Origin: Plantactinospora soyae
Lineage (GTDB): Bacteria > Actinomycetota > Actinomycetes > Mycobacteriales > Micromonosporaceae
Assembly (NCBI RefSeq): GCF_014874095.1
Contig: NZ_JADBEB010000001.1
Span: 2,294,001 to 2,358,000, forward strand
Direction of reading: 5' to 3'
Length of the DNA: 64,000 nucleotides
The notes beneath the pieces were generated by a model, which saw only the letters and a list, made by a program, of their open reading frames with translations, had not been told where the DNA came from and made no database searches. Made by a program: the position numbers and the translations under genes. Shown here one piece after another: positions 1 to 64,000 of this stretch (position 1 is the stretch's first letter; each line of letters begins with the position of its first letter).

Positions 1-2
1 GA

Positions 3-806
3 CTGCTCGATCTGCCGTACGTCGCGGTGATGCCGGGCAGGGCCGATCCGGCTCGGGCCGCCGCCGTCGAGGCGCTGGGCGGGCGGTGCGAGTTCGTCAC
101 GCCGCCACTGGCGATCTACGAGACGGCCCAGCGCCTGGCGGCCGAGGTCCGCGGCCACTACCTCGATCAGTTCACCTGGGCCGAGCGTGCCATCGACTGG
201 CGCGGCGACAGCCTGGCCGGTGAACTCTTCGACCAGCATCGGCAGGTCGCCGGAAACGATCCGCAGTGGGTCGTGGTCGGAGCGGGTACGGGTGCCACCT
301 CGGCGTCGCTGGGCCGGCACATCCGTTACCACGGTCTGCCGAGCAGACTGGCGGTCGTCGATCCGGAGAACTCCGCGTACTTCCCGGGCTGGGCCACGGG
401 TGCCGCCGACTACGCCACCGGGATGCCGTCCCGGATCGAGGGGATCGGTCGGCCCCGGATGGAGCCCGGTTTCGTACCCTCCCTGGTCGACCTCGTGATC
501 CCCGTCCCCGATGCCGCCAGCGTCGCCGCCGCCCGAGCGGTACGGGCGGATACCGGGCTGCCGGTCGGCGGAGCCACCGGAACGAACCTGTGGGGAGCTC
601 TGCACCTGGTCGCCGAACTGCGGGACGGCGGCGTCGAGGGCTCGGTGGTGTCGTTGGTGGGCGACGCCGCCGACCGGCACCTGCGTACGTACCACGACGA
701 CGGGTGGGCAGCCGGCAAGAACCTCGACCCGACCCCGTACGCCACGGCGATCCGGAACTTCCTCGCCGGTGGCCGCTGGTTGCCACCTGCGCACCGAACC
801 CGGTGA
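3..806 (+). CDS. PLP-dependent cysteine synthase / cysteine desulfhydrase family protein (5' partial)
   Basis: The reading frame is open from the first complete codon of the window, upstream of the apparent GTG at 27, so the gene starts outside the window. What is visible is the large-domain C-terminal half of a fold-type II PLP enzyme. It carries the glycine-rich phosphate-binding loop VVGAGTGATSASLGRHIRY at about residues 91-109 and, near the end, the substrate-pocket segment GGATGTNLWGALHL. The QFTWAERAIDWRGDSLAGE segment resembles the stand-alone cysteine-desulfhydrase-like proteins of actinobacteria (Cds1 type, remembered as Rv3684). These act in cytosolic cysteine metabolism and sulfide release. 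The N-terminal Schiff-base lysine lies upstream and cannot be checked. The next operon converges on its 3' end. Choosing between synthase and desulfhydrase is inference. Confidence 0.8.
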   Translation: MLDLPYVAVMPGRADPARAAAVEALGGRCEFVTPPLAIYETAQRLAAEVRGHYLDQFTWAERAIDWRGDSLAGELFDQHRQVAGNDPQWVVVGAGTGATSASLGRHIRYHGLPSRLAVVDPENSAYFPGWATGAADYATGMPSRIEGIGRPRMEPGFVPSLVDLVIPVPDAASVAAARAVRADTGLPVGGATGTNLWGALHLVAELRDGGVEGSVVSLVGDAADRHLRTYHDDGWAAGKNLDPTPYATAIRNFLAGGRWLPPAHRTR

Positions 807-832
807 GTTCCCGGACTGCCGAGGCGGCGTCC

Positions 833-1447
833 TCAGCGGTCGGGAGCTGTTTCGGCGGCGGGGTTCCGGGGGCAGCCGCGCAGGCTGTACGCGAGCAGGC
901 CGGCCACCCCCAGCACGGCGGCGCAGACAGTGGCAGCGGTGGTGCCGGCCGGTTGCACCAGCCAGCCGGCAACCTGCATCGTCACCTCCGGGCTCGGATG
1001 GATCAGCGGCAGGACCGAGATGAGGGTCCAGGTCAGCGGGGCGATCCAGGATCGGGCGGTGCCGAACAGCGCGGCGCCGAGGGCGGTGAGCCCGAGCAGG
1101 CCCGCGGTGTTGCGCAGCACCAGACTCAACGGTGCGAAGCGCGCGTCGGTGAGCGTGCTGAGCAGCAACAACGCGATGATCGCAGTGGCGGCGAGGAGCA
1201 GGTGTCCGGCGCGGCGGTTCGACCAGTTGATCGACGCGGTGTGGTCGAGGGCGTCGTCGGCGCCGCTGAGGGTGGGGGCGAGCGCGGCCACCGCGATCAT
1301 CACGGTGAGGCTCACCCCTCGGGCGTCGATGGTCGGCGAATCGGAGTAGACGAGGCACAGTGCCCAGACACCCGTGATCGCCGCTGTCGCGATGGCCAGT
1401 GCGAGAGGAACCCGTCGGGAGCGCAGGTACAGCTGGAGGAACCTCAT
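833..1447 (-). CDS. Integral membrane protein, last gene of the ABC operon
   Basis: This is a 204-aa protein with about six hydrophobic segments. It starts at ATG 1447, whose ATGA overlaps the stop of the permease gene upstream, which fixes the start; the longer upstream open frame is antisense to the permease. The N-terminus is MRFLQLYLRSRRVPLALAIA, with basic residues before the first helix, and further helices follow around residues 50-70, 80-105 and 115-185. There is no recognised enzymatic motif. The position suggests a second membrane component of the ATP-binding-cassette exporter encoded by the two upstream genes, as is common for two-permease ABC-2-like systems. That role is inferred from context only. 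Confidence 0.75.
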   Translation of the reverse strand: MRFLQLYLRSRRVPLALAIATAAITGVWALCLVYSDSPTIDARGVSLTVMIAVAALAPTLSGADDALDHTASINWSNRRAGHLLLAATAIIALLLLSTLTDARFAPLSLVLRNTAGLLGLTALGAALFGTARSWIAPLTWTLISVLPLIHPSPEVTMQVAGWLVQPAGTTAATVCAAVLGVAGLLAYSLRGCPRNPAAETAPDR

Positions 1448-2817
1448 GGGATCTCCTTGGGCAGCATCGACCGGAGGGTGTCGGTTCGGCAGGCCAACGC
1501 CGCGTCGCGGGCCGCCGCCATTCGACGTTGTTGCTCGGCCTGGGGCAGCCCGACCAGCGTCTGGTACGCGACGTCCACCCGGTTGCGGTCCCCGGCTTCC
1601 CACCAGTCCTCGGCCACAGGTGGTTGGTTGGTCAGCCAGGCGGCGGCCACCGTCCGGGCGAGGTACACGTCCCGGTGTTCCGGCTCGTCGCCGCAGTCCT
1701 GCCGCCAGGCCGACTGGAGCAGCGCCGGCAGAAACTGCGCGTCCGCAAGGTCGGCGCGCCCGGTACGCCCGATCGGGGGAGCGTCGAAGACGAGCGTGTC
1801 GGCCAGGGCCGGCGTCGGGGCCGGTCTCGACCGTACCCAGAAGTCGAGCTGTCGGGTCTCCACCGCCCGACTGGGGGCGCCGGGCAGCTTCGCCGCCATC
1901 ATCGTCAGGGCCTGCCGGGCCGGGCCGACGACGTCGGGCAGCAGCCCGGCGTGTGCCCGGGTGACGCAGATCTGCCAGCCGTCGTTGTCGCAGACCAGTT
2001 CGGCGGCCTTCGGGTCGACGGCGCCCGCCGCGTCGTAGCCGCCGGTGGGCATGAGCGGTACCGCGACGGCGGCACCGAGCACCGCCGGAAGTACGGCGAG
2101 CGCGATGGCGCGACGGCCGACCGCGCCGAGCAGCAGCAGCCCGGTGGCGGCGAGGGGCGCGAGCCACAGCGTCTGGGTCAGGTTGACCCGGGCCACGATC
2201 GTCTGGAGATCGTCCAGGCCGCCGACGTAGACCGGGGTGAGCAGCAGGGCCGCCGGACCGGGCCGGCCGTCGACCATGGCGGAGACGGACAGGTAGTCGG
2301 GCAGCAGCGCGAGCAGGGCCACCGCCGCCACCGCGAGAGCGGGCGCGGTGACCAGCCGGGGCATCGCCCGGCCGGCGGCCATGCCGAGCCAGGCCGCGGC
2401 GATCAGCGACAGCGCACCGACCGCGGTGGCGACGATCGCGGCGATCGGAAAGTAACCGGCGGTCGGTACCACCCATGCCGCCCCGATGAGGAACATCAGG
2501 ATGTACGCGGTCACCACCGTGACCGCGAGTGCGCCGGCGGTCGGAAGGACGCGCTGCCACCGCGGCCTGGCGGTGCTGGCGAACAACTCGTCGACCCGGC
2601 TGCGGTTGTCCCGCCGACCCAGCCAGGCCCCGCCGGCCAGCGCCAACGGCCACAGCAGCATCAGCATCGACCGGCCGGAGACCGCCAACTGCATCCACCG
2701 CCCGGCGAACCCCTCGGTGTACGACAGCAGCATCGCCGTACCGACCACCAGTGACAGCAGTGCGACACCGACCGCCGCCGAGCGCCGCAGCTCGATGCGC
2801 AGGATCCGTCCCATCAT
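1444..2817 (-). CDS. ABC transporter permease-like membrane protein
   Basis: This 457-aa protein has an N-terminal half rich in transmembrane helices (about residues 14-260), followed by a soluble C-terminal part of about 190 residues ending ...RSMLPKEIP. It starts at ATG 2817 inside an ATGA overlap with the upstream ATPase gene, so the two proteins are probably translationally coupled and made in fixed ratio. The first segment, MMGRILRIELRRSAAVGVAL, is the usual amphipathic start of ABC-2-type permeases. I cannot name a substrate. Soluble extracytoplasmic C-terminal domains of this kind occur in uncharacterised actinobacterial exporters regulated by ECF sigma factors, which fits the operon here. 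Confidence 0.78.
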   Translation of the reverse strand: MMGRILRIELRRSAAVGVALLSLVVGTAMLLSYTEGFAGRWMQLAVSGRSMLMLLWPLALAGGAWLGRRDNRSRVDELFASTARPRWQRVLPTAGALAVTVVTAYILMFLIGAAWVVPTAGYFPIAAIVATAVGALSLIAAAWLGMAAGRAMPRLVTAPALAVAAVALLALLPDYLSVSAMVDGRPGPAALLLTPVYVGGLDDLQTIVARVNLTQTLWLAPLAATGLLLLGAVGRRAIALAVLPAVLGAAVAVPLMPTGGYDAAGAVDPKAAELVCDNDGWQICVTRAHAGLLPDVVGPARQALTMMAAKLPGAPSRAVETRQLDFWVRSRPAPTPALADTLVFDAPPIGRTGRADLADAQFLPALLQSAWRQDCGDEPEHRDVYLARTVAAAWLTNQPPVAEDWWEAGDRNRVDVAYQTLVGLPQAEQQRRMAAARDAALACRTDTLRSMLPKEIP

Positions 2818-3617
2818 CCCGACACCTGCCCACGGTACGCACGCAGCAACGCCGAGTAGCCGCGTTCGGTGGCGCTGTCCCCGGCGTCAGCGGCGGTACC
2901 CTGCCGCGCCAGCTCCGCCGTGCTGCCCTGCCACACCAACCGGCCCTCGTGGATCAGCACCACGTCGGTGCAGGCCACCGCGACGTCCTCGACCAGATGG
3001 GTGGAGACCAGTACACAACTGTCCATGCCGAGTTCCCGTAGCAGGTCACGGAAGCCCATCCGCTGCTCCGGATCCAGGCCGACGGTCGGCTCGTCGAGCA
3101 GCAGCACCTGCGGATCGTTGACGAGGGCCTGCGCGATGCCGACGCGCCGCAGCATGCCGCCGGAGAGCGTCTTCATCCGGGAGTCGGCACGGTCGGCCAG
3201 ACCCACCCGTTCGACGGCCCGTTGCACGGCACCGGGGATGACCGTCTTCGGCATCTCCTTGAGCCAGGCCATGTACTCGACGAACTCCCGGACCGTGAAG
3301 CGGGGGTAGAAGCCGAAGTGCTGCGGCAGGTACCCCAGGTTGCGGCGTACCCGACGCGGGTCCGCGCGGCCGGTGAGGTCGTCGCCGAGCAGGCTCAGCC
3401 GCCCACCGGCCGGCTCCACCACCGTGGCCAGCGCCCGCATCAGCGTCGTCTTGCCGGCGCCGTTGGGGCCGAGCAGCCCGTGTACGCCGGTGTTCAGCGC
3501 CAGGTCGAGCCCGTTGACCGCCACGTGCCGTCCGGCTCGGACGACCAGTTTCTCGGCGTGCACCGCCCACGGATAGGTGGTCGGTGCGATCTCCGCCGCG
3601 CTGACCGCGCGCATCAT
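2814..3617 (-). CDS. ABC transporter ATP-binding protein
   Basis: This is a 267-aa nucleotide-binding subunit. It carries Walker A GPNGAGKTTLM, the Q-loop in YLPQHFGFYP, signature LSGGMLRRVGIAQAL, Walker B VLLLDEPTVGLDP and the switch histidine in VSTHLVEDV. The arrangement is that of the ABC-2/drug-exporter (CcmA) class. I chose ATG 3617 because a GGAG sits 5 nt upstream (3623-3626); an in-frame ATG further up (3653) has no visible Shine-Dalgarno. Its stop overlaps the permease start (ATGA). The gene lies 111 nt downstream of the anti-sigma factor in the same direction, so it is probably part of the regulon and operon of the ECF sigma factor. Confidence 0.93.
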   Translation of the reverse strand: MMRAVSAAEIAPTTYPWAVHAEKLVVRAGRHVAVNGLDLALNTGVHGLLGPNGAGKTTLMRALATVVEPAGGRLSLLGDDLTGRADPRRVRRNLGYLPQHFGFYPRFTVREFVEYMAWLKEMPKTVIPGAVQRAVERVGLADRADSRMKTLSGGMLRRVGIAQALVNDPQVLLLDEPTVGLDPEQRMGFRDLLRELGMDSCVLVSTHLVEDVAVACTDVVLIHEGRLVWQGSTAELARQGTAADAGDSATERGYSALLRAYRGQVSG

Positions 3618-3728
3618 GATGTCTCCATTCGTCGGGTAGCGCGGATACGCCACCGGGATGGGTTCTCTCGGAAGGGCTGTCGGTGTGGTGATGAGCCCCG
3701 GCCCGGCCGGGGGCTTCGCGGCACCGGG

Positions 3729-4523
3729 TCAGGTACGGCCGAGGCCGAGACGGCGGTGGTCGGCGGCCCGGACGAGCAGTACGGCCAGCAGCGCCACGGT
3801 GATCACCGCCCATCCGGGCCAGCTGTCGCCGGTCAGGATCGCCGGGAGCCGGTTGCCGGCCAGACTCGGCAGTACCACCGCGGCGGACCAGGTGACCGCC
3901 AACCCGAGCGCGGCCCGGTCCACCCCCACCAGTCCGCCCAGCGCCAGGCTTCCGGCGGTGAAGGCCAGCGCCGGCAACAACCACAGGGCCGGGGAGTGAC
4001 CGGTCCACCAACCCGCCATCGCCAGTACCGGAAGGACCACCGCCAGCACCGCCAACGTACGGCGCAGCAGCAGCCACAACCCGGCCCGGGGCATCGTGGC
4101 CAGCAGTTCCCAGGCCGGATCGGTACGCCGGCTCCACACCGCGGCGACCGGCAGCAGTGGTGCCACCGGCGAGATCAGCAGTACCAGCGAAGGCAGGCTG
4201 TCGAAGGTCCGCTCGAAGAGCACTGCGGCCAGCACCAGTCCGGCCGCCGTGGCCAGCCAGGGCAGCACCCGGGCGGCGACCCCGGTACGCCGCGACCGTC
4301 GACGACGCACCGGGCTCGGGCCGGTGGCGATCCCGGTGGCGATTCCGTCGGCCACCCGGCCCAGCAGGTCCCGGGTGCCCGGGTCGACGGCGTCCGCCAA
4401 CAACGTCCGGCAGGTGGCGCAGGACTCCAGGTGCGCCTCCACGGCCCAGACGGTCGCGTCGTCGACGTCGGCGGCGCCCACGGCGTACCGGGAGATCATG
4501 GCGTGGGTCGGATGAGTGGTCAT
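3729..4523 (-). CDS. Zinc-finger anti-sigma factor, membrane-anchored
   Basis: This is a 264-aa protein. The cytosolic N-terminus carries a putative zinc-binding anti-sigma motif, H-x3-C-x2-C, in EAHLESCATCRTLL (about residues 27-40), followed by about six membrane helices. Such proteins bind and hold an ECF sigma factor until a signal releases it. It starts at ATG 4523 in an ATGA overlap with the sigma gene, the classic sigma/anti-sigma arrangement; the longer open frame upstream is antisense to sigma. The many membrane spans (about residues 85-255) are more than the single helix of most ZAS proteins, so it may sense membrane stress or a transported compound directly. The signal is unknown. 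Confidence 0.85.
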   Translation of the reverse strand: MTTHPTHAMISRYAVGAADVDDATVWAVEAHLESCATCRTLLADAVDPGTRDLLGRVADGIATGIATGPSPVRRRRSRRTGVAARVLPWLATAAGLVLAAVLFERTFDSLPSLVLLISPVAPLLPVAAVWSRRTDPAWELLATMPRAGLWLLLRRTLAVLAVVLPVLAMAGWWTGHSPALWLLPALAFTAGSLALGGLVGVDRAALGLAVTWSAAVVLPSLAGNRLPAILTGDSWPGWAVITVALLAVLLVRAADHRRLGLGRT

Positions 4524-5080
4524 GACAGCGCCTCCCGCAGGGCGATCCGGGCCCGCCGCGCGCGGGTCTTCACGGTCCCTTCCGGCATACCGAGCAGCAG
4601 CGAGGTCTCCCGCGCGGTCAACCCGTCGAGGACCATCGCGCGCAGTACCTGACGCAGCTCCGCCGGCAACGCCAGCAGGGCCCGCTCCAGATCGGCGTCC
4701 ATTCCGCCGGCCAGCGCCTCCTCCTCGGCCGCCGGAGCCACCGCCTCGAAGGTCCGTACCGCCGGCACCCGCTCGAGCCGGGCCCGGCGCCGGAACGCGT
4801 CGACCAGCCGATGGGCGGCGATCGTCCACAACCAGCCCACCGCGCTGCCTCCGGCGCTGGCGTGCGCCTGGCTGCCGGCCGAGCGCCACACCGCCAGGTA
4901 CGTGTCCTGGAGCACCTCGGCCACCACGTCCTCGTCGGCGCACCGCCGGCGCAGCCGCACGGTCAACCACGGCGAGGTACGCCGGTACAACTCGTCGAAG
5001 GCGCGCCGGTCGCCCCGAGCGATCCGGCGCAGCAACTCGCCCTCGTCGAGTTCGTCCAGGCTTCGTCTCACATCAGGCAA
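4520..5080 (-). CDS. ECF-type RNA polymerase sigma factor
   Basis: This is a protein of up to 186 aa with region 2 (AFDELYRRTSPWLTVRLR, VLQDTYLAVWRSAG, and WLWTIAAHRLVDAFRRR for -10 recognition) and region 4 (ALLALPAELRQVL, ARETSLLLGMPEGTVKTRARR). It lacks the C-terminal SnoaL-like extension. The furthest start is TTG 5080, with a GTG at 5071 as the alternative; neither has a clear Shine-Dalgarno, so translation may be leaderless from the GTG. It is the first gene of sigma / anti-sigma / ABC ATPase / permease / membrane protein and probably autoregulates. I cannot assign it to a numbered ECF group from sequence alone. Confidence 0.93.
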   Translation of the reverse strand: MPDVRRSLDELDEGELLRRIARGDRRAFDELYRRTSPWLTVRLRRRCADEDVVAEVLQDTYLAVWRSAGSQAHASAGGSAVGWLWTIAAHRLVDAFRRRARLERVPAVRTFEAVAPAAEEEALAGGMDADLERALLALPAELRQVLRAMVLDGLTARETSLLLGMPEGTVKTRARRARIALREALS

Positions 5081-5106
5081 GACGACGCGTACCCCCGAGA
5101 CGGTTC
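5081..5106 (-). promoter_or_regulatory. Candidate ECF-type autoregulatory promoter
   Basis: On the minus strand a GAACC (5102-5106) lies upstream of a CGTCGTC (5081-5087). ECF promoters usually have GAAC near -35 and CGTC/CGTT near -10, about 16 bp apart; here the spacing from GAACC is 14 or 17 depending on which CGTC is used. The candidate directly precedes the sigma gene and could give a leaderless message at the GTG. Just upstream is a GTGAC-CCGC-GTCAC inverted repeat (5118-5131). This is motif matching by eye only. Confidence 0.35.
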
Positions 5107-5293
5107 TCTCCCGTTCGTGACCCGCGTCACATCCGTCTTTGGTTTATGCATACCGAGGCATCGGTCCCGCATCCAGGGTGCCAGGGGTGGCGGGACCCGA
5201 CAGCATCACGTCCGGGCTACCGGGTCCCGCCGGGCCGACCGGCTCTTGCTGCCCGAGCGGGGCCGGGTCAGTTCCCTCTACCCGCCTACGCGT

Positions 5294-5318
5294 GTGCAGG
5301 TAGAAGCTCTACCTGCAC
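5294..5318. repeat. Perfect 11-bp inverted repeat, 3-nt centre
   Basis: The arms GTGCAGGTAGA and TCTACCTGCAC flank AGC. It lies 132 bp downstream of the 131-aa Cys-rich gene and about 210 bp upstream of the sigma gene, both on the minus strand. With only three unpaired bases and no T-tract in either direction, it looks more like a protein-binding palindrome than an intrinsic terminator. Confidence 0.6.
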
Positions 5319-5449
5319 AGCGGGCATGTGACCCGATCCGGACGGGTCGTCGTCCCCTCGGTCGGCGACAACTTGCTGATTCGTTCGCCGCACCTCGTCT
5401 TGTCGGTGCCGTCCTGAACCCGGTGCACAACCACCTGGTACCCCTCCTC

Positions 5450-5845
5450 TCAATCGATTCCGGTGATCTCGCGTAGCTCGTCGTCGGTCGGCGGTCTGGA
5501 CCGCGTCAGCGTCTGGATCAGCGGCGGTACGTACCCCGGATCGTGGACTTCGAGCCACGGCCCGGCGGTCCGGATCCGGTCGCAGTCCGGCAGTCCACAG
5601 GGCCGGCAGCCGTCAACGGCACTTGGCCAGTGCGCGGCCATCACCTGACGGGCCACGATCGTGACCAACTGCCGGGCGTCGGGGCGTACCGCTGCCGGCT
5701 CGGCGACGACAACCCACAGCGCCCACTCGGCCGTCGGGCACCAGTTGAGCCGGCAGGCTCCGCAGTCGCCGCCGCTGGCGTGCGTGGTGATGATGTCGTA
5801 CGCAGCATCGATCGCGACACCGTGCGGACCCTCGATCATCCCCAT
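5450..5845 (-). CDS. Small cysteine-rich protein of unknown function (131 aa)
   Basis: This is an unrecognised 131-aa protein that starts at ATG 5845, overlapping the end of the 50-aa gene upstream by 10 nt. Two cysteine clusters are visible: C-x2-C-x4-C in DCGACRLNWC (about residues 27-36) and C-x2-C-x4-C in CRPCGLPDC (about residues 79-87). A zinc-binding or Fe-S-like fold is plausible. The C-terminus is DELREITGID. Pairs of small Cys-rich genes next to XRE and GntR regulators are typical of actinobacterial accessory and integrative-element DNA. No enzymatic role can be assigned. Codon use is like the host's. Confidence 0.6.
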   Translation of the reverse strand: MGMIEGPHGVAIDAAYDIITTHASGGDCGACRLNWCPTAEWALWVVVAEPAAVRPDARQLVTIVARQVMAAHWPSAVDGCRPCGLPDCDRIRTAGPWLEVHDPGYVPPLIQTLTRSRPPTDDELREITGID

Positions 5846-5988
5846 GCGCGGGACCGGGCCATCTTGCGGCGTACGACGGCGAGTAGCGCCAGGCACCCGC
5901 CGCGCCGTCCACACTCGGTGCACCGGCCACCGCCCTGGTGCAGCCGCTCGATCCACCGGTCTGCCCGCCAACGGGCCCATGCGTCCAT
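5836..5988 (-). CDS. Very small Cys-rich protein (50 aa)
   Basis: This 50-aa product contains CTECGRRGGC, a compact cysteine cluster, near residues 28-37. ATG 5988 was chosen because GGGAGGTGA lies about 7 nt upstream; the open frame reaches further but without a better site. It overlaps the next gene by 10 nt, so the two small proteins are probably co-translated. Its 5' end faces the XRE gene at 6265, leaving 276 bp of shared regulatory DNA. The function is unknown. I rely on the ribosome binding site and the overlap for calling it real. Confidence 0.5.
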   Translation of the reverse strand: MDAWARWRADRWIERLHQGGGRCTECGRRGGCLALLAVVRRKMARSRAWG

Positions 5989-6170
5989 CGTCGCGTCACC
6001 TCCCGGTACGTGGCGCCCCGGATCACCGATCACGGAGCGCCACTCACTACCTGATCCGGCGCAGGTCCGGGACACCGAGGCAGCAGCCCGGACCGACGGG
6101 GACGCGCACCTGCTTGCGACTGACCCAGGTCCTACGGCCGGTCGAGACGTCCCACACGCAACGTAGGCGA

Positions 6171-6179
6171 GCTAGCTAG
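6171..6179. repeat. CTAG-type tetranucleotide repeat, left copy
   Basis: GCTAGCTAG lies upstream of the XRE gene. CTAG is normally scarce in high-GC actinomycete DNA, and a longer run of the same motif follows the same gene at 7027-7050. Confidence 0.6.
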
Positions 6180-6184
6180 GTCGG

Positions 6185-6197
6185 GGAACGACGTTCC
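6185..6197. promoter_or_regulatory. Palindrome GGAACG-A-CGTTCC
   Basis: This is a perfect 6-1-6 palindrome 12 bp upstream of the larger XRE operator. It contains the ACGTTCC/GGAACG relative of the GGACGTTT half-site, so it is probably a second binding site for the same or the neighbouring regulator in the divergent promoter region. Confidence 0.45.
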
Positions 6198-6208
6198 AGG
6201 GACGGGCA

Positions 6209-6240
6209 GGACGTTTGTCGCTACAGTGCGAGAAACGTCC
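6209..6240 (+). promoter_or_regulatory. Operator/promoter of the XRE regulator gene
   Basis: Two 13-nt arms, GGACGTTTGTCGC (6209-6221) and GCGAGAAACGTCC (6228-6240), form an inverted repeat with a single mismatch. The 6-nt centre is TACAGT, which fits an actinobacterial -10 hexamer (TAnnnT). A dimeric repressor bound here would cover the -10 box symmetrically. The start codon of the XRE gene is 25 nt downstream. An additional half-site-like AGACGTCCT follows at 6242-6250. The symmetry is seen directly; the regulatory role is inferred. Confidence 0.6.
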
Positions 6241-6264
6241 CAGACGTCCTAGCGAGGTGGCAAG

Positions 6265-7032
6265 GTGCCCAACCATGCACTACGCGATGCACTAGCCGGT
6301 GCGAAGATGACGGAAGCCGACCTGGCCGGCATCGTCGGGGTCGACGCGAAGACGGTCTCTCGGTGGGTGTCGCCCGGGCGGATGCCGCACCCGCGACACC
6401 GGCATGCGGTCGCCGTCGCACTGGAGGTCGACGTGGACAACATCTGGCCGGAGGCCGTCCGAAGCGCCATCAAGACTGGGTACGACCGCGAGATCGTCTC
6501 GGTCTACCCACATAGGAGCTTCATCCCCCGCACGCTATGGCGAGACCTCATCGCCCACGCCGGTCATGATCTCGTGTTTGGCGGCTATACGTCTTACTTC
6601 CTATGGCTCGACCTGCCCGGTCTTCAAAACACACTGCGCCGCCGGGTCGAGGCCGGCGCTCGGGTCCGATTCCTCGTCGGTGATCAGGACAGCGCCATCA
6701 CGGCCGAGCGGGAGCGGATCGAGGGGGTGCCGCTCACCGTGTCGACGCGGATCCAGGTCACGCTTGACCAGATGGGCAAGCTTCGGGACCTGGCACCCCG
6801 GGTGCAGGGCCGATTCAGCGACAGGCACATCGCCCTGTCCGTCTTCCGGTTCGACAACGACATGCTGGTCTGCACCCACCTCGAAGATCAGATGGGCCAC
6901 GGCTCGCCTACCTGGCATCTACGTCGCCGCCAGGACGGCGGACTGTGGGACCGCTACGCCGCCCACATCGAACACCTGTGGGACATCGGCAGAGACATCT
7001 GGCCAGGCGGGGAGACGCCGCAGGACAGCTAG
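6265..7032 (+). CDS. XRE-family regulator with DUF5919-like C-terminal sensor domain
   Basis: This is a 255-aa protein with an N-terminal helix-turn-helix: about residues 1-50, with TEADLAGIVGVDAKTVSRWV as helices 2-3. A C-terminal domain of about 180 residues follows and contains FGGYTSYFLWLDLPGL, RVRFLVGD and a final YAAHIEHLWDIGRDIW. From memory this C-terminal layout is the DUF5919 family, common in actinobacterial XRE regulators; it resembles a degenerate phospholipase-D-like fold without the HKD residues. GTG 6265 is preceded by GAGGTGG. The gene is divergent from the two Cys-rich genes and upstream of the GntR gene, and probably autoregulates through the 6209-6240 operator. The stop codon lies inside a GCTA repeat. 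The ligand is unknown. Confidence 0.82.
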   Translation: MPNHALRDALAGAKMTEADLAGIVGVDAKTVSRWVSPGRMPHPRHRHAVAVALEVDVDNIWPEAVRSAIKTGYDREIVSVYPHRSFIPRTLWRDLIAHAGHDLVFGGYTSYFLWLDLPGLQNTLRRRVEAGARVRFLVGDQDSAITAERERIEGVPLTVSTRIQVTLDQMGKLRDLAPRVQGRFSDRHIALSVFRFDNDMLVCTHLEDQMGHGSPTWHLRRRQDGGLWDRYAAHIEHLWDIGRDIWPGGETPQDS

Positions 7033-7050
7033 CTAGCTAGCTGGCTAGCC
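7027..7050. repeat. CTAG-type tetranucleotide repeat, right copy
   Basis: This is a run of four GCTA-type units (AGCTAGCTAGCTAGCTGGC...) that includes the TAG stop of the XRE gene. It lies about 30 bp upstream of the GntR start, where it could act as an operator or simply be a slippage-prone simple repeat. Confidence 0.6.
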
Positions 7051-7079
7051 CCCTGTGGGCTGCAACCTAGCCTGCACCG

Positions 7080-7493
7080 GTGATCTACCCTCAGCAGCCA
7101 CCCGTCGGCTATCAGGAGATAGCGAGCACGCTGCGCACGGAGATTCACAGCGGCAAGTACCGGCCGGGCCGGCGCCTTCCCTCAGAGGGCGCGCTTGCCC
7201 AGACGTACGGGGTGGCGAGCAAGACCGCCCGCGCTGCCCTTAAGCAGTTGCGCGATGAGGGCCTCGCCGAACTGGTCCGAGGCTACGGTGTGGTTGTGCG
7301 GGAGCCGGTCGAGCCGCAGCTGATCGTCGCCGAGCCGGGATCGCAGGTGTGGGCACGCAACCCGACCCCGGAGGAGCGGCGAGCCCTGGACGTTCCGGAA
7401 GGCGTGCCGCTGCTGATCATCCGGAGCCCTGGCGGGCTGGATGAGGCGTACTCAGCGCACAGGCACCGGGTCGAGGTTCCGCCGCCCGAGTGA
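7080..7493 (+). CDS. GntR-family transcriptional regulator (short, truncated effector domain)
   Basis: This is a 137-aa protein with a typical GntR winged helix at about residues 8-75: IASTLRTEIHSGKYRPGRRL, PSEGALAQTYGVASKTARAA and then LVRGYGVVVRE. Only about 60 residues follow, ending RHRVEVPPPE, much shorter than the UTRA or FadR effector domains of full-length relatives. It may therefore be a natural short form or a truncated gene. GTG 7080 has no visible Shine-Dalgarno, and a TAGCCT at 7068-7073 lies 6 nt before it, so a leaderless message is possible. GntR regulators of this size often control transfer functions in actinomycete integrative elements (KorSA/TraR type), which suits the surrounding remnants. 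Confidence 0.85.
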   Translation: MIYPQQPPVGYQEIASTLRTEIHSGKYRPGRRLPSEGALAQTYGVASKTARAALKQLRDEGLAELVRGYGVVVREPVEPQLIVAEPGSQVWARNPTPEERRALDVPEGVPLLIIRSPGGLDEAYSAHRHRVEVPPPE

Positions 7494-7716
7494 TGCCGGC
7501 GCAGCAGGATTGACCCGATCGGCCACGAACGCCGCTGATGGCGGATCCGGTAGATGGGACCGCTGACCGTCTCTTGTGTCCGATTGATGCGCCGCGTCAA
7601 GCGTTCACCGGTGACGCTGGTTATGCGCAGCGGCCTTGGAGTGGTGGGCCTCTTCGCCTGCTCCACCCGGAGGAGGAGTGAGGGAGCCTTCCCCTATGCG
7701 GCCCCTTAAACATCAT

Positions 7717-7742
7717 CAGGACCGGCCCGAAAGCCGGTCCTG
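7717..7742 (+). terminator. Hairpin, 10-bp perfect stem, 6-nt loop
   Basis: The arms CAGGACCGGC and GCCGGTCCTG enclose CCGAAA. There is no T-tract, as is usual in actinomycetes. It lies 28 bp before the left tRNA-Ser repeat. That mirrors the terminator that precedes the right repeat at 10647-10682, so it may be the relic of an integrase-gene end. Confidence 0.65.
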
Positions 7743-7770
7743 ACCTACGCCTTTGCACTAGTCGATCACT

Positions 7771-7813
7771 GCGGAGGATACGAGATTCGAACTCGTGAGG
7801 GTGTAAACCCAAC
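7771..7813. repeat. Left attachment-site-like repeat (43-bp copy of tRNA-Ser 3' end)
   Basis: These 43 bases are identical to 10699-10741, the 3' end of the minus-strand tRNA-Ser(GGA) gene. The match continues for 10 more bases (7814-7823 against 10744-10753) after a 2-nt gap. The 5' part of the tRNA is missing, so this copy is not a functional tRNA. Direct repeats of a tRNA 3' end are the classic signature of site-specific integration. Together with 10699-10741 it delimits about 2.9 kb. Confidence 0.85.
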
Positions 7814-7917
7814 GCTTTCCAAGTCTGCGTCCGGCCGTACGTCAAGGATCGTCGGCGTCCGTGACCAGCGTTTGGCTGCCCGTCCGGCCCTACTAGTACG
7901 TCCCTGTACGACGACGA

Positions 7918-8169
7918 ATGAGACCACAACCGAGACCGGTGCTGACCCAATCACGGGGCGAGTGGGTGGCATGGGTCCGGCGCGATCTCGGTCCGGGCTG
8001 GTCCGTCGAACGCGATGGATTCACGGCGCGGACCGCCGTCGAGAGCGACGTCAACGAGGTCGATGGTTGCCGGCAAGTGAGGGGGGCACCCTCAAGTAGA
8101 GGCCATCAAAGAGTCCCCTATTCGCCCTATGCGAAGCCTTGCGCAGGATCCCTACCATGGGTGGCGTGA
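7918..8169 (+). CDS. Possible small ORF or gene remnant (83 aa)
   Basis: This is an open frame just inside the left repeat. The first 55 residues (including GEWVAWVRRDLGPGWSVERD) have a plausible protein composition; the tail ending PCAGSLPWVA does not. I recognise no family and see no strong ribosome binding site at ATG 7918. The stop overlaps a GTG at 8166, an alternative start for the pentapeptide gene (GTGA). It may be the decayed end of a longer gene cut by the integration event. Confidence 0.3.
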   Translation: MRPQPRPVLTQSRGEWVAWVRRDLGPGWSVERDGFTARTAVESDVNEVDGCRQVRGAPSSRGHQRVPYSPYAKPCAGSLPWVA

Positions 8170-9575
8170 CTAAAGGCCAAAGAATCTACATAGGAGCAGG
8201 TCTATTCAGTCTGATCGCATGCCTTGTGGCGATACCGTGGGATGCGACGAAACTGTCGGAGATCTGGGAGTCGACGGTTCGGCAGTGGCGGTATGTAGCC
8301 TTCACTTTCGCCGTAATCGCTGCATCCGTCGCGGTGGTAGGCGGAGCTCGTCAAAGAAGGCGAGTCGAGTATTCAGGGCAAGGTGCGAGATGGTTGTCGG
8401 ACCGCTCCATCGCCGCAGTGACGGCGATTGTCGCCGCAGTCGGGCTGGTCGTGCTGGGGATATTGCTTTTGGTAGCGGAAGCGGCTCCGCCCGCCGATCG
8501 CGCAAAACTTAGGCTGGACGCCATCAAGTATGGAATTGGCGTAGTTGCGAGCGGCGGCGCGGTCGCGGCTCTCTTGCTGGCTGTCCGTCGACAACGCCTA
8601 TCAGAAGAAGCACACCAACTTGCCTTACGCACTCAGGCACACAGCGAAACCGACGCTGCCGAACGCCGAGAGATCGAACTCTATATGAAGGCCGTCGAGC
8701 ATCTTGGCTCTACTGATGCGGCAGTACGTCTTGGTGCTATCTACGCACTGGAACGCGTTGCGCAGAACAACGAGAACCAGCGTCAGACAATAGTCAATGT
8801 ACTGTGCGCATACCTACGAATGCCATTCTCGCCGCCGTCAATCATCGATCCACTGACCGATAGGGTACCCCCACATCAGCGAAAGCGTGAGAATCTTTCA
8901 GTAGGGACAGAAGTCCCAAATGCTTCAAGTTCCGATCAACGAAGGAACGCCCATGAGGAACTTCTGGTCCGATCGACGGCCCAAGATGCCCTTCAGAAAC
9001 ACCTCAGTCGGGCTTCCGAAAGCTACTGGGGAGAACTTTCGTTGGATCTATCTGGGGCCACTCTGGTCAACTGGAGGTTAATCGATTGCACTATGAAGTC
9101 GGCGAACTTTGCCGGGGTTGTCTTCCATGGATATACGGATTTCAGGAGAGTGGACTTCAGACTAGGGGCCTCTTTTTCTGGCGCCGACTTTCTTGGCTTT
9201 ACTACCTTCAGTGACTCGGCCTTCTATGAAGACGTGCGGTTTAGCTATGCCCTATTCAACAACTTCGCAATCTTTGACAACGCGCACATCTACGGATACG
9301 TCGCCTTCCAAAATACGCACTTCGACGATGTTGTTCGGCTTGGCAACTGCCACTTTCCCCAAGGATTTACCTTCGAGGACAACGCCTTCTTTTATTGCAC
9401 GGTACGGCGCAGAACAGATCGAGTGCAGGAGTTTCCTCGCGGTTGGACCCTGACCAAAAAGAAGGGCAGCGATTTCCATGTTCTCTCGGAGTCGCGAGAG
9501 AAGGAATATTCAGAAGAGGTCAACAACAACTTTGATTCAGGCGATGACACGACGACAACCAGTTCGACCCGTTGA
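8157..9575 (+). CDS. Membrane-anchored pentapeptide-repeat protein (low GC)
   Basis: This is a 472-aa protein with three visible parts. The N-terminal membrane part has about four helices (residues 5-30, 43-60, 82-105 and 120-145). A helical linker carries AVRLGAIYALERVAQNNENQ and RQTIVNVLCAYLRMPF, a signature widespread in actinobacterial pentapeptide membrane proteins. The C-terminal quadrilateral-helix region has xFxx(A/D)xF-type repeats (for example GADFLGFTTFSDSAFYEDV). The role is unknown; relatives are often on genomic islands. ATG 8157 follows AGG by about 8 nt; GTG 8166 is the alternative. The base composition is clearly lower in GC than the surroundings (close to half A/T in many lines), a sign of recent transfer. 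It lies between the tRNA-Ser repeats. Confidence 0.8.
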   Translation: MGGVTKGQRIYIGAGLFSLIACLVAIPWDATKLSEIWESTVRQWRYVAFTFAVIAASVAVVGGARQRRRVEYSGQGARWLSDRSIAAVTAIVAAVGLVVLGILLLVAEAAPPADRAKLRLDAIKYGIGVVASGGAVAALLLAVRRQRLSEEAHQLALRTQAHSETDAAERREIELYMKAVEHLGSTDAAVRLGAIYALERVAQNNENQRQTIVNVLCAYLRMPFSPPSIIDPLTDRVPPHQRKRENLSVGTEVPNASSSDQRRNAHEELLVRSTAQDALQKHLSRASESYWGELSLDLSGATLVNWRLIDCTMKSANFAGVVFHGYTDFRRVDFRLGASFSGADFLGFTTFSDSAFYEDVRFSYALFNNFAIFDNAHIYGYVAFQNTHFDDVVRLGNCHFPQGFTFEDNAFFYCTVRRRTDRVQEFPRGWTLTKKKGSDFHVLSESREKEYSEEVNNNFDSGDDTTTTSSTR

Positions 9576-9745
9576 CAGGGTATCCAGCGTCAGTACCATC
9601 CGTCTGCCGCCCGACCCGCTCTGCGGCCCGGACCGTAACGACTCGTACGGGCGCTGGCGGTTCAACCGGCAGTCTCTACACTCGGAGTGACTGTCTGAGG
9701 GTCGCACTGTTGGGAGCTACCCCGACGATCAGGGAGGATGTCATA

Positions 9746-10018
9746 GTGACGCAGACGCCCCCAGATCCCGATGCAGAGTGGTGGACCACCTCAGACGTTG
9801 CCGCCTACCTTGGTCTTCGGATCGGCACTGTCAGCTCCTACCGGCAACGTGGCCAGGTGCCAGCACCCGACATGACCGTCGGCCGTACCCACATGTGGCG
9901 ACCAGCCCGGATCAACGAGTGGCACTCTGGTCGCCCTCGGCCTGGTGTCGGTGGCCGACCGGTGTCAGAGAACAGCAGCGACCGAGACCCAGCGTCCGAG
10001 TGCTTCTCGGGAAGGTAA
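9746..10018 (+). CDS. Excisionase-like helix-turn-helix DNA-binding protein
   Basis: This is a 90-aa protein with a MerR/Xis-type winged helix at residues 11-52: EWWTTSDVAAYLGLRIGTVS, then SYRQRGQVPAPDMTVGRTHM and WRPARINEWHSGRP. The start is GTG 9746 with AGGGAGG (9731-9737) 8 nt upstream; a longer open frame begins earlier without support. In actinomycete integrative elements such a protein sits directly upstream of the tyrosine integrase and directs excision, which fits the integrase stub at 10435. In this decayed element it may be only a leftover, although its own reading frame is intact. Confidence 0.78.
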   Translation: MTQTPPDPDAEWWTTSDVAAYLGLRIGTVSSYRQRGQVPAPDMTVGRTHMWRPARINEWHSGRPRPGVGGRPVSENSSDRDPASECFSGR

Positions 10019-10434
10019 GGGACTGCGGACGCCATACTTGCACCCCTCGACCACGACAATGCTCGTGCAGCTCTTACCGAAGCCTGTAGCTCAATCAACC
10101 TCGATCCCGTTGACGCTGAATTGATCCGTCTCGGCAAAAATGCGGTTTCCGACTACGCCGCGATCCAGTCATCGCCAGGGTTGGTCGGTCAGTGGACAGA
10201 TTTACCAGCGCCGAACGGGAAGTAACCGTCTCTCGCTGGCTTAGCACTGAACATGTGCCGGGTATTCGCGCACTGGACGTATCACAACCGATCGTTGCCC
10301 AGGGCCGGGTAATCTCCCTATGGGAATCCGCTTCCGATGTCGCCGAGTACGGAACGACCATAGAGCTAGGTGGCATCCTTCGTCGGCTACATGACCTCAG
10401 GGTGCCCGCAGGACTCTCGTTTCCTGCGCTGAAT
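10019..10434 (+). pseudogene. Aminoglycoside-phosphotransferase-family gene fragment, frameshifted
   Basis: Directly after the HTH gene the frame reads ...DAELIRLGKNAV, then loses one base at about 10147 and continues in the next frame as RLRRDPVIARVGRSVDRFTS and REVTVSRWLS, then LGGILRRLHDLRVPAG. This is the N-lobe order of APH-type kinases (LGxNAVxRL, RV, REV, a glycine-rich turn, LHxL). There is no start codon in frame between the HTH stop and the first recognisable residues, and the C-lobe (HGD, DxD) is missing. The fragment runs directly into integrase sequence at about 10435. Frame loss plus truncation mark it as a pseudogene. Confidence 0.65.
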
Positions 10435-10734
10435 CGCATGGGCTGGGCGACGACCGGGATGGCCGCCCGGTACCAGCACGTCACCGACTCCATCCGGTCG
10501 GACATCGCCAACCGGGTCGGTGGGCCCATCTGGAAGCAGGCGACGGACGACCAGGCTGAGCAGGGGACCGACACGGACCCTGACGACGGCCAGGCGGGGG
10601 GGCGCCCGTACCAGCCAACTGCGACCACAACTGAGACCGCAAGACCAACGCCCGGCAGGTCCGTTAGGATCTGCCGGGCGTTTCTGCTGCTCAGGCGAGC
10701 GGAGGATACGAGATTCGAACTCGTGAGGGTGTAA
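10435..10734 (+). pseudogene. Tyrosine integrase, C-terminal stub
   Basis: Beginning at MGWATTGMAARYQHVTDSIR (ATG 10438), the frame shows the end of a phage/AICE-type tyrosine recombinase: the box around the catalytic tyrosine (MAARYQHV), followed by RSDIANRVGGPIWK and a charged tail. The whole N-terminal part with the R..HxxR triad is absent. Upstream it is joined in frame to the phosphotransferase fragment, so the annotated stretch is a deletion junction, not a working enzyme. It ends next to a terminator hairpin and the tRNA-Ser gene, exactly where an element's integrase normally lies. Confidence 0.8.
10647..10682 (+). terminator. Strong hairpin after the integrase stub
   Basis: The 12-bp perfect arms AACGCCCGGCAG and CTGCCGGGCGTT have a 12-nt loop and are followed by TCTGCTGC. 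It lies between the integrase remnant and the convergent tRNA-Ser gene. Confidence 0.75.
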
Positions 10735-10741
10735 ACCCAAC
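10699..10741. repeat. Right attachment-site repeat inside tRNA-Ser
   Basis: This is the partner of 7771-7813 (43 identical bases). It covers the discriminator base, acceptor strand, T arm and part of the long variable arm of the tRNA-Ser gene. Integration here restores an intact tRNA, as usual for tyrosine-integrase elements. Confidence 0.85.
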
Positions 10742-10784
10742 ACGCTTTCCAAGCGTGCGCCCTAGGCCTCTAGGCGAATCCTCC
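10700..10784 (-). tRNA. tRNA-Ser (anticodon GGA)
   Basis: Read on the minus strand, it is an 85-nt class II tRNA. The acceptor GGAGGAT pairs with ATCCTCC with discriminator G. The anticodon stem CACGC/GCGTG holds the loop TTGGAAA, so the anticodon is GGA. There is a long variable arm, and the T loop reads TTCGAAT. CCA is not encoded. The gene is the target of the decayed integrative element on its 3' side. Confidence 0.95.
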
Positions 10785-10869
10785 GTCGGACAGGATACAG
10801 GCTCGGGACCGGTGGCCTACCCCGGCGGTCCCCCTGAAGATCGGTCAGCCCACCGGGTAGACTTCTCAG

Positions 10870-10959
10870 CACCCCCCGTGCGGCGCCCATCTCGTGAACC
10901 TCCCCAGGGCCGGAAGGCAGCAAGGATAAGCGAGCTCTGGCGGGTGCACGGGGGGCCTT
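10870..10959 (+). ncRNA. ffs: Signal recognition particle RNA (4.5S-type)
   Basis: The conserved SRP apical domain is visible: GTGAACC, then CCAGGGCCGGAAGGCAGCAA with the GGAA tetraloop, followed by the asymmetric loop strand AAGCGAGC. The ends pair as CCCCCCGTGC (10872-10881) with GCACGGGGGG (10946-10955), and a CCTTGTTCTT run follows as a terminator. It works with Ffh in membrane targeting. A position directly upstream of dnaX is the usual one in actinobacteria. The exact ends are estimated to within a few bases. Confidence 0.93.
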
Positions 10960-11187
10960 GTTCTTCCCTGACCAGCACCGGAACCTTCCCTGGCCGGCCG
11001 GAGTCGGCTGAGCCGGGCGAGCGTACCCGTCGGTCGTCAGCCGCCCTTCCCATGATCGACCCGGAGTACCCGAGCGGGTTCGAGCCTCGCATGATCGACG
11101 TGGAAATCGTCGGGCGCGCGTGACAGCCTGGCACTCGGCAGCGTGGCGACGGGTGGAGAATGGCCCGGTCGAGAGGAGGCGGGACGG

Positions 11188-13767
11188 GTGGCACTGGCGC
11201 TCTACCGCAAGTACCGGCCCCGCACGTTCGCCGAGGTGATCGGCCAGGAGCACGTCACCGAGCCGTTGTCGCAGGCGCTGCGGAGCGGGCGGCTGAACCA
11301 CGCGTACCTCTTCTCCGGTCCTCGGGGCTGTGGCAAGACCTCCAGCGCCCGGATCCTGGCCCGCTCGCTCAACTGTGAGCAGGGGCCGACACCGGAGCCC
11401 TGTGGCGTCTGCGGCTCCTGCAAGAGTCTGGCCACCGACGGGGCCGGCTCGATCGACGTCATCGAGATCGACGCGGCCAGCCACGGTGGCGTGGACGACG
11501 CCCGTGAACTGCGCGAACGGGCCTTCTTCGCGCCGGCCAGCAGCCGGTTCAAGATCTACGTCATCGACGAGGCGCACATGGTCTCGACGCAGGGCTTCAA
11601 CGCCCTGCTCAAGCTGGTCGAAGAACCGCCGGAGTACGTCAAGTTCATCTTCGCCACCACCGAGCCGGAGAAGGTCCTCGGCACGATCAAGTCCCGGACC
11701 CACCACTACCCGTTCCGGCTGATCCCGCCCGGGGTGCTGCGGCCGTACCTGGAGCAGCTCGCCTCGGCCGAGGGCGCCAAGATCGAGCCGGCGGTCTTCC
11801 CGCTGGTCGTCCGGGCCGGTGGCGGCAGCGCCCGGGACTCGCTCTCGGTACTCGATCAACTTATCGCCGGGGCCGGCCCCGAGGGGGTCAGCTACGCCCG
11901 CGCGGTCGCCCTGCTCGGCGTGACCGACGCGGCCCTGATCGACGAGATGTGCGACGCGCTTGCGGCCGGTGACGGTGCTGCCGCGTACGCCACCGTCGAC
12001 CGGGTCGCCGAGGCCGGGCACGATCCGCGCCGGTTCGCCTCTGACCTGCTGGAACGGCTGCGGGACCTGATCATCATTCAACAGGTGCCCGACGCGGCGG
12101 CCAAGGGGCTGATCGACGGCCCGGCCGACCAGATCGAACGGATGGCGGCCCAGGCCGAACGGCTCGGCCCGGCGACACTGTCCCGCTGTGCCGACATCGT
12201 GCACAACGGGCTGGTCGAGATGCGGGGTACGACCGCCCCACGGCTGCTGCTGGAGCTGATCTGTGCCCGGATGCTGCTGCCCGGCGCCGAGGACTCCACC
12301 GGCAGCCTGTTGCAGCGGCTCGAACGCATGGAGCGCCGGCTGACCCTCTCCGGCGAGCCGGCGGCCCCTGCCCCGATCTCGACCCCAGCCCCAGCCCCCG
12401 CCCCGGCGAGCAGTCCCGGTCGGGCACCGACACCGCCGGCACCACCGGCAGCCGCGAGCGGTTCATCGGGTACGGGAAGTGGCCCGTCGAGCACCGCGCC
12501 GGCCCCGTCGGCCGGAGCGGACGTACGCGCGACTGCTGGACCCGCGCCGGGCCCGGCGCCGGACGCGGCGGCGGTGGACCCACCGGCCCCGCCTCAGCCG
12601 GCTCGGCAGCTGGTGTCCCCGGAAGCGGTGATGCCCGATCCGGCCACCCCGGACCCGATGCCGGCCGGTACGGAACCGGCGGGCGAGTTGGACGCCGCCG
12701 CGGTACGTCGGGTCTGGGGCGACGTGGTCGGCATGGTCAACCGGACCCACAAGCGGATCGCCGCCCTGATGCGGGACGCGGTGGTGCGGGACCTCGACGG
12801 CGACACCCTGGTGCTGACCGTGAAGTCGTCGGTGCTCGCGCAGATGTTGTCCAACGCCTCCAACGTGCTCACCGACGCCCTCTACGAGGAGTTCGGCGGG
12901 CGCTGGCAGATCCGCTGCGAGGTGGCCGGCGAAACCCGTGGGCCCACCACAGGGCCGTCCGCGTCGCCCCGACCGGCCCCGAACGCCGCACCGGCCCCGA
13001 ACGGCGCACCGGCCCGGTCCGGCGGCGCTTCCGGCTCGGCGGCCTCCGCCGCCGCCCAGGGAATGGCGGGAGGCCGGGAAAGCTCGGGCGGTGGCGCGAA
13101 CGCGGGTGGTACGCCATCCGGCGGAGACGACGACTGGCCTGAACCGGCCCGACCGGGTGGTGTCGCACCGACGGCATCGGACGACGACGACTGGCCGGAG
13201 CCGACCCCGTTGGGCGGTGCCGGCGCGACCCCCAACCCATCGGGTACGCCGGGCGGCGCGCCCGCCTCCGCACACCTGACGGGCAACGCTGGCCCGGCCA
13301 CCGGTGGCGGTCACTCCGCCGCAAACAACGGCGGTGTGGGCCCGAGCGCGAGCAATGGCGGGGGCGGAAGCAACGGCGGTACGAGTGGTGGCCCGGCCGG
13401 GAAGTCCGGAAACGGTGCCGGTGGGGCCGGCGGTGGCCGTACCGGTGGCGGACCGGGTGGGGGTGCCGCGGTCGGGTCCGGCCTCGCGGCGGCGCGGGCG
13501 GCGGCGGCCGGCCGTGGGCCTCGTCCCGCGGCCACCACGGACCGGACGGCGGACCGGGAGTGGGCCGGCGAGCCGCCCTACGATCCCGAGTACGACGGCC
13601 CACCCCCAGCCTCCGTCGCCAGCTATGAGGGTTTCGATCCGGGTGACGAGCCGCTCGACGAGGTGGTCGACGAACGCACCGCCCGGCAGAGCAGCGAGCA
13701 GCAGGCGGTGCAGTTGCTCCAGCAGGCCCTGGGCGCCGAGCGCATCGGCGAGGTGGACGTCAAGTAG
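11188..13767 (+). CDS. dnaX: DNA polymerase III subunit gamma/tau
   Basis: This 859-aa clamp-loader ATPase begins VALALYRKYRPRTFAEVIGQ at GTG 11188, with GAGGAGG about 9 nt upstream; the earlier in-frame start at 11143 adds nothing family-like. Domains: AAA+ with Walker A GPRGCGKTSSAR near residue 41, a four-cysteine zinc module (C-x8-C-x2-C-x2-C, about residues 63-77), Walker B VIDEAHMVS, then collar domain III to about residue 370. A low-complexity Ala/Pro/Gly linker follows, interrupted by a conserved tau-like block (about residues 505-590, VWGDVVGMVNRTHKRIAALM) and then a Gly/Ser/Asn-rich stretch to about 790. The C-terminus ends QLLQQALGAERIGEVDVK. No slippery A-run for a gamma frameshift is visible. 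Confidence 0.96.
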   Translation: MALALYRKYRPRTFAEVIGQEHVTEPLSQALRSGRLNHAYLFSGPRGCGKTSSARILARSLNCEQGPTPEPCGVCGSCKSLATDGAGSIDVIEIDAASHGGVDDARELRERAFFAPASSRFKIYVIDEAHMVSTQGFNALLKLVEEPPEYVKFIFATTEPEKVLGTIKSRTHHYPFRLIPPGVLRPYLEQLASAEGAKIEPAVFPLVVRAGGGSARDSLSVLDQLIAGAGPEGVSYARAVALLGVTDAALIDEMCDALAAGDGAAAYATVDRVAEAGHDPRRFASDLLERLRDLIIIQQVPDAAAKGLIDGPADQIERMAAQAERLGPATLSRCADIVHNGLVEMRGTTAPRLLLELICARMLLPGAEDSTGSLLQRLERMERRLTLSGEPAAPAPISTPAPAPAPASSPGRAPTPPAPPAAASGSSGTGSGPSSTAPAPSAGADVRATAGPAPGPAPDAAAVDPPAPPQPARQLVSPEAVMPDPATPDPMPAGTEPAGELDAAAVRRVWGDVVGMVNRTHKRIAALMRDAVVRDLDGDTLVLTVKSSVLAQMLSNASNVLTDALYEEFGGRWQIRCEVAGETRGPTTGPSASPRPAPNAAPAPNGAPARSGGASGSAASAAAQGMAGGRESSGGGANAGGTPSGGDDDWPEPARPGGVAPTASDDDDWPEPTPLGGAGATPNPSGTPGGAPASAHLTGNAGPATGGGHSAANNGGVGPSASNGGGGSNGGTSGGPAGKSGNGAGGAGGGRTGGGPGGGAAVGSGLAAARAAAAGRGPRPAATTDRTADREWAGEPPYDPEYDGPPPASVASYEGFDPGDEPLDEVVDERTARQSSEQQAVQLLQQALGAERIGEVDVK

Positions 13768-13846
13768 CGGCCCCGCCCGGCCCGTCCGATTTGGAGGGTC
13801 ACGGGCGGAGTTGTCGGTGCGCCTTTGCGGCCGGTGAGCTGTTGAC

Positions 13847-13930
13847 CGGTCGCTCAACGGCGTCCATCGGTCGCTCTTCGGTGTCGGCCGGTCGCTCAAC
13901 GGCGTCGACTGGTCGCTCAACGGGCAGGCG
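13847..13930. repeat. Four tandem 21-bp repeats
   Basis: The units begin at 13847, 13868, 13889 and 13910, with consensus CGGTCGCTCAACGGCGTCnnn; units 2 and 4 are the most diverged. They lie in the 333-bp gap between dnaX and the DUF2752 gene, for which I see no other feature. The 21-bp period keeps frame (GRSTAST-like if translated), but I see no start or ribosome binding site, so I treat it as non-coding. Confidence 0.75.
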
Positions 13931-14100
13931 ACCGAGGCGTACGGCCGACGCCGACCGACCGGCCCGGCGGCGGCCGGATGGTCAAACGTTCACAGGAAAC
14001 TATCTGTCAGCTTTCAGCACCCGCCCGTAAATGGGACGGTGCATCGATCGATCATCATCTAATGTCGGTCGCCCATCCTTCTGAACTGTGAGAGTGCGGC

Positions 14101-14547
14101 GTGCGCGAACTCTCGGTGCCCGAGCGGCTCGGGATGTTCGGTCTGGGCGTGGCCGTGGCGGCGACGCTCTGGCCCTCGGTGACCGACACGACCGGTCTGT
14201 CCGTGCCGTGCCCGCTGCGCGCTTTGACCGGGGTGCCGTGCCCCGGCTGTGGTCTGACCACGGCGGCGATCGCCCTGGTTCGGGGCGATCTCGTCGGTGC
14301 GGCTGCGGCGAATCCGCTGATCGTGGCGCTGGCCACGGTCACCGTCGTCGGGACCGGGTTGTTCGGGCTGCGGGTGCTCGGTGCGATACCGCCACCGGTC
14401 GCCTGGTCGGTCCGGGCCCGGCGGCGTACGGGATGGGGTGTTGGCCTGCTCGCCCTGGCGAGCTGGTTGGTCCAGTTACACCGGCTCGGGGTGACCGAGC
14501 CGGATCCCCCTTCAGTCAGCACCATCCTTCTAAGGAGCACCCCTTGA
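14101..14547 (+). CDS. DUF2752 membrane protein
   Basis: This is a 148-aa protein with three or four membrane helices and the family hallmark CPLRALTGVPCPGCGLTTA (about residues 39-57; C-x9-C-x2-C). From memory this defines DUF2752, small inner-membrane proteins of unknown function whose cysteines may bind metal. GTG 14101 is the first plausible start. The stop overlaps the TTG start of the RDD gene (TTGA), so the two are probably co-translated. Confidence 0.85.
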   Translation: MRELSVPERLGMFGLGVAVAATLWPSVTDTTGLSVPCPLRALTGVPCPGCGLTTAAIALVRGDLVGAAAANPLIVALATVTVVGTGLFGLRVLGAIPPPVAWSVRARRRTGWGVGLLALASWLVQLHRLGVTEPDPPSVSTILLRSTP

Positions 14548-14966
14548 ACTACGCCCACTGGGGCAGCCGGGTCGGCGCCGCCCTCATCGACGGGCTGGTC
14601 GTCCTCCCGTTCAGCATCCTCGCCTTCGTCTTCAGCGGGATGGGCACGGACGCGGAGACCGGCCAGGTCTCCGGCCCGGGTCCGCTCTACTACGTCTTTC
14701 TGCTGCTCGGGCTCCTGGTCAGCGCCTACAACCGCTGGTACCTGACCGGGAAGACCGGCCAGAGCTGGGGCAAGAAGGCCCTCGGCATCTCACTGATCGA
14801 CGAGGCCGGCGGCCAGCCGATCGGCATGGGGAAGGCGTTCGTGCGGGAGCTCGCGCACTTCGTCGACGGCATCATCTGCTACATCGGCTACCTCTTCCCG
14901 CTCTGGGACGCCAAGAAGCAGACCATCGCTGACAAGATCATGAAGACCGTCGTCGTCTCCGCCTGA
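14544..14966 (+). CDS. RDD-family membrane protein
   Basis: This 140-aa protein starts at TTG 14544 with AAGGAG 6 nt upstream, overlapping the previous stop. The N-terminal motif WGSRVGAALIDGLVVLPFSI holds the R..D of RDD domains, followed by GKTGQSWGKKALGISLID, the second conserved block. Three to four helices are expected. RDD proteins are poorly understood membrane proteins; some affect ion exchange. Its partnership with DUF2752 is a conserved type of pairing. Confidence 0.88.
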   Translation: MNYAHWGSRVGAALIDGLVVLPFSILAFVFSGMGTDAETGQVSGPGPLYYVFLLLGLLVSAYNRWYLTGKTGQSWGKKALGISLIDEAGGQPIGMGKAFVRELAHFVDGIICYIGYLFPLWDAKKQTIADKIMKTVVVSA

Positions 14967-15058
14967 TTCGACCCGCCGGCCGGTCACGGGCAGTCGAGCC
15001 GCCCGGGGCCGGCCGGACTAGGCTGGCACTGACCAGTTTCCGTAATCGAGGAGTCGCC

Positions 15059-15391
15059 GTGCGCCCGGGTGGACAGCCCAACCTGCAGCAGATGATGAAG
15101 CAGGCGCAGAAGATGCAGCAGCAGATCGCCACCGCGCAGGCGGAGCTGGCCGAGGCGGAGCTGACCGGCACCGCCGGTGGTGGGCTCGTGACGGTGACCA
15201 TCTCCGGTGCCGGTGAGGTCAAGGCGATCAAGATCGACCCGAAGGCGGTCGACCCGGAGGATGTCGAGACCCTCGAAGATCTTGTGCTGGCGGCCGTACA
15301 CAACGCACACGACGAGGTGCGGAAGCTGACCGAGGAGAAGATGGGCCCGGTCACCGGCGGCATGGGCGGCCTCGGCCTGCCCGGTCTCTGA
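15059..15391 (+). CDS. ybaB: YbaB/EbfC-family nucleoid-associated protein
   Basis: This 110-aa protein starts at GTG 15059 after CGAGGAG. A helical N-terminus ([20 protein letters not shown]) is followed by the family core [20 protein letters not shown] and a glycine-rich end. YbaB proteins are dimeric DNA-binding tweezers whose genes almost always sit between dnaX and recR, as here (8 nt before recR). Confidence 0.96.
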
Positions 15392-15399
15392 GTCACCCC

Positions 15400-15993
15400 G
15401 TGTACGAGGGTGCCATCCAGGATCTGATCGATGAGTTGGGGCGGCTGCCGGGGGTTGGCCCGAAGAGCGCCCAGCGGATCGCCTTCCATGTTCTCTCTGC
15501 CGACCCGACCGACGTCACCCGGCTCGCGACCGCGCTGCGCCGGGTGAAGGAACTGGTCCGGTTCTGCACCACCTGTTACAACGTCGCGGAGTCCGAGCAG
15601 TGCCGGATTTGCCGCGACCAGCGCCGTACCGACGAGGTGCTCTGCGTGGTCGAGGAGCCCAAGGACGTCGTCGCGGTCGAGCGGACCGGGGAGTTCCGGG
15701 GCCGCTACCACGTGCTCGGCGGCGCCATCAATCCGCTGGAGGGCATCGGCCCGGACAACCTGCGGATTCGGGAACTGCTGGTCCGGCTCGGTACCGGTGC
15801 GGTCCGCGAGCTGATCCTCGCCACGGATCCGAACACCGAGGGTGAGGCGACCGCCACCTACCTGGCCCTGATGGTCAAGCCGATGGGCATCGCGGTGACC
15901 CGGCTGGCCAGTGGCCTGCCGGTCGGCGGCGATCTGGAGTACGCCGACGAGATCACCCTGGGCCGCGCCTTCGAGGGCCGCCGGGCCGTCTGA
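15400..15993 (+). CDS. recR: Recombination mediator protein RecR
   Basis: This is a 197-aa protein with the helix-hairpin-helix [20 protein letters not shown] at residues 8-27. A C4 zinc finger ([16 protein letters not shown]) lies at about residues 54-69, and the Toprim domain includes CVVEEPKDV and [15 protein letters not shown]. RecR loads RecA at gaps together with RecF/RecO. It starts at GTG 15400, 8 nt after ybaB, forming the conserved ybaB-recR operon. Confidence 0.97.
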
Positions 15994-16320
15994 CCGCACC
16001 CGACGCCATCCCCGTCGACGGCTGACGAACCGTGCCGTCGGCGGGCTGACGGAACCTCCCAGCGGTGGTCATCCGGGTCTGACATCGGTGCTGATCAAAC
16101 CGACGGGTCATGTAACAACTTCGCATAGTCTGATCTGGACAAATGATCCGATTGTTGACCATGCGCGACGCTCCGTCGTGGGTGCCATGACGGTAAAGAC
16201 ACGATCCGGTACCAACCCGTTCGCGGCCCGTTTCCGCCCGGTCCGCCCGGCGGCTAAGGTCTCGCCATCGGTGGCCCCCGTCACCGCGTTTGTCGTATCC
16301 ACAGGACGAGGTGAAGCACC
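15994..16320. other. Intergenic region before the peptide-transporter operon
   Basis: These 327 bp have no supported gene. They contain the promoter region of the ABC operon; an AT-richer stretch lies at 16105-16160, but I cannot fix -35/-10 boxes. ORFs across it are shadows on the wrong strand or frame. Confidence 0.5.
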
Positions 16321-17985
16321 ATGCGTGCACCAAGACCGAAGGTCGCCATCGCGGCCGTCGCGGTCGCGGCCCTCGCGGTAGCCGGCTGTGCCGAGAGCGA
16401 CCGCGGCGATTCGGGCGAGAGCCAGAAGGACACCCTGGTATTCGGCGTCGCCGGTGACCCGAAGGTGCTCGACCCGAGCCTCGCCAGTGACGGTGAGTCG
16501 CTGCGGGTCGCCCGACAGGTCTTCGAGACCCTGGTCCGCCCCGAAGAGGGCGGCACCAAGATCACGCCGGGCCTGGCCGAGAGCTGGACCCCCGACTCGA
16601 CCGGCACGGTCTGGACCTTCAAGCTGCGCTCGGGCGTGAAGTTCCACGACGGTACCGACTTCAACGCCGAGGCGGTCTGCGTCAACTTCAACCGCTGGTA
16701 CAACGCCACCGGCCTGATGCAGAGCCCGGACGTCACGCCGTACTGGCAGGACGTGATGGGTGGCTTCGCCAAGAACGAGCGCGAAGACCTGCCGGAGAGC
16801 CTCTTCAAGTCCTGCGCCGCGAAGGACGCGACCACGGTCGACCTCGCCTTCACCCGGGTCTCCAGCAAGGTTCCGGCCGCGCTGATGCTCCCGTCGTTCT
16901 CCATCCACAGCCCGAAGGCGCTGGACGAGTTCAAGGCCAGCGCCATCGGCGGCAGCGCGGACAACGTCCAGTACCCGTCGTACGCGATGGAGCACCCGAC
17001 CGGCACCGGGCCGTTCAAGTTCAAGTCCTGGGACGTCGCGAACAAGACGCTGACCCTGGAGCGCAACGAGGACTACACCACCGGCCCGAAGGCCAAGCTG
17101 AAGACCCTGATCTTCAAGACGATCTCGGACGAGAACGCCCGCAAGCAGGCGCTGCGGTCCGGCGACATCCAGGGGTACGACCTGGTTGGCCCGGCCGACG
17201 TCGAGCCGTTGAAGGGCGAGGGCTTCAACATGCTCACCCGCCCGGCGTTCAACATCCTCTACCTGGCGATGAACCAGAAGGGGAACCCGAAGCTCGCCGA
17301 CATCAAGGTCCGGCAGGCGATCGCGTACGCGCTGAACCGGCAGGCGCTGGTCGACTCCAAGCTGCCCCCGGGCGCCAAGGTGGCCACCCAGTTCATGCCG
17401 GACACGGTGGAGGGCTGGAACTCCTCGGTCCCCACGTACGACTACAACGTGGAGAAGGCCAAGCAGCTGCTGGCCGAGGCCGGTGCGACGAACCTGACCC
17501 TGCGGTTCCACTACCCGACCGAGGTCACCCGGCCGTACATGCCGAACCCGAAGGACATCTTCGAGCTGCTCTCGACCGACCTCCAGGCTGTCGGCATCAA
17601 GGTGCAGGGGATTCCGCTGAAGTGGACCCCGGACTACCTGAACGCCACCAGCTCGGGTAGCGCGCACGACCTGCACTTCCTGGGCTGGACCGGTGACTAC
17701 GGCGACGCCTACAACTTCATCGGCACCATGTTCGACCGGCAGAAGGCAGAGTGGGGCTTCAACAACCCCGCGCTGTTCGCCCTGTTCAAGCAGGCCGACA
17801 GCACTGCGGACTCCGCGGCCCGGTTCGAGCTGTACAAGCAGCTCAACGCCGAGGTCATGAAGTTCCTGCCGGGTGTGCCGATCTCGCACTCGCCGCCGGC
17901 GATCGTGTTCGGTAAGGACGTGACCGGGGTGAAGGCGAGCCCGCTCACCGACGAGCGGTTCGCTACCGCCGAGTTCAAGTCCTGA
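16321..17985 (+). CDS. Peptide ABC transporter substrate-binding lipoprotein (family 5)
   Basis: This is a 554-aa protein with signal peptide and lipobox: basic MRAPRPK, a hydrophobic run and AVAGC (cysteine at residue 23). The mature part follows the SBP_bac_5 pattern: VFGVAGDPKVLDPSLASDGE, then FKLRSGVKFHDGTDFNAEAV, VRQAIAYALNRQALV, and FDRQKAEWGFNNP near the end. It captures oligopeptides or similar ligands outside the membrane and feeds the permeases encoded downstream. It is the first gene of the five-gene operon; the long hairpin after it probably allows more binding protein than permease to be made. Confidence 0.95.
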   Translation: MRAPRPKVAIAAVAVAALAVAGCAESDRGDSGESQKDTLVFGVAGDPKVLDPSLASDGESLRVARQVFETLVRPEEGGTKITPGLAESWTPDSTGTVWTFKLRSGVKFHDGTDFNAEAVCVNFNRWYNATGLMQSPDVTPYWQDVMGGFAKNEREDLPESLFKSCAAKDATTVDLAFTRVSSKVPAALMLPSFSIHSPKALDEFKASAIGGSADNVQYPSYAMEHPTGTGPFKFKSWDVANKTLTLERNEDYTTGPKAKLKTLIFKTISDENARKQALRSGDIQGYDLVGPADVEPLKGEGFNMLTRPAFNILYLAMNQKGNPKLADIKVRQAIAYALNRQALVDSKLPPGAKVATQFMPDTVEGWNSSVPTYDYNVEKAKQLLAEAGATNLTLRFHYPTEVTRPYMPNPKDIFELLSTDLQAVGIKVQGIPLKWTPDYLNATSSGSAHDLHFLGWTGDYGDAYNFIGTMFDRQKAEWGFNNPALFALFKQADSTADSAARFELYKQLNAEVMKFLPGVPISHSPPAIVFGKDVTGVKASPLTDERFATAEFKS

Positions 17986-18005
17986 GATAACGGAAAAGGG
18001 ACCGC

Positions 18006-18067
18006 GGGCGGACGCGCGCTGACCCTGGCCGGTAGACCACCGGCCGGAGGTCAGCAAGCGTCCGCCC
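18006..18067 (+). promoter_or_regulatory. Intercistronic long stem-loop
   Basis: GGGCGGACGC (18006-18015) pairs with GCGTCCGCCC (18058-18067), GCTGACC (18018-18024) pairs with GGTCAGC (18049-18055), and an inner GGCCGGT/ACCGGCC-type stem caps it. It lies 20 bp after the binding-protein stop and 33 bp before the permease start. In ABC operons such stems act as partial terminators or as mRNA 3' stabilisers, giving excess binding protein. Confidence 0.7.
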
Positions 18068-18100
18068 GTGCGCCCCTCCGCACCCCCGCCAGAGGCCGCC

Positions 18101-19105
18101 GTGTTCCGGTTCATCGTCAGACGCCTGCTACAGCTGATACCCGCGCTGTTCGGGCTCTCCATCCTGTTGTTCATCTGGCTGCACCGGCTTCCCGGTGGCC
18201 CGGAGACCGCGATCCTGGGTGAGCGCGGTACCCCGGAGATGCGCGCCGCGATCCGGCAGAACCTCGGCCTGGACGAGCCGATCCTGGTGCAGTACGGCCG
18301 GTTCATGCGCCGGATGCTCCGACTCGATCTGGGCAGCTCGATCGCGACCAAGCGCGAGGTGACCACCGAGTTCCTGCAACGCTTCCCGGGCACCGTCGAG
18401 CTGGCGGTCACCGCGCTGATCATTGCGATCGCGGTGGGCATCCCGCTCGGCTACCTCGCCGCCCGTCGCCGGGGCAAGCTCCTCGACCACGTCTCGGTCG
18501 CCGGATCGCTGATCGGTGTCTGCATCCCGGTCTTCTTCCTGGCGTACGTCCTCAAGGCGATCTTCGCGGAGAACCTGCACCTGTTCCCGTCGAGCGGCCG
18601 GCAGGACCCGACCCTCGAAGCCACCCGGATCACCAACTTCTTCGTCCTGGACGGGCTGATGACCCGCGAGTGGGACGCCGCAGCCGATGCGATCTGGCAT
18701 CTGGTGCTACCCGGCATCGCGCTGGCCAGCATTCCGTTGGCGATCATCGTCCGGATCACCCGGGCCAGCGTGCTCGAAGTGCTCGGCGAGGACTTCGTCC
18801 GGACCGCCGAGGCGAAGGGACTCACCGAACGCGTCGTACGACAGCGGCACGTGCTGCGTAACGCGATGCTGCCGGTGGCCACCACGATCGGTCTGCTCAC
18901 CGGCGGTCTGCTCTCCGGTGCGGTGCTGACCGAGACCGTCTTCGCGTTCAGCGGCATCGGGGCGTTCATCGCTGACTCGATCAGTCAACGTGACTATCCG
19001 GTGCTGATGGGCTTCATCATGATCATTGCGGTGCTCTTCGTGCTGGTGAACCTGTTGGTCGACCTCTCGTACAGCCTGATCGACCCGAGGGTGAGGGTCC
19101 GGTGA
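18101..19105 (+). CDS. Peptide ABC transporter permease (DppB/OppB type)
   Basis: This is a 334-aa permease with six helices starting VFRFIVRRLLQLIPALFGLS. The periplasmic loop contains GPETAILGERGTPEMR and LGLDEPILVQYGRFM, and the EAA cytoplasmic loop reads EDFVRTAEAKGLTERVV near residue 232. GTG 18101 has AGAGG 5 nt upstream; the ORF's earlier GTG lies within the hairpin. Its TGA was probably once fused to the start of the next permease as GTGA; the junction is now interrupted by a 112-bp repeat. Confidence 0.93.
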   Translation: MFRFIVRRLLQLIPALFGLSILLFIWLHRLPGGPETAILGERGTPEMRAAIRQNLGLDEPILVQYGRFMRRMLRLDLGSSIATKREVTTEFLQRFPGTVELAVTALIIAIAVGIPLGYLAARRRGKLLDHVSVAGSLIGVCIPVFFLAYVLKAIFAENLHLFPSSGRQDPTLEATRITNFFVLDGLMTREWDAAADAIWHLVLPGIALASIPLAIIVRITRASVLEVLGEDFVRTAEAKGLTERVVRQRHVLRNAMLPVATTIGLLTGGLLSGAVLTETVFAFSGIGAFIADSISQRDYPVLMGFIMIIAVLFVLVNLLVDLSYSLIDPRVRVR

Positions 19106-19212
19106 GCGCGAGGAGTGAGCTTGCGAGCCCCGCAGTCGCGAACGGATGGTGGCGCAGGTGAGCGCGAGGAGTGAGCTTGCGAGCCCCGCAGTCGCGAACG
19201 GATGGTGGCGCA
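19101..19212 (+). repeat. Two perfect tandem copies of a 56-bp element
   Basis: Copies 19101-19156 and 19157-19212 are identical and begin GGTGAGCGCGAGGAGTGAGC. A third GGTGA opens the following sequence at 19213. Each copy contains GTG...TGA reading VSARSELASPAVANGWWRR, starting at its second base. I recall related sequences as dispersed repeats in Micromonosporaceae, but that needs a search. The element sits exactly at the GTGA stop/start junction of the two permease genes. Confidence 0.9.
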
Positions 19213-19213
19213 G

Positions 19214-20191
19214 GTGACGATCACCGAACGGGCCCGGAAGAAGGCCGAGAAGCTGGACCGGCTCGGCGAACTCTCCGCCGCCCGGGACGAGGAGCGCGGG
19301 GTCAGCCTCTGGCAGGAGGCGTTCCGGCGGTTGCGGCGTAACCCGGCGGCCATCGTCGGCTCCGTCGTACTCGGGCTGTTCGTGCTGGTCGCGGTCGTCG
19401 GCCCGCTGTTCGTGCCGTACGGCCCGACCGACACGATCGGCATCCGGGAGGGTCTGGTCAAGTCGGGACAGGGCATCATCCCGGGCTCCTCGGCCGACCA
19501 CTGGCTCGGCTTCGACCACCAGGGTCGGGACGAGTTCAGCCGACTGGTCGTCGGAGCCCGGCAGACCCTGCTGGTCGGTGTGGTGTCGACGCTGATCGGT
19601 CTCGCGATCGGCGCCCTGGTCGGCGGGATCGCCGGTGCCGCAGCCGGACTCGGCGGGCGCTGGGGACGCTGGCTCGACACCGGCCTGATGCGGATCGTCG
19701 ACATGCTGCTGGCGCTGCCCAGCCTGCTGCTCGCGGTCAGCATCGCCGCCCTGCTCGGTGCGAGCCTGACCACGGTGATGATCGCGGTCGGTGTGGTCTC
19801 GGTACCGGTCTTCGCCCGGCTGCTGCGCGGCTCGATGATCGCCCAGTCGAACACCGACTACGTGCTCGCCGCGACCTCGCTCGGGGTACGCCGATCCAAG
19901 ATCGCGCTGAGCCACGTGCTGCCGAACTCCCTCGCGCCGGTCATCGTGCAGGCGACGCTCACCCTGGCCACCGCGATCATCGAGGCGGCCGCGCTCTCCT
20001 TCCTCGGGCTGGGCAACCCCGACTCGGCGGTGCCGGAGTGGGGCGTGATGCTCGCCGACGCGCAGCCGTACCTGGGCATCCGTCCGGCGCTGGCGATCTA
20101 TCCGGCGGTGGCGATCATCATCACCGCGCTGGGCTTCACCCTGCTCGGTGAGGCGATGCGTGAGGCCCTCGACCCGAAGCTGCGGAAGTGA
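19214..20191 (+). CDS. Peptide ABC transporter permease (DppC/OppC type)
   Basis: This is a protein of about 325 aa with an N-terminal cytoplasmic segment, then LWQEAFRRLRRNPAAIVGSV preceding helix 1, as in OppC-type subunits. The sequence DHWLGFDHQGRDEFSRLVVG is the typical DppC periplasmic motif, and the EAA loop reads TDYVLAATSLGVRRSKIALS. I prefer GTG 19214 (VTITERARKK). It re-creates the ancestral GTGA overlap with the upstream permease once the 56-bp repeats are removed, and it is preceded by GGTGGCGCAG. ATG 19202 (MVAQ...) would start inside the repeat. It pairs with the DppB-type subunit to form the channel. Confidence 0.93.
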   Translation: MTITERARKKAEKLDRLGELSAARDEERGVSLWQEAFRRLRRNPAAIVGSVVLGLFVLVAVVGPLFVPYGPTDTIGIREGLVKSGQGIIPGSSADHWLGFDHQGRDEFSRLVVGARQTLLVGVVSTLIGLAIGALVGGIAGAAAGLGGRWGRWLDTGLMRIVDMLLALPSLLLAVSIAALLGASLTTVMIAVGVVSVPVFARLLRGSMIAQSNTDYVLAATSLGVRRSKIALSHVLPNSLAPVIVQATLTLATAIIEAAALSFLGLGNPDSAVPEWGVMLADAQPYLGIRPALAIYPAVAIIITALGFTLLGEAMREALDPKLRK

Positions 20192-20197
20192 TCTGTC

Positions 20198-21364
20198 ATG
20201 GCACTGCTTGATGTGGAGGATCTCTCCGTAACGTTCCGCCAGCGCGGGAAGCGTACGGTGCGCGCGGTCGACGGCGTCTCGTTCTCGGTGGACGCGGGCG
20301 AGGTCGTCGGCCTGGTCGGCGAGTCCGGCTGCGGCAAGAGCGTGACCTCGTTGGCCCTGATGGGGCTGCTGCCCCGGCAACCCGGTATCACGGTGGAGGG
20401 TAAGGCCGACTTCGACGGAACCGATCTGCTCCGGGTCGACCGGCGGGCGATGCGGGACATCCGGGGTCGCGACGTCGCCATGATCTTCCAGGATCCGCTC
20501 TCCTCACTGAACCCGGTGATCCCGATCGGCCGGCAGGTGACCGAGGTGCTGTCCCGGCACCGTGGACTCCGCGGGGAAGCGGCCCGTAAAGAGGCCGCCG
20601 ACCTGCTGGAGCGGGTCGGCATCCCGGACCCGGTCCGCCGGCTGAAGGAGTATCCGCACCAGCTCTCCGGCGGGATGCGCCAGCGGGCGCTGATCGCCAT
20701 CGCGGTGGCCTGCCAGCCCCGACTGCTGATCGCCGACGAACCCACCACGGCGCTCGACGTGACCATCCAGGCCCAGATCCTGGAACTGCTCAAGGACCTG
20801 GTACGCGACTCCGGTACCGCCCTCGTCATGATCACTCACGATCTGGGTGTGGTCGCCGGGATGTGCGACACGGTCAACGTGCTCTACGCCGGCCGGGTGG
20901 TGGAGACGGCTCGCCGCCGTCCGCTCTTTGCCGAGCCTCGGCACCCGTACACGGTGGGTCTGCTCGGCTCGATCCCGCGCCTGGACGCGGGGCGTGGTGA
21001 CAAGCTGTCCCCGATCCCCGGCTCGGTCCGCGACGTGCTGCCCTGGGCGGACGGGTGCGCGTTCGCGCCCCGCTGCGATCGTCAGGTGGAGGCGTGCGTC
21101 GGCGAGCCTCCGCAGCTCGTGCTGACTCACACCGACCGCACCTACCGGTGCGTCAACCCGGTCCCGCCGCCCGGATCGGCACCAGCGGACGCCGAACCGG
21201 CAGCCGTCGCCGAGCCGGACTCGGTTCCCGATCCGGTGGCAGAGGCCAGTCCGGTGGCAGACGCCGATCCGGTGGCGGAGGCCGGTCCGGAATCGGCTTC
21301 CGGGCCGGCGGCCGAGGAGAAGCGATCGTCGGTGCCCGCGCCGCGCGAGGAGGGGTCGGCATGA
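20198..21364 (+). CDS. Peptide ABC transporter ATP-binding protein (DppD/OppD type)
   Basis: This 388-aa ATPase has Walker [17 protein letters not shown], the Q-loop in [13 protein letters not shown], signature [14 protein letters not shown], Walker [14 protein letters not shown] and the switch His in MITHDLGVV. The oligopeptide-transporter C-terminal domain contains [20 protein letters not shown], a four-cysteine segment that can hold an Fe-S cluster in relatives. Oddly, it ends with a tail of about 65 residues of Ala/Pro/Glu with PVA-x-A repeats ([20 protein letters not shown]) not usual for the family. ATG 20198 lies 6 nt after the permease gene. Confidence 0.95.
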
Positions 21365-22491
21365 CCGACGGCAACGTGTCCGCTCCGAGCGAGCGCGGCG
21401 AGAACCTGGTCGAGGTCCGCGACCTGAAGGTGCACTTCCCGATCAGCCGAGGGGTGATCTTCGACCGGGTCGTCGGGCACGTCAAGGCGGTGGACGGGGT
21501 CGACCTGAGCATCCCGCGCGGCAAGACGTACGGGCTGGTGGGCGAGTCCGGATGCGGCAAGTCGACGCTCGGCCGGGCGCTACTCCAGTTGACCCCGCCG
21601 ACCTCGGGCCAGGTGAACTTCGACGGGGTCGAACTGACCAAACTGCCGCCGAACAAGATGCGCGCGATGCGTCGCCGGATGCAGATGATCTTCCAGGACC
21701 CGATGTCCAGCCTGGACCCCCGGCAGAACGTCGAATCAATCCTGGTGGAGGGCCTCCAGGCGCACGGCATCGGCGCCGACCGGAACGCTCGACGAGAGAT
21801 CATCACCAAGACGCTGGACGCGGTCGGGCTGCCCAAGTGGGCGCTGTCCCGCTATCCGCACGAGTTCTCCGGCGGCCAGCGCCAGCGCATCGGCATCGCC
21901 CGCGCGCTGGTGCTCGGTCCCGACCTGATCGTGGCCGACGAGCCGGTCTCCGCCCTGGACGTCTCGATCCAGGCCCAGGTGGTCAACCTGCTCGACGAGC
22001 TACAGACCGAGCTCGGGCTGACCTACCTGGTGATCGCGCACGACCTGGCGGTGGTGCGGCACATCTCCGACACGATCGGCGTGATGTACCTGGGTGCGCT
22101 GGTGGAGGAGGCGCCCGGTGACCGGCTCTACCGGGAGCCGCTGCATCCGTACACCCGGGCGTTGATGTCCGCCGTACCGGTGCCGGACCCCGAGGTCGAG
22201 GACCGGCGGGAACGGATCCTGCTCGCCGGTGACCTGCCCTCCCCGGCCAACCCGCCGACCGGCTGCCGGTTCCACACCCGGTGCCCCTGGGCGCAGCCGA
22301 CCCGGTGCGCCGAGGAGCGGCCGGTGCTGCGTCAGATCGGCGAGAGCCGGGTCGCCTGCCACTGGGCCGAGCCGATCGCCAGCGGCGAACTGCGCCCGCA
22401 CAAGGTGACGGCGCAGATCACCCGGCCTGAGGACGAGGGCGAGACGCCCGGGGTGGTCTCCGCGCCGACCGAACCCGGCTCGTTCGTCTGA
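21361..22491 (+). CDS. Peptide ABC transporter ATP-binding protein (DppF/OppF type)
   Basis: This 376-aa ATPase starts at ATG 21361 in an ATGA overlap with the previous gene. Motifs: [20 protein letters not shown] at the N-terminus, typical of OppF; Walker [17 protein letters not shown]; signature [15 protein letters not shown]; Walker [14 protein letters not shown]; and the switch [10 protein letters not shown]. The C-terminus holds [20 protein letters not shown]. With the DppD-type subunit it forms the ATPase heterodimer that drives uptake. A hairpin at 22522-22547 ends the operon. Confidence 0.95.
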
Positions 22492-22521
22492 GGGCTCCTG
22501 CTCCGTAACGGCGGCCGGGTC

Positions 22522-22547
22522 GCCCGGCGGGTCACCACCCGCCGGGC
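22522..22547. terminator. Bidirectional terminator hairpin
   Basis: The 11-bp perfect arms GCCCGGCGGGT and ACCCGCCGGGC enclose CACC. It sits between the convergent peptide-transporter and M48-protease operons. Confidence 0.8.
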
Positions 22548-22596
22548 AACCTGCCGTCGGACTCGTGAGGACTCCGAGGGCGGCGACTGTTCGACG

Positions 22597-25365
22597 CTAT
22601 TCCTGGCCGAGCTGCCGAACCGCGGCGTCCAGGGCGGCGACGAGCCGTTCGTCCAACGGCTTCAGCCGGGCTGCCGGCGGGTTGCCCGCATGGCCGTATG
22701 TAAAGAGTACGTGTACGCGGTTATGACCGACTATGGCCGAGATATCGTGCGCGGTGGTCACGATCATCGTGTGTTCACCTCGGATCGTCAGGGTGATGTG
22801 GCTTCCGAGCACCGGAAAGGGAAACGGCCCTACCGGATGCTCGCCGAGCCGGAAGTGACCCCTGCCGTCGGCGCTGTCGGCATTCTTCTCGGACCAGTAC
22901 GCGCACCGGGCGAACTCCGCACGTGCCGCCGCGAACACCTTCGCGGGGTCGAGCACCTCCGGATAGGAGTCGACCCTGATCATCATGTCGGCCCCGACCG
23001 GTGGGTGTTTCGCCTCGGCGGCCGCATACGTGATCTCCGCTCTGGCCGCCGGACCGGGTCCACCGTCCTCGTCCGGCGCCGTGCAACGGTCCGCCGGGTG
23101 CGGCTTGTCCGGCTGGTCCGGCTTGGCGGGCTGCCTGGTCCAGCCGGGCAGCGCCGGTCCGATCGCCGCGGCCACCGTCGCTACCTCGTCCTGGCCGAGC
23201 TGACGTCCGGCGTGACCGCCGGGTGGTGGCGGCGGCGTACGCGGCGGCGGCGTGGGCGGAAAGGCGCTAATCACCGTCGTGAGGTCGTCGGGGCGGCCAG
23301 TGAGCGTGTCGGTGGCGCCGACCAGGACCGCGACACATATCGGCACCGTCAGCAGTGCCGCGACCACCTGCCGTCCCAGGGCGGATGCGGGCCGTCGACG
23401 ACGCCGGAGAAGCGGGCTGATCAGCATCGCCAGCGGAGTGAGGAGGACGCTCAGGATCAGCAGGAACAGCAGCGATGTGGCGGTGTATCTGTCGGCAAGC
23501 CAGGGATGGTGTGCGGGACGCCAACCGCCCTGCACCACGACTTCCAGTCCGAACTGGACGAACGCGCCGGCCAGGGTGGTGAGGGCGGCGGCGGTGAACG
23601 CCCGGGCGAGCGTTCCGAGCGGGCGGGGTCCCGGCGCGGTCCGGCCCGCCGCGCGGTGGAGCAGCACGAACAGGACGACCCAGCCGGCGAAGGCGAACAC
23701 CCAGATGCGTTGCCACACCAGGTACACCTCGGTGGATCTCGGTCGATCGTGCGGTAGCCGGAGGGCGGTGGCCAGCATGCCGCTGACGACCGCGATCACG
23801 ACCATCGTCAGCGCAAGGCGGGGAATTGGATCGTGTCGGAGCGCCGTCCGGGCCCGGGCCAACAGCCGGCGCGGCGACGGCCCGGACAGCGCCGACATCA
23901 CGGCCAGCAGCGCGATCAGCCCGAAGATCAATCCGGCGTCCCACTCGGACAGACCGCCGATGTACTGCACCGTCGCCCGTAGGAAGGCCGGAGGAGTGTT
24001 GCCGGCAGCGAAGAACAGCTTGATGGCGCCGGACAGCACCACCGCAGCCATCAGAGCACCGGCAACGGTCGTCAGCGCCACCGCGGATCGACGGGTGACG
24101 TCGACGTCCTGGGCGAGTTGGAGCATCAGCCAGGCCATCGCGCAGAAGACCGCGAAGATCAGCAGCCCACCGATCCAGGCCCCGGACAGGGCATTGATCC
24201 CGGAACTCGCGGTCGTACCGGGAATCGGCAGACAGACCCCGGCGGTCGCCCCGAGGCCGACGCCGAGCACCGGGCCGAACCAGCCCGCCGGCACGCCCCG
24301 CCGCCGGGCGGCGTCGGCCCGGTGTACCCACATCGGCAGCAGAAGTGCGGCGATCAGGCAACCGGCGAGGGGGTAGACCGGCACATCGCCGGCGCCTCGC
24401 CAGCCCGTCGAGTTGTGCACCATCTGGTTGACCGGTTGCACCAGCAGCAGCACCAGCAGCACGGTCACCAGGGATGGCAGGAAGCCTCCCTCGTCCACCC
24501 GCCGGCCGGTGCCGAGCAGGAGGATCCGCTGTGCCGGCGTCGGATGGCAGCCGAATACGCGGTTCACGATCCGGGGCGTGGCGTGCGGCGTCGCCGTGGC
24601 GCGCCGACCGGCGAGCACCTCGGCCAACCGCTCCGGACGATCGAGCCGGGCGGCGGCGAGCCGGTCCGCGGCGTGCTCACGGATCCGCAGCAGATGAGCC
24701 CGGAACACGAGCAGCAGCACCGCCAACCCGCCGGGGACGAGCAGCTTGAGTACCGGGCTGAACAGGCTGGAGTCCGCCGATCCGGCGTACGGCGCGACCG
24801 CTGCCACCATTACCAGCACACTGATCCACCCCGACCACCACGCAGCGGACGCCCGGGCAACGTCCCGGGACCGGACGTGGGCGAGTTCGTGGTGCACCAC
24901 CGGGTCGAACCGGGCCATGCCGCCGACGACCAGACCGACCGGCACCACCACCAGTGGCCGGCGCAGCGGCACCCCGGTGGTGAACGCCTCGGTGTACCGG
25001 GAACCTGGGCGGCTGATCCACAGGTCGGGGGGTCGGCGGGTCGGGCCGTGCTCGGCACAGAGTTGGGCGAAACGCCGTCGGGCCGCTTCGAGGGTCGCCT
25101 CGGAGGCCGGCCCCTCCCGGCGGAGCCGCCAGCGCACCCACAGTCCATCGAGCACGATCGCCAGGGCGGTGACGGCCAGCGTGCCGGCGGCGCCGGCCAA
25201 CATGGTCACCGTCCACGGCAGGGCCGCCGGCTTGATGCATTCGGCGAGAGATGCCGGAAACGCGGCCTCCAGGGATTCCGGGCTCCGGCCCGATTCCACC
25301 CCGAACCAGCCCGCGTTGAACATGCAGGTGTCGATCCGGTCCATGTCCACCAGGTCGTAGGTCAT
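22597..25365 (-). CDS. Polytopic M48-family metalloprotease
   Basis: This is a 922-aa membrane protein. The zinc-protease motif HELAH (in VVHHELAHVRSRDVARA, about residues 160-176) and a downstream EHAADRLAA that supplies the third ligand are typical of M48/HtpX-like peptidases. The N-terminal part before it has a helix at about residues 45-70. After the catalytic part come about ten more helices and a hydrophilic C-terminal domain of about 230 residues that begins after a Pro-rich linker (FPPTPPPRTPPPPPGGH). ATG 25365 overlaps the stop of the small upstream ORF (ATGA). Substrates are unknown. The N-terminus may really begin further upstream, see the 48-aa ORF. Confidence 0.82.
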   Translation of the reverse strand: MTYDLVDMDRIDTCMFNAGWFGVESGRSPESLEAAFPASLAECIKPAALPWTVTMLAGAAGTLAVTALAIVLDGLWVRWRLRREGPASEATLEAARRRFAQLCAEHGPTRRPPDLWISRPGSRYTEAFTTGVPLRRPLVVVPVGLVVGGMARFDPVVHHELAHVRSRDVARASAAWWSGWISVLVMVAAVAPYAGSADSSLFSPVLKLLVPGGLAVLLLVFRAHLLRIREHAADRLAAARLDRPERLAEVLAGRRATATPHATPRIVNRVFGCHPTPAQRILLLGTGRRVDEGGFLPSLVTVLLVLLLVQPVNQMVHNSTGWRGAGDVPVYPLAGCLIAALLLPMWVHRADAARRRGVPAGWFGPVLGVGLGATAGVCLPIPGTTASSGINALSGAWIGGLLIFAVFCAMAWLMLQLAQDVDVTRRSAVALTTVAGALMAAVVLSGAIKLFFAAGNTPPAFLRATVQYIGGLSEWDAGLIFGLIALLAVMSALSGPSPRRLLARARTALRHDPIPRLALTMVVIAVVSGMLATALRLPHDRPRSTEVYLVWQRIWVFAFAGWVVLFVLLHRAAGRTAPGPRPLGTLARAFTAAALTTLAGAFVQFGLEVVVQGGWRPAHHPWLADRYTATSLLFLLILSVLLTPLAMLISPLLRRRRRPASALGRQVVAALLTVPICVAVLVGATDTLTGRPDDLTTVISAFPPTPPPRTPPPPPGGHAGRQLGQDEVATVAAAIGPALPGWTRQPAKPDQPDKPHPADRCTAPDEDGGPGPAARAEITYAAAEAKHPPVGADMMIRVDSYPEVLDPAKVFAAARAEFARCAYWSEKNADSADGRGHFRLGEHPVGPFPFPVLGSHITLTIRGEHTMIVTTAHDISAIVGHNRVHVLFTYGHAGNPPAARLKPLDERLVAALDAAVRQLGQE

Positions 25366-25508
25366 CGCCGCGACCCAGCCGGCGCGCTCAGGCCCAGACC
25401 GGCGAGCAGGGCGAAGAGCAGGATGTACATCCGGCCCAGACCGCTCGCGTCGAGCGACCGGCCCGGACAACCGACGGTGGGCGCGGCCAGCGGGGTCGAA
25501 CCGGTCAT
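25362..25508 (-). CDS. Small 48-aa ORF with one hydrophobic segment (possible frame-split N-terminus of the protease)
   Basis: This short protein ends MYILLFALLAGLGLSAPAGSRR. It overlaps the gene before it (ATGA at 25505-25508) and the protease after it (ATGA at 25362-25365), which argues for real, coupled translation. However, its hydrophobic segment is just what one would expect as the first helix of the protease, whose frame continues as RAGWVAAMTYDLVDMD right where the small ORF stops. A one-base indel near 25375 would join them. Either a tiny membrane peptide or a frameshift (natural or sequencing) is possible. Confidence 0.45.
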   Translation of the reverse strand: MTGSTPLAAPTVGCPGRSLDASGLGRMYILLFALLAGLGLSAPAGSRR

Positions 25509-26002
25509 GATGGATCCTGCGGGCGGCGGACGGCGTCCCGGACGGTGTCGGCCAGCACCTCGGCCTGAGTCTCGGTGAGCCCGAACGCGATCCCGTGTCG
25601 GCGGCACGCGGCCCAGAGCAGCCCGACGTCGCAGTCCCGCAGGACGATGTGCCGGTCGTCCGGCGGCCCTGCCGCTCGGCGACGCCACCAGCGGCGTTGC
25701 CGGAGGCGATCCGTGGCGAGCGTGCCGAGTACATCAGCCGTGGCGGTGCAGACCACGGCATAGACGAGTTCGCCGACGAGGCTGAAGTCGACGCCGAAGC
25801 CGACAGAGCCGCCGGCCGGCCGGTGCGGTCGTCCCTGGTACGCCAACCGCCCCTGCCGCCACGCGGCCGTGATGTCGTCGAACAGTTGTAGTTCGTCGGG
25901 AGCCAGCCGGGCCGTCGCTTCCCGGGCCGCGTGCTCGATTGCCAACGTCGCGACGCCGGCAGAAGATTCGTCCGATATTGTCACGCGTTTAATGATGGGC
26001 AA
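25505..26002 (-). CDS. Hypothetical protein, first gene of the protease operon
   Basis: This is a protein of up to 165 aa that I do not recognise. A helical start (SSAGVATLAIEHAAREATAR) is followed by a short hydrophobic stretch near residues 76-92 and a basic segment RLRQRRWWRRR. The C-terminus is CRRHGIAFGLTETQAEVLAD. The start is uncertain: TTG 26002 or GTG 25984, neither with a strong Shine-Dalgarno. Its stop overlaps the next small ORF, so it should be co-expressed with the M48 protease. Confidence 0.6.
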   Translation of the reverse strand: MPIIKRVTISDESSAGVATLAIEHAAREATARLAPDELQLFDDITAAWRQGRLAYQGRPHRPAGGSVGFGVDFSLVGELVYAVVCTATADVLGTLATDRLRQRRWWRRRAAGPPDDRHIVLRDCDVGLLWAACRRHGIAFGLTETQAEVLADTVRDAVRRPQDPS

Positions 26003-26029
26003 TTCTCGTTGCCCTGGGAAAGGGGGCGA

Positions 26030-26058
26030 ATCAATGGGAGTGGTCGGATTACCGTCAA
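26030..26058 (-). promoter_or_regulatory. Candidate promoter of the protease operon
   Basis: On the minus strand TTGACG (26053-26058) and ATTGAT (26030-26035) are separated by 17 bp in an AT-rich stretch 28 bp upstream of the first start codon. This is a house-keeping-type match by eye; the -10 box fits at three of six positions. Confidence 0.45.
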
Positions 26059-26206
26059 TTGATACGCAAATTAAATTCGCATGGACCCGCTTATCTGCGA
26101 CGCTTTCGTATCGCCGTAGCGTGCCGAGCGGATTCGTCCCGCGCCCGTCCGTACGCCGATCTCCCGGTACCGACAGGGCCGGCGCCGGGAGATCGGCAGG
26201 AGTACG

Positions 26207-27505
26207 TCAGCCGTTCCGGAGCACCTTCAGGTTGACCGCGTCGGCCATCACCTTCGTACCGGCGTCGTTGACGTGCATGCCGTCCGCCGCCTTGTACGCC
26301 GGTGCCAGCGCGTCGGCGTCACCGGGGTCGGCCAGGATCCGGTCGAAGTCGACGACGGCGTCGTACTCGCCACTGGTCCGGATCCAGTGGTTGAGGGCGT
26401 CGCGGATCGCTTCCTTCTCCGCGTCGTAGTAGTACGGCACGTCCTTCACCGGAATCAGCGTCGCACCGATGACCTTGACTCCTCGGGCGTGGGCGGCGCG
26501 GATCAGGGCCCGGTGCCCGTTGATGAGTGGCTTCGCGTCGGTCAGCTTCGGCGGGGCGGCGCAGGGCAGCGGCATGCCGGCGACGGCGATGTCGTTCAGT
26601 CCGAGGTGCACGATCGCGGTCCGCACGCCGGGCTGGTCGAGCACGTCCGCGCGGAACCGGGTCAGCCCCGAGTCACCGGCGAAGCAGGGGTAGTCGGTGA
26701 GCAGCAGGCCACCGTTGAGTCCGGTGTTGACCACTGCGAGCGGGCTGCCGGCCCGGGTGAGTCGTTCGGCCAACTCGTCGGAGTAGCGGTTGTCGGCGTC
26801 GGGGGTGGAGCCGTACCCGTCGATGATCGAGTCGCCGTACGTCACCACCGTGCCGCCGCCCCGGACCGGGCCGCCGCTGACGTCCACCCCGGCGAGGTAG
26901 TACCAGGACTGGCTGGGCCCGCTCGTGAAGGCGGCCCCGCTCGGCTGGAACCGGAGGTCGCCGTCGGCCCGGTAGACGGTTGCCAACGCCCCCTCGTGGA
27001 ACGTGGCCGGGCCGGTGGACCCGGCGAAGTACAGGGTGACGGTCAGCCGCTCCAGCGGCCGGATGGCCAGCGTCAACGGGTCGGACGCGAGGTCGCGACC
27101 GGGTGCGATCGTGGTGGCCCGGGAGCCGCCGAAGGTCAGCGGTCGCAGGGTCCCCGGCCGGACGTCGGCGCCGTTCCCGGTCCGGCCGATCGTCGCCCCG
27201 GTGAGCCGGAGCGGCTGGCTGCCGTACCGGTTGGTGAGGCGGATCCGGGCCCGGGTTCCGGCGGTGCTGATCCGGACGACCTGCCGGAGGGTCTGGTCGG
27301 TGAAGCCGTCGAGCGACCAGTTGGGCGCCTCGTAGCCCGGCCATGGCTGCTGGACGGCGGTGGCCCAGCCGCCCGACCAGCCGAGCGTGCCGGCGGGATG
27401 CCGCGCGGGCTGGCCAGCGACGGCCGGCCCGGCCGGGACGCTGGCCGCGGCCACCGCGACCACTGCGGCGACGGAGACGAGGGTACGAAGACGGGGCGAT
27501 CCCAT
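26207..27505 (-). CDS. Secreted SGNH/GDSL hydrolase
   Basis: This is a 432-aa protein with a signal peptide (MGSPRLRTLVSVAAVVAVAA, cleavage likely after AVAG at about residue 31). A beta-rich region of about 180 residues leads into the SGNH catalytic domain: block I VTYGDSIIDGYG (nucleophile Ser), block II NTGLNGG, block III HLGLNDI and block V DGMHVNDAG (catalytic Asp/His). It probably acts as an exported esterase/lipase or carbohydrate esterase; substrate unknown. ATG 27505 is followed by a proper signal sequence. It is monocistronic, 124 bp after the SRPBCC gene. Confidence 0.92.
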   Translation of the reverse strand: MGSPRLRTLVSVAAVVAVAAASVPAGPAVAGQPARHPAGTLGWSGGWATAVQQPWPGYEAPNWSLDGFTDQTLRQVVRISTAGTRARIRLTNRYGSQPLRLTGATIGRTGNGADVRPGTLRPLTFGGSRATTIAPGRDLASDPLTLAIRPLERLTVTLYFAGSTGPATFHEGALATVYRADGDLRFQPSGAAFTSGPSQSWYYLAGVDVSGGPVRGGGTVVTYGDSIIDGYGSTPDADNRYSDELAERLTRAGSPLAVVNTGLNGGLLLTDYPCFAGDSGLTRFRADVLDQPGVRTAIVHLGLNDIAVAGMPLPCAAPPKLTDAKPLINGHRALIRAAHARGVKVIGATLIPVKDVPYYYDAEKEAIRDALNHWIRTSGEYDAVVDFDRILADPGDADALAPAYKAADGMHVNDAGTKVMADAVNLKVLRNG

Positions 27506-27629
27506 CGGGGTGTCCTTCCGAGCGGGGGTGTGAACCGGTTCCGGAGCGCCGACGACCGCCGGGAGCGGGGGAACGTCCTCCCGGCGGTCGTCGGATAGCG
27601 GGTGCGAGCGTGCGAGGGTGCGAACGGGC

Positions 27630-28508
27630 TCAGGCGGTGGCGGATGCGTCCACGGAGGCGTTGTCGGTGGGCTCGGGGAGCCAGATCGGCCGCCAGTCGG
27701 CCAGCTCGTGGTAGCGGCGCAGCTCGGCGAGCCCGCTGAGCCACCCGGCCCACGCCCCGTACGGCGGGTTCCCGGTGTCGAAGCCGCTCTGTACGAAGGA
27801 CAGCTTGGTCTTGCCCGCGCTCTCCTCCAGCTCCCAGGTCACGACCCCGACGGGTCCCCAGTCGACCGTCATCGCCCGGCCGGGAGTCAGGTCGAGCACC
27901 TTGGCGGGGTTGGGGTTGTTGTCGAAGCCACCCATCGCCCACCGCCCGCCGACGACGGGCTCGATGCCGACCGGGTAGCCGAACCACTCGCTGGCCTTGG
28001 CCGAGTCGGTCAACGAGTCGTAGATGGCGTCGGCCGGGGCGTCGATCAGCAGCTCCTCGCGGAAGGTCGAGGAGGTGAAGTCGGTCCTGGGGGTGATCGG
28101 CCGGCCCTCGACGTGGTCGACCAGGTTGGCGATCGCCAGCGACCAGTACGTCTGCAGCACACCCCGGATGGTGGTGCCACTCATCGCGTCCTCGAAGCTC
28201 CAGTGGCTCTGCGACAGCGACACGATGGTGGAGTCCGGGCTCTCCTCGGTGAGCTGGATCTCGGTGGTGGTCTCCTCGCCGTCCAGCAGCCAGGTGAACC
28301 GGAGCGTGTTGTCGCCGACGTGCACCGGTCGCTGGTGCGGGGCGTCGCCCTCCGGGATGTAGCGCCCCCAGAACTCGTACCGGTGCGGCAGCTCGACCTC
28401 GGCGTGTTCGGCCAGCCAGACGCGCAGCTCGGCGGCGTCGGTGAGGGCGTGCCAGACGTTCTTGGTCGGTGCGGCGGCGCGGGCGCGGACGGTCAGTGCT
28501 GCGGTCAT
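27630..28508 (-). CDS. SRPBCC/AHSA1-type ligand-binding protein (two domains)
   Basis: This 292-aa protein contains two START/AHSA1-like modules. The first begins VRARAAAPTKNVWHALTDAA and the second REELLIDAPADAIYDSLTDS with the GGRWAMGGFD and GWLSGLAELRRYHEL blocks. Such proteins bind hydrophobic ligands or stress-related factors. ATG 28508 overlaps the ArsR gene stop (ATGA); the ArsR-SRPBCC pair is a very common actinobacterial operon in which the regulator controls the partner. Its ligand is not known. Confidence 0.88.
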   Translation of the reverse strand: MTAALTVRARAAAPTKNVWHALTDAAELRVWLAEHAEVELPHRYEFWGRYIPEGDAPHQRPVHVGDNTLRFTWLLDGEETTTEIQLTEESPDSTIVSLSQSHWSFEDAMSGTTIRGVLQTYWSLAIANLVDHVEGRPITPRTDFTSSTFREELLIDAPADAIYDSLTDSAKASEWFGYPVGIEPVVGGRWAMGGFDNNPNPAKVLDLTPGRAMTVDWGPVGVVTWELEESAGKTKLSFVQSGFDTGNPPYGAWAGWLSGLAELRRYHELADWRPIWLPEPTDNASVDASATA

Positions 28509-29059
28509 TTCGAACTCCCATGTGGATAACAGGCCACGGCGAGCTTGAAGGCGTCGCCTTCGGAGCCGCCGTAGCGGGTGAACAGGTCTTGCAGTGCGGT
28601 CTGCAGGTCGGTCAGGAACTGCTGGCGTTGCTCCGCCGGCACCCGGATCTCGCCGGAGACCCCGATGGACGGCAGTTCCGGGGCGGTCCGGTCGAGCCCG
28701 GCGATGTCGGCCTGGACCTCCTCCATCAGGTTCAGCAGGTAGCCGAGGCTCATCTCGTCCTGTGTCTTGCGCAGGCCGAGCCGGCCGACCAGCCGGGGTG
28801 AGAGCCAGTACGACCTGGCGCTCGCCTGGTAGATGCCCTCGTGGATGCCGCGGACCTTGCGTTCGGACACCTGGTCGACGAGGCCGGCCTCGACCAGGCG
28901 CTTGACGTGGTAGTAGACCCGTTGCGGGGTCTGGCCGAGTTGGGTCGCCACCTCGGTGCAGGTGTGCGGCTCGGCGAGTTGCCGCAGCACCTCGATCCGC
29001 TGCGGCTTGAGCAGGGTCTCCGCCTGCTCGATCTGCTCCAGGTACATCACGTCTCTCAT
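28505..29059 (-). CDS. ArsR-family winged-helix regulator
   Basis: This is a 184-aa protein. The winged helix spans residues 8-75, with LLKPQRIEVLRQLAEPHTCT, then EVATQLGQTPQRVYYHVKRL as recognition helix, and LVDQVSERKVRGI as wing. The remaining C-terminal half is helical (dimer/ligand part). There are no clustered metal-binding cysteines, so it is not a classical metal sensor. ATG 29059 was chosen because a consensus promoter ends 10 nt before it and no ribosome binding site is present, pointing to a leaderless or near-leaderless message; the longer frame to 29098 would overlap the -35 box. Confidence 0.9.
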   Translation of the reverse strand: MRDVMYLEQIEQAETLLKPQRIEVLRQLAEPHTCTEVATQLGQTPQRVYYHVKRLVEAGLVDQVSERKVRGIHEGIYQASARSYWLSPRLVGRLGLRKTQDEMSLGYLLNLMEEVQADIAGLDRTAPELPSIGVSGEIRVPAEQRQQFLTDLQTALQDLFTRYGGSEGDAFKLAVACYPHGSSK

Positions 29060-29069
29060 GGCAAAAACA

Positions 29070-29098
29070 ATCCTGTACGTAAAACTAAATTTTGTCAA
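29070..29098 (-). promoter_or_regulatory. Promoter of the ArsR-SRPBCC operon
   Basis: TTGACA (29093-29098, perfect -35 consensus) and CAGGAT (29070-29075) are exactly 17 bp apart on the minus strand, in a locally AT-rich stretch. The ATG is 10 nt beyond the -10 box, so the 5' leader would be only a few bases. Confidence 0.7.
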
Positions 29099-29176
29099 TC
29101 GCCCACACGAAGATCGAGGCGGAGCAGAGCGGAGAAAGCGGCGAGCGGGAAGAACGGCGAGCAGAGAGAGCGGCGG

Positions 29177-29464
29177 TCAGCCCTCGGGGCGGTGCAGCAG
29201 GCCGACCGCGACCGTGTGCACGGCGGCCAGGTCGGCCGGGTCGGCCAGCGGCGCGCGCCCGCCGGTGACGGCGTACCACTCGTCGGCGTCCTTGTACTGG
29301 ACCCGGAGGACGACCTGCCCCGCCCGTAGTTCGGTACGCAGGGTCAACTCCCCGGTGACCACTCCGACCTCGTCGGTCATCACCCCGCCCGGTCCGGCGG
29401 TGATGTCGGTGGTCCGGGCGTCAGCCTCGTCGGCTGTGGCGGCGGCATCTGCGGTGTCGGCCAT
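29177..29464 (-). CDS. Small hypothetical protein (95 aa)
   Basis: This is an unrecognised 95-aa acidic protein with an Ala/Asp/Thr-rich N-terminus (about 30 residues) and a compact C-terminal part containing LRAGQVVLRVQYKDADEWYA and VHTVAVGLLHRPEG. ATG 29464 overlaps the nuclease stop by one base (TGATG), so it is co-translated with the secreted nuclease. A cytosolic partner or immunity-like role is possible but unsupported. Confidence 0.6.
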   Translation of the reverse strand: MADTADAAATADEADARTTDITAGPGGVMTDEVGVVTGELTLRTELRAGQVVLRVQYKDADEWYAVTGGRAPLADPADLAAVHTVAVGLLHRPEG

Positions 29465-30114
29465 CAACAGCTCCCCAGCATGTCGTCGAGCGCGGCCTTC
29501 TCGGCGGTGGTCACGGAGAGCCGCCAGTGGTGCTTGACCGCGATCCAGTCCTCGGCGTACCCACACCAGTCGTCCCGGTTCGACGGCTTCCACTGGGACG
29601 GGTCCTGGTCGCCCTTGGCCCGGTTCGAGGAGGCCGAGACGGCGACCAGTTGCGGCCGGTCCAGGTCGTTGGCGAAGTCGCCGCGCTTGTCGTCGTTCCA
29701 GTCGTCCGCACCCGAACGCCAGGCGTTGGCCAGCGGCACCATGTGGTCGATGTCCACGTCCGAGGGGTCGGCGAGGGTCCGCTTGTCGTACCGGCTCGAC
29801 CAGCGCCCACCGACGACGTTGCAGCCGGAGAGCTTGATGCCGGTGCCGTCGCGTTGGAGCACGGTGTCCCGGACGTCGCAGTTCTTGCCCGCGTTGCGCC
29901 AGTGCGGGAAGCGTTCCCGGCTGTAGCCCCGCATCGAGGCGGCGGCCGCGACGGTGAGCTGGTCGAGTTGGGCGGCCGTGTCGGCCGTGTCGGTCGTGCC
30001 GGGCGGCGGCGTCTCCACGGAGGTGCAGCCGGCCACACCGCCGAGGGCGAGCACGCCGACCAGCACGGCCGTGGTTCGCAGCCGCGCTCGTGATCTGGTA
30101 CGGATGAACGGCAC
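29464..30114 (-). CDS. Secreted HNH-type nuclease (lipoprotein)
   Basis: This is a 216-aa protein with a signal peptide and lipobox GGVAGC (cysteine about residue 30). The catalytic core has DIDHMVPLANAWRSGADDW followed by RPQLVAVSASSNRAKGDQDP and WCGYAEDWIAVKHHW, the exported HNH/DUF1524 (GmrSD C-terminal-like) family in actinobacteria. His in DHMVPL is the expected general base. The likely role is degradation of extracellular DNA for nutrition or competition. The start (ATG 30114) gives a proper Arg-rich signal n-region. Confidence 0.88.
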   Translation of the reverse strand: MPFIRTRSRARLRTTAVLVGVLALGGVAGCTSVETPPPGTTDTADTAAQLDQLTVAAAASMRGYSRERFPHWRNAGKNCDVRDTVLQRDGTGIKLSGCNVVGGRWSSRYDKRTLADPSDVDIDHMVPLANAWRSGADDWNDDKRGDFANDLDRPQLVAVSASSNRAKGDQDPSQWKPSNRDDWCGYAEDWIAVKHHWRLSVTTAEKAALDDMLGSC

Positions 30115-30212
30115 GTTTCCAGCTTGCGGGGTGTCGACCGGCGGACACGAGATCCAGAACCGGTTCTGGCGTTTCGCGGCATCTTACGCCACAGGCAGGG
30201 CAGATTGACACC

Positions 30213-31727
30213 GTGAGCGATTCCGCAGCACCGCTACGCATGGGCACCGTGGCCGGCCGGGGCACCCTGCTCGCCGCCGTCGTCGCCTCCGGCATGGTCT
30301 TCCTCGACGCGACGGTGGTCAACGTGGCGTTGCCCCACCTGGGCTCGGAGCTGCACGCGAGCACCGCCGGCCTACAGTGGACACTCAACGGCTACCTGCT
30401 GACCCTGGCCGCCTTTGTGCTGCTCGGCGGGGCGCTGGGCGACCGGCTGGGGCGCCGCCGGATCTTCGTCTTCGGCGTACTGGCGTTCTGCGCCGCCTCC
30501 GTGCTCTGCGGGGCCGCACAGAGCATCGAGTGGCTCATCGCCGCACGCTTCCTCCAGGGGCTCGGCGGCGCGCTGCTGACGCCGGGCTCGCTGGCCCTGC
30601 TCCAGTCGAGCTTCCATCCGGACGAGCGGGGCCGGGTGATCGGCGCCTGGTCCGGGCTGGCCGGCGTGTCGACCGCGCTCGGCCCGTTCCTCGGCGGCTG
30701 GCTCATCGACGCGCTCTCCTGGCGGTTCATCTTCTTCCTCAACCTGCCGCTCGCGGTGGTCGTACTGATCGCCGCGTACCGCTGGACGCCGGAGAGCCGG
30801 GCCGAGGGGGCGGCGAGCCGCCGGTTCGACGTGGCCGGCTCGCTGCTCGGCGCGCTGGGCCTGGCCGGCATCACGTACGCCCTGGTCGAGGCCCAGCAGC
30901 TCGGACCCGGTTCCGTCCAGGTGGTGGTCGCGGCGGTGCTCGGGGTGGTCGCCTCGGTCGGGTTCGTGCTGCTCGAACGGGGCCGGGGTGAGCGGGCCAT
31001 GCTGCCGCCGACACTCTTCGGCAGCCGGCTGTTCAGCGTGCTCAACCTCTACACCGTGCTGATCTACGCCGCGCTGAGCGGCCTCACCTTCTTCTTCTCC
31101 GTCTACCTCCAGAACGTCGTCGGCTACTCCGCCCTGATGACGGGCCTGGCCACCCTGCCACTGACGATCTGGCTGCTGATCGGCTCGGCCAGGTCCGGCG
31201 CGCTGGCCGCCCGGATCGGACCCCGCCCGCAACTCTCGATCGGGCCACTGATCGCCGCCGCCGGGCTGCTCCTGCTGCACGGCATCAGCCGTGGCGACTC
31301 GTACTGGACCGACATTCTGCCCGGAATCGCCCTCTTCGGGCTCGGCATGACCCTGGTGGTGGCGCCGCTGACCGCCTCAGTGCTGGCCGCCGCCCCCGAC
31401 CGGCTCGCCGGAGCGGCCAGTGGGCTCAACAACGCGGCGTCCCGGGTCGGCGGACTGCTCGCCGTCTCCGCACTGCCGCTGGTGGTCGGGCTCTCCGGCG
31501 GTGGGTACGAGCGTTCCGGGCAGCTCACCCCGGCGTACCGGGCCGCGGTGCTGTGGTCCGCCGGACTGATGGTGCTCGGCGCGATCCTCGCGATGGTGCT
31601 GGTGCACCGGCCGGGACGCGAGCCCCGCAAGTCCCGGCCGTGTCCGGCCCTGCCGCCGCCGCCCACCCACCTGCACGAGCCGGACCAGGATGCGGACCGG
31701 AGCCGGGTGGAGCAGCACCGCTCGTAG
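30213..31727 (+). CDS. MFS drug-efflux transporter, DHA2 (EmrB/QacA) type
   Basis: This 504-aa protein has about 14 helices. The diagnostic motif LDATVVNVALPHL (motif D1) lies near residue 31, motif A GALGDRLGRRRIF near residue 74, and motif C GLAGVSTALGPFLGGWLID near residue 150. It exports drugs or small metabolites using the proton gradient. GTG 30213 is the start, with the nuclease operon divergent from it across a gap of about 100 bp. The C-terminal 35 residues are Pro/charged and cytosolic. No dedicated regulator is adjacent. Confidence 0.93.
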   Translation: MSDSAAPLRMGTVAGRGTLLAAVVASGMVFLDATVVNVALPHLGSELHASTAGLQWTLNGYLLTLAAFVLLGGALGDRLGRRRIFVFGVLAFCAASVLCGAAQSIEWLIAARFLQGLGGALLTPGSLALLQSSFHPDERGRVIGAWSGLAGVSTALGPFLGGWLIDALSWRFIFFLNLPLAVVVLIAAYRWTPESRAEGAASRRFDVAGSLLGALGLAGITYALVEAQQLGPGSVQVVVAAVLGVVASVGFVLLERGRGERAMLPPTLFGSRLFSVLNLYTVLIYAALSGLTFFFSVYLQNVVGYSALMTGLATLPLTIWLLIGSARSGALAARIGPRPQLSIGPLIAAAGLLLLHGISRGDSYWTDILPGIALFGLGMTLVVAPLTASVLAAAPDRLAGAASGLNNAASRVGGLLAVSALPLVVGLSGGGYERSGQLTPAYRAAVLWSAGLMVLGAILAMVLVHRPGREPRKSRPCPALPPPPTHLHEPDQDADRSRVEQHRS

Positions 31728-31832
31728 CGGCGCGAAGCTGTACGTGACCATGGGTCGGGACGGTCACGTCGACGGCGGCGTACCGTTCGCGCGGGCCGGC
31801 CGGGGTGGCCGGTCCGACCCGCGCGGCCGGGC

Positions 31833-33602
<1,770 letters not shown>

Positions 33603-33687
33603 TCATGTGGCAATGGGCGCCGAGGTGTTCGGGCTTCGAGACGAGCGGGCCGCGACGGGGATCGGCCGAGATGCAGGACGGCGCGCT

Positions 33688-33771
33688 TCAACTCCGCGAC
33701 GAGGTGCCGGCCTGGGGGGCCTCGTCGCGGCAGCGAAGGAGCAGGGCCTGCCACATGACAACCGCGACCAT
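33688..33771 (-). CDS. leuA leader peptide
   Basis: A short ORF in the leuA leader starts at ATG 33771 (27 aa) or the in-frame ATG 33756 (22 aa). It reads MWQALLLRCRDEAPQ with three consecutive leucine codons (CTG CTC CTT) just before a strong hairpin. This is the classic layout of ribosome-mediated attenuation. Stalling at Leu codons under leucine shortage would free the downstream leader for read-through. The peptide itself is presumably non-functional. Confidence 0.75.
   Translation of the reverse strand: MVAVVMWQALLLRCRDEAPQAGTSSRS
33694..33730 (-). promoter_or_regulatory. Attenuator hairpin in the leuA leader
   Basis: The 11-bp perfect arms CCGCGACGAGG (33694-33704) and CCTCGTCGCGG (33720-33730) have a 15-nt loop. 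The hairpin overlaps the second half of the leader-peptide ORF, directly downstream of the Leu codons, so a stalled ribosome would disrupt it. Confidence 0.7.
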
Positions 33772-33825
33772 ATGTGACTGATGCGCGAACCGAAAGCGTA
33801 GTCCGCAATCTGGGAACCGCCCAGG

Positions 33826-34371
33826 TCAGCGCAGCATCAACTCGGTCAGCGGCCGGCGCTGACGCAGGCCGACCTCCCGGGCCCGCAGGTCCTCGGGGAG
33901 GGAGTACGGGTCACCGAGCCGCCCGACGGCGACCACGACGTGCGGCCGTACCGCCGGGGCCAGTTCCAGGTCGGTACGGAGCCCGGCCGCGTCGAACCCG
34001 GAGATCTGCCGTACGTAGAGCCGGAGCGTGGTGGCCTGGACCGTGAGGTGTGCCACGGCCTGGCCCAGGTCGTACGCGGCGTGGGTCAGCGGGCAGCCGG
34101 TCGGGCCGGTGGTGGCGTGCGCGCCGAGCAGCAGCGCCGAGGCGCGCCCGGCCCACCGCTGGTTGCCCGGGGTGAGGTTGACCAGGATCCGCTTGTACGC
34201 CTCGTCGTCGCGCCGGCCCACCAGGAAGCGCCAGGGCTGGGTGTTGTCGGCGGAGGGAGCCCACCGGGCCGCCTCGAGCAGCGACGCGACCTCGGCGTCG
34301 GTGAGGTCGGCGACCGGGTCGAACGCGTGCGGACTCCACCGGGTCGCGAGCAGCGGGGAGAGCTGGGCCAT
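33826..34371 (-). CDS. Nitroreductase-family flavoprotein
   Basis: This is a 181-aa protein with family marks LLATRWSPHAFDP at the N-terminus (R-S FMN phosphate contact), EVASLLEAARWAPSADNTQP with the P-S-x-x-N-x-Q-P motif, and WRFLVGRR. At the C-terminus, VVVAVGRLGDPYSLPEDL matches the V-x-G-x-L-G-x-P-x-x-L-P segment. It is an FMN-dependent NAD(P)H oxidoreductase of unknown physiological substrate. The start is chosen at ATG 34371 (MAQLSPLL); an ATG 16 codons upstream is possible, and neither has a clear ribosome binding site. Confidence 0.9.
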   Translation of the reverse strand: MAQLSPLLATRWSPHAFDPVADLTDAEVASLLEAARWAPSADNTQPWRFLVGRRDDEAYKRILVNLTPGNQRWAGRASALLLGAHATTGPTGCPLTHAAYDLGQAVAHLTVQATTLRLYVRQISGFDAAGLRTDLELAPAVRPHVVVAVGRLGDPYSLPEDLRAREVGLRQRRPLTELMLR

Positions 34372-34456
34372 GCCGCTGAGTGTGCCGTATCGGACGCTCT
34401 GTCCCTTAACCGGGGTCACCAGAAGTGACCGGGCGCACCCGTAACGTGAGAGGGCC

Positions 34457-35365
34457 TCACTCGTTCGGGCTGGCCGGATCGTCCGGAGTGCCGCCGTCCG
34501 GCCCGCCGTCGCCCTCCGGGCCGCCCTCGCCGTCCGAACCGGTCTGCTCGCCGGGCGGGGGCGCGGCGATCCGCAGCGGCTCCCGGTCGACCAGCGGGCC
34601 GGACAGCGCGACCGTGGCGGGCGCGGCGGTCGGCGTACCGGTCAGGGTGAGGGTGCCGGCCGGCAACCGGGCGGCGGTCAGGGTGCCGTCCGGGGCGTAG
34701 CAGTAGATGCCGGAGTCCAGCGGCGGACTGACCGACGCCGAGGTCGACTCCACCGCGAAGCAGGCACCCTGAGCGCCGGGAAGCGCCGAGGTGGAGATCG
34801 AGAGCGGGGCCTGGCGGTCGGTGAGCACCTCGGGCCAGTCCGTGAACGGATGCTGCATCCGGGGGTCGATACCGGCGTCCAGTGGCTCTCCGGGATCGGC
34901 CACCCGGACGCAGCCGGGGGACCCGGGCTGCCCGGCCGACGACAGCGCGCACTGGAAGGTCCCGGCACTGGTCTGCGCCATCGAGACATCGGCGGTGCCG
35001 CCGAGCGCACCGCCGGGGATGTCCACCCGCCACGACCCGTCCGTCGCCCGGGTCACCGAGATCGTCCGGTCCGGCTGTCCCTGCGCGGAGAGGGTGTACC
35101 CGGCCACCAGACGGCGGTCCTGGGCGGCGGCGGCGAGCGCCGCGAGTTGGTCCCGGGCCTCGGCCGGCCGGCTCGCCGCCGGCTCGGTCGGGGTCGCCGC
35201 GGGTGCGGGTGTCCCGCCACCGCAGGCGGTCAACAGCAGCGCTCCGACCAGCAGAAGTACCCCGAGCACGGGACGGACGGCGGCCTGGTGCGGCGCCGCC
35301 CGGTACGGGCGGACGGGGGGCCGGTCCCGGTCGGCGGTGGGGTGGGTGGCGACACCGGGGTACAC
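34457..35365 (-). CDS. Lipoprotein of unknown function
   Basis: This 302-aa protein has a 30-residue N-terminal extension before the signal helix VLGVLLLVGALLLTACGGG (lipobox LTAC, cysteine about residue 48). The mature part is beta-rich with no recognised domain (DQLAALAAAAQDRRLVAGYT at its start). It holds two Cys pairs around residues 138/151 and 200/219, and an acidic Gly/Asp/Pro-rich tail. The start is GTG 35365. The long pre-signal region may mean a later start. It is divergent from the aspartokinase gene. Confidence 0.75.
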   Translation of the reverse strand: MYPGVATHPTADRDRPPVRPYRAAPHQAAVRPVLGVLLLVGALLLTACGGGTPAPAATPTEPAASRPAEARDQLAALAAAAQDRRLVAGYTLSAQGQPDRTISVTRATDGSWRVDIPGGALGGTADVSMAQTSAGTFQCALSSAGQPGSPGCVRVADPGEPLDAGIDPRMQHPFTDWPEVLTDRQAPLSISTSALPGAQGACFAVESTSASVSPPLDSGIYCYAPDGTLTAARLPAGTLTLTGTPTAAPATVALSGPLVDREPLRIAAPPPGEQTGSDGEGGPEGDGGPDGGTPDDPASPNE

Positions 35366-35581
35366 CCCGCCATTCTGGGGCCAGACCGCCGAAACGAGTG
35401 GTCAGCCCAGCTACCGTCGCGTGTCGTCGCAAGGTCGGATGGTGGGAACGGCTGGTCGGTCCGCGCCGGTCGGCCGGTACGCTGAGGGAGTCTCACACGG
35501 CGCCGCCGGCCTCGACCCGGCGGCGTTGGCACGCTCAGGGCCGGTGCGCCTCGCCCGGCCCAGGGGAAGGAGTCAACCGTC

Positions 35582-36847
35582 GTGGCACTCGTGGTGCAGA
35601 AGTACGGCGGATCCTCCGTCGCCGACGCTGAGCGGATCAAGCGGGTGGCCGAACGGATCGTCGGTGCCCGCAAGGCCGGCGACGACGTGGTGGTCGTGGT
35701 CAGCGCGATGGGCGACACCACCGACGAGCTGCTGGACCTGGCCAACCAGGTCAGCCCGCTGCCGCCCGGCCGCGAACTCGACATGCTGCTCACCGCCGGT
35801 GAGCGCATCTCGATGGCGCTGGTCGCGATGGCGATCCACAACCTCGGGTACGAGGCACGCTCGTACACCGGATCGCAGGCCGGCGTGTTGACCACCTCGG
35901 TACACGGCCGGGCCCGGATCATCGACGTCACACCCGGCCGGCTGCGGGCGGCGCTCAACGAGGGTGCGGTGGCGATCGTCGCCGGCTTCCAGGGCGTCTC
36001 CCAGGACACCAAGGACATCACCACGCTGGGCCGGGGCGGTTCGGACACCACCGCCGTGGCGCTGGCGGCGGCGCTCGGGGCGGACGTCTGCGAGATCTAC
36101 ACGGACGTGGACGGCGTCTTCACCGCCGACCCGCGGATCGTTCCGAACGCCCGGCACATCAAGACCATCACCTATGAGGAGATGCTCGAACTTGCCGCGT
36201 GCGGAGCGAAGGTACTGCACCTGCGGAGCGTGGAGTATGCCCGTCGGGCGGGGTTGCCGATCCGCGTACGTTCGTCATACTCGACCAACACCGGAACCAT
36301 GGTGACCGGATCGACGGAGGACCAACCCGTGGAGCAAGCACTTATCACCGGGGTCGCCCACGACCGGAGCGAGGCGAAGATCACTGCCGTCGGCGTTCCG
36401 GACGAGCCCGGAGCGGCCGCGCGGATCTTCGAAACGGTCGCCGGAGCCGAGATCAACCTGGACATGATCGTCCAGAACGTCTCCACCGAGGGCACCGGGC
36501 GGACCGACATCTCCTTCACCCTGCCGAAGGCCGACGGACCGACCGCGATGGCCGCGCTGAGCAAGGTCCAGGAGCAGGTCAAATTCAAGGGTCTGCTCTA
36601 CGACGACCATGTCGGCAAGGTCTCGTTGATCGGTGCGGGCATGCGTTCGCATCCGGGCGTGGCGGCCGGCTTCTTCGCCGCGCTGGGCGAGGCCGGAGTC
36701 AACATCGAGATGATCTCCACGTCCGAGATCCGGGTCTCCGTGGTCTGCCGCGACACCGACCTCGACGCCGCGGTCCGGGCCGTGCACGAGGCCTTCGACC
36801 TCGGCGGTAGCGAGGAAGCGGTGGTCTACGCCGGGACCGGGAGGTAG
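35582..36847 (+). CDS. ask: Aspartokinase (alpha subunit)
   Basis: This 421-aa enzyme is the first step of the lysine/methionine/threonine/DAP pathway. The kinase domain begins [20 protein letters not shown] and includes [20 protein letters not shown] and [14 protein letters not shown]. Two C-terminal ACT domains (from about residue 262) bind lysine/threonine. The length is the same as I recall for the Corynebacterium LysC alpha chain (421 aa). GTG 35582 follows GGGGAAGGAG. asd follows after 6 nt, forming the conserved ask-asd operon. Confidence 0.97.
36329..36847 (+). CDS. Aspartokinase beta subunit from an internal in-frame start
   Basis: Within the ask gene, GTG 36329 ([20 protein letters not shown]) is preceded by GGAGG (36316-36320) 8 nt upstream and lies at codon 250. 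Translation from here gives 172 aa consisting of the regulatory ACT domains only. In Corynebacterium and Bacillus aspartokinases an alpha2-beta2 enzyme forms from exactly such overlapping genes, and the 172-aa size equals the corynebacterial beta chain as I remember it. Confidence 0.75.
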
Positions 36848-36853
36848 CCCGCG

Positions 36854-37918
36854 ATGGCGACACTCCCCACACTGGCGGTGGTCGGCGCGACCGGTGCCGT
36901 CGGCACGGTCATGTGCGACCTGCTCTCCTCGCGGAAGAACGTGTGGGGTGAGATCCGGCTGATCGCGTCGCCGCGCTCGGCCGGGCAGACGCGGATGTGC
37001 CGGGGCGAGGAGCTGACCGTCCAGGCGCTCCGCGCGGAGGCGTTCGACGGCGTGGACGTGGCGATGTTCGACGTGCCGGACGAGGTCTCCGCGCAGTGGG
37101 CGCCGATCGCGGTGTCCCGGGGTGCGGTGGCGGTGGACAACTCCGCCGCGTTCCGTACCGACAGGGACGTGCCGCTGGTGGTGCCGGAGATCAACCCGGA
37201 GCAGGTGCGCAACCGCCCCAAGGGCATCATCGCGAACGCCAACTGCACCACGCTCACCATGATCATCGCGGTCGCCCCGCTGCACCGCGAGTACGGGCTG
37301 CGCGAACTGGTGCTCGCGTCGTACCAGGCGGTGTCCGGGGCCGGACAGGTCGGCGTGGACACCCTGCACGACCAACTCTCCAAGATCGCCGGCGATCGGG
37401 TACTCGGCTCCCGCCCCGGCAACGTGCGGCAGGCGGTCGGCGACGATCTCGGCCCGTTCCCCGCCCCGATGGCGCTCAACGTGGTGCCCTGGGCCGGCTC
37501 GCTCCGGGACGGCGGATGGTCGTCCGAGGAGCTGAAACTGCGCAACGAGTCGCGCAAGATCCTCGGTCTGCCCGACCTGAAGGTCTCCGCCACCTGCGTA
37601 CGGGTGTCGGTGGTGACCGGCCATTCGGTGGCCGTACACGCGGTCTTCGGAACCGAGGTCGACGCCGAGGGGGCGCGCGAGGCGCTGCGCAACGCGCCGG
37701 GGGTGATCCTGGTCGACGATCCGGCGGCCGGCGAGTTCCCGATGCCGATCGACGCGGTCGGCACCGACCCGTCCTGGGTGGGCCGGATCCGCCGGTCGAT
37801 CGACGACCCCCGCGCGCTGGACCTCTTCGTCACCGGCGACAACCTGCGCAAGGGTGCGGCCCTCAATACCGCCCAGATCGCCGAACTCCTGGCCGCCGAG
37901 TTCATCGCCGCCCGCTGA
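36854..37918 (+). CDS. asd: Aspartate-semialdehyde dehydrogenase
   Basis: This 354-aa protein reduces aspartyl phosphate from aspartokinase. The NADP-binding loop is VVGATGAVGTVMCDLL, and the active-site block is GIIANANCTTLTMIIAVAPL with the catalytic Cys in NANCTT (about residue 133). Substrate-binding arginine and histidine occur in TCVRVSVVTGHSVAVHAVFG. ATG 36854 lies 6 nt after ask. The pathway supplies diaminopimelate for the cell wall as well as lysine, threonine and methionine. Confidence 0.98.
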   Translation: MATLPTLAVVGATGAVGTVMCDLLSSRKNVWGEIRLIASPRSAGQTRMCRGEELTVQALRAEAFDGVDVAMFDVPDEVSAQWAPIAVSRGAVAVDNSAAFRTDRDVPLVVPEINPEQVRNRPKGIIANANCTTLTMIIAVAPLHREYGLRELVLASYQAVSGAGQVGVDTLHDQLSKIAGDRVLGSRPGNVRQAVGDDLGPFPAPMALNVVPWAGSLRDGGWSSEELKLRNESRKILGLPDLKVSATCVRVSVVTGHSVAVHAVFGTEVDAEGAREALRNAPGVILVDDPAAGEFPMPIDAVGTDPSWVGRIRRSIDDPRALDLFVTGDNLRKGAALNTAQIAELLAAEFIAAR

Positions 37919-38048
37919 CGCCCTGCCGATTGCCGGCCGCCAGGACGGCAGTCGGCCGCCCGGACGCCAACCGGGCGTCAGCCCATCGGTAGCGGGCGGC
38001 AGTCGGCGGGTAGCGGGCGGCAGCCGGCCGGTGGGGCGCCAACCGGCG

Positions 38049-39482
38049 TCAGCCGGCGGCGGCCAGTCCCACCCCGTCCCGGCCCTGCCGCTTCACCCCG
38101 TAGAGCGCCTCGTCGGCCCGGCGTAGCGTCAGGTCGGGCGACTCGCCGTCCCGCTGCACCGCCACCCCGACGCTGATCGTCCGACCGATCCGTCGGGCCG
38201 CCTCGGCCAGCCGCTCGGCGATCCCGACCGCCTCCTCCGGGCGGAGCACCTCGACCACCGCCACGAACTCGTCGCCACCGATCCGGTACAGCTCGTCGCC
38301 GTGCCGCAGCGCGCCCTGGAGGGCTCGGGCCAGGTCGACCAGGACCCGGTCGCCGGCCTGGTGGCCGTACGTGTCGTTGATCGTCTTGAAGTCGTCGACA
38401 TCGACGGCGAGCAGGGCCGTACGCCCCGGGTTCGACTCGGCGATCCGCTCGCCGAAGGAGCCCTGGTGACGCAGCCCGGTCAGCGGATCGGAACTGGCCT
38501 GCTCCCGCAGCCGGGCCAGCCCGCGCAGCCGTTCGAGGCAGATCCACGACTGGGCGGCGAGGAGTTCGATCAGGTTGACCGTGGTCGGATCGGGACGCAG
38601 CGTACGGGTGTCGCCGACCAGCAGCACCCCGCAGAGTTCCGTCGGCCCGAACGGTACGGAGATCAGCGTCCGTACCCCGGCCGCGATCAGCAGGTCCTGG
38701 TCGGCGGTGGTCGGATGGTCCCCCTCGCCGAGCGTGTAGGACGCCCCGGACCGGTGGGCCCGGCTGCGCAGCCGCTCCAGCAGCGGCTGGCCGGCGCCGG
38801 CCAGGGCGGCGTGCACCCGTGCCTCGAGTTCGTCGGGTACGAGGCTCGGCGTGACCACGAAGGGACCGGCCGGCCCGTCGATTACGAAGACCGCCGAGCA
38901 GAGCCCCGAGATGTCCCGGGCTGCCTGGACGGCGGCGGTCATCAGGTCGGTCTCGGTCGCGGCAGCGGTCAGGGCCGAGGCGTGCCGCAGCAGCTTCTCG
39001 CTCCGGGTCTCGGCGGGTGGCCCACCCAGTTGTCCGATCCGGGTACCGAGCCGGGCGGCGATCTGCTCGACGGTGTCCCGCCAGGCGTCGAGGTCGACCC
39101 CGGTCGTCGTCCACTCGAGGTCCAGCACGCCGATCGGGCGTCCCGCCGCGTCGAGAATCGGGGCACAGATCTGCGCCTGGACGTCCGGGCGCAACGGTAC
39201 GTAGTCGGGATCGTCGGTGATCTCCGAAACCGTCTCCGCCTTGCCCGAGGCGTAGACCCGGCCGACCACACCGATGCCGGCGGGTGCCGAGGCGAAGACC
39301 TGCCAGGAGCCGGTCGCGGCGACACAGCGGAGCCGGTCGTGCACCCACAGAAGTACGGCGATCCGCCCCGGGGTGTGCCGGCCCAACGCGGCCACCATCG
39401 CCTGGCACGCCTGCACGGCGGTGGACGCCGAGGGCAGCCTGGTGGTCACGTCGCGTACGACGCGTAAGTGATCGAGGGACAC
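38049..39482 (-). CDS. GAF-GAF-GGDEF protein (putative diguanylate cyclase)
   Basis: This protein has about 477 aa. The first GAF-like domain lies at about residues 5-155 (LRVVRDVTTRLPSASTAVQA) and the second at about residues 170-310. The GGDEF domain (about 320-470) has SDPLTGLRHQGSF, VDVDDFKTINDTYGHQAGDR and an intact RIGGDEFVAV active site. It should make c-di-GMP in response to a GAF-sensed signal. The GTG at 39482 begins SLDHLRVVRD; the frame extends 32 codons further up with unlikely composition. No transmembrane helix is seen, so it is cytosolic. It stands alone. Confidence 0.88.
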   Translation of the reverse strand: MSLDHLRVVRDVTTRLPSASTAVQACQAMVAALGRHTPGRIAVLLWVHDRLRCVAATGSWQVFASAPAGIGVVGRVYASGKAETVSEITDDPDYVPLRPDVQAQICAPILDAAGRPIGVLDLEWTTTGVDLDAWRDTVEQIAARLGTRIGQLGGPPAETRSEKLLRHASALTAAATETDLMTAAVQAARDISGLCSAVFVIDGPAGPFVVTPSLVPDELEARVHAALAGAGQPLLERLRSRAHRSGASYTLGEGDHPTTADQDLLIAAGVRTLISVPFGPTELCGVLLVGDTRTLRPDPTTVNLIELLAAQSWICLERLRGLARLREQASSDPLTGLRHQGSFGERIAESNPGRTALLAVDVDDFKTINDTYGHQAGDRVLVDLARALQGALRHGDELYRIGGDEFVAVVEVLRPEEAVGIAERLAEAARRIGRTISVGVAVQRDGESPDLTLRRADEALYGVKRQGRDGVGLAAAG

Positions 39483-39637
39483 CGGGTCCGATCCGCAGGT
39501 AGGGGCCGAGGGGGTACGTCGTGCGTCGGAGGGGCAGGGGGCCGGCCATCCGGCGGCGGCCGGACGACGCCCGACCAAGATTACTCAGGGTGCTGAGAAA
39601 CCGCTGAGCCCTGCAAGCAGGTGCAAGGAAGGTGCAA

Positions 39638-39683
39638 GGAAGGGCCCCTTCTTATCGCTTTTTGTAGAAGAAGGGGCCCTTCC
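39638..39683. repeat. 16-bp perfect inverted repeat (REP-like / terminator)
   Basis: The arms GGAAGGGCCCCTTCTT and AAGAAGGGGCCCTTCC enclose a 14-nt T-rich loop. A partial GTGCAAGGAA repeat precedes it. I recall closely similar GGAAGGGCCCCTTC hairpins scattered through Micromonospora genomes. Here it ends transcription from the 39704-40327 gene towards the GGDEF gene. It could serve as terminator or as a mobile REP-type unit. Confidence 0.8.
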
Positions 39684-39703
39684 TAACCGTTTCGGCGGGG
39701 GAG

Positions 39704-40327
39704 CTACCTGATGAGGGCCAACGCCGGCTTGATCAGGTTGGCGGGGGCGGTTTGCGGCGTACCAGCGTCGAACGGCGGCTCCGGGGCGTACTCCATGGCG
39801 AGCTGTACGGTCTGCGCCGTGCTCACGTCGGTCGACTCGGCCAGCAGGGTCAGGGCCATGTCGATGCCGGCCGAGACGCCGGCCGCCGTGACGATCCGCC
39901 CATCGGTGACCACCCGCTCGTGCACCGGCTCGGCGCCGAAGTCCGCGAGCCGATCCACCCAGCCCCAGTGGCTGGTCGCCCGCCGGCCGGTCAGCAGCCC
40001 GGCGGCGGCCAGCAGGAACGAGCCCGCGCAGACCGAGGTCGTCCACCGGGTGTGCTGGTGCGCGGCGGCGATCCAGCCGACCAGCGCCTGGTCGGAGATC
40101 GCAGCGGCCGTGCCCGGCCCGCCGGGCACGACGATCATGTCCGGGCGGGGCAGCTCGGCGTAGGAGGCGGTCGCGGTCATCGCGAGGCTGCCTTGGTCGT
40201 CGACGACCGGACCGGGCTCGGCGGCGACGAGGGTGACGGTGAACCCGGGGGCGAAGGCCAGCACCGTGTACGGCCCGACGACGTCGAGCGCGGTGTACCG
40301 GGGGTAGAGCGGGATGGCGACATGCAT
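39704..40327 (-). CDS. DJ-1/PfpI-family protein
   Basis: This 207-aa protein has the class I glutaminase-like fold of the DJ-1/PfpI family. PRPDMIVVPGGPGTAAAISD and the nucleophile elbow TTSVCAGSFLLAAAGLLTGR contain Cys at about residue 104, and ATSHWGWVDRLADFG follows. The start at ATG 40327 has AGGAGAG about 8 nt upstream. It is 223 bp downstream of a GlxA-type AraC regulator with the same fold, and the two may derive from one another. Possible roles are isonitrile hydratase-like or glyoxalase/deglycase activity; not resolvable here. Confidence 0.88.
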   Translation of the reverse strand: MHVAIPLYPRYTALDVVGPYTVLAFAPGFTVTLVAAEPGPVVDDQGSLAMTATASYAELPRPDMIVVPGGPGTAAAISDQALVGWIAAAHQHTRWTTSVCAGSFLLAAAGLLTGRRATSHWGWVDRLADFGAEPVHERVVTDGRIVTAAGVSAGIDMALTLLAESTDVSTAQTVQLAMEYAPEPPFDAGTPQTAPANLIKPALALIR

Positions 40328-40364
40328 GGTCGACTCTCCTGTTCGAGACGTGTGGACGAGGTGG

Positions 40365-40500
40365 GCGTGCTGACGGCGTCCGTGCTGACGGCGGGCGTCC
40401 GTGCTGACGGCGGGTGGGATCGACTCCGGCCTGGCCTGGCCTGGCCCGGCCCGGCCTGGCCTGGCCCGGCTCGGCTCGGGGCGGCGCGGGGCGGGGCGGA
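40365..40500. repeat. Low-complexity stacked simple repeats
   Basis: First come three copies of GTGCTGACGGCG-type units (40367-40415). Then comes a run of about ten GGCCT/GGCCC/GGCTC pentamers (about 40428-40480). They fill the gap between the DJ-1 gene and the AraC-type regulator, possibly through replication slippage. Confidence 0.75.
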
Positions 40501-40550
40501 GGGGCTGGGGGCGTACCTGGTGGTGGTGGAGGTCGGGTGCGGGTGGGCCG

Positions 40551-41528
40551 TCAGGTCCGCTGTGAGCTGAACCGGCGGCGGTAGTCGCCGGGTGCGACCC
40601 GCCAGTGCCGGCGGAAGACCCGGTAGAGGGTTTCCGCCGCCCCGAGTCCGGATTCCCGGGCCACCCGGTCCAGCGGATGTCCGGTCTCCTCCAGCAGCCG
40701 TCGGGCGGTGTCGGCACGACTGCGTTCGACGTACCGGCCCGGTGGCAGGCCGGTCTGCTTGGTGAAGACCCGGGAGAAGTGCCGGTCGCTCATCCCGGCC
40801 CGTCGGGCGAGGGCGGGCACGCTCAGATCACCGGCCGGATTGGCGTCGATGAAGGACTGGAGTTCCCGCAACGGCTCGCTGCGCGGCGTCGTACTACGCA
40901 TCGGTGTACTGAACTGGCTCTGGCCGCCGGGTCGGTGCAGGTAGACGACGAGCCCGCGAGCGATCTCCCGGGCCACGTCGTGGCCGTGGTCCTCGGCCAC
41001 CAGCGCGAGTGTGAGGTCGATTCCGGCGGTCACCCCGGCCGAGGTCCAGACGTTTCCGTCCCGTACGTAGATCGGATCGGCGTCCACGTCGACGTCCGGG
41101 TACCGGGTGCCCAGTTCCGGCGCCGCCAGCCAGTGCGTGGTGGCGCGTCTGCCGTCCAGCAGGCCGGCCTCGGCGAGCAGGAAGGCGCCGTTGCACACCG
41201 AGGCGATCCGGCGGGCGGTACCGGCCAGCCGGCTGATCTCCCCGATCAGGTGCCGGTCGCCCAGGCGTTTCGGCACCGACAGCCCGCCGACCACGACCAG
41301 GGTGTCGATCGGTCCGCTGATCTCGTGCAGCGCCAGTTCCGCCACGGTCGCGATCCCCTTGCCGGCGGGTACGGCACCCGCGCGGACCGCCGCCACGTCA
41401 AGTCGATAGCCGCGCTCGCTTCCGACGATCAGGCTCGCGGTCGCGAAGACGTCGGCCGGGCCGGCCAGATCGAGAAGCTGGAAGCCGTCGAAGATCACCA
41501 CCACGACACGTCGTTGCATGCCGTTCAT
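40551..41528 (-). CDS. GlxA-family transcriptional regulator (DJ-1 domain + AraC HTH)
   Basis: This is a 325-aa protein. Residues 1-190 form a DJ-1/PfpI-like sensor (VVVVIFDGFQLLDLAGPADV, IASVCNGAFLLAEAGLLDGR with Cys). Residues 215-320 form the AraC DNA-binding domain with two HTH motifs (SVPALARRAGMSDRHFSRVF and HPLDRVARESGLGAAETLYR). GlxA-type regulators typically activate nearby DJ-1 or amidase genes, so the 39704-40327 gene is the obvious candidate target. ATG 41528 (MNGMQRRV) or 41519 may be used. Confidence 0.93.
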   Translation of the reverse strand: MNGMQRRVVVVIFDGFQLLDLAGPADVFATASLIVGSERGYRLDVAAVRAGAVPAGKGIATVAELALHEISGPIDTLVVVGGLSVPKRLGDRHLIGEISRLAGTARRIASVCNGAFLLAEAGLLDGRRATTHWLAAPELGTRYPDVDVDADPIYVRDGNVWTSAGVTAGIDLTLALVAEDHGHDVAREIARGLVVYLHRPGGQSQFSTPMRSTTPRSEPLRELQSFIDANPAGDLSVPALARRAGMSDRHFSRVFTKQTGLPPGRYVERSRADTARRLLEETGHPLDRVARESGLGAAETLYRVFRRHWRVAPGDYRRRFSSQRT

Positions 41529-41774
41529 GCTGGTCGAAGCGGAGGTGTGGCGTCAACGACACAGGTATTGCAGATCATGCCAACGCGGCCGTACGGCCGG
41601 CGGTCGTGTCTGCCACGGCGGCACCGGTTGGTTGGACGGGTCAGCGGCGGGCTTCCCAACACGCCGGGACGAACCAGGACCAGCGGTGGACCCGGGACTA
41701 GGATCGGCCAGAGTCTTTGTGATCATGGTGACGGAGAGTCGAAGAGTCGAGAGCCGGAAGACGGGAGAGCCGAA

Positions 41775-42224
41775 ATGACGAGGCTGCCCGACGAGGTGGT
41801 GTCCGCAGTCGGTCGGATCACGATCGCGGCCGGTGACCTGGAACTCATCCTGGCCTGGATCGGGGCGGACCAGGCGGGCGGCAACGCGTTCGAGGTGCTG
41901 GCCCGACCCGGCGAGCCGGTGCGGGCGGCCCGGGGTTCGGTCGAGTTCGCGGCCCTGGAGTACCGGCAGGCGTACCTTCCGGTGGTCGAGATCGCCGCCA
42001 AGCTCCTCGCCAAGCGGCACGCCGTCGTCTCCGCGATGTGGGTCAGCGAGGCTCCCGACGGGTTGGCGCAGCGCTGGGACCTGCTCGACGACAAGACCCA
42101 CGTACGTCAACTGGTCGATCCGCGCGCGCTGGACGAGCTGGCCCGGCAACTGCTGGAGGCCCGGAACCGTCTGGTGGAGATCGTCACGGCCCAGCTCAAC
42201 AACGAACCGGTGCCGACTCCCTGA
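41775..42224 (+). CDS. Hypothetical protein (149 aa)
   Basis: This is a helical cytosolic protein that I do not recognise by function. It reads DEVVSAVGRITIAAGDLELI, then ILAWIGADQAGG, KLLAKRHAVVSAMW and RALDELARQLLEARNRLVEI near the C-terminus. ATG 41775 has GGGAGAG 5-6 nt upstream within a purine-rich stretch, and the coding composition is normal for the genome. It is flanked by the divergent AraC regulator and a convergent lipoprotein. Confidence 0.7.
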   Translation: MTRLPDEVVSAVGRITIAAGDLELILAWIGADQAGGNAFEVLARPGEPVRAARGSVEFAALEYRQAYLPVVEIAAKLLAKRHAVVSAMWVSEAPDGLAQRWDLLDDKTHVRQLVDPRALDELARQLLEARNRLVEIVTAQLNNEPVPTP

Positions 42225-42257
42225 GGGACAGCACGCCCAGTTGCCAGCGGGTTCGGG

Positions 42258-42869
42258 TCACCGGCGTGGGCAGACGTCCTTGGCGTTCCGTTCGAACTTC
42301 GACCTCGTCATGATCTCCTGTTTGCGGTTGCCGACCGGTGCTAAAACGTGTTCGGCGTCCAGTTTCTCGAAGACGTCGGTGGTGAACTTCAGCGTGATCG
42401 AATCGCGGAATCCGTAGGCTGCGATCGCGTACCAGACGTCCGGCTGGAGCTGGTGCAGATTCGAGTGGTCGAGTTTCCAGCCGGCGGGCGGCGGGCCGAG
42501 CAGCTCGATCTCGCTGACCGGTTGGGGATCGGTGCTGCTGATCGACCAACTCGGCGAATCGGCGTCCGCCGTCGCGCTGCCGGGCGCGCTCGGGCCGCCA
42601 GACGGTGCCGAAGGCGATGTCGGCGGGTTCGGATCTGCGGTCGGCGGGTTCGTGGTGCCGGTCGACGGGCTCAGGCCGGTGGGCGGCGTGGAGCGGTCTT
42701 CGCGTACGTGGATGGACGTCGTCGAGTGGCTCGACGCGCAGGCAACCGAGACGATCGTCGGCTTGCCGTCGAGGACGGCCAGCGCGGTCAACGGCTCCCT
42801 CGCCGGTGAACAGCCGACGAGGGCAGCCAGGGCCACCGGCAGCAGCAGTACGACGCGGAGGATGCGCAT
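42258..42869 (-). CDS. Putative lipoprotein (203 aa)
   Basis: ATG 42869 gives a signal peptide MRILRVVLLLPVALAALVGC with lipobox LVGC (Cys20). A 40-residue Pro/Ser/Thr-rich linker at about residues 60-105 separates a short N-terminal part from a C-terminal domain (SEIELLGPPPAGWKLDHSN and ITLKFTTDVFEKLDAEHVLA). It is convergent with the 41775 gene. I recognise no family. It is probably exported and membrane anchored; the function is unknown. Confidence 0.75.
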   Translation of the reverse strand: MRILRVVLLLPVALAALVGCSPAREPLTALAVLDGKPTIVSVACASSHSTTSIHVREDRSTPPTGLSPSTGTTNPPTADPNPPTSPSAPSGGPSAPGSATADADSPSWSISSTDPQPVSEIELLGPPPAGWKLDHSNLHQLQPDVWYAIAAYGFRDSITLKFTTDVFEKLDAEHVLAPVGNRKQEIMTRSKFERNAKDVCPRR

Positions 42870-43004
42870 GCTTCCAGCGTGACCATCAATGATCACTGTT
42901 CGAGGTCGGTGTCACCACGATCCGGTGCCATCGGCGTCATCCGCCGCTTCGCGTCGACCAGGCCCGTCCGCGGCCGAGGCCGGCGGCCGGATCGCGGGGA
43001 AGGA

Positions 43005-43211
43005 CTACTGGAAGCGTCGGGTCTCCCACGCTCCAATATGGAACGAGCGGCTTCCGTCGCTGTGCAGGACGGCGAGACCGGCCGGTTCCGGGCGGTACCG
43101 CTCGCCGCGCCGGAGGAACACCGGTGTCCGCAACACCAGCCAGGCGCAGCCCGGACCGGCGGACAACTCATCGATGAGCGTCAGCCGGTCGACGTCCTGC
43201 CACGGCCACAT
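43005..43211 (-). pseudogene. Possible gene remnant in the 42870-43341 gap
   Basis: The 472-bp gap before the GNAT gene has only this candidate. It is an open minus-strand frame whose end (MWPWQDVDRLTLIDELSAGP, then CAWLVLRTPVFLRRGERYRP and GLAVLHSDGSRSFHIGAWET) looks protein-like for about 68 residues, while the sequence upstream does not. No ribosome binding site is convincing. It may be a short real gene or the 3' end of a lost one. The rest of the gap shows no feature. Confidence 0.35.
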
Positions 43212-43341
43212 CAGCAGACCGTACTGGCCGCCCGGCGAAATCGGGTACCCCGACCGGAGGCATGGGTGCAGGATGCTCGGAAAGGCCGCGCTTGTCGTTC
43301 TGAACGCCACCTGTGCGCGTACCGGAAAAGGGGATCTGGGA

Positions 43342-43824
43342 ATGAGTGACGTCCGGACCGAGGAGGTCGCGCCCGATGACTGGCCGGCGTGGCGCGACAT
43401 CCGGCTGCGCTCGCTGTCGCAGGACCCGGCGGCGTTCGGGTCGACCCACGAACGCGAGGCCGTCTTCGACGAGGAGACCTGGCGCTCGCGGATCGACGGC
43501 ACGAGCGGACCGGGCATCCTCGCGTACGCGGACGCCGTACCGGTCGGAATGGGTGCGGGCTGGCTCTACGAGCCGGGCCGGCTCATGGTGGTGGCGATGT
43601 GGACCGAGCCGGACTGGCGTGGGCGTGGGGTGGGTCGGCAGGTCCTCGACCACGTGGTCGGCTGGGCCGTCGAGCGGGCACTCGTGGTCGATCTCTGGGT
43701 CGCCGAGGCCAATCCCGGAGCACGGCGACTCTACGAGCGGTACGGCTTCCGGCCCGACGGTCAGACCGCGCCGATCCGCGAGGGCAGCGACCTGCTCATG
43801 AGCCGGCTCGTCATCGCCTCCTGA
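43342..43824 (+). CDS. GNAT-family N-acetyltransferase
   Basis: This 160-aa protein has the GNAT fold. Motif A reads MVVAMWTEPDWRGRGVGRQV, with the acetyl-CoA pyrophosphate loop R-G-x-G-V-G, and motif B reads DLWVAEANPGARRLYERYGF. The substrate is unknown; the motif order is that of the RimI/YhhY-like group. The start at ATG 43342 follows AAAAGGGG; the ORF's much earlier start runs through non-coding sequence. Confidence 0.9.
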   Translation: MSDVRTEEVAPDDWPAWRDIRLRSLSQDPAAFGSTHEREAVFDEETWRSRIDGTSGPGILAYADAVPVGMGAGWLYEPGRLMVVAMWTEPDWRGRGVGRQVLDHVVGWAVERALVVDLWVAEANPGARRLYERYGFRPDGQTAPIREGSDLLMSRLVIAS

Positions 43825-43876
43825 GCGCCCCACATCGCTCTGAGCCAGCAGCACAAATCTGCAACCTGCTGTATTT

Positions 43877-43892
43877 TTGGAATCGAGTCCAA
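43877..43892. promoter_or_regulatory. Candidate TetR operator
   Basis: The inverted repeat TTGGA-ATCGAG-TCCAA sits in an AT-rich stretch 20 bp before the TetR start codon, with a TTTGAT-like -10 box immediately after it. This is the expected place for self-repression. Confidence 0.5.
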
Positions 43893-43911
43893 TTTTGATA
43901 GCCTGCCCGTC

Positions 43912-44550
43912 GTGGCAGAAGGGCTTCGGGAGCGGAAGAAGCGGCAGACGCGGCAGCGCCTCTCGGCGGTGGCCACCCGGCTGTTCGTGGAGCGCGGCTT
44001 CGCGCAGGTGACGATCGCGGAGGTCGCCGCAGCGGCGGACGTGTCAGTGAACACCGTCTACAACTACTTCGAGGCCAAGGAGGACCTCGTCCTACCGCCG
44101 GACGAGGCGTCTCCGGCGCGGATCGCCGACATCGTGCGGCGACGCACCCCCGGCCAGTCTGCCGCCGGGGCGCTGTTGAGCCAGCTTCGTGACGAGGTGC
44201 GTCGCCGAGATCGCAAACTTGGGTTGACCGAGGGCTTCGCTCCCGTCCTGGAGATGATGCGGGCCGCCCCCACGCTCAGCGCTCGGCTGGAAGAACTCGG
44301 ACGCCAGATGACCGATCGGCTCACGGCCCTACTCGTCGAGGAAACCGGGGCAGGTCAGGATGATCCGCTGCCTCGCGCCATCGCCTGGCAACTCGGCTGC
44401 CTGCACTCGCTGGTCTTCGCCGAGATCGGCAGACGCACCACGGCGGGCGAGGGCCCCGAAGCCATCGCCGAGGCGGCCCTGGCCCTGCTCGACGTTGTCG
44501 AAAGCCTGCTCAGCGAGCAGGTTCTCAGCTATGCCGTACGGAAGGGCTGA
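43912..44550 (+). CDS. TetR-family transcriptional regulator
   Basis: This is a 212-aa protein. The N-terminal HTH (residues 8-60) reads RERKKRQTRQRLSAVATRLF, then FAQVTIAEVAAAADVSVNTV and YNYFEAKEDLV, the canonical TetR pattern. A helical ligand-binding C-terminal domain follows. GTG 43912 has no ribosome binding site and lies about 12 nt after the -10 region, so the message is probably leaderless. It is followed after one base by the DUF6204-like gene, a pairing I have seen for this regulator class. Confidence 0.93.
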   Translation: MAEGLRERKKRQTRQRLSAVATRLFVERGFAQVTIAEVAAAADVSVNTVYNYFEAKEDLVLPPDEASPARIADIVRRRTPGQSAAGALLSQLRDEVRRRDRKLGLTEGFAPVLEMMRAAPTLSARLEELGRQMTDRLTALLVEETGAGQDDPLPRAIAWQLGCLHSLVFAEIGRRTTAGEGPEAIAEAALALLDVVESLLSEQVLSYAVRKG

Positions 44551-44551
44551 C

Positions 44552-44848
44552 ATGTTTCGAGTGGTGATCTCGGGAAAATTCATTGGCTTGGACGACACCG
44601 GCAGAGCCGCCGTGTTGGCGGCGAACGGCGCTGGCTTCACCGAGGCTGGCAGGTTCACCCATGACGCGAGTGTTTCGGCATTCACCTTCCGCTGTCAGGT
44701 GCCGGTGGACCCGGATGATGGCGAACACGAGGCCACCCAGCGGGCGATCAGGGCGCTGGATGCGTACGGCCTTCCCTACCACCCGATCCGTATCGCGGCG
44801 ACGGATATGCGTGAGATCAAGATTCGCCAGAAGGGCCGATGGAGGTAG
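44552..44848 (+). CDS. DUF6204-like small protein
   Basis: This is a 98-aa protein beginning MFRVVISGKFIGLDDTGRAA, with FTEAGRFTHDASVSAFTFRC and a basic end KIRQKGRWR. The pattern (short ferredoxin-like alpha/beta protein downstream of TetR) matches DUF6204 as I remember it; the function is unknown. ATG 44552 lies one base after the TetR stop, so translation is coupled. Confidence 0.75.
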   Translation: MFRVVISGKFIGLDDTGRAAVLAANGAGFTEAGRFTHDASVSAFTFRCQVPVDPDDGEHEATQRAIRALDAYGLPYHPIRIAATDMREIKIRQKGRWR

Positions 44849-44948
44849 CGGGTCCTTCGGCTTGACACTTCGCCGGAACCGGCCACTGATCAGTCGGGTC
44901 GGGTGCAGCTTCGGCCGGACGCTCCGAGAGCCACAAGTAGGAACCCGC

Positions 44949-45166
44949 ACGACGATCACGCCGGTGGAGGTGAGCCACACGGCCGGGTGCGGTGGTTCCT
45001 TCAGGGCGTACGCGCCGAGCAGCACGAGCGCGAAGACCGAGGGAACGGCCAGCGCCGCATCCCGTACCGCAGCGCCAAGCCTCGTGGTCGACGTCCCGTT
45101 TCCTGGCCCACCGACTGCTCCGAGAGGAACGAAGAACTCCGCCGCTCCAGCGTGCGTTCCGCGCAT
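44949..45166 (-). pseudogene. Membrane-protein gene remnant
   Basis: In the 633-bp gap 44849-45481, the minus frame carries one stretch with host-like GC3 and a clear helix (LAVPSVFALVLLGAYALKEP, then PPHPAVWLTSTGVIVV). The flanking sequence in the same frame loses coding character on both sides. It is probably a fragment of a lost membrane protein. The remainder of the gap holds a tRNA-Pro 3'-end repeat (45300-45322) and a terminator. Confidence 0.35.
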
Positions 45167-45299
45167 CGTCACACAGCCTGCCCGTACGTGGTGATCGACC
45201 AGCGCGCCTCTGGACCTGCGACGAGTGGACGCCGAGCGCTCCCGGAGATGATTCAGGGCCAGCCCCTGGTGAGGAGACCGGCCCTGAACTGCACTTACT

Positions 45300-45322
45300 C
45301 TGGTCGGGGTGGCCGGATTCGA
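45300..45322. repeat. Attachment-site-like copy of tRNA-Pro 3' end (23 bp)
   Basis: The 23 bases CTGGTCGGGGTGGCCGGATT+CGA are identical to 47230-47252, which form the CCA end, acceptor strand and part of the T arm of the minus-strand tRNA-Pro(CGG). Beyond them the two copies diverge. It delimits, with the tRNA gene, a segment of about 1.9 kb that ends in an integrase remnant. Confidence 0.75.
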
Positions 45323-45422
45323 CCTACCCACTTATCACGCGAAATTCCGGCGCGGCGCACTAGGAGTGCTTCGCGCCAAGCGCCCCGAGGTCTTAGCCAG
45401 TTAACGACTTCGCCGAGGTCCA

Positions 45423-45465
45423 CACCAAACGGCGTCACCGACCTCGTCGGTGGCGCCGTTTGGTG
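45423..45465. terminator. Terminator after the sigma-partner gene
   Basis: The arms CACCAAACGGCG and CGCCGTTTGGTG (12 bp) continue inward through CACCGA/TCGGTG around a CCTCG loop. The hairpin has about 19 bp of stem and lies 16 bp downstream of the minus-strand stop at 45482. Confidence 0.85.
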
Positions 45466-45481
45466 CAGCCGGGGCGGCGAG

Positions 45482-46189
45482 TCAGCCGCCCACGGAGTGC
45501 GCGTCGCTGGTGACGGTGATGCCCTGCGCGAAACTGACTACCTGATCGGTGGTGAGGCCGACGGAAGTCGGGACCTGCACCAGGACCTTCTTGCCTGCGG
45601 CGTCAGAAAAGATCAACCAGATGACTCCGCCCTTGGCGTGTCCCAGTAGGCCATCCCTGCCGTTCACGGAGACCTTCGTGACGGGCGTCTCGCTGGGCAG
45701 CCGGGACATTCCCTGGAGGGTGACCGCGATGCGACCGTCGTAGCTGACGCTCGATCCCTCCGCCTCGGCACCCTGGGAACCGACGACCATAGGAAGCGCC
45801 GAAGAGGAATCCGCGCCGGGCGGCACGACCACAAATTCGTTCCTGTTCGACGAGATCACCTGCCAGTCAGCCGGTACGGTGTCAACTCTGAAACCGGCCG
45901 GCTGGGTGCCGGTGAAGGCGACGAGCTGAATCCGGGGCGCCTGCTGGGTCGTCGTACCCGACTCGCCTGCGGCAGTGGGCCGGGAACCAGCGGGTCCGAA
46001 TTGAGTGACGCCAACCACCATGGCGGCCACGGCAGCGACAACGAGGCTTGAGCCAGCGATCCGGTTGCGTCGGCGACGGATCAAGGCACGATGCCCACGG
46101 GCCACATCCGCGGCGACAGTCTCCGCACTTGCCGCTGCGGGTGAGTCCACGTGGGGCAGTTCCCTCAGAACATCAACGATTTCCTGCAT
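45482..46189 (-). CDS. Membrane-anchored sigma-factor partner (putative anti-sigma)
   Basis: This 235-aa protein has a cytosolic N-terminus of about 45 residues (MQEIVDVLRELPHVDSPAAA), one transmembrane helix (IAGSSLVVAAVAAMVVGVTQ) and an extracytoplasmic beta-rich domain. No zinc-binding HxxxCxxC is present. It lies 36 bp after a SigE-family sigma gene in the same operon, the usual place of the anti-sigma or signal-transducing partner. ATG 46189 has GGAGAGG 7 nt upstream. The anti-sigma role is inferred from topology and position. Confidence 0.7.
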   Translation of the reverse strand: MQEIVDVLRELPHVDSPAAASAETVAADVARGHRALIRRRRNRIAGSSLVVAAVAAMVVGVTQFGPAGSRPTAAGESGTTTQQAPRIQLVAFTGTQPAGFRVDTVPADWQVISSNRNEFVVVPPGADSSSALPMVVGSQGAEAEGSSVSYDGRIAVTLQGMSRLPSETPVTKVSVNGRDGLLGHAKGGVIWLIFSDAAGKKVLVQVPTSVGLTTDQVVSFAQGITVTSDAHSVGG

Positions 46190-46225
46190 AGCAATACCTC
46201 TCCGATTAGTTTCACCAGCTGTCGA

Positions 46226-46732
46226 TCAAACGAAGTTGTGCTCGTGCTGTGGAAAGACCGCACGCAGATGCTCCAAGCCACGAGCGCTCTGGCTCTTCAC
46301 CGTGCCCTCGCTGCAACCCATCGCGTCTGCGGTTTCGGCGACGCTGAGGTCCTCGACGTAACGCAGCACAACCGCTGCCCGCATGCGGGCCGGCAAAGTG
46401 GCCAGCAACGCCGCCGTCGCCTTCTCGTCCCCGTACGCTGCCTCGGCGGCGGCGACATCCGGCAGCTGCGCCTGGACCCGCTCGCGGCGGCGGAACAGAC
46501 TCCGGCGGTCATCCATCGCCGCGTTCACCACGCAGCGGCGTGCGTAGGCCTCCAGCGTTTCAGGGCGAACCCGCGGCCAAGCGAGGTACAGACGAACCAG
46601 CCCCGTCTGCACCGCGTCCTCAGCCTTGGCCAAGTCACCTGACAGCAGCAGAGTCGCCACACGCACGAGCGCGGCACGTTTGGCCAGCACGAACTCGGTG
46701 AACCTGCGATCTCGTTCGGATCTCCATGTCAC
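46226..46732 (-). CDS. SigE-family ECF RNA polymerase sigma factor
   Basis: This is a 168-aa sigma factor. Region 2 reads FTEFVLAKRAALVRVATLLL, KAEDAVQTGLVRLYLAWPRV and ARRCVVNAAMDDRRSLFRRR. Region 4 reads LLATLPARMRAAVVLRYVED and SVAETADAMGCSEGTVKSQS. This matches the actinobacterial SigE-like (SigE family) group. The start GTG 46732 has GAAGG upstream. It sits between the tRNA-Pro repeats next to an integrase remnant, so it may be cargo of the decayed element, although sequence composition is close to the host's. Confidence 0.93.
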   Translation of the reverse strand: MTWRSERDRRFTEFVLAKRAALVRVATLLLSGDLAKAEDAVQTGLVRLYLAWPRVRPETLEAYARRCVVNAAMDDRRSLFRRRERVQAQLPDVAAAEAAYGDEKATAALLATLPARMRAAVVLRYVEDLSVAETADAMGCSEGTVKSQSARGLEHLRAVFPQHEHNFV

Positions 46733-46907
46733 GGACGCCCGCCTTCTCTCTCGATACTGGACATGTGGACACCGCTCATACGGAATCGGGCTCGTCCGGG
46801 TTGCACGACGGGCCGAATCACCACGGGGATCTCAGTGACCTCATGGTCGACGAGCTCGACCGGCGCGGACGCGCCGGGATCCTCGTGTCGAAGTAGCTAG
46901 TGGCGCT

Positions 46908-47177
46908 GCGACCGTTCGGCGTACTTTCCGCCAGGCCGTGAAGGCTGCTGGAGTCGATTCAGCCGACTGGACGCCCCGAGAGCTGCGACACAGTTTCGTG
47001 TCCGTGCTGTCCAGTAGCGGGGTGACCCTGGAGGACATCGCGGATCTCTGTGGGCACTCGGGTACGACCGTCACGGAGAAGGTCTACCGGCACCAGCTAC
47101 GCCCGGTCCTGCTGAGCGGTGCGGTGGCGATGGATCGCATCTTCGCGCTTGCCCCGGAGGGACAGTCACTCAGTTAG
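46908..47177 (+). pseudogene. Tyrosine integrase, C-terminal remnant
   Basis: The frame reads ATVRRTFRQAVKAAGVDS, then [40 protein letters not shown] and [19 protein letters not shown]. This includes the R-x2-H motif (RELRHSF), the second conserved His (CGHSG) and the catalytic Tyr (EKVYRHQ). Everything N-terminal is missing, and no start codon with a ribosome binding site precedes it (GTG 46938 is the first candidate). The remnant stops about 50 bp before tRNA-Pro, the normal place of an element's integrase gene. Confidence 0.85.
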
Positions 47178-47230
47178 TCACTCAGGAAGCACTAGAGGGC
47201 ATATCCATGGATCGGATATGCCCTCTGACC

Positions 47231-47307
<77 letters not shown>

Positions 47308-47419
47308 AGGCGTGCCGAGCAATAGTAGCCCACCCGACCCGCCGGTCAAATTCGGTATCCGGGCCGGTGCGTCCGGCCCCACACCGACCTGTGGGAACGT
47401 GCCGGAGCAGCCGGACGGC

Positions 47420-48313
47420 TCAGCGGGGGATGAGCGTCAGCAGCGATGCCTCGGGCCGGCAGGCGAACCGGACCGGGGCGGTGGGATGGGTGCCGAGGCC
47501 GGCGGAGACGTGCAGCCAGGCGTCCGAGTCGGGCCAGCGGTGCAGCCCGCGTGCCATGGACCGGGGCAGGTCGCAGTTGGTCGTCAGGGCGCCGACGAAC
47601 GGGACGCGTACCTGCCCGCCGTGGGTGTGTCCGGCGAGCAGCAACTCGAAGCCGTCGGCCGCCATCTCGTCCAGCACCCGGGGCTCGGGCGAGTGGGTGA
47701 GCCCGATGGCGAGGTCGGTCCGCTCCCCGATCTTCCCGGCGACCGAGGAGTAGTCGTCGCGTTCGATGTGCGGGTCGTCCACGCCGACCAGCTCGATCAG
47801 CCGCCCACCGGACTTGATCGTCGTACGGGCGTTGTTCAGGTCCGCCCAGCCGGCGCCGACCAGCACCTCGCGCAGATCCTCGAACGGCAGGTCGACGCCC
47901 TGTACGTACTCGCGCTCCGGCAGCAGGTAGCTGAGCGGGTTCTTCCAGACCGGTCCCCGGTAGTCGTTGGAGCCGAACACGAACGCGCCCGGATAGTCGA
48001 GCATCGGTTGCAGGGCCCGCAGCGCACCGGGTACCGCCTCGGGATGGGCGAGGTTGTCCCCGGTCACCACGACCAGGTCGGGGTCGGTGGCGGCGAGTGA
48101 GGCTACCCAGGCCTGTTTGCGGCGCTGGTCGGGCATCATGTGCAGGTCCGACAGGTGCAGGATGCGCAGCGGTTCGGCATCGGTGGCCAGCACGGGTACG
48201 TCGTACCGGCGCAGGGTGAACATGTTTCGCTCGATGAGCGAGGCGTACGCCAAGGCGGCGCCGCCGGCCACGACGGTCCCGGCGGCCAGCTGGAATACTG
48301 TGCGCTTTCGCAT
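47420..48313 (-). CDS. Metallophosphoesterase
   Basis: This 297-aa protein has the calcineurin-like motifs [10 protein letters not shown] (D-x-H), [10 protein letters not shown] (G-D), [10 protein letters not shown] (G-N-D), LTHSPEP and AGHTHGGQV (GHTH). An N-terminal hydrophobic segment ([20 protein letters not shown]) may be a signal anchor. It probably hydrolyses phosphodiesters or UDP-sugar/lipid phosphates at the membrane. ATG 48313 begins MRKRTVF. A position beside a class A PBP mirrors Rv3682/Rv3683 as I recall. Confidence 0.94.
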
Positions 48314-48338
48314 GCCGCTCAGGGTAGTTTGACCGTCC

Positions 48339-48797
48339 ATGGGCACCTTGAAGGACCTCCTGACCTCAGACATGCGCACCGCGCTGAAGGCTCGTGACGA
48401 GTTGACCACCTCGACGCTGCGGATGGCGCTGGCGGCGATCGGTAACGCCGAGGTCGCTGGCAAGGCGAAGCGGGAACTCTCCGACCAGGAGGTGCTGGCG
48501 GTGCTCACCAAGGAGGAGAAGAAGCGCCGGGAGGCGGCGGCCGCGTTCGGTGACGCCGGCCGGGCGGAGCAGGCGGCCCGGGAGCGGGCCGAGGGTGCGG
48601 TGCTGGACCGGTACCTGCCGAAGCAGCTCCCCGACGACGAACTGGCCGATCTGGTCGCGGGGGCGCTGTCCGCCGGTGGGTTCACCGACCGGGGACAGAT
48701 GGGCCCGGCGATGAAGGCGGCACAGGCCGCGGTGGCCGGCCGGGCCGAGGGTGGCCGGGTGGCCGCCGAGGTACGCCGCCAGCTCGGCGCCGGATAG
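48339..48797 (+). CDS. GatB/YqeY domain protein
   Basis: This is a 152-aa protein starting MGTLKDLLTSDMRTALKARD, with STLRMALAAIGNAEV, LSDQEVLAVLTKEEKKRREA and YLPKQLPDDELADLV, the full YqeY pattern. It resembles the C-terminal tRNA-binding domain of GatB, but its own role is unclear. The gene is 25 bp from the divergent metallophosphoesterase start. Confidence 0.95.
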   Translation: MGTLKDLLTSDMRTALKARDELTTSTLRMALAAIGNAEVAGKAKRELSDQEVLAVLTKEEKKRREAAAAFGDAGRAEQAARERAEGAVLDRYLPKQLPDDELADLVAGALSAGGFTDRGQMGPAMKAAQAAVAGRAEGGRVAAEVRRQLGAG

Positions 48798-48860
48798 CGG
48801 TCGCCGGCCCGTCAGCGGCGGACGTCGCCGTTCCGTCAGCGGCGGAGGTCGCCGGCGCCC

Positions 48861-48926
48861 GTCAGCGGACGGAGAACGGGCGGTCAGCGGACGGAGAACG
48901 GCCCGTCAGGAAACGGAGAACGGGCG
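48861..48926. repeat. Three tandem 22-bp repeats
   Basis: The units start at 48861, 48883 and 48905 with consensus GTCAGCGGACGGAGAACGGG+CG. Related GTCAGCGGCGGA units precede at about 48813-48840. They run straight into the terminator stem. Likely slippage-derived; no spacer diversity, so not CRISPR. Confidence 0.8.
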
Positions 48927-48956
48927 GTCACCCCGGCACTGGGGTGACCGCCCGTT
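48919..48956. terminator. Bidirectional terminator, 16-bp perfect stem
   Basis: AACGGGCGGTCACCCC and GGGGTGACCGCCCGTT enclose GGCACT. It lies between the convergent YqeY and PBP genes. Confidence 0.88.
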
Positions 48957-48977
48957 CGTCGTTTCATCCGAGCCCAG

Positions 48978-49006
48978 GGCTACGCCCGCTGGTGGCGGGC
49001 GTAGCC
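48978..49006. terminator. Second hairpin, 12-bp stem
   Basis: GGCTACGCCCGC and GCGGGCGTAGCC enclose TGGTG. It lies 14 bp downstream of the PBP stop and is probably its own terminator. Confidence 0.75.
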
Positions 49007-49019
49007 GGAGTTGGCCTGG

Positions 49020-51404
49020 TCAGCGCCTCGGTGGCGGGTTGCCGCCCGCTCCCTTGCCGTTGCTGACGTCGACGACCACCGGACCGCCCTTGATCGTCCG
49101 ACCGTCCGGGCTGGTGCCGGCCGCCGTACCCTTCGGGCAGCTGGAGTCGACCTCGCCGCCCTTCTCGGCGTCGAAGCCGGCGCCGTTGATCCGGGACAGG
49201 GCCGTCTGGAGCGCCAGGCACTTGACGTCCGGGATGCTCTTCTGGTCGCCCTCGATGATCTTGCCGGAGGGCGGCGTGAACTGGATCGACTTCTTGCCCT
49301 TCATGGCGTCCCGCAGCGCCTGGTAGACCGGGGGATTGACGCCACCCCGCACGTCGTGCCCCATGTTCTGGGTGGTCTCGGCCCAGTCCGGATCGGCGAG
49401 GATGCCGGCCATCGCGAGTTGCTTGGTCATCACGACCAGCGAGGCGCTCTTCTCCGAGTCGGTCGTACCGCTCTTGCCGGCCACCGGCTTTCCGACGATG
49501 CCACGGACGTTCTGCGCGGTGCCGCTGGTGCAACGGGACGTGGAGGAATCGTCACCGACCGGGCAGCGGGCGGCGTCCACGGCGGCCCGGGCCACCTCGG
49601 TCTTGATCCGTTGCTCGCAGCGCGGGTTGGCGATGTCGAGCTTGTTGCCGTCCTGGTCGCGGATCTGCTGCACCGGAATCGGCTCGCAGTACTTGCCGTC
49701 CGCGGCCAGCGTGGCGTACGCGTTGGCCAGCTCCAGCGGCGTCGTCTGGGAGACACCCAGGGTGAACGCGCCCCACTGGTTGGCGTACTGCTTGTTGGAG
49801 GCGAACCGGGCGTCGTTGCTGGCCCGGAAGGTGATGCCCATCCGCTTCGCCGCGTCGACGACCTTGGCCGCGCCGACCCGCTCCTGCAGGGGCACGAAGT
49901 AGGTGTTCACCGACCTGCCGAAGGCGGTCCACATGTTCGACGGCCCGGCCATGCTCTTGTTGGCGTTCTGCGGGCAGTACTTGTTGGTGCCCCCGCAGGC
50001 GGCCGGAGAGCCGTACTCGACGATGTACTTCGTCTGGGCGACCTCTTTGGCATTGATCGTGTGGTGCAGCGGGTAGCCGTTCTCCAGGGCCGCCACGATC
50101 GTGAAGATCTTGAACGTCGAGCCGGCCTGGTAGCCGGTGATGTCGCCGCCACCGGTCAGCAGCGGGTTGGTGGTGTTCGGGTACGTGCCCCGGATGTTCT
50201 TTCTCTTCTTGGCCGGGTTTGTGGAGATCTTGTTCGCTGGTTTCTTCGGGTCGTCCAGCTTGTAGTTCCGGTTGACGGCCAGGGCGCGGACGCGTCCGCT
50301 GCCGGGCTCGACCGCCGCCAGCATCATCGCTTCCTTCTTGCCCGTCTTGACGTTGCGCTCGATGGCGTCCTTGGCCGCCTTCTGCGTCTTCGCGTCGAGG
50401 GTGGTGACGATGCTGTAGCCGCCGCTCTTGAGCCGGCGCTCCCGGTCGTACTGGGTGGGGCCGAACGTCTCCTGCTGCATCCACCAGCGGTAGAAGAAGT
50501 CGCAGAAGAAGCCCCAGTCGTTCTTGTTGGTGGCGACGCAGCCGTTGGGGGTGCGCTTGTCCTTGACCGTCAGCTTGACCGCCTTGGCCGCGGTGGCCTC
50601 CTCCGGCGTGATCGCCTTCGTCTCCACCATCTGGTCGAGCACCCAGTTGCGCCGCTCGACGGCGGCCGGGTAACCGCTCTTGGTGGTCGGGTCGTTGTCC
50701 GAGGGCGCCTTCACCATGCCCGCGAGCATCGCGGCCTCGTCGAGCTTCAGGTTCTTCGGAAGCTTGCCGAAGTAGACCTGGCTGGCCGCGAAGATGCCGT
50801 ACGCGCCGTTGCCGAACGGGGCGATGTTGAGGTAGCCCTCCAGGATCTCGTCCTTGGACAGGTCGGCGTCCAGTTGCAGGGCGTACCGCATTTCGCGGAG
50901 CTTCCGGGCGCTGGTGTCCTCGGTGGCGGCGACGACGTCCTGCGGGTGGGTCGCCGAGTAGGCGATGGTGAGCCGGACGTACTGCATCGTCAACGTCGAG
51001 GCACCCTGAGTGGTGACGCCCGCCTGGTTGTTCGCCACGAACGCCCGGGCGACACCGTTCATGTCGACGCCGTTGTGTTCGTAGAAGCGCTTGTCCTCGG
51101 CGGCGATCAGGGCCTTGCCGACGGTCGGTGCGACATCCTTCAGTGCCACGTCGCGGCGGTTCTCGTCGTACATGGTCGCCAGCGGTGTCTTACCGTCCGA
51201 CGCGTACATGTAGCTGATCTGCGGCGCCTTCTTGACGGTCAGTTCGGTGGGTAGTTTGTCGAACGTCTCCGAGCCGGCCTTCGCTGCCAGTCCGGACATC
51301 GCCACTGCGGGGAAGGCGGCGGCCGCGACCACCACGCCGGCCAGCAGGCCACAGATCAGCAGCGACGCGGCGTTGGTGAAGACATTGTGGTCACGCTTCC
51401 GCAT
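49020..51404 (-). CDS. Class A penicillin-binding protein (PonA2 type) with PASTA-like end
   Basis: This is a 794-aa bifunctional peptidoglycan synthase. It has a membrane anchor at residues 13-35. The glycosyltransferase domain includes AAEDKRFYEHNGVD (catalytic Glu103), TLTMQYVR and NIAPFGNGAYGI. The transpeptidase domain has STFK (Ser429), SVN (498-500) and KSGT (644-647). The last 80 residues, including IPDVKCLALQTALSRINGAG, form a PASTA domain. ATG 51404 is preferred over GTG 51413 because GAGGTGA lies 5 nt before it. It is divergent from the WblA gene; the same order is known around ponA2/whiB4 in mycobacteria. Confidence 0.96.
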   Translation of the reverse strand: MRKRDHNVFTNAASLLICGLLAGVVVAAAAFPAVAMSGLAAKAGSETFDKLPTELTVKKAPQISYMYASDGKTPLATMYDENRRDVALKDVAPTVGKALIAAEDKRFYEHNGVDMNGVARAFVANNQAGVTTQGASTLTMQYVRLTIAYSATHPQDVVAATEDTSARKLREMRYALQLDADLSKDEILEGYLNIAPFGNGAYGIFAASQVYFGKLPKNLKLDEAAMLAGMVKAPSDNDPTTKSGYPAAVERRNWVLDQMVETKAITPEEATAAKAVKLTVKDKRTPNGCVATNKNDWGFFCDFFYRWWMQQETFGPTQYDRERRLKSGGYSIVTTLDAKTQKAAKDAIERNVKTGKKEAMMLAAVEPGSGRVRALAVNRNYKLDDPKKPANKISTNPAKKRKNIRGTYPNTTNPLLTGGGDITGYQAGSTFKIFTIVAALENGYPLHHTINAKEVAQTKYIVEYGSPAACGGTNKYCPQNANKSMAGPSNMWTAFGRSVNTYFVPLQERVGAAKVVDAAKRMGITFRASNDARFASNKQYANQWGAFTLGVSQTTPLELANAYATLAADGKYCEPIPVQQIRDQDGNKLDIANPRCEQRIKTEVARAAVDAARCPVGDDSSTSRCTSGTAQNVRGIVGKPVAGKSGTTDSEKSASLVVMTKQLAMAGILADPDWAETTQNMGHDVRGGVNPPVYQALRDAMKGKKSIQFTPPSGKIIEGDQKSIPDVKCLALQTALSRINGAGFDAEKGGEVDSSCPKGTAAGTSPDGRTIKGGPVVVDVSNGKGAGGNPPPRR

Positions 51405-51812
51405 CCAGGTCACCTCGACAGGGTACGTGAATCAGCACCGAGGTCGCGCCCTGCGTACTTTCCCCATTTCCTGCTGGCGCTGGCCTCGTTGTGCTAAACG
51501 CATGACCCCCGGTGTGCGGTTGCGGGCTTCTGCTGCAGAGTCTCCTCCTTTCGAGCAGCCTCCGCAGCGTTTTCGCAGCTTACTGCCGGGTAGTCAGCGC
51601 CGGATCGCCGGACGAAAGGGTCAGGGACTGTCCGGGTTGACGGATTTGGCTGACAACGTTGCGTAATCAGTTGACTACAGAGCATGATGGTCGGGCGAGA
51701 GAATCGCATGTCGTCCGTGGTGTCCGGGGGAGGGCGGCACGGGTGACCGGGGGGTTATCGCCGGCTGACCGGCTCTGGTCGGTAGCGGGACTGCAAGGGG
51801 GGACAGAAACAG
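51405..51812. other. Divergent regulatory region between PBP and WblA genes
   Basis: These 408 bp have no credible gene. Promoter-like pieces for the WblA side are TTGACG at 51637 and TTGACT at 51671; I cannot assign -10 boxes confidently. A long 5' leader for wblA is possible, because the start codon lies well downstream. Confidence 0.5.
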
Positions 51813-52109
51813 ATGGGCATGATCACAGACTGGCCCACATTGGCGGCGTGTCAGAACGGGGATCCTGACGCGCTGTTCGTACAGGGCGCCGAACAGAACG
51901 TGGCGAAGCGGATCTGCCGCAGCTGCCCCGTGCGCTACGAGTGCCTGGCCGACGCGCTCGACAACCGCATCGAGTTCGGGGTGTGGGGTGGCATGACCGA
52001 GCGGGAACGCCGGGCCCTGCTGCGTCGACACCCGCAGGTGGCGAGCTGGCGGAAGATGTTCGAGGCGGCCATGAAGAACAAGGACAAGGTCCTCGTCACG
52101 GCTGGCTGA
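51813..52109 (+). CDS. wblA: WhiB-family iron-sulfur regulator (WblA / WhiB4 type)
   Basis: This 98-aa protein has the four Fe-S cysteines: one in LAACQNGDPDALF, then C-x2-C-x5-C in RICRSCPVRYECLADALDN. The helix-turn GVWGGMTERERRALLRR follows, and a basic C-terminal tail serves DNA binding. FVQGAEQNVAKR and the neighbourhood (class A PBP on one side, two ArsA-like ATPases on the other) match WblA of Streptomyces and WhiB4 of mycobacteria, redox-responsive regulators of development and oxidative stress. ATG 51813 has a GGGGGGA sequence upstream. Its 3' end overlaps the convergent ATPase gene by 14 nt. Confidence 0.93.
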   Translation: MGMITDWPTLAACQNGDPDALFVQGAEQNVAKRICRSCPVRYECLADALDNRIEFGVWGGMTERERRALLRRHPQVASWRKMFEAAMKNKDKVLVTAG

Positions 52110-53244
52110 TCGCGGCACCTATCGTGCGCAGCCCGTCGACGTCGTGAACGTCGGCGGGCTGAGCCGTGACCGCGACCGTCGGCACCGAGGGGAAGGCGTC
52201 GGTGAAGACCCGGGCCACCCGGCGCTCCCGCGCGGCCTGCTGGGTCAGGGCCGCGTGGGCACGCAGGGCCTCGACCGTCGCCTCGTGACCACCCAGCTCT
52301 TCGAGCCGGTCGGCGGCGGCGAGACTGTCGGCCGCGGTGGGTGTCTCGACCGCCGGCCGATGCACCCGGTTGAGCACCAGACCGGCGAGCGGCATGCGCT
52401 CCCGGCTCAGCCGGCCGGCGAAGTAGGCGGCCTCCCGGACCGCGTCCGGCTCCGGCACCGCGACCAGGAGGAAGGCCGTCTCCCGCGCCTGTAGCACCCG
52501 GTACGTCTGCTCGGCGCGCTGCCGGAAGCCGCCGAACATCGAGTCGAGCGCCGCTACGAAGCCGGACAGGTCAGTGAGCAACTGGGCGCCGAGCACCTTC
52601 TGCACCACCCGGGAGAACATTCCGAACGAGGCCGTCACCAGGCTGAACATGCTCCGGCCGCCGCTGCGGGCCGGGGCCAGCAGCAATCGCAGCATCCGAC
52701 CGTCGAGGAACCGGGACAGCCGGGCCGGCGCGTCGAGGAAGTCGAGCGCGGACCGGGACGGCGGGGTGTCGACCACGATCAGGTCCCACTCGCCACGGGA
52801 GTGCAGCTGACCCAGCTTCTCCATCGCCATGTATTCCTGCGTACCGGCGAAGGTCGAACTCATCGCCTGGTAGAACGGGTTCGCGAAGATCTCCGCCGCC
52901 TTCGCCGGATCGGTGTGCGCGAGCACCACGTCGTCGAAGGTCCGCTTCATGTCCAGCATCATCGCGTGCAGTTGGCCACCGCTTGCCTCGACGTCGATCC
53001 CCTTGACCTGCCGAGGAGTGTTGTCCAGCTCGGTCAGGCCGAGCGACTGGGCCAGCCGTCGGGCCGGGTCGATGGTGAGCACCACCGTACGCCGGCCGTG
53101 CCGCTCGGCGGCCCGGAGAGCCAGCGCGGCGGCGGTGGTGGTCTTGCCCACCCCGCCCGCGCCACAGCAGACCACGATCCGGACGCCGGGATCGGCGAGG
53201 ATCTGGTCGATGTCCAGCTGCGGCACTGGGTGATCGGGACGCAC
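52096..53244 (-). CDS. ArsA/GET3-like P-loop ATPase (Rv3680-type)
   Basis: This is a 382-aa ATPase with the deviant Walker A CCGAGGVGKTTTAAALAL, a switch region TIDPARRLAQSLG, and DLIVVDTPPSRSALDFLDAP as Walker B/switch II. It lacks the second ATPase half and the metal-binding cysteines of true ArsA. In mycobacteria the pair Rv3679-Rv3680 forms an ATPase complex next to whiB4, linked to stress tolerance. GTG 53244 has no ribosome binding site but a TACGCT box 6 nt upstream, so it is probably leaderless. The paralogue follows upstream at 53407. Confidence 0.92.
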   Translation of the reverse strand: MRPDHPVPQLDIDQILADPGVRIVVCCGAGGVGKTTTAAALALRAAERHGRRTVVLTIDPARRLAQSLGLTELDNTPRQVKGIDVEASGGQLHAMMLDMKRTFDDVVLAHTDPAKAAEIFANPFYQAMSSTFAGTQEYMAMEKLGQLHSRGEWDLIVVDTPPSRSALDFLDAPARLSRFLDGRMLRLLLAPARSGGRSMFSLVTASFGMFSRVVQKVLGAQLLTDLSGFVAALDSMFGGFRQRAEQTYRVLQARETAFLLVAVPEPDAVREAAYFAGRLSRERMPLAGLVLNRVHRPAVETPTAADSLAAADRLEELGGHEATVEALRAHAALTQQAARERRVARVFTDAFPSVPTVAVTAQPADVHDVDGLRTIGAAISQP

Positions 53245-53406
53245 CAAACGAGCGTATCGGGACAGTGCCGCGCGGACGGTGTGGTGGCGCCCAGGTGTGA
53301 GTCAGTCGGCTATGGCGCCACCCGTTCGAGCCGATCCCCGGCGCCCCGCGCTCGACGCCCGGTCCCGATCCCTGACGCCGGGCCCCATCGCCCCGCTCGG
53401 CTCGGC

Positions 53407-54399
53407 TCAGGTCGGCGCGTCGAGCAGGGTGTCGGCGATCATGTCCAGACCGACCCGGTCCACGCCCTCGGTCAGCAGGGGCAGTTCGACCAGGGGCAGC
53501 CCCAGTTCGACCAGTTCGGCGCGGAGTGTCTCCTCGAGGTTCCGCCGGATGAGCTGGTCACGGGCTTCGGAGTGCAGCCCGGCGACGGTGGCCCGGTCGG
53601 TCGGCAGGCCGGCGGCGGCCAGCCCGCGACGCAACTCGGCCTGGGTGACCTTGCCGGCCAGCAGCGCCGGGCGGGTGGCGTTGAGGATCAGCCGGCCGAC
53701 CGGGATGCGCAGCTTCGTCAGGTCGGCGATCGCGTCGATCGTCTCCTGGACCGGCATCTCCTCCAGCAGGGTGACCACGTGGACGGCGGTGATCGGCGAG
53801 CGCAGCAGCGCCGCGACACCCTCGCTCTGGGTCTTGATCGGGCCGACCTTGGCCAACCGGGCCGTTTCGGCGGTGACGTTCAGGAACCGGCCGATCCGGC
53901 CCGTCGGCGGGGCGTCGAGCACCACCGCGTCGTACACCCGGCGCTTGTCGGCGGTCCGGGTGGTGGCCTCCTTGACCTTGCCGGTGAGCAGTACGTCCCG
54001 CAGGCCGGGCGCGATGGTGGTGGCGAAGTCGATCGCACCGAGCTTGCGCAGTGCCCGCCCCGCGGCGCCGAGCTTGTAGAACATGTCCAGGTATTCGAGG
54101 AGGGCCTCCTCGGAGTCGACCGCCAGGGCTCGGACCTCACCGCCGCGCCGGGCGGTGGCGATCGGTCGTTCCTCGTACGGCAGCGGGTCGGTGCCGAAGA
54201 GCTGGGCGATGCCCTGCCGGCTCTCCACCTCGACCAGCAGGGTACGGCGCCCGCCGCTGGCCAGCGCCAACGCCAGCGCGGCGGCTACCGTCGTCTTGCC
54301 GGTTCCGCCCTTACCCGTGACCACGTGGAGCCGGGCGGGCCAACGGGCGCTGACCCGTTCGGCGTCCGCCCGGTCGTCCGACTCCTCGCCCGCTCGCAC
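53407..54399 (-). CDS. ArsA/GET3-like P-loop ATPase (Rv3679-type)
   Basis: This 330-aa protein has Walker A VVTGKGGTGKTTVAAALALA, TLLVEVESRQGIAQLFG (switch I equivalent) and YDAVVLDAPPTGRIGRFLNV. The C-terminal part LTEGVDRVGLDMIADTLLDA is typical of this subgroup. It is transcribed ahead of the second ATPase and probably forms a heterodimer with it. GTG 54399 gives a 20-residue acidic N-terminal extension before the P-loop strand; a later start is possible. Confidence 0.92.
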   Translation of the reverse strand: MRAGEESDDRADAERVSARWPARLHVVTGKGGTGKTTVAAALALALASGGRRTLLVEVESRQGIAQLFGTDPLPYEERPIATARRGGEVRALAVDSEEALLEYLDMFYKLGAAGRALRKLGAIDFATTIAPGLRDVLLTGKVKEATTRTADKRRVYDAVVLDAPPTGRIGRFLNVTAETARLAKVGPIKTQSEGVAALLRSPITAVHVVTLLEEMPVQETIDAIADLTKLRIPVGRLILNATRPALLAGKVTQAELRRGLAAAGLPTDRATVAGLHSEARDQLIRRNLEETLRAELVELGLPLVELPLLTEGVDRVGLDMIADTLLDAPT

Positions 54400-54425
54400 C
54401 CTCCGAGCCTATCCAGCCGGGCGGG

Positions 54426-55361
54426 TCAGACCACGTCGCAGACCCACCAGCCGTTCTCCTCGACCACGATGAACCCCAGCCGCTGGTCGATCGTCCGCTC
54501 GTCGCCGGTCGCCATGGTGAGCGTGGTCGACACGAGGGCCCGCTCGGCGTCCTGCTCGTCGACCCTGGGTTCGGTCCACCGGAACCGGGGCGTGTCGTAC
54601 GCCTTCAGCTGATCCGCCAGCTCCTCGACCTTCGCGGCGATCTTGTCCTCGTCGCGGGCCGCCGGGCAGGTCAGGCTGGCCACCCGGCCGGGGTCCCGGT
54701 GCGTGTAGACCGCCTCCAGGAAGCCCTCCACGGCGGCGGCAGGCTCGGCGGCGCCCTCACCCCGGTCGGCGTTGCGCAGCAGCAGGTAGGCGGAAACTCC
54801 GCCGCCGACGCAGAGCAGCAGCGTCGCCGCCAGCGCTATCGCCGCGAAGAGCAGGCCGCGACGCTTCTTCGGCACCGCGACCGGCCCGGCCGGCACCGTA
54901 CCCGGGGGAACCGGCAACGTACCCGGGGGAAACTGCCCGGCCGGCGGCCAGCCAGGCTGGCCCAGCGGCGTGGTCTCGTCGGTCGGCGGAGCCGGGGGAA
55001 CGGGCGCGGTGGCGTCGCCGGTCGCCGTCGGCGCGGCCCATGGCGAGGTCGACGGCTCCGGCGGCGCCGCCCGGTCGACGGACACCGTCGACTGCTCGGC
55101 GTCCCGTCCGTCCTCGATGCCCGGATCGGCCACCGGTGTCGTCGGTGTCCCGGCTGCCGCAGCCGTGTTGGACGTGGCCGGAGCTTCCATTGCGCCGAGC
55201 GTGCTGGGCGTGGTCGGCGTGTCGGCTGCCGCAGCCGTGTCCGGCGTGGCTGGATCGTCCGCTGCCGCGACGGCTTCCGGCGCCGGGTCGGTGTCCGCTG
55301 TCGCGTCGGGGCGCTCACCTGGGCGGCGGGGGGCCTCGTCGCCGTCGGGTGGTTGCGTCAT
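54426..55361 (-). CDS. Ala/Pro/Thr-rich single-pass membrane protein
   Basis: This is a 311-aa protein. A disordered N-terminus of about 170 residues is full of Ala/Pro/Thr/Asp and includes near-repeats of TPTTPxxxxxxEAPATSNTAA. One transmembrane helix follows (LLFAAIALAATLLLCVGGGV, about residues 181-203), and then a small extracellular NTF2/DUF4878-like domain (AVEGFLEAVYTHRDPGRVAS to the C-terminal ENGWWVCDVV). ATG 55361 follows GGGGACACC. It sits between the conserved ATPase pair and DUF4177, as an insertion relative to the mycobacterial order. The function is unknown. Confidence 0.75.
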   Translation of the reverse strand: MTQPPDGDEAPRRPGERPDATADTDPAPEAVAAADDPATPDTAAAADTPTTPSTLGAMEAPATSNTAAAAGTPTTPVADPGIEDGRDAEQSTVSVDRAAPPEPSTSPWAAPTATGDATAPVPPAPPTDETTPLGQPGWPPAGQFPPGTLPVPPGTVPAGPVAVPKKRRGLLFAAIALAATLLLCVGGGVSAYLLLRNADRGEGAAEPAAAVEGFLEAVYTHRDPGRVASLTCPAARDEDKIAAKVEELADQLKAYDTPRFRWTEPRVDEQDAERALVSTTLTMATGDERTIDQRLGFIVVEENGWWVCDVV

Positions 55362-55624
55362 GGTGTCCCCAATCCCGGTGGGCCCCGATGCGGTGGTCGC
55401 CCGTGACCGGCGGGCGGCTCGCGGGGGGGCTGGCGTGGTCCTGAGCGTGGCGGAAGGGCTTAGTGACCCACCGGGGCGAGGGTAACCCGGCGTGGCCAGC
55501 CGGGGCCGTACCGGTCGCGGCGGACGTCGACTCCGGCGAACCGGCCGGGAGGCGTACGTGGGCTGGCGGTGCAGCCCGTAGGCTGTCGCGGAAACGCCCC
55601 CGAGACCGAGGGAGACCTCTAGCA

Positions 55625-55780
55625 ATGCAGAAGTGGGAGTACGCCACGGTGCCGCTGCTCGTGCACGCCACCAAGCAGATTCTCGACAACTGGGGCGAGG
55701 ACGGCTGGGAACTCGTGGCAGTCGTGCCCGGCCCCAACCCGGAACAGCTCGTCGCGTACCTCAAGCGGGCCAAGTCGTGA
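55625..55780 (+). CDS. DUF4177 small protein
   Basis: This 51-aa protein reads MQKWEYATVPLLVHATKQIL, then DNWGEDGWELVAVVPGP, the DUF4177 signature (WEY...GWELV). Its stop overlaps the RidA start (GTGA). The same small gene precedes RidA in mycobacteria (Rv3678A, from memory). The function is unknown. Confidence 0.88.
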   Translation: MQKWEYATVPLLVHATKQILDNWGEDGWELVAVVPGPNPEQLVAYLKRAKS

Positions 55781-56238
55781 CCGCTGGGCCACACGCCAAG
55801 CTCGCCGAGCTGGGTCTGGTGCTGCCCGAGGTGGTACCGCCGCTGGCCGACTACGTACCGGCGGTCCAGTCCGGTCGACACGTGTACGTCTCCGGCCAGT
55901 TGCCCCTGTCCGAGGGCAAACTGCTCGCCACCGGCAGGGTCGGCGCGGGAGTCTCCGCCGAACAGGCGAAGGATCTGGCCGCCCGGTGCGCCCTGAACGC
56001 GCTGGCCGCGATCGACGCGCTGGTCGGGTTGGAGACCGTGGTGAAGATCGTCAAGGTGACCGGTTTCGTGGCGTCCGCGGACGGTTTCACCGGCCAGCCC
56101 GCGGTGGTCAACGGCGCGTCGGAACTCTTCGGCAGCGTGTTCGGCGAGGCCGGACGGCATGCCCGGAGTGCGGTCGGCGTCGCCGAACTGCCGCTGGGTG
56201 CCCCGGTCGAGGTCGAGGTGATCGTCGAGGTCGCCTGA
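55777..56238 (+). CDS. RidA-family (YjgF/YER057c/UK114) protein
   Basis: This is a 153-aa protein starting at GTG 55777 inside a GTGA overlap. Family blocks are VQSGRHVYVSGQLPLSEGKL, then AARCALNALAAIDALVGLET and VVNGASELFGSVFGEAGRHA. The usual catalytic Arg of RidA is replaced in the final block, where RSAVGVAELPLGAPVEVEV keeps an R. Members deaminate reactive enamines/imines; divergent subfamilies may do other chemistry. Confidence 0.92.
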   Translation: MTAGPHAKLAELGLVLPEVVPPLADYVPAVQSGRHVYVSGQLPLSEGKLLATGRVGAGVSAEQAKDLAARCALNALAAIDALVGLETVVKIVKVTGFVASADGFTGQPAVVNGASELFGSVFGEAGRHARSAVGVAELPLGAPVEVEVIVEVA

Positions 56239-56315
56239 CCGGAGGCCGGGCCGGGTCGGGTTGAGGACAGCCGCGCGTCGCGGGCTTGTCATCTGTGGGT
56301 CGTACCATCTCAGCC

Positions 56316-57116
56316 ATGACGGGGCACGTGACGGCGCCGGCGGCGGCGCTGGCTGACCAGCTACCGAGCTGGGCGACGCTGGTCCGCGCCCCGAACCCGG
56401 GCCCGATGACCCTGGAGGGCACCAACACCTGGGTGCTGGCCGCCCCGGGCGCGGGTGGCGTACTGGTGGTCGATCCCGGCCCGCTCGACGAGGGGCACCT
56501 CGCGGCGGTGGCCGCACTCGGGCCGGTCGTCGGGGTGTTGATCACGCACGGGCATCCCGACCACACCGAGGGGCTGGACCGGTTCCTGGAGCTGACCGGG
56601 GCCGAGCGGCTGGGCTTCGGCGCCGCCGGGTCGACGGTCGACGCGGCCGGCCTGCGGGTCCGGGCGCTGGTCACCCCGGGACACACCGCGGACTCGCTGT
56701 GCTTCCTGATCGAGGGGGGTGACGAGCGGGCCGTCTGCACCGGGGACACGATCCTGGGCCGGGGCACCACCGTGGTCGCCCATCCCGACGGCGATCTCGG
56801 GGACTACCTCGACAGCCTGACGGCGTTGACGGCGTACGACGGGACCCCCGCGCTGCCGGGGCACGGCCCGGCACTGGCCGACTGCGCCGTGGCGGCCCGG
56901 TTCTATCTGGCCCACCGGCGGGCCCGGCTCGACCAGGTCCGTCGAGCGGTGGCCGAGGGCGCCAGCAGCCCCGAACAGGTGGTGGCGACGGTCTACGCCG
57001 ACGTGGACCGGACGCTCTGGCCGGCGGCCGAATGGTCGGTCCGGGCACAGCTCGCCTATCTCGATCAAGAGAACCGGGAATCCGGCCCGGGGGCCGGTGG
57101 GTTGGACATCGCGTGA
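56316..57116 (+). CDS. MBL-fold metallohydrolase (Rv3677c-type)
   Basis: This 266-aa protein has the metallo-beta-lactamase motif ITHGHPDHTEG (H-x-H-x-D-H), then VTPGHTADSLCF (third His), VCTGDTILGRG (bridging Asp) and LPGHGPAL (last His). It is close in layout to the LACTB2/endoribonuclease-like group. ATG 56316 is preceded by TACCAT 7 nt upstream and no ribosome binding site, suggesting a leaderless message. The stop overlaps the cyclase gene (GTGA). Confidence 0.93.
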   Translation: MTGHVTAPAAALADQLPSWATLVRAPNPGPMTLEGTNTWVLAAPGAGGVLVVDPGPLDEGHLAAVAALGPVVGVLITHGHPDHTEGLDRFLELTGAERLGFGAAGSTVDAAGLRVRALVTPGHTADSLCFLIEGGDERAVCTGDTILGRGTTVVAHPDGDLGDYLDSLTALTAYDGTPALPGHGPALADCAVAARFYLAHRRARLDQVRRAVAEGASSPEQVVATVYADVDRTLWPAAEWSVRAQLAYLDQENRESGPGAGGLDIA

Positions 57117-60100
57117 CCTGCCCGGTGTGTGGAACTGTCGCCGTACCCGGAGCGCGGTTCTGCCACAACTGTGGAGTCGCGCTGCCCGCTGCCGCCACCC
57201 TCCCGGAGGCGGAGCGGCGGGTGGTAACGGTACTTTTTGGCGACCTGTCCGATTTTACCTCCTGGTCGGAGGACCTCGACCCGGAGCGGGTCAGCACGGT
57301 CACCGACCGGGTGCTGGCGGCGCTGGCGGGCGCGGTCAAGACCTTCGGTGGACACGTCGACAAGCTGACCGGTGACGGGATCATGGCGGTCTTCGGGGCG
57401 CCGGTCGCGCACGAGGACGACGCCGAGCGGGCGGTCCGGGCGGCGCTGTCCATGCAACGCGCGGTCCGCCGGGTCCTGGACGACGAGCAGGGCGGCGGCG
57501 CCCCGCTCGGCCTGCGGGTCGGCCTCAACACCGGAGACGTGGTCGCCGGGATCCAGGCCGCGATCGAGTACACCGTCATCGGCGACACCGTGAACACCGC
57601 CGCCCGGCTGGCCGACGCCGCCGCGATCGGCGCCGTCTACGCGGGGGCCCGGACGGCGGCGGCGACCCGACGGGTCTCCTCCTGGCGGGCGCTGCGGCCG
57701 TTGCGGCTGAAGGGCAAGCGGGAGCCGGTCGAGGCGTACGAACTGCTGGGCCTGCTCGACGCGCCGGGTACCCGGTCCGGGCTCGGCGACGAGGCGCCGT
57801 TCGTCGGTCGGGAGACCGAGATCGGCCGGGTCGCCGGCCGGCTCGCCGAGGTCATCGACCAGGGTCAGCCCCGGGTGCTGCTGATGACCGCCGAGGCAGG
57901 CATCGGCAAGTCCCGGTTCGGCGCCGAGGTGGAACGGTTGGCCGCCGGCTACGACGTCGGCGCCGGTCGGTACGCGACCCACACCGGTGCCCGGGTGCTC
58001 TCGGTGAAGTGTGCGGCGTTCGGTGAACGCCGCCGGCTGGCGCCCCTTGCCGACCTGGTCCGGGCCGCGGTCGGCCTGCCGGACGGCCCGGCCACCGCCG
58101 TGACCCGGTCGGTGGTCGAGGAGAGGCTACGCCGGCTCGGCCAGCGGTTGGCCCGGCACCGTCCCGACCCGCCGCCGGTCGCCGTCGACCTCCTGCTTGC
58201 CCTGCTGGGCTACGCCGACCTGCCTTCCGCACACGGCACCGTGCCGGCCGGCCCCGCCGAGTGGTCGGCCGGCGAGCCCGCGTCGGCCGCCGACGCGATC
58301 CCGGCCGCCGTCGCCGAACTGCTCAGCGCGCTCGCCGCCGAGACTCCGCTGGCGGTCATCGTCGACGACCTGCACGACGCGACGCCGGAGACCACGGACG
58401 CCCTCGGCGTGACCCTGTCCCGGCTGACCGGGCCGGTGCTGGTGCTGCTGCTCGGCCGGCCCGAACTCGTCCGTACCGCCGGGGCGCTGACCCGGCTGGC
58501 CGACGCCGAGGTGCACTCGCTGCCGCCGCTGCGGGGCGCGGACGCCGCCCGGCTGCTCACCGCGTACCTCAGCGGTGGGCGGCTACCGCAGGCCGATGTC
58601 GACCGGCTGCTCGCCACCGCCCAGGGGAACCCGTTCTACCTGGCCGAACTCGTCACCCTGCTGATGGAGCGGGGTGCCCTGACCACGGTGCTGGACCGGA
58701 CTCCCACCCGGACCGGGCCGGTCGTCGGTGTCCGGTCCGGCACCGACGCCGCGACCGGCCCGGCCGATGGTTCCGGACCCGCCGCGTCGGCACCGCCCGC
58801 CGGGCCGGGACCGGCCGGCATCTGGCGGCTGGTACCCGGTTCGCTGGGCAGCCGGTTGCTCTCCCGGGACCTCGCCGCCGTACTGGCGGCCCGGATCGAC
58901 GCGCTGCCGGCCGACGCGCGGGCGGCCCTCCGCGACGCCGCCGTGATCGGTGACACGGTCCCGGCCGGTGCGCTGGAGGCGTTGCGCGAGCGGCGGGCCG
59001 GGCGCGAGGGACGGCCGACGGCGGTCGTCGCGGTCGAACTGGAACGGGCCGTGGAGGAGTTGCTCCAGCGTCGGATGTTGCACCGCAACCGGGAGGGCTA
59101 CATCTTCGCCACCCCGCTGATGCGCGAGGCCGTCTACGCCGGGATCGGCAAGGCCGACCGGGCCGACCGGCACGCGGCGCTCGCCGAGTGGGCCGCGCCG
59201 TCCGTCGCCGCGGCCCTGCCGGGTCAGGTCGTCCACGGCGGCGGTGGCCTGTCGGGGCCGGTCGCCCCGACCGGGACCGGCTCGACCGGAATGCCGGAGG
59301 CGGAACGGGACGCGTTCGTCGCCGAGCACGCCGAGCGGGCCACCGCCCTCGCCGACGTGGTCAGCCTGCGCTCCGACGCGACGGCCAGGAACGTGGCGCC
59401 GCTCGGCATGGCGGCGCTCAACCGGTCCGCCCGGCGTGCGCTGGCGGCCGGGGAACCGGCACAGGCGGTTCAGTACGCCGAACGCTCCGCCCGGCTCGCC
59501 GGAGAGTCCGTACCCGGTGGCGACCGGCTGGTGCACGCCCGCGCCCTGCTCCAGGTGGGCCGGATCGCCGACGCGCTCGCCTTCGCGGAGAAGGTCGGTG
59601 CGAACGCGGGGGACGACGCCGCCGTCCGGGCCGGAGCGCTGCTCGTCGTCGGGCAGGCGTACCAGGCGCAGGGTGATCGGCATCGGGCGGTGGGTATCTG
59701 GCGGGAGGCGTTGCAGGTGGCCACCGGGGCCGGCCTGCCCGGGCCTCGGGCGTCGGCGATGCGGCGGCTCGGAATGGCCGACTTCGTCAGCGGTCGGCTG
59801 AGCCAGGCCAGCAGTCGGTTCGCCGGGGCGTACCAGGTCAATCTGGACGCCGACGATCCGCGGGGCCAGGCCTGGTCCCTCCAGAACCTGGCCTGGGTGA
59901 CCACCACCCGGGGAGACTTCGCCGGCACCGACGCGGTGCTGGGCCGGGCGGCCCGACTCTTCGCCGAGATCGACGATCCGGTGGGACAGGCCTGGCTGCG
60001 TGGCACCAACGCGTTCGCCCGGCTGCTCGCCGGCCGGCTGGGCGAGGCCCGTCGGCTGGCCCGGGTGTTCCTGCCGTTCGGCGAGCGGGTCGGCGAGGCG

Positions 60101-61018
60101 TGGGCGGTCGGCACACTGCGCGCCGTGGAGGCGTTCGCCGCCGCCGAGCTGGGCGAACTCGCCGAGGCGGATCGCGAGGCGCGGCGGGCGTACCGGGACT
60201 TCGCGGCGGCGTCCGACGACTGGGGCCGGGGCTTCGCCCTGGTCGTACGGGGTGCCGTGGCGCGCGGGGTGGGCGAGCCGGAGCACGCCCTCGACCTGCT
60301 CACCGACGCGCTCGCGTACGGCAACCGCACCTCGCACCCGCTGCTGATCGGCCTCGCCGGCACACTCCGGGGATTCGTGGCGCTGGACCGGGGGGACGTG
60401 TCCGGTGCCGAGCGGGACGCCGAAGCGGTGCTCGCGGCCGTCGAGCCGCACAACCCGCTGGCTCCGACCCAGCTCGGTCCCCGGATGCTGCTCGCCGCCT
60501 GCCGGCTGGCCGGCGGTGACGCGCCGACGGCGGTGAGCCTGCTCGAACCGATCGCGGCGGCCGGTACGGTGCCGTCGGTGCTCTTCTCCCGGCGCCAGGC
60601 CCTGGCCCGGTACGCCGCCGCGCTGCTCGCCGACGGGCAGACGGCGGTGGCGCTGGACTGGGCCCGGCAGGCGGTGGAGGCACCGGGCGAGGACGTCCGG
60701 AGTCGGGTGATCGCGGCACGGGTGCTCGCCGAGGCGCTGGTCGAGGCCGGTGAGTGGGCCGAGGCGCGGCTGGTCGCCGACGAGGCGGTCCGGTTGGCGT
60801 ACTCGACCCAGCAGACCAGTGAGCGGGCCGCGGCCGAGGAGTTGCGGGCCCGGCTGTCCCGGGATCCTCAGCCGGCCGGGGACGGCGTGGTCATCATCCG
60901 GCAGCGCGGACCGGGCGGTGTGCCGGTGCACGGGGTGCCGGACGAGGTCGGGTCCGGTGCCAGGATGGGATCGGTCGATCTCCGGGATACCGCGCAGCCC
61001 GGGCAGCCGATAGCCTAG
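57113..61018 (+). CDS. Zinc-ribbon / class III adenylate cyclase / AAA ATPase / TPR protein
   Basis: This is a 1301-aa multidomain regulator. Residues 1-22 form a zinc ribbon (CPVCG...CHNCG). Residues 38-205 are a class III nucleotidyl cyclase: FGDLSDFTSWSEDL with metal Asp, VDKLTGDGIMAVFG with Lys/Asp, and VIGDTVNTAARLADA with the Asn/Arg catalytic pair. Residues 230-640 form an AAA/AfsR-like ATPase with MTAEAGIGKSRFGAE and VIVDDLHDATPE, containing an inserted Gly/Pro/Ala linker at about 530-575. Helical TPR-like repeats run from about 740 to 1260. It starts at GTG 57113 in GTGA overlap with the MBL gene. It probably couples cAMP synthesis to a ligand-gated ATPase switch. Confidence 0.9.
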   Translation: MTCPVCGTVAVPGARFCHNCGVALPAAATLPEAERRVVTVLFGDLSDFTSWSEDLDPERVSTVTDRVLAALAGAVKTFGGHVDKLTGDGIMAVFGAPVAHEDDAERAVRAALSMQRAVRRVLDDEQGGGAPLGLRVGLNTGDVVAGIQAAIEYTVIGDTVNTAARLADAAAIGAVYAGARTAAATRRVSSWRALRPLRLKGKREPVEAYELLGLLDAPGTRSGLGDEAPFVGRETEIGRVAGRLAEVIDQGQPRVLLMTAEAGIGKSRFGAEVERLAAGYDVGAGRYATHTGARVLSVKCAAFGERRRLAPLADLVRAAVGLPDGPATAVTRSVVEERLRRLGQRLARHRPDPPPVAVDLLLALLGYADLPSAHGTVPAGPAEWSAGEPASAADAIPAAVAELLSALAAETPLAVIVDDLHDATPETTDALGVTLSRLTGPVLVLLLGRPELVRTAGALTRLADAEVHSLPPLRGADAARLLTAYLSGGRLPQADVDRLLATAQGNPFYLAELVTLLMERGALTTVLDRTPTRTGPVVGVRSGTDAATGPADGSGPAASAPPAGPGPAGIWRLVPGSLGSRLLSRDLAAVLAARIDALPADARAALRDAAVIGDTVPAGALEALRERRAGREGRPTAVVAVELERAVEELLQRRMLHRNREGYIFATPLMREAVYAGIGKADRADRHAALAEWAAPSVAAALPGQVVHGGGGLSGPVAPTGTGSTGMPEAERDAFVAEHAERATALADVVSLRSDATARNVAPLGMAALNRSARRALAAGEPAQAVQYAERSARLAGESVPGGDRLVHARALLQVGRIADALAFAEKVGANAGDDAAVRAGALLVVGQAYQAQGDRHRAVGIWREALQVATGAGLPGPRASAMRRLGMADFVSGRLSQASSRFAGAYQVNLDADDPRGQAWSLQNLAWVTTTRGDFAGTDAVLGRAARLFAEIDDPVGQAWLRGTNAFARLLAGRLGEARRLARVFLPFGERVGEAWAVGTLRAVEAFAAAELGELAEADREARRAYRDFAAASDDWGRGFALVVRGAVARGVGEPEHALDLLTDALAYGNRTSHPLLIGLAGTLRGFVALDRGDVSGAERDAEAVLAAVEPHNPLAPTQLGPRMLLAACRLAGGDAPTAVSLLEPIAAAGTVPSVLFSRRQALARYAAALLADGQTAVALDWARQAVEAPGEDVRSRVIAARVLAEALVEAGEWAEARLVADEAVRLAYSTQQTSERAAAEELRARLSRDPQPAGDGVVIIRQRGPGGVPVHGVPDEVGSGARMGSVDLRDTAQPGQPIA

Positions 61019-61067
61019 ATCCAATTCCGTCCACACCGGACGGGCGTCGGGACGAAGGGCGGAGTCT

Positions 61068-61511
61068 GTGAGGCTGCCCCGTTCGGCCGCGGCGTGGACC
61101 ATCGCCGTCTTCGGCGGACTCGCCCTCCTGCTCGGTGCCGTCGGCCTGGTCCGGCCGGAGACGTTGCTCACGCTGCTCGGCTTCGAGGTGCTGCCGGCTG
61201 GCGGACGGGCCTCGGGCGACTACACCCGGACGTTCGTCACCGCCTCGTCGATGGCGTCGTTCAACATGGGTGTGTACTACCTGCTCGCCGCCAGCTCGGG
61301 CTGGGAGCCGTTCTTCCGGTTCACGGTGGTCTTCCGGCTGCTGACCTTCGCCGTGTTCACGGTGCTGGTGCTGACCGAGGTGGCGCCGCCGCGATTCCTC
61401 GGCGTCGCGCTCTGGGAAGGGGCCGGAGCGGTCGCCACCGCGGTCGCGTTGTGGCTCGACCGGCGTCAGATTGGCAACCAGGCGGTAACAGCCATGGGTG
61501 CGGGGGGCTGA
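61068..61511 (+). CDS. Four-helix membrane protein of unknown function
   Basis: This is a 147-aa protein with four predicted helices (about residues 8-28, 58-75, 85-105 and 110-130). A conserved-looking loop reads YTRTFVTASSMASFNMGVYY, and FFRFTVVFRLLTFAVFTVLV lies in the third helix. GTG 61068 follows GGGCGGAG. It sits between the cyclase and kinase genes, both with the same orientation. Family assignment (DUF4345-like) is only a suspicion. Confidence 0.7.
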   Translation: MRLPRSAAAWTIAVFGGLALLLGAVGLVRPETLLTLLGFEVLPAGGRASGDYTRTFVTASSMASFNMGVYYLLAASSGWEPFFRFTVVFRLLTFAVFTVLVLTEVAPPRFLGVALWEGAGAVATAVALWLDRRQIGNQAVTAMGAGG

Positions 61512-61542
61512 ATCGTCTCATGTCTTCGGTATTTTCGAGTCT

Positions 61543-63330
61543 GTGACTGACACCCCGCCCGGCGCGCTGCCTCTGCCCGTGGTGCCCGGCCTGACGGATT
61601 TGTCGGTCTTCGCCCGAGGTGGCTACGCCACGGTCTACCGGGCCACCCAGCAGTCCGTGGGGCGCGAGGTGGCGGTGAAGGTCGAGAACCGCACCCTGGA
61701 CAGTGAGCGGGACCAGCGGCGATTCCTCCGCGAGGCGCGGGCGGCCGGCCGGATGTCGTCCCATCCGCACGTGGTCGACCTCTTCGACGCCGGGGTCACC
61801 GAGGACCAGCACCCGTTCCTGATCATGGAGCTGTGTGACGGCTCGTACGCGGAACGTATGCGTACCTCGCCGCTCACTCCGGTCGAGGCGCGCGAAGTCG
61901 GAGTGAAGATCGCCGACGCGCTCGCCGACGCCCACCAGCTCGGCGTGCTGCACCGCGACGTCAAGCCGGCCAACATCCTCTACTCGAGGTTCAACGAACC
62001 GGCACTGGCCGACTTCGGACTGGCCGTGCTCGCCGAGGCCCGGGACACGGCGATCACCCTGGAGGTGCTCACCCCGGCGTACGCGCCACCGGAGATGTTC
62101 CGGCACAGCCCGCCCTCGCCGGCCGTCGACGTGTACGCGCTCTGCGCCACCCTGTACGCCGTGATGCACGGCAAGCCGCCGCGCTGGCAGGCCGACCGGA
62201 ACCCGGGGCTGCTCACCCTGCTGGAGCTGTTCACCGAGCCGATCCCGGAACTGCCGGGCGTGCCGACCCGGCTGCTGGACCTACTCCGCTACGGAATGGC
62301 CAACGACCCCTCGGACCGACCCTCCGCCGAGCAGCTGCGGGATCTGCTCGCCAGTGTCCCGCTGGAACCGCCGACGGTCGGCGTCGGTCCGTACCCCGGG
62401 GTGATGGGTGCCGTACCGGTCTCCGGGATTCCGGTCTCCGGCGGCTCGGTCTCCGGCGGTTCCTGGCCCGGAGGTTCCGGGTCCGACCCGGCTGGCAGCG
62501 CGGCCTCCGCGTCCGCCGGCTCGGCCGTGGATGCCGGATCCGGCGGGTCGCCGGGAGTTCCCGCACCCCGGACGCCCACCTCCGGCGCTCCGGTTTCCGG
62601 GGTACCGGTCTCAGGTGTACCGGTGTCCGGCGTGCCGACCTCGGGTGGTGCGCCGCCGAACGTCTACCTGTCGAGTTCCTACGCCCCGCCCCCACCCCGG
62701 TCCGCCGGCCCGGCCCAGGGCGACGTGCCGCCGGTGCCGCCGCGCCCCAGCCGCCGCCGGTCGCTGTTCTGGTTCCTCGGCGGGCTGGGCGCGATCGTCC
62801 TGGTCGCCACTATCGCCGGCGGGTCCTGGTACGCGGCGACCCGGGGACTGCCGGGCCCGTCGCCCAGCGCCAGCCGCAGCGGCACCGCACCGGCCAGCAC
62901 GGCCGCCACCCGGGTCTTCCCCGGCACCGGTGGCGTGCTGCGCGGCTGCCTCGTGCCGCTGCCCGGTGGCGCCCGCTGCCCGGTCGAGCTGGAGTGCTTC
63001 GGCCCGGTACGGGTCAGGAGCACCGAGGCGGAGGCCGGGCGACTGCCCTGCACCGGCCGGCACACCTGGGAGTCGTACGCCGAAGGGGATCTGCCGCTCG
63101 GAGTCGACGCGACCGATCACGGGGCGGTGAAGCGGGACGCCACGGTGCGCGGCATCTGCAACGCGAACGTCTTCCGGCTGACCACCACCCTGATCGAGAC
63201 CGAGGGCTGGAAGTTCGAGGTGCTGCCGCCGGCGACCGCCGGTGCGGCCGGTCCGGCCAGCCGGACCTTCCGCTGCCTGGCCGGCAAGGGCGTCGACAAG
63301 CTCACCGGGCCCGCCCTCACCGCCGACTGA
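61543..63330 (+). CDS. Receptor-type Ser/Thr protein kinase
   Basis: This is a 595-aa protein. The kinase domain (about residues 20-275) has the glycine loop FARGGYATVYRA, catalytic Lys in REVAVKVE, HRDVKPANIL, ADFGLAV and PPEMF. A long Gly/Ser/Pro juxtamembrane part contains PVSG-type repeats (GVPVSGVPVSGVP). One transmembrane helix (LFWFLGGLGAIVLVATIAGG, about 407-428) leads to an extracellular domain of about 150 residues with about six cysteines. The first DFG/activation segment looks active. GTG 61543 is 7 nt after TATTTT with no ribosome binding site, so it is likely leaderless. Confidence 0.93.
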   Translation: MTDTPPGALPLPVVPGLTDLSVFARGGYATVYRATQQSVGREVAVKVENRTLDSERDQRRFLREARAAGRMSSHPHVVDLFDAGVTEDQHPFLIMELCDGSYAERMRTSPLTPVEAREVGVKIADALADAHQLGVLHRDVKPANILYSRFNEPALADFGLAVLAEARDTAITLEVLTPAYAPPEMFRHSPPSPAVDVYALCATLYAVMHGKPPRWQADRNPGLLTLLELFTEPIPELPGVPTRLLDLLRYGMANDPSDRPSAEQLRDLLASVPLEPPTVGVGPYPGVMGAVPVSGIPVSGGSVSGGSWPGGSGSDPAGSAASASAGSAVDAGSGGSPGVPAPRTPTSGAPVSGVPVSGVPVSGVPTSGGAPPNVYLSSSYAPPPPRSAGPAQGDVPPVPPRPSRRRSLFWFLGGLGAIVLVATIAGGSWYAATRGLPGPSPSASRSGTAPASTAATRVFPGTGGVLRGCLVPLPGGARCPVELECFGPVRVRSTEAEAGRLPCTGRHTWESYAEGDLPLGVDATDHGAVKRDATVRGICNANVFRLTTTLIETEGWKFEVLPPATAGAAGPASRTFRCLAGKGVDKLTGPALTAD

Positions 63331-63339
63331 CCGCGCGGC

Positions 63340-63364
63340 GCCGACGGGCGGCAGGACCGTCGGC
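63340..63364 (+). terminator. Weak hairpin after the kinase gene
   Basis: The 8-bp arms GCCGACGG and CCGTCGGC have a 9-nt loop, 10 bp after the kinase stop. Confidence 0.5.
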
Positions 63365-63467
63365 GGGGTCTCGCCGAGCAGCGGGGAACCCGCTCGGCCG
63401 ATCACCAGAATGGACTCTGCCGGCTACCCTGGGCTTTCGCATCCCGCCCTCAGACCAGGGGCCGCCG

Positions 63468-64000
63468 ATGATCACCGTAACGCTCCGAGGACGTGTCCGA
63501 CTGCTCGCCACGACCACGGCGGTCGTGCTCACCCTGCTGCTCGCCGCCGGTGCCGGCTGCGACAGCCAGCGGGAGCCGGAACTTCCATCGGTCCAGGAGA
63601 AACTCGAGCAGACGCACATTTTCGGCCAGAGCAAGCTGCGGATCGGGGTGGCCACCTACGAGCCGCTGATGGGAGTGCTGGACAACAACAAGCTGGTCGG
63701 CTTCGACATCGACATCGCCCGGTACATCGCGACATCCCTCGGGTACGAGGGGGACAGCGCGATCCAGTTCGTCCACCTCGCCACCGAGGACCGGATCCCC
63801 GCACTCCAGAGCGGCCAGGTGGACATCGTGGTGTCCAGCTTCTCCATCACCGAGGAGCGTCAGAAGCTGGTCAGCTTCGCCGGGCCGTACTTCATCACCA
63901 CGCAGGAGGTGATGGTCCCGGTCGCCATGAAGGACAAGATCCGCACCATCGAGGACCTGCGCAACCCGAACTACCGGGTCTGTGTGGGCGGCGGGTCGAC
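63468..64000 (+). CDS. GlnH-like amino-acid-binding lipoprotein (3' partial)
   Basis: The reading frame runs off the right edge after about 177 codons. A signal peptide with lipobox AGAGC (TAVVLTLLLAAGAGC) is followed by the SBP_bac_3 pattern: LRIGVATYEPLMGVLDNNKL, then VGFDIDIARYIATSLGYEGD, RIPALQSGQVDIVVSSFSIT and ERQKLVSFAGPYF. These proteins bind glutamate/aspartate/glutamine outside the membrane. In actinobacteria a GlnH lipoprotein is linked to GlnX and the kinase PknG; the adjacent receptor kinase and the missing right side leave that open. ATG 63468 gives a good signal n-region. Confidence 0.9.
   Translation, partial: MITVTLRGRVRLLATTTAVVLTLLLAAGAGCDSQREPELPSVQEKLEQTHIFGQSKLRIGVATYEPLMGVLDNNKLVGFDIDIARYIATSLGYEGDSAIQFVHLATEDRIPALQSGQVDIVVSSFSITEERQKLVSFAGPYFITTQEVMVPVAMKDKIRTIEDLRNPNYRVCVGGGS

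Follow-up and report, generated by a model that had tools for sequence, protein, structure and literature searches.

The window analysed here, a single stretch of 64 kb, carries an intact tRNA-Ser(GGA) gene and, 2.9 kb to its left, a second copy of the tRNA's 3' end. This arrangement raises the question of what the intervening island once was, how it came to its present state and whether it could still move. The initial annotation had read it as a decayed integrative element trapped between tRNA repeats. Our analysis leads us to the confident view that the island is an AICE remnant at tRNA-Ser(GGA), a CIME-like attL-cargo-attR structure that has undergone internal deletion and would be unable to move by itself.

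The 43-bp exact repeat on which the annotation was built is present, at positions 7771-7813 and 10699-10741. A search of the 64 kb for a 27-bp piece of it, allowing up to three mismatches, returned two sites, both of them the repeat copies (0.00 expected from 100 shuffles). The match extends with a 2-nt gap through the anticodon loop to position 7832 at 92% identity, and the gapped repeat spans the 55-bp 3' half of tRNA-Ser(GGA), with the right copy inside the intact tRNA gene. The core copies end at ...CTTTCCAAG, and the next bases are TCTG in the left copy and CGTG in the tRNA. This attP-side edge pattern of the left copy was found in 21 of 300 genomes of the family, once in each. A second collection, which shares species with the first, yielded it in 18 stretches, three of them from Streptomyces and one from Salinispora. 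The left core of the window is alone among the 21 in lacking two bases, which fall in the anticodon stem, and all 18 cores of the second collection are full length. In 12 of the 14 fetched loci a second core copy was detected, differing from the tRNA copy at no more than 1 of 55 bp; none occurred within the fetched stretches of G105 and G239. The 64-kb window holds no third att copy. The genome is a single 9.7-Mb contig, in which the tRNA query matched the two repeat positions, and no others among the matches listed. The tRNA gene is followed by a small SRP RNA and then by a gene that we take to be dnaX. The coordinates of all features are collected in Table 1.

Table 1. Features of the tRNA-Ser(GGA) island and its borders, in window coordinates
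Feature	Position	Strand	Description
Hairpin left of attL	7716..7743		region 7700-7770, -23.6 kcal/mol
attL	7771..7823	-	displaced tRNA-Ser(GGA) 3' half; 55-bp core with 2-nt deletion, then attP-type edge TCTG
Left arm-type repeat pair	7918..7938	+	+148 from att start, as in related elements
Cargo gene, open	8157..9575	+	hydrophobic N-terminal part and pentapeptide repeats; 472 aa from first ATG
Small HTH protein gene	9746..10018	+	
APH-family phosphotransferase, N-terminal part	10019..10437	+	about residues 1-136 of 299-aa relative; two frames, pseudogene
Tyrosine integrase, C-terminal stub	10436..10638	+	about residues 365-424 of 424-aa relative; in frame with phosphotransferase fragment
Right arm-type repeat pair	10619..10639	+	-79 from tRNA, as in related elements
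Hairpin between integrase stub and attR	10647..10682		region 10630-10698, -45.9 kcal/mol
attR core	10699..10753	-	inside intact tRNA gene
tRNA-Ser(GGA), intact	10699..10784	-	

The GC content of the island is 59%, against 70% for the window, and its elements follow one another from the left as displaced core, left arm, pentapeptide gene, HTH gene, part of an APH gene, integrase stub, right arm, hairpin and tRNA. The pentapeptide gene was correctly recognized and is low in GC (54% versus 70% for the window); its product matched Pentapeptide_3 (E 2e-12) and none of the PADLOC models at E<=0.01. As a marker of the element type the gene was rejected, with matches in 133 of 200 family genomes. The small HTH gene had been called Xis-like, a designation that we do not retain: HTH_17 scored 20.9 bits, below the cut-off of 27, and the homologues lie away from int. 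They were found in 3 of 81 searched loci, 8.9-12.2 kb from the tRNA; two of these loci have a tRNA-side integrase that is not next to the homologue, and in the third no integrase was found. An intact element has, instead, a 69-aa HTH_17 gene directly before int. Speaking against the rejection are its matches to an 'excisionase and transcriptional regulator' PHROG (E 4.6e-6), alongside a DNA-binding PHROG (2.4e-19), and, weakly, to Xis_Gifsy_1 (0.012). The gene is probably an accessory regulator rather than the element's Xis.

The remaining two genes of the island are fragments. The phosphotransferase frameshift is real, as evidenced by the two frames needed to align the DNA with an intact 299-aa relative in congener G002; the frame changes near residue 41, and the relative itself is located 1.6 kb from tRNA-Ser(GGA). 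At 62-63% identity, the stub matches the end of a 424-aa tyrosine integrase that adjoins the same tRNA in G105, and the DNA of the right end aligned with the G105 locus at 74.5% identity over 259 bases. Some 60 of the 424 residues remain, so that about 86% of int is lost; the aligned part is without the HxxR stretch, and what it retains includes a tyrosine that we take to be the nucleophile. The in-frame junction of the two fragments could be confirmed, with one open frame (10192-10734) running through the kinase fragment and the stub, although a junction in frame has a one-in-three probability by chance and the frame has no evident start codon.

Paired short repeats of the type CGAGACnnnAACTGAGAC sit inside each end of the island, and we take them to be putative arm sites of the integrase. 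No third pair occurs in the 64 kb of the window. Both pairs could be read by eye in all eight long islands that were fetched, the left one at about 146-150 bp from the start of the att site and the right one close to the tRNA. For the five other short islands the corresponding by-eye counts were three for the left pair (one with an altered second half) and five for the right pair (one with an altered first half). A strict arm pair within 130 bp of the tRNA was present in 14 of 15 fetched loci that have a second core or tRNA-side integrase remains, and in 2 of 60 surveyed sites that served as the control (L106 and L136); the 60 regions together contain three strict pairs (964 kb, one strand). 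In L106 and L136 the full pair lies 85-91 bp from the tRNA, with neither a second core nor an integrase trace; these two sites are probably very old remnants.

Comparison with other genomes revealed long, short and empty forms of the same site. For 17 of the 21 islands with the attP edge the distance to the tRNA was resolved, among the tRNA matches listed; the other four (G273, G279, G283 and G286) have their ends on separate contigs. Eleven of the resolved islands measure 13-19 kb and gave an integrase match, and six measure 1.7-3.4 kb and have no full integrase inside (the window, G004, G177, G256, G294 and G297). All eight fetched long islands gave a full-length integrase match, the end of which lies 0.1-1.8 kb from the tRNA; for the other three (G071, G146 and G254) the integrase was taken from search matches. 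What is left of the integrase differs among the five other short islands. G177, G297 and G004 keep the C-terminal part, which in G004 lies at the left end; G256 keeps residues 205-260, and G294 a short C-terminal piece that fell below the limit of the later locus search. A 6.3-kb island in M. globispora gave no match to three integrases. In three long islands (L102, L103 and L105), 1.3-1.7 kb with other open frames separates the integrase from attR, and in one of them this interval contains an HTH-M78 peptidase.

The annotation had anticipated that related genomes would offer full-length relatives of the integrase and sites with the tRNA alone. Full-length relatives indeed adjoin the same tRNA in other genera. 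Our survey covered 60 tRNA-Ser regions from 59 genomes, each with about 12-15 kb left of the tRNA on long contigs among the matches listed, and in 56 of the 60 the vicinity of the tRNA was free of a second core and of such integrase traces. The four exceptions are L112, L134 and L162, with integrase fragments, and L151, whose second core copy is 6.6 kb away. With L106 and L136 also set aside, 54 sites have no second core, integrase trace or full arm pair. Seven of these 54 have half an arm motif no farther than 130 bp from the tRNA, so some of the sites counted as empty may be old remnants. One empty and occupied pair was identified: in G095 the tRNA directly adjoins sequence matching the G082 element's left flank (796 bp, 86%). 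The expected empty site was thus found at other flanks, but an empty form of the window's own left flank was not found in the genomes compared. None of six congeners has the window's island at the tRNA (G001 being covered by 3.5 kb of contig). The genome set holds one genome per species, and gain or loss at the level of strains is hence outside its view.

Terminator hairpins had been reported before both repeats. The hairpins are there, but as terminators they are not unusual: a pattern scan of 7400-11000 gave two sites, versus 2.5 in shuffled sequence, and one of the sites overlaps the left hairpin, the right hairpin being absent from the list. Positions 7688-7746 resemble the tRNA-Ser trailer of G298, a site without an island (59 bp, 78%), and over a shorter length also the stretch left of attL in G295. 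This likeness agrees with a reading of the left hairpin as the tRNA's own terminator. The notion that the right hairpin is surely borne by the element was dropped, a similar tRNA-side hairpin occurring in L116, L131 and L156, which were counted as empty; two of these three also have half an arm motif. The core of this hairpin recurs in many places, and similar hairpins were seen both at element ends and at tRNA-Ser sites taken as empty.

We propose the following course of events for the AICE remnant. An AICE would have entered by tyrosine-integrase recombination of its attP with the 3' half of tRNA-Ser(GGA). Integration would have rebuilt the tRNA at the right end, the 3' half of the present intact gene presumably coming from the element, and would have moved the original 3' half, with its trailer, to the left end. 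A subsequent internal deletion may have taken the replication and transfer genes together with most of int, fusing the int remainder to the broken kinase gene, and a 2-nt deletion would have damaged the left core. The remainder would be an attL-cargo-attR island that is not self-mobile and still has an open pentapeptide-repeat gene. Counted against this explanation are the lack, in the genomes compared, of an empty form of the window's left flank, the limit of the set to one genome per species, the integrase fragment at the left end of G004, which speaks against one simple deletion, and the right hairpin, which is not specific to the element. The earlier statement that the element is now fixed gains support from the extent of the int loss, the 2-nt deletion in the left core and a search of the genome with the G105 integrase, which returned no match at E<=1e-20. 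Judged from these three sequence features, the island is probably fixed.

The left flank bears on a different course of events. Congener G001 shares the HTH and GntR genes of 6265-7493 at 90% identity, and there they reach to 0.5 kb from the tRNA; the match of G001 to the window stops at 7497, and the sequences differ beyond that point. A distant relative (30%) of this HTH gene lies inside an AICE of G211, and 16 of the 60 surveyed regions have relatives of its N-terminal part to the left of the tRNA, at a distance of 0.5-5.8 kb. The pair is possibly an older element. A tandem CTAG run at 7028-7049, between the two genes, is also present in G001. In G001 the interval from the GntR gene to the tRNA contains an inverted kinase fragment and a left-arm motif that has no core with it (L021 reverse strand, 1396-1825); G001 carries a different decayed remnant at the same site. 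Rather than deletion within a single element, these neighbours could reflect recombination between different elements at one tRNA, that is, tandem accretion followed by collapse. Such a history is favoured by the remnant in G001 and by the HTH and GntR genes close to attL on its left side, the HTH gene having a distant relative inside an AICE, and accretion is described for CIMEs in the part of the literature source available (PMC5704250); it is weakened by the absence of a third att copy from the window. We give accretion a minor though appreciable chance.

The cargo of the short islands varies. G004 carries Shedu SduA (PADLOC E 4.1e-176), G294 a GmrSD_N protein (best PADLOC match NsnA, 3.5e-60) plus a HEPN protein, G177 and G297 acetyltransferases, and G256 a partial dehydrogenase together with a protein that matched no Pfam family. 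Two of the five other short islands therefore carry anti-phage-type genes (Shedu in one, GmrSD-like plus HEPN in the other). In G006 (L015 10949-14385), a DUF4062-NACHT gene and a STAND-TIR gene lie directly beside tRNA-Ser; the arm pair at this site is degenerate, and a second core is absent. Anti-phage-type cargo at tRNA-Ser islands is put forward as a lead only, the count having no control from other sites. One may go further and regard the tRNA-Ser(GGA) mini-islands as integrase-less AICE satellites, consisting of two cores, arm sites and one or two effector genes and dependent for movement on a visiting AICE's integrase, with the pentapeptide protein as a defence candidate; we hold this general proposal to be rather improbable.

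For the window itself the corresponding claim is that the island is a satellite mobilised in trans by the integrase of a visiting AICE of the same att specificity. Retention of both cores and both arm pairs would suit such a role, as would the number of short islands (six among the 17 resolved from the tRNA matches listed) and their cores, which are unshortened in the five others (one with 1 mismatch between copies). A full-length related integrase is seen in G177, outside the short island, about 4.6 kb left of attL and by another tRNA-like copy, and another in G002, where it shares 77% identity with the G105 integrase. A precedent also exists, in the accessible portion of the report, for an island that excises without recombination genes of its own (PMC3191183). 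The genome of the window, however, returned no match to the G105 integrase at the threshold given above, and the left core of the island is damaged. Integrase fragments also differ from one short island to the next, a pattern expected of random deletion, and two of the five others are without the left arm. We consider trans-mobilisation of the window island improbable; the other short islands might be moved in this way. Another reading, in which duplication of part of the tRNA gave rise to the 43-bp copy independently of any element, would agree with the lack of a complete element, but it is contradicted by the attP edge, the arm pairs, the integrase stub and the intact relatives, and its likelihood is negligible.

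The AICE remnant can be compared with known systems. Its att repeats derive from a tRNA 3' end, as in AICEs; a tRNA 3'-end att next to a tyrosine integrase is found in the AICEs pSAM2, pACPL and pMR2 and in plasmid pCM32 of Saccharopolyspora endophytica. The pCM32 integrase shares 52% identity with the G211 integrase, itself related to the stub, and an 89% identical tRNA-Ser core lies just after int (L189 14139-14193), which suggests that pCM32 and the island elements may share a target. Our literature search on the pSAM2 attB core, pCM32 and AICEs at tRNA-Ser found nothing informative. Unlike AICEs and pCM32, the island is without rep, tra, a complete int or an HTH gene of the 69-aa type before int, and its 2.9 kb compares with 11-17 kb for AICEs in the text available from PMC3364876. 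Instead of the complete integrase that characterizes IMEs and, beside att, AICEs, the C-terminal stub alone is present. Among the three main island frames scanned against Pfam, NCBIfam and PHROGs, none was named as a replication or FtsK-type transfer gene (AICE traits) or as a relaxase (the IME mobilisation trait).

CIMEs, as defined in the accessible text of PMC5704250, keep attL and attR and have lost the genes for integration and transfer. The window island likewise retains attL, with its 2-nt deletion, and attR, and the integration and transfer genes are lost as far as the three main frames scanned are concerned. Unlike a CIME with an ICE, the island has no accreted ICE that we could find, no match to the G105 integrase in its genome at E<=1e-20 and a damaged left core. 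The genomic island for microcin H47 also lies between direct repeats without its own recombination genes; according to the portion of that report available, it was shown to excise (PMC3191183). AICE remnants are mentioned in an AICE survey (PMC3218068) and a CIME has been described in Streptomyces (PMC8369830), each source being available in part; both are already known kinds. What is new is that stripped islands recur at tRNA-Ser(GGA), and we do not claim that this is absent from print. The locus clearly illustrates how a conjugative element can be reduced to stranded cargo, since intact, shortened and island-free forms all occur at one tRNA. It also marks tRNA-Ser(GGA) as a place to look for small islands, some of them with anti-phage-type genes.
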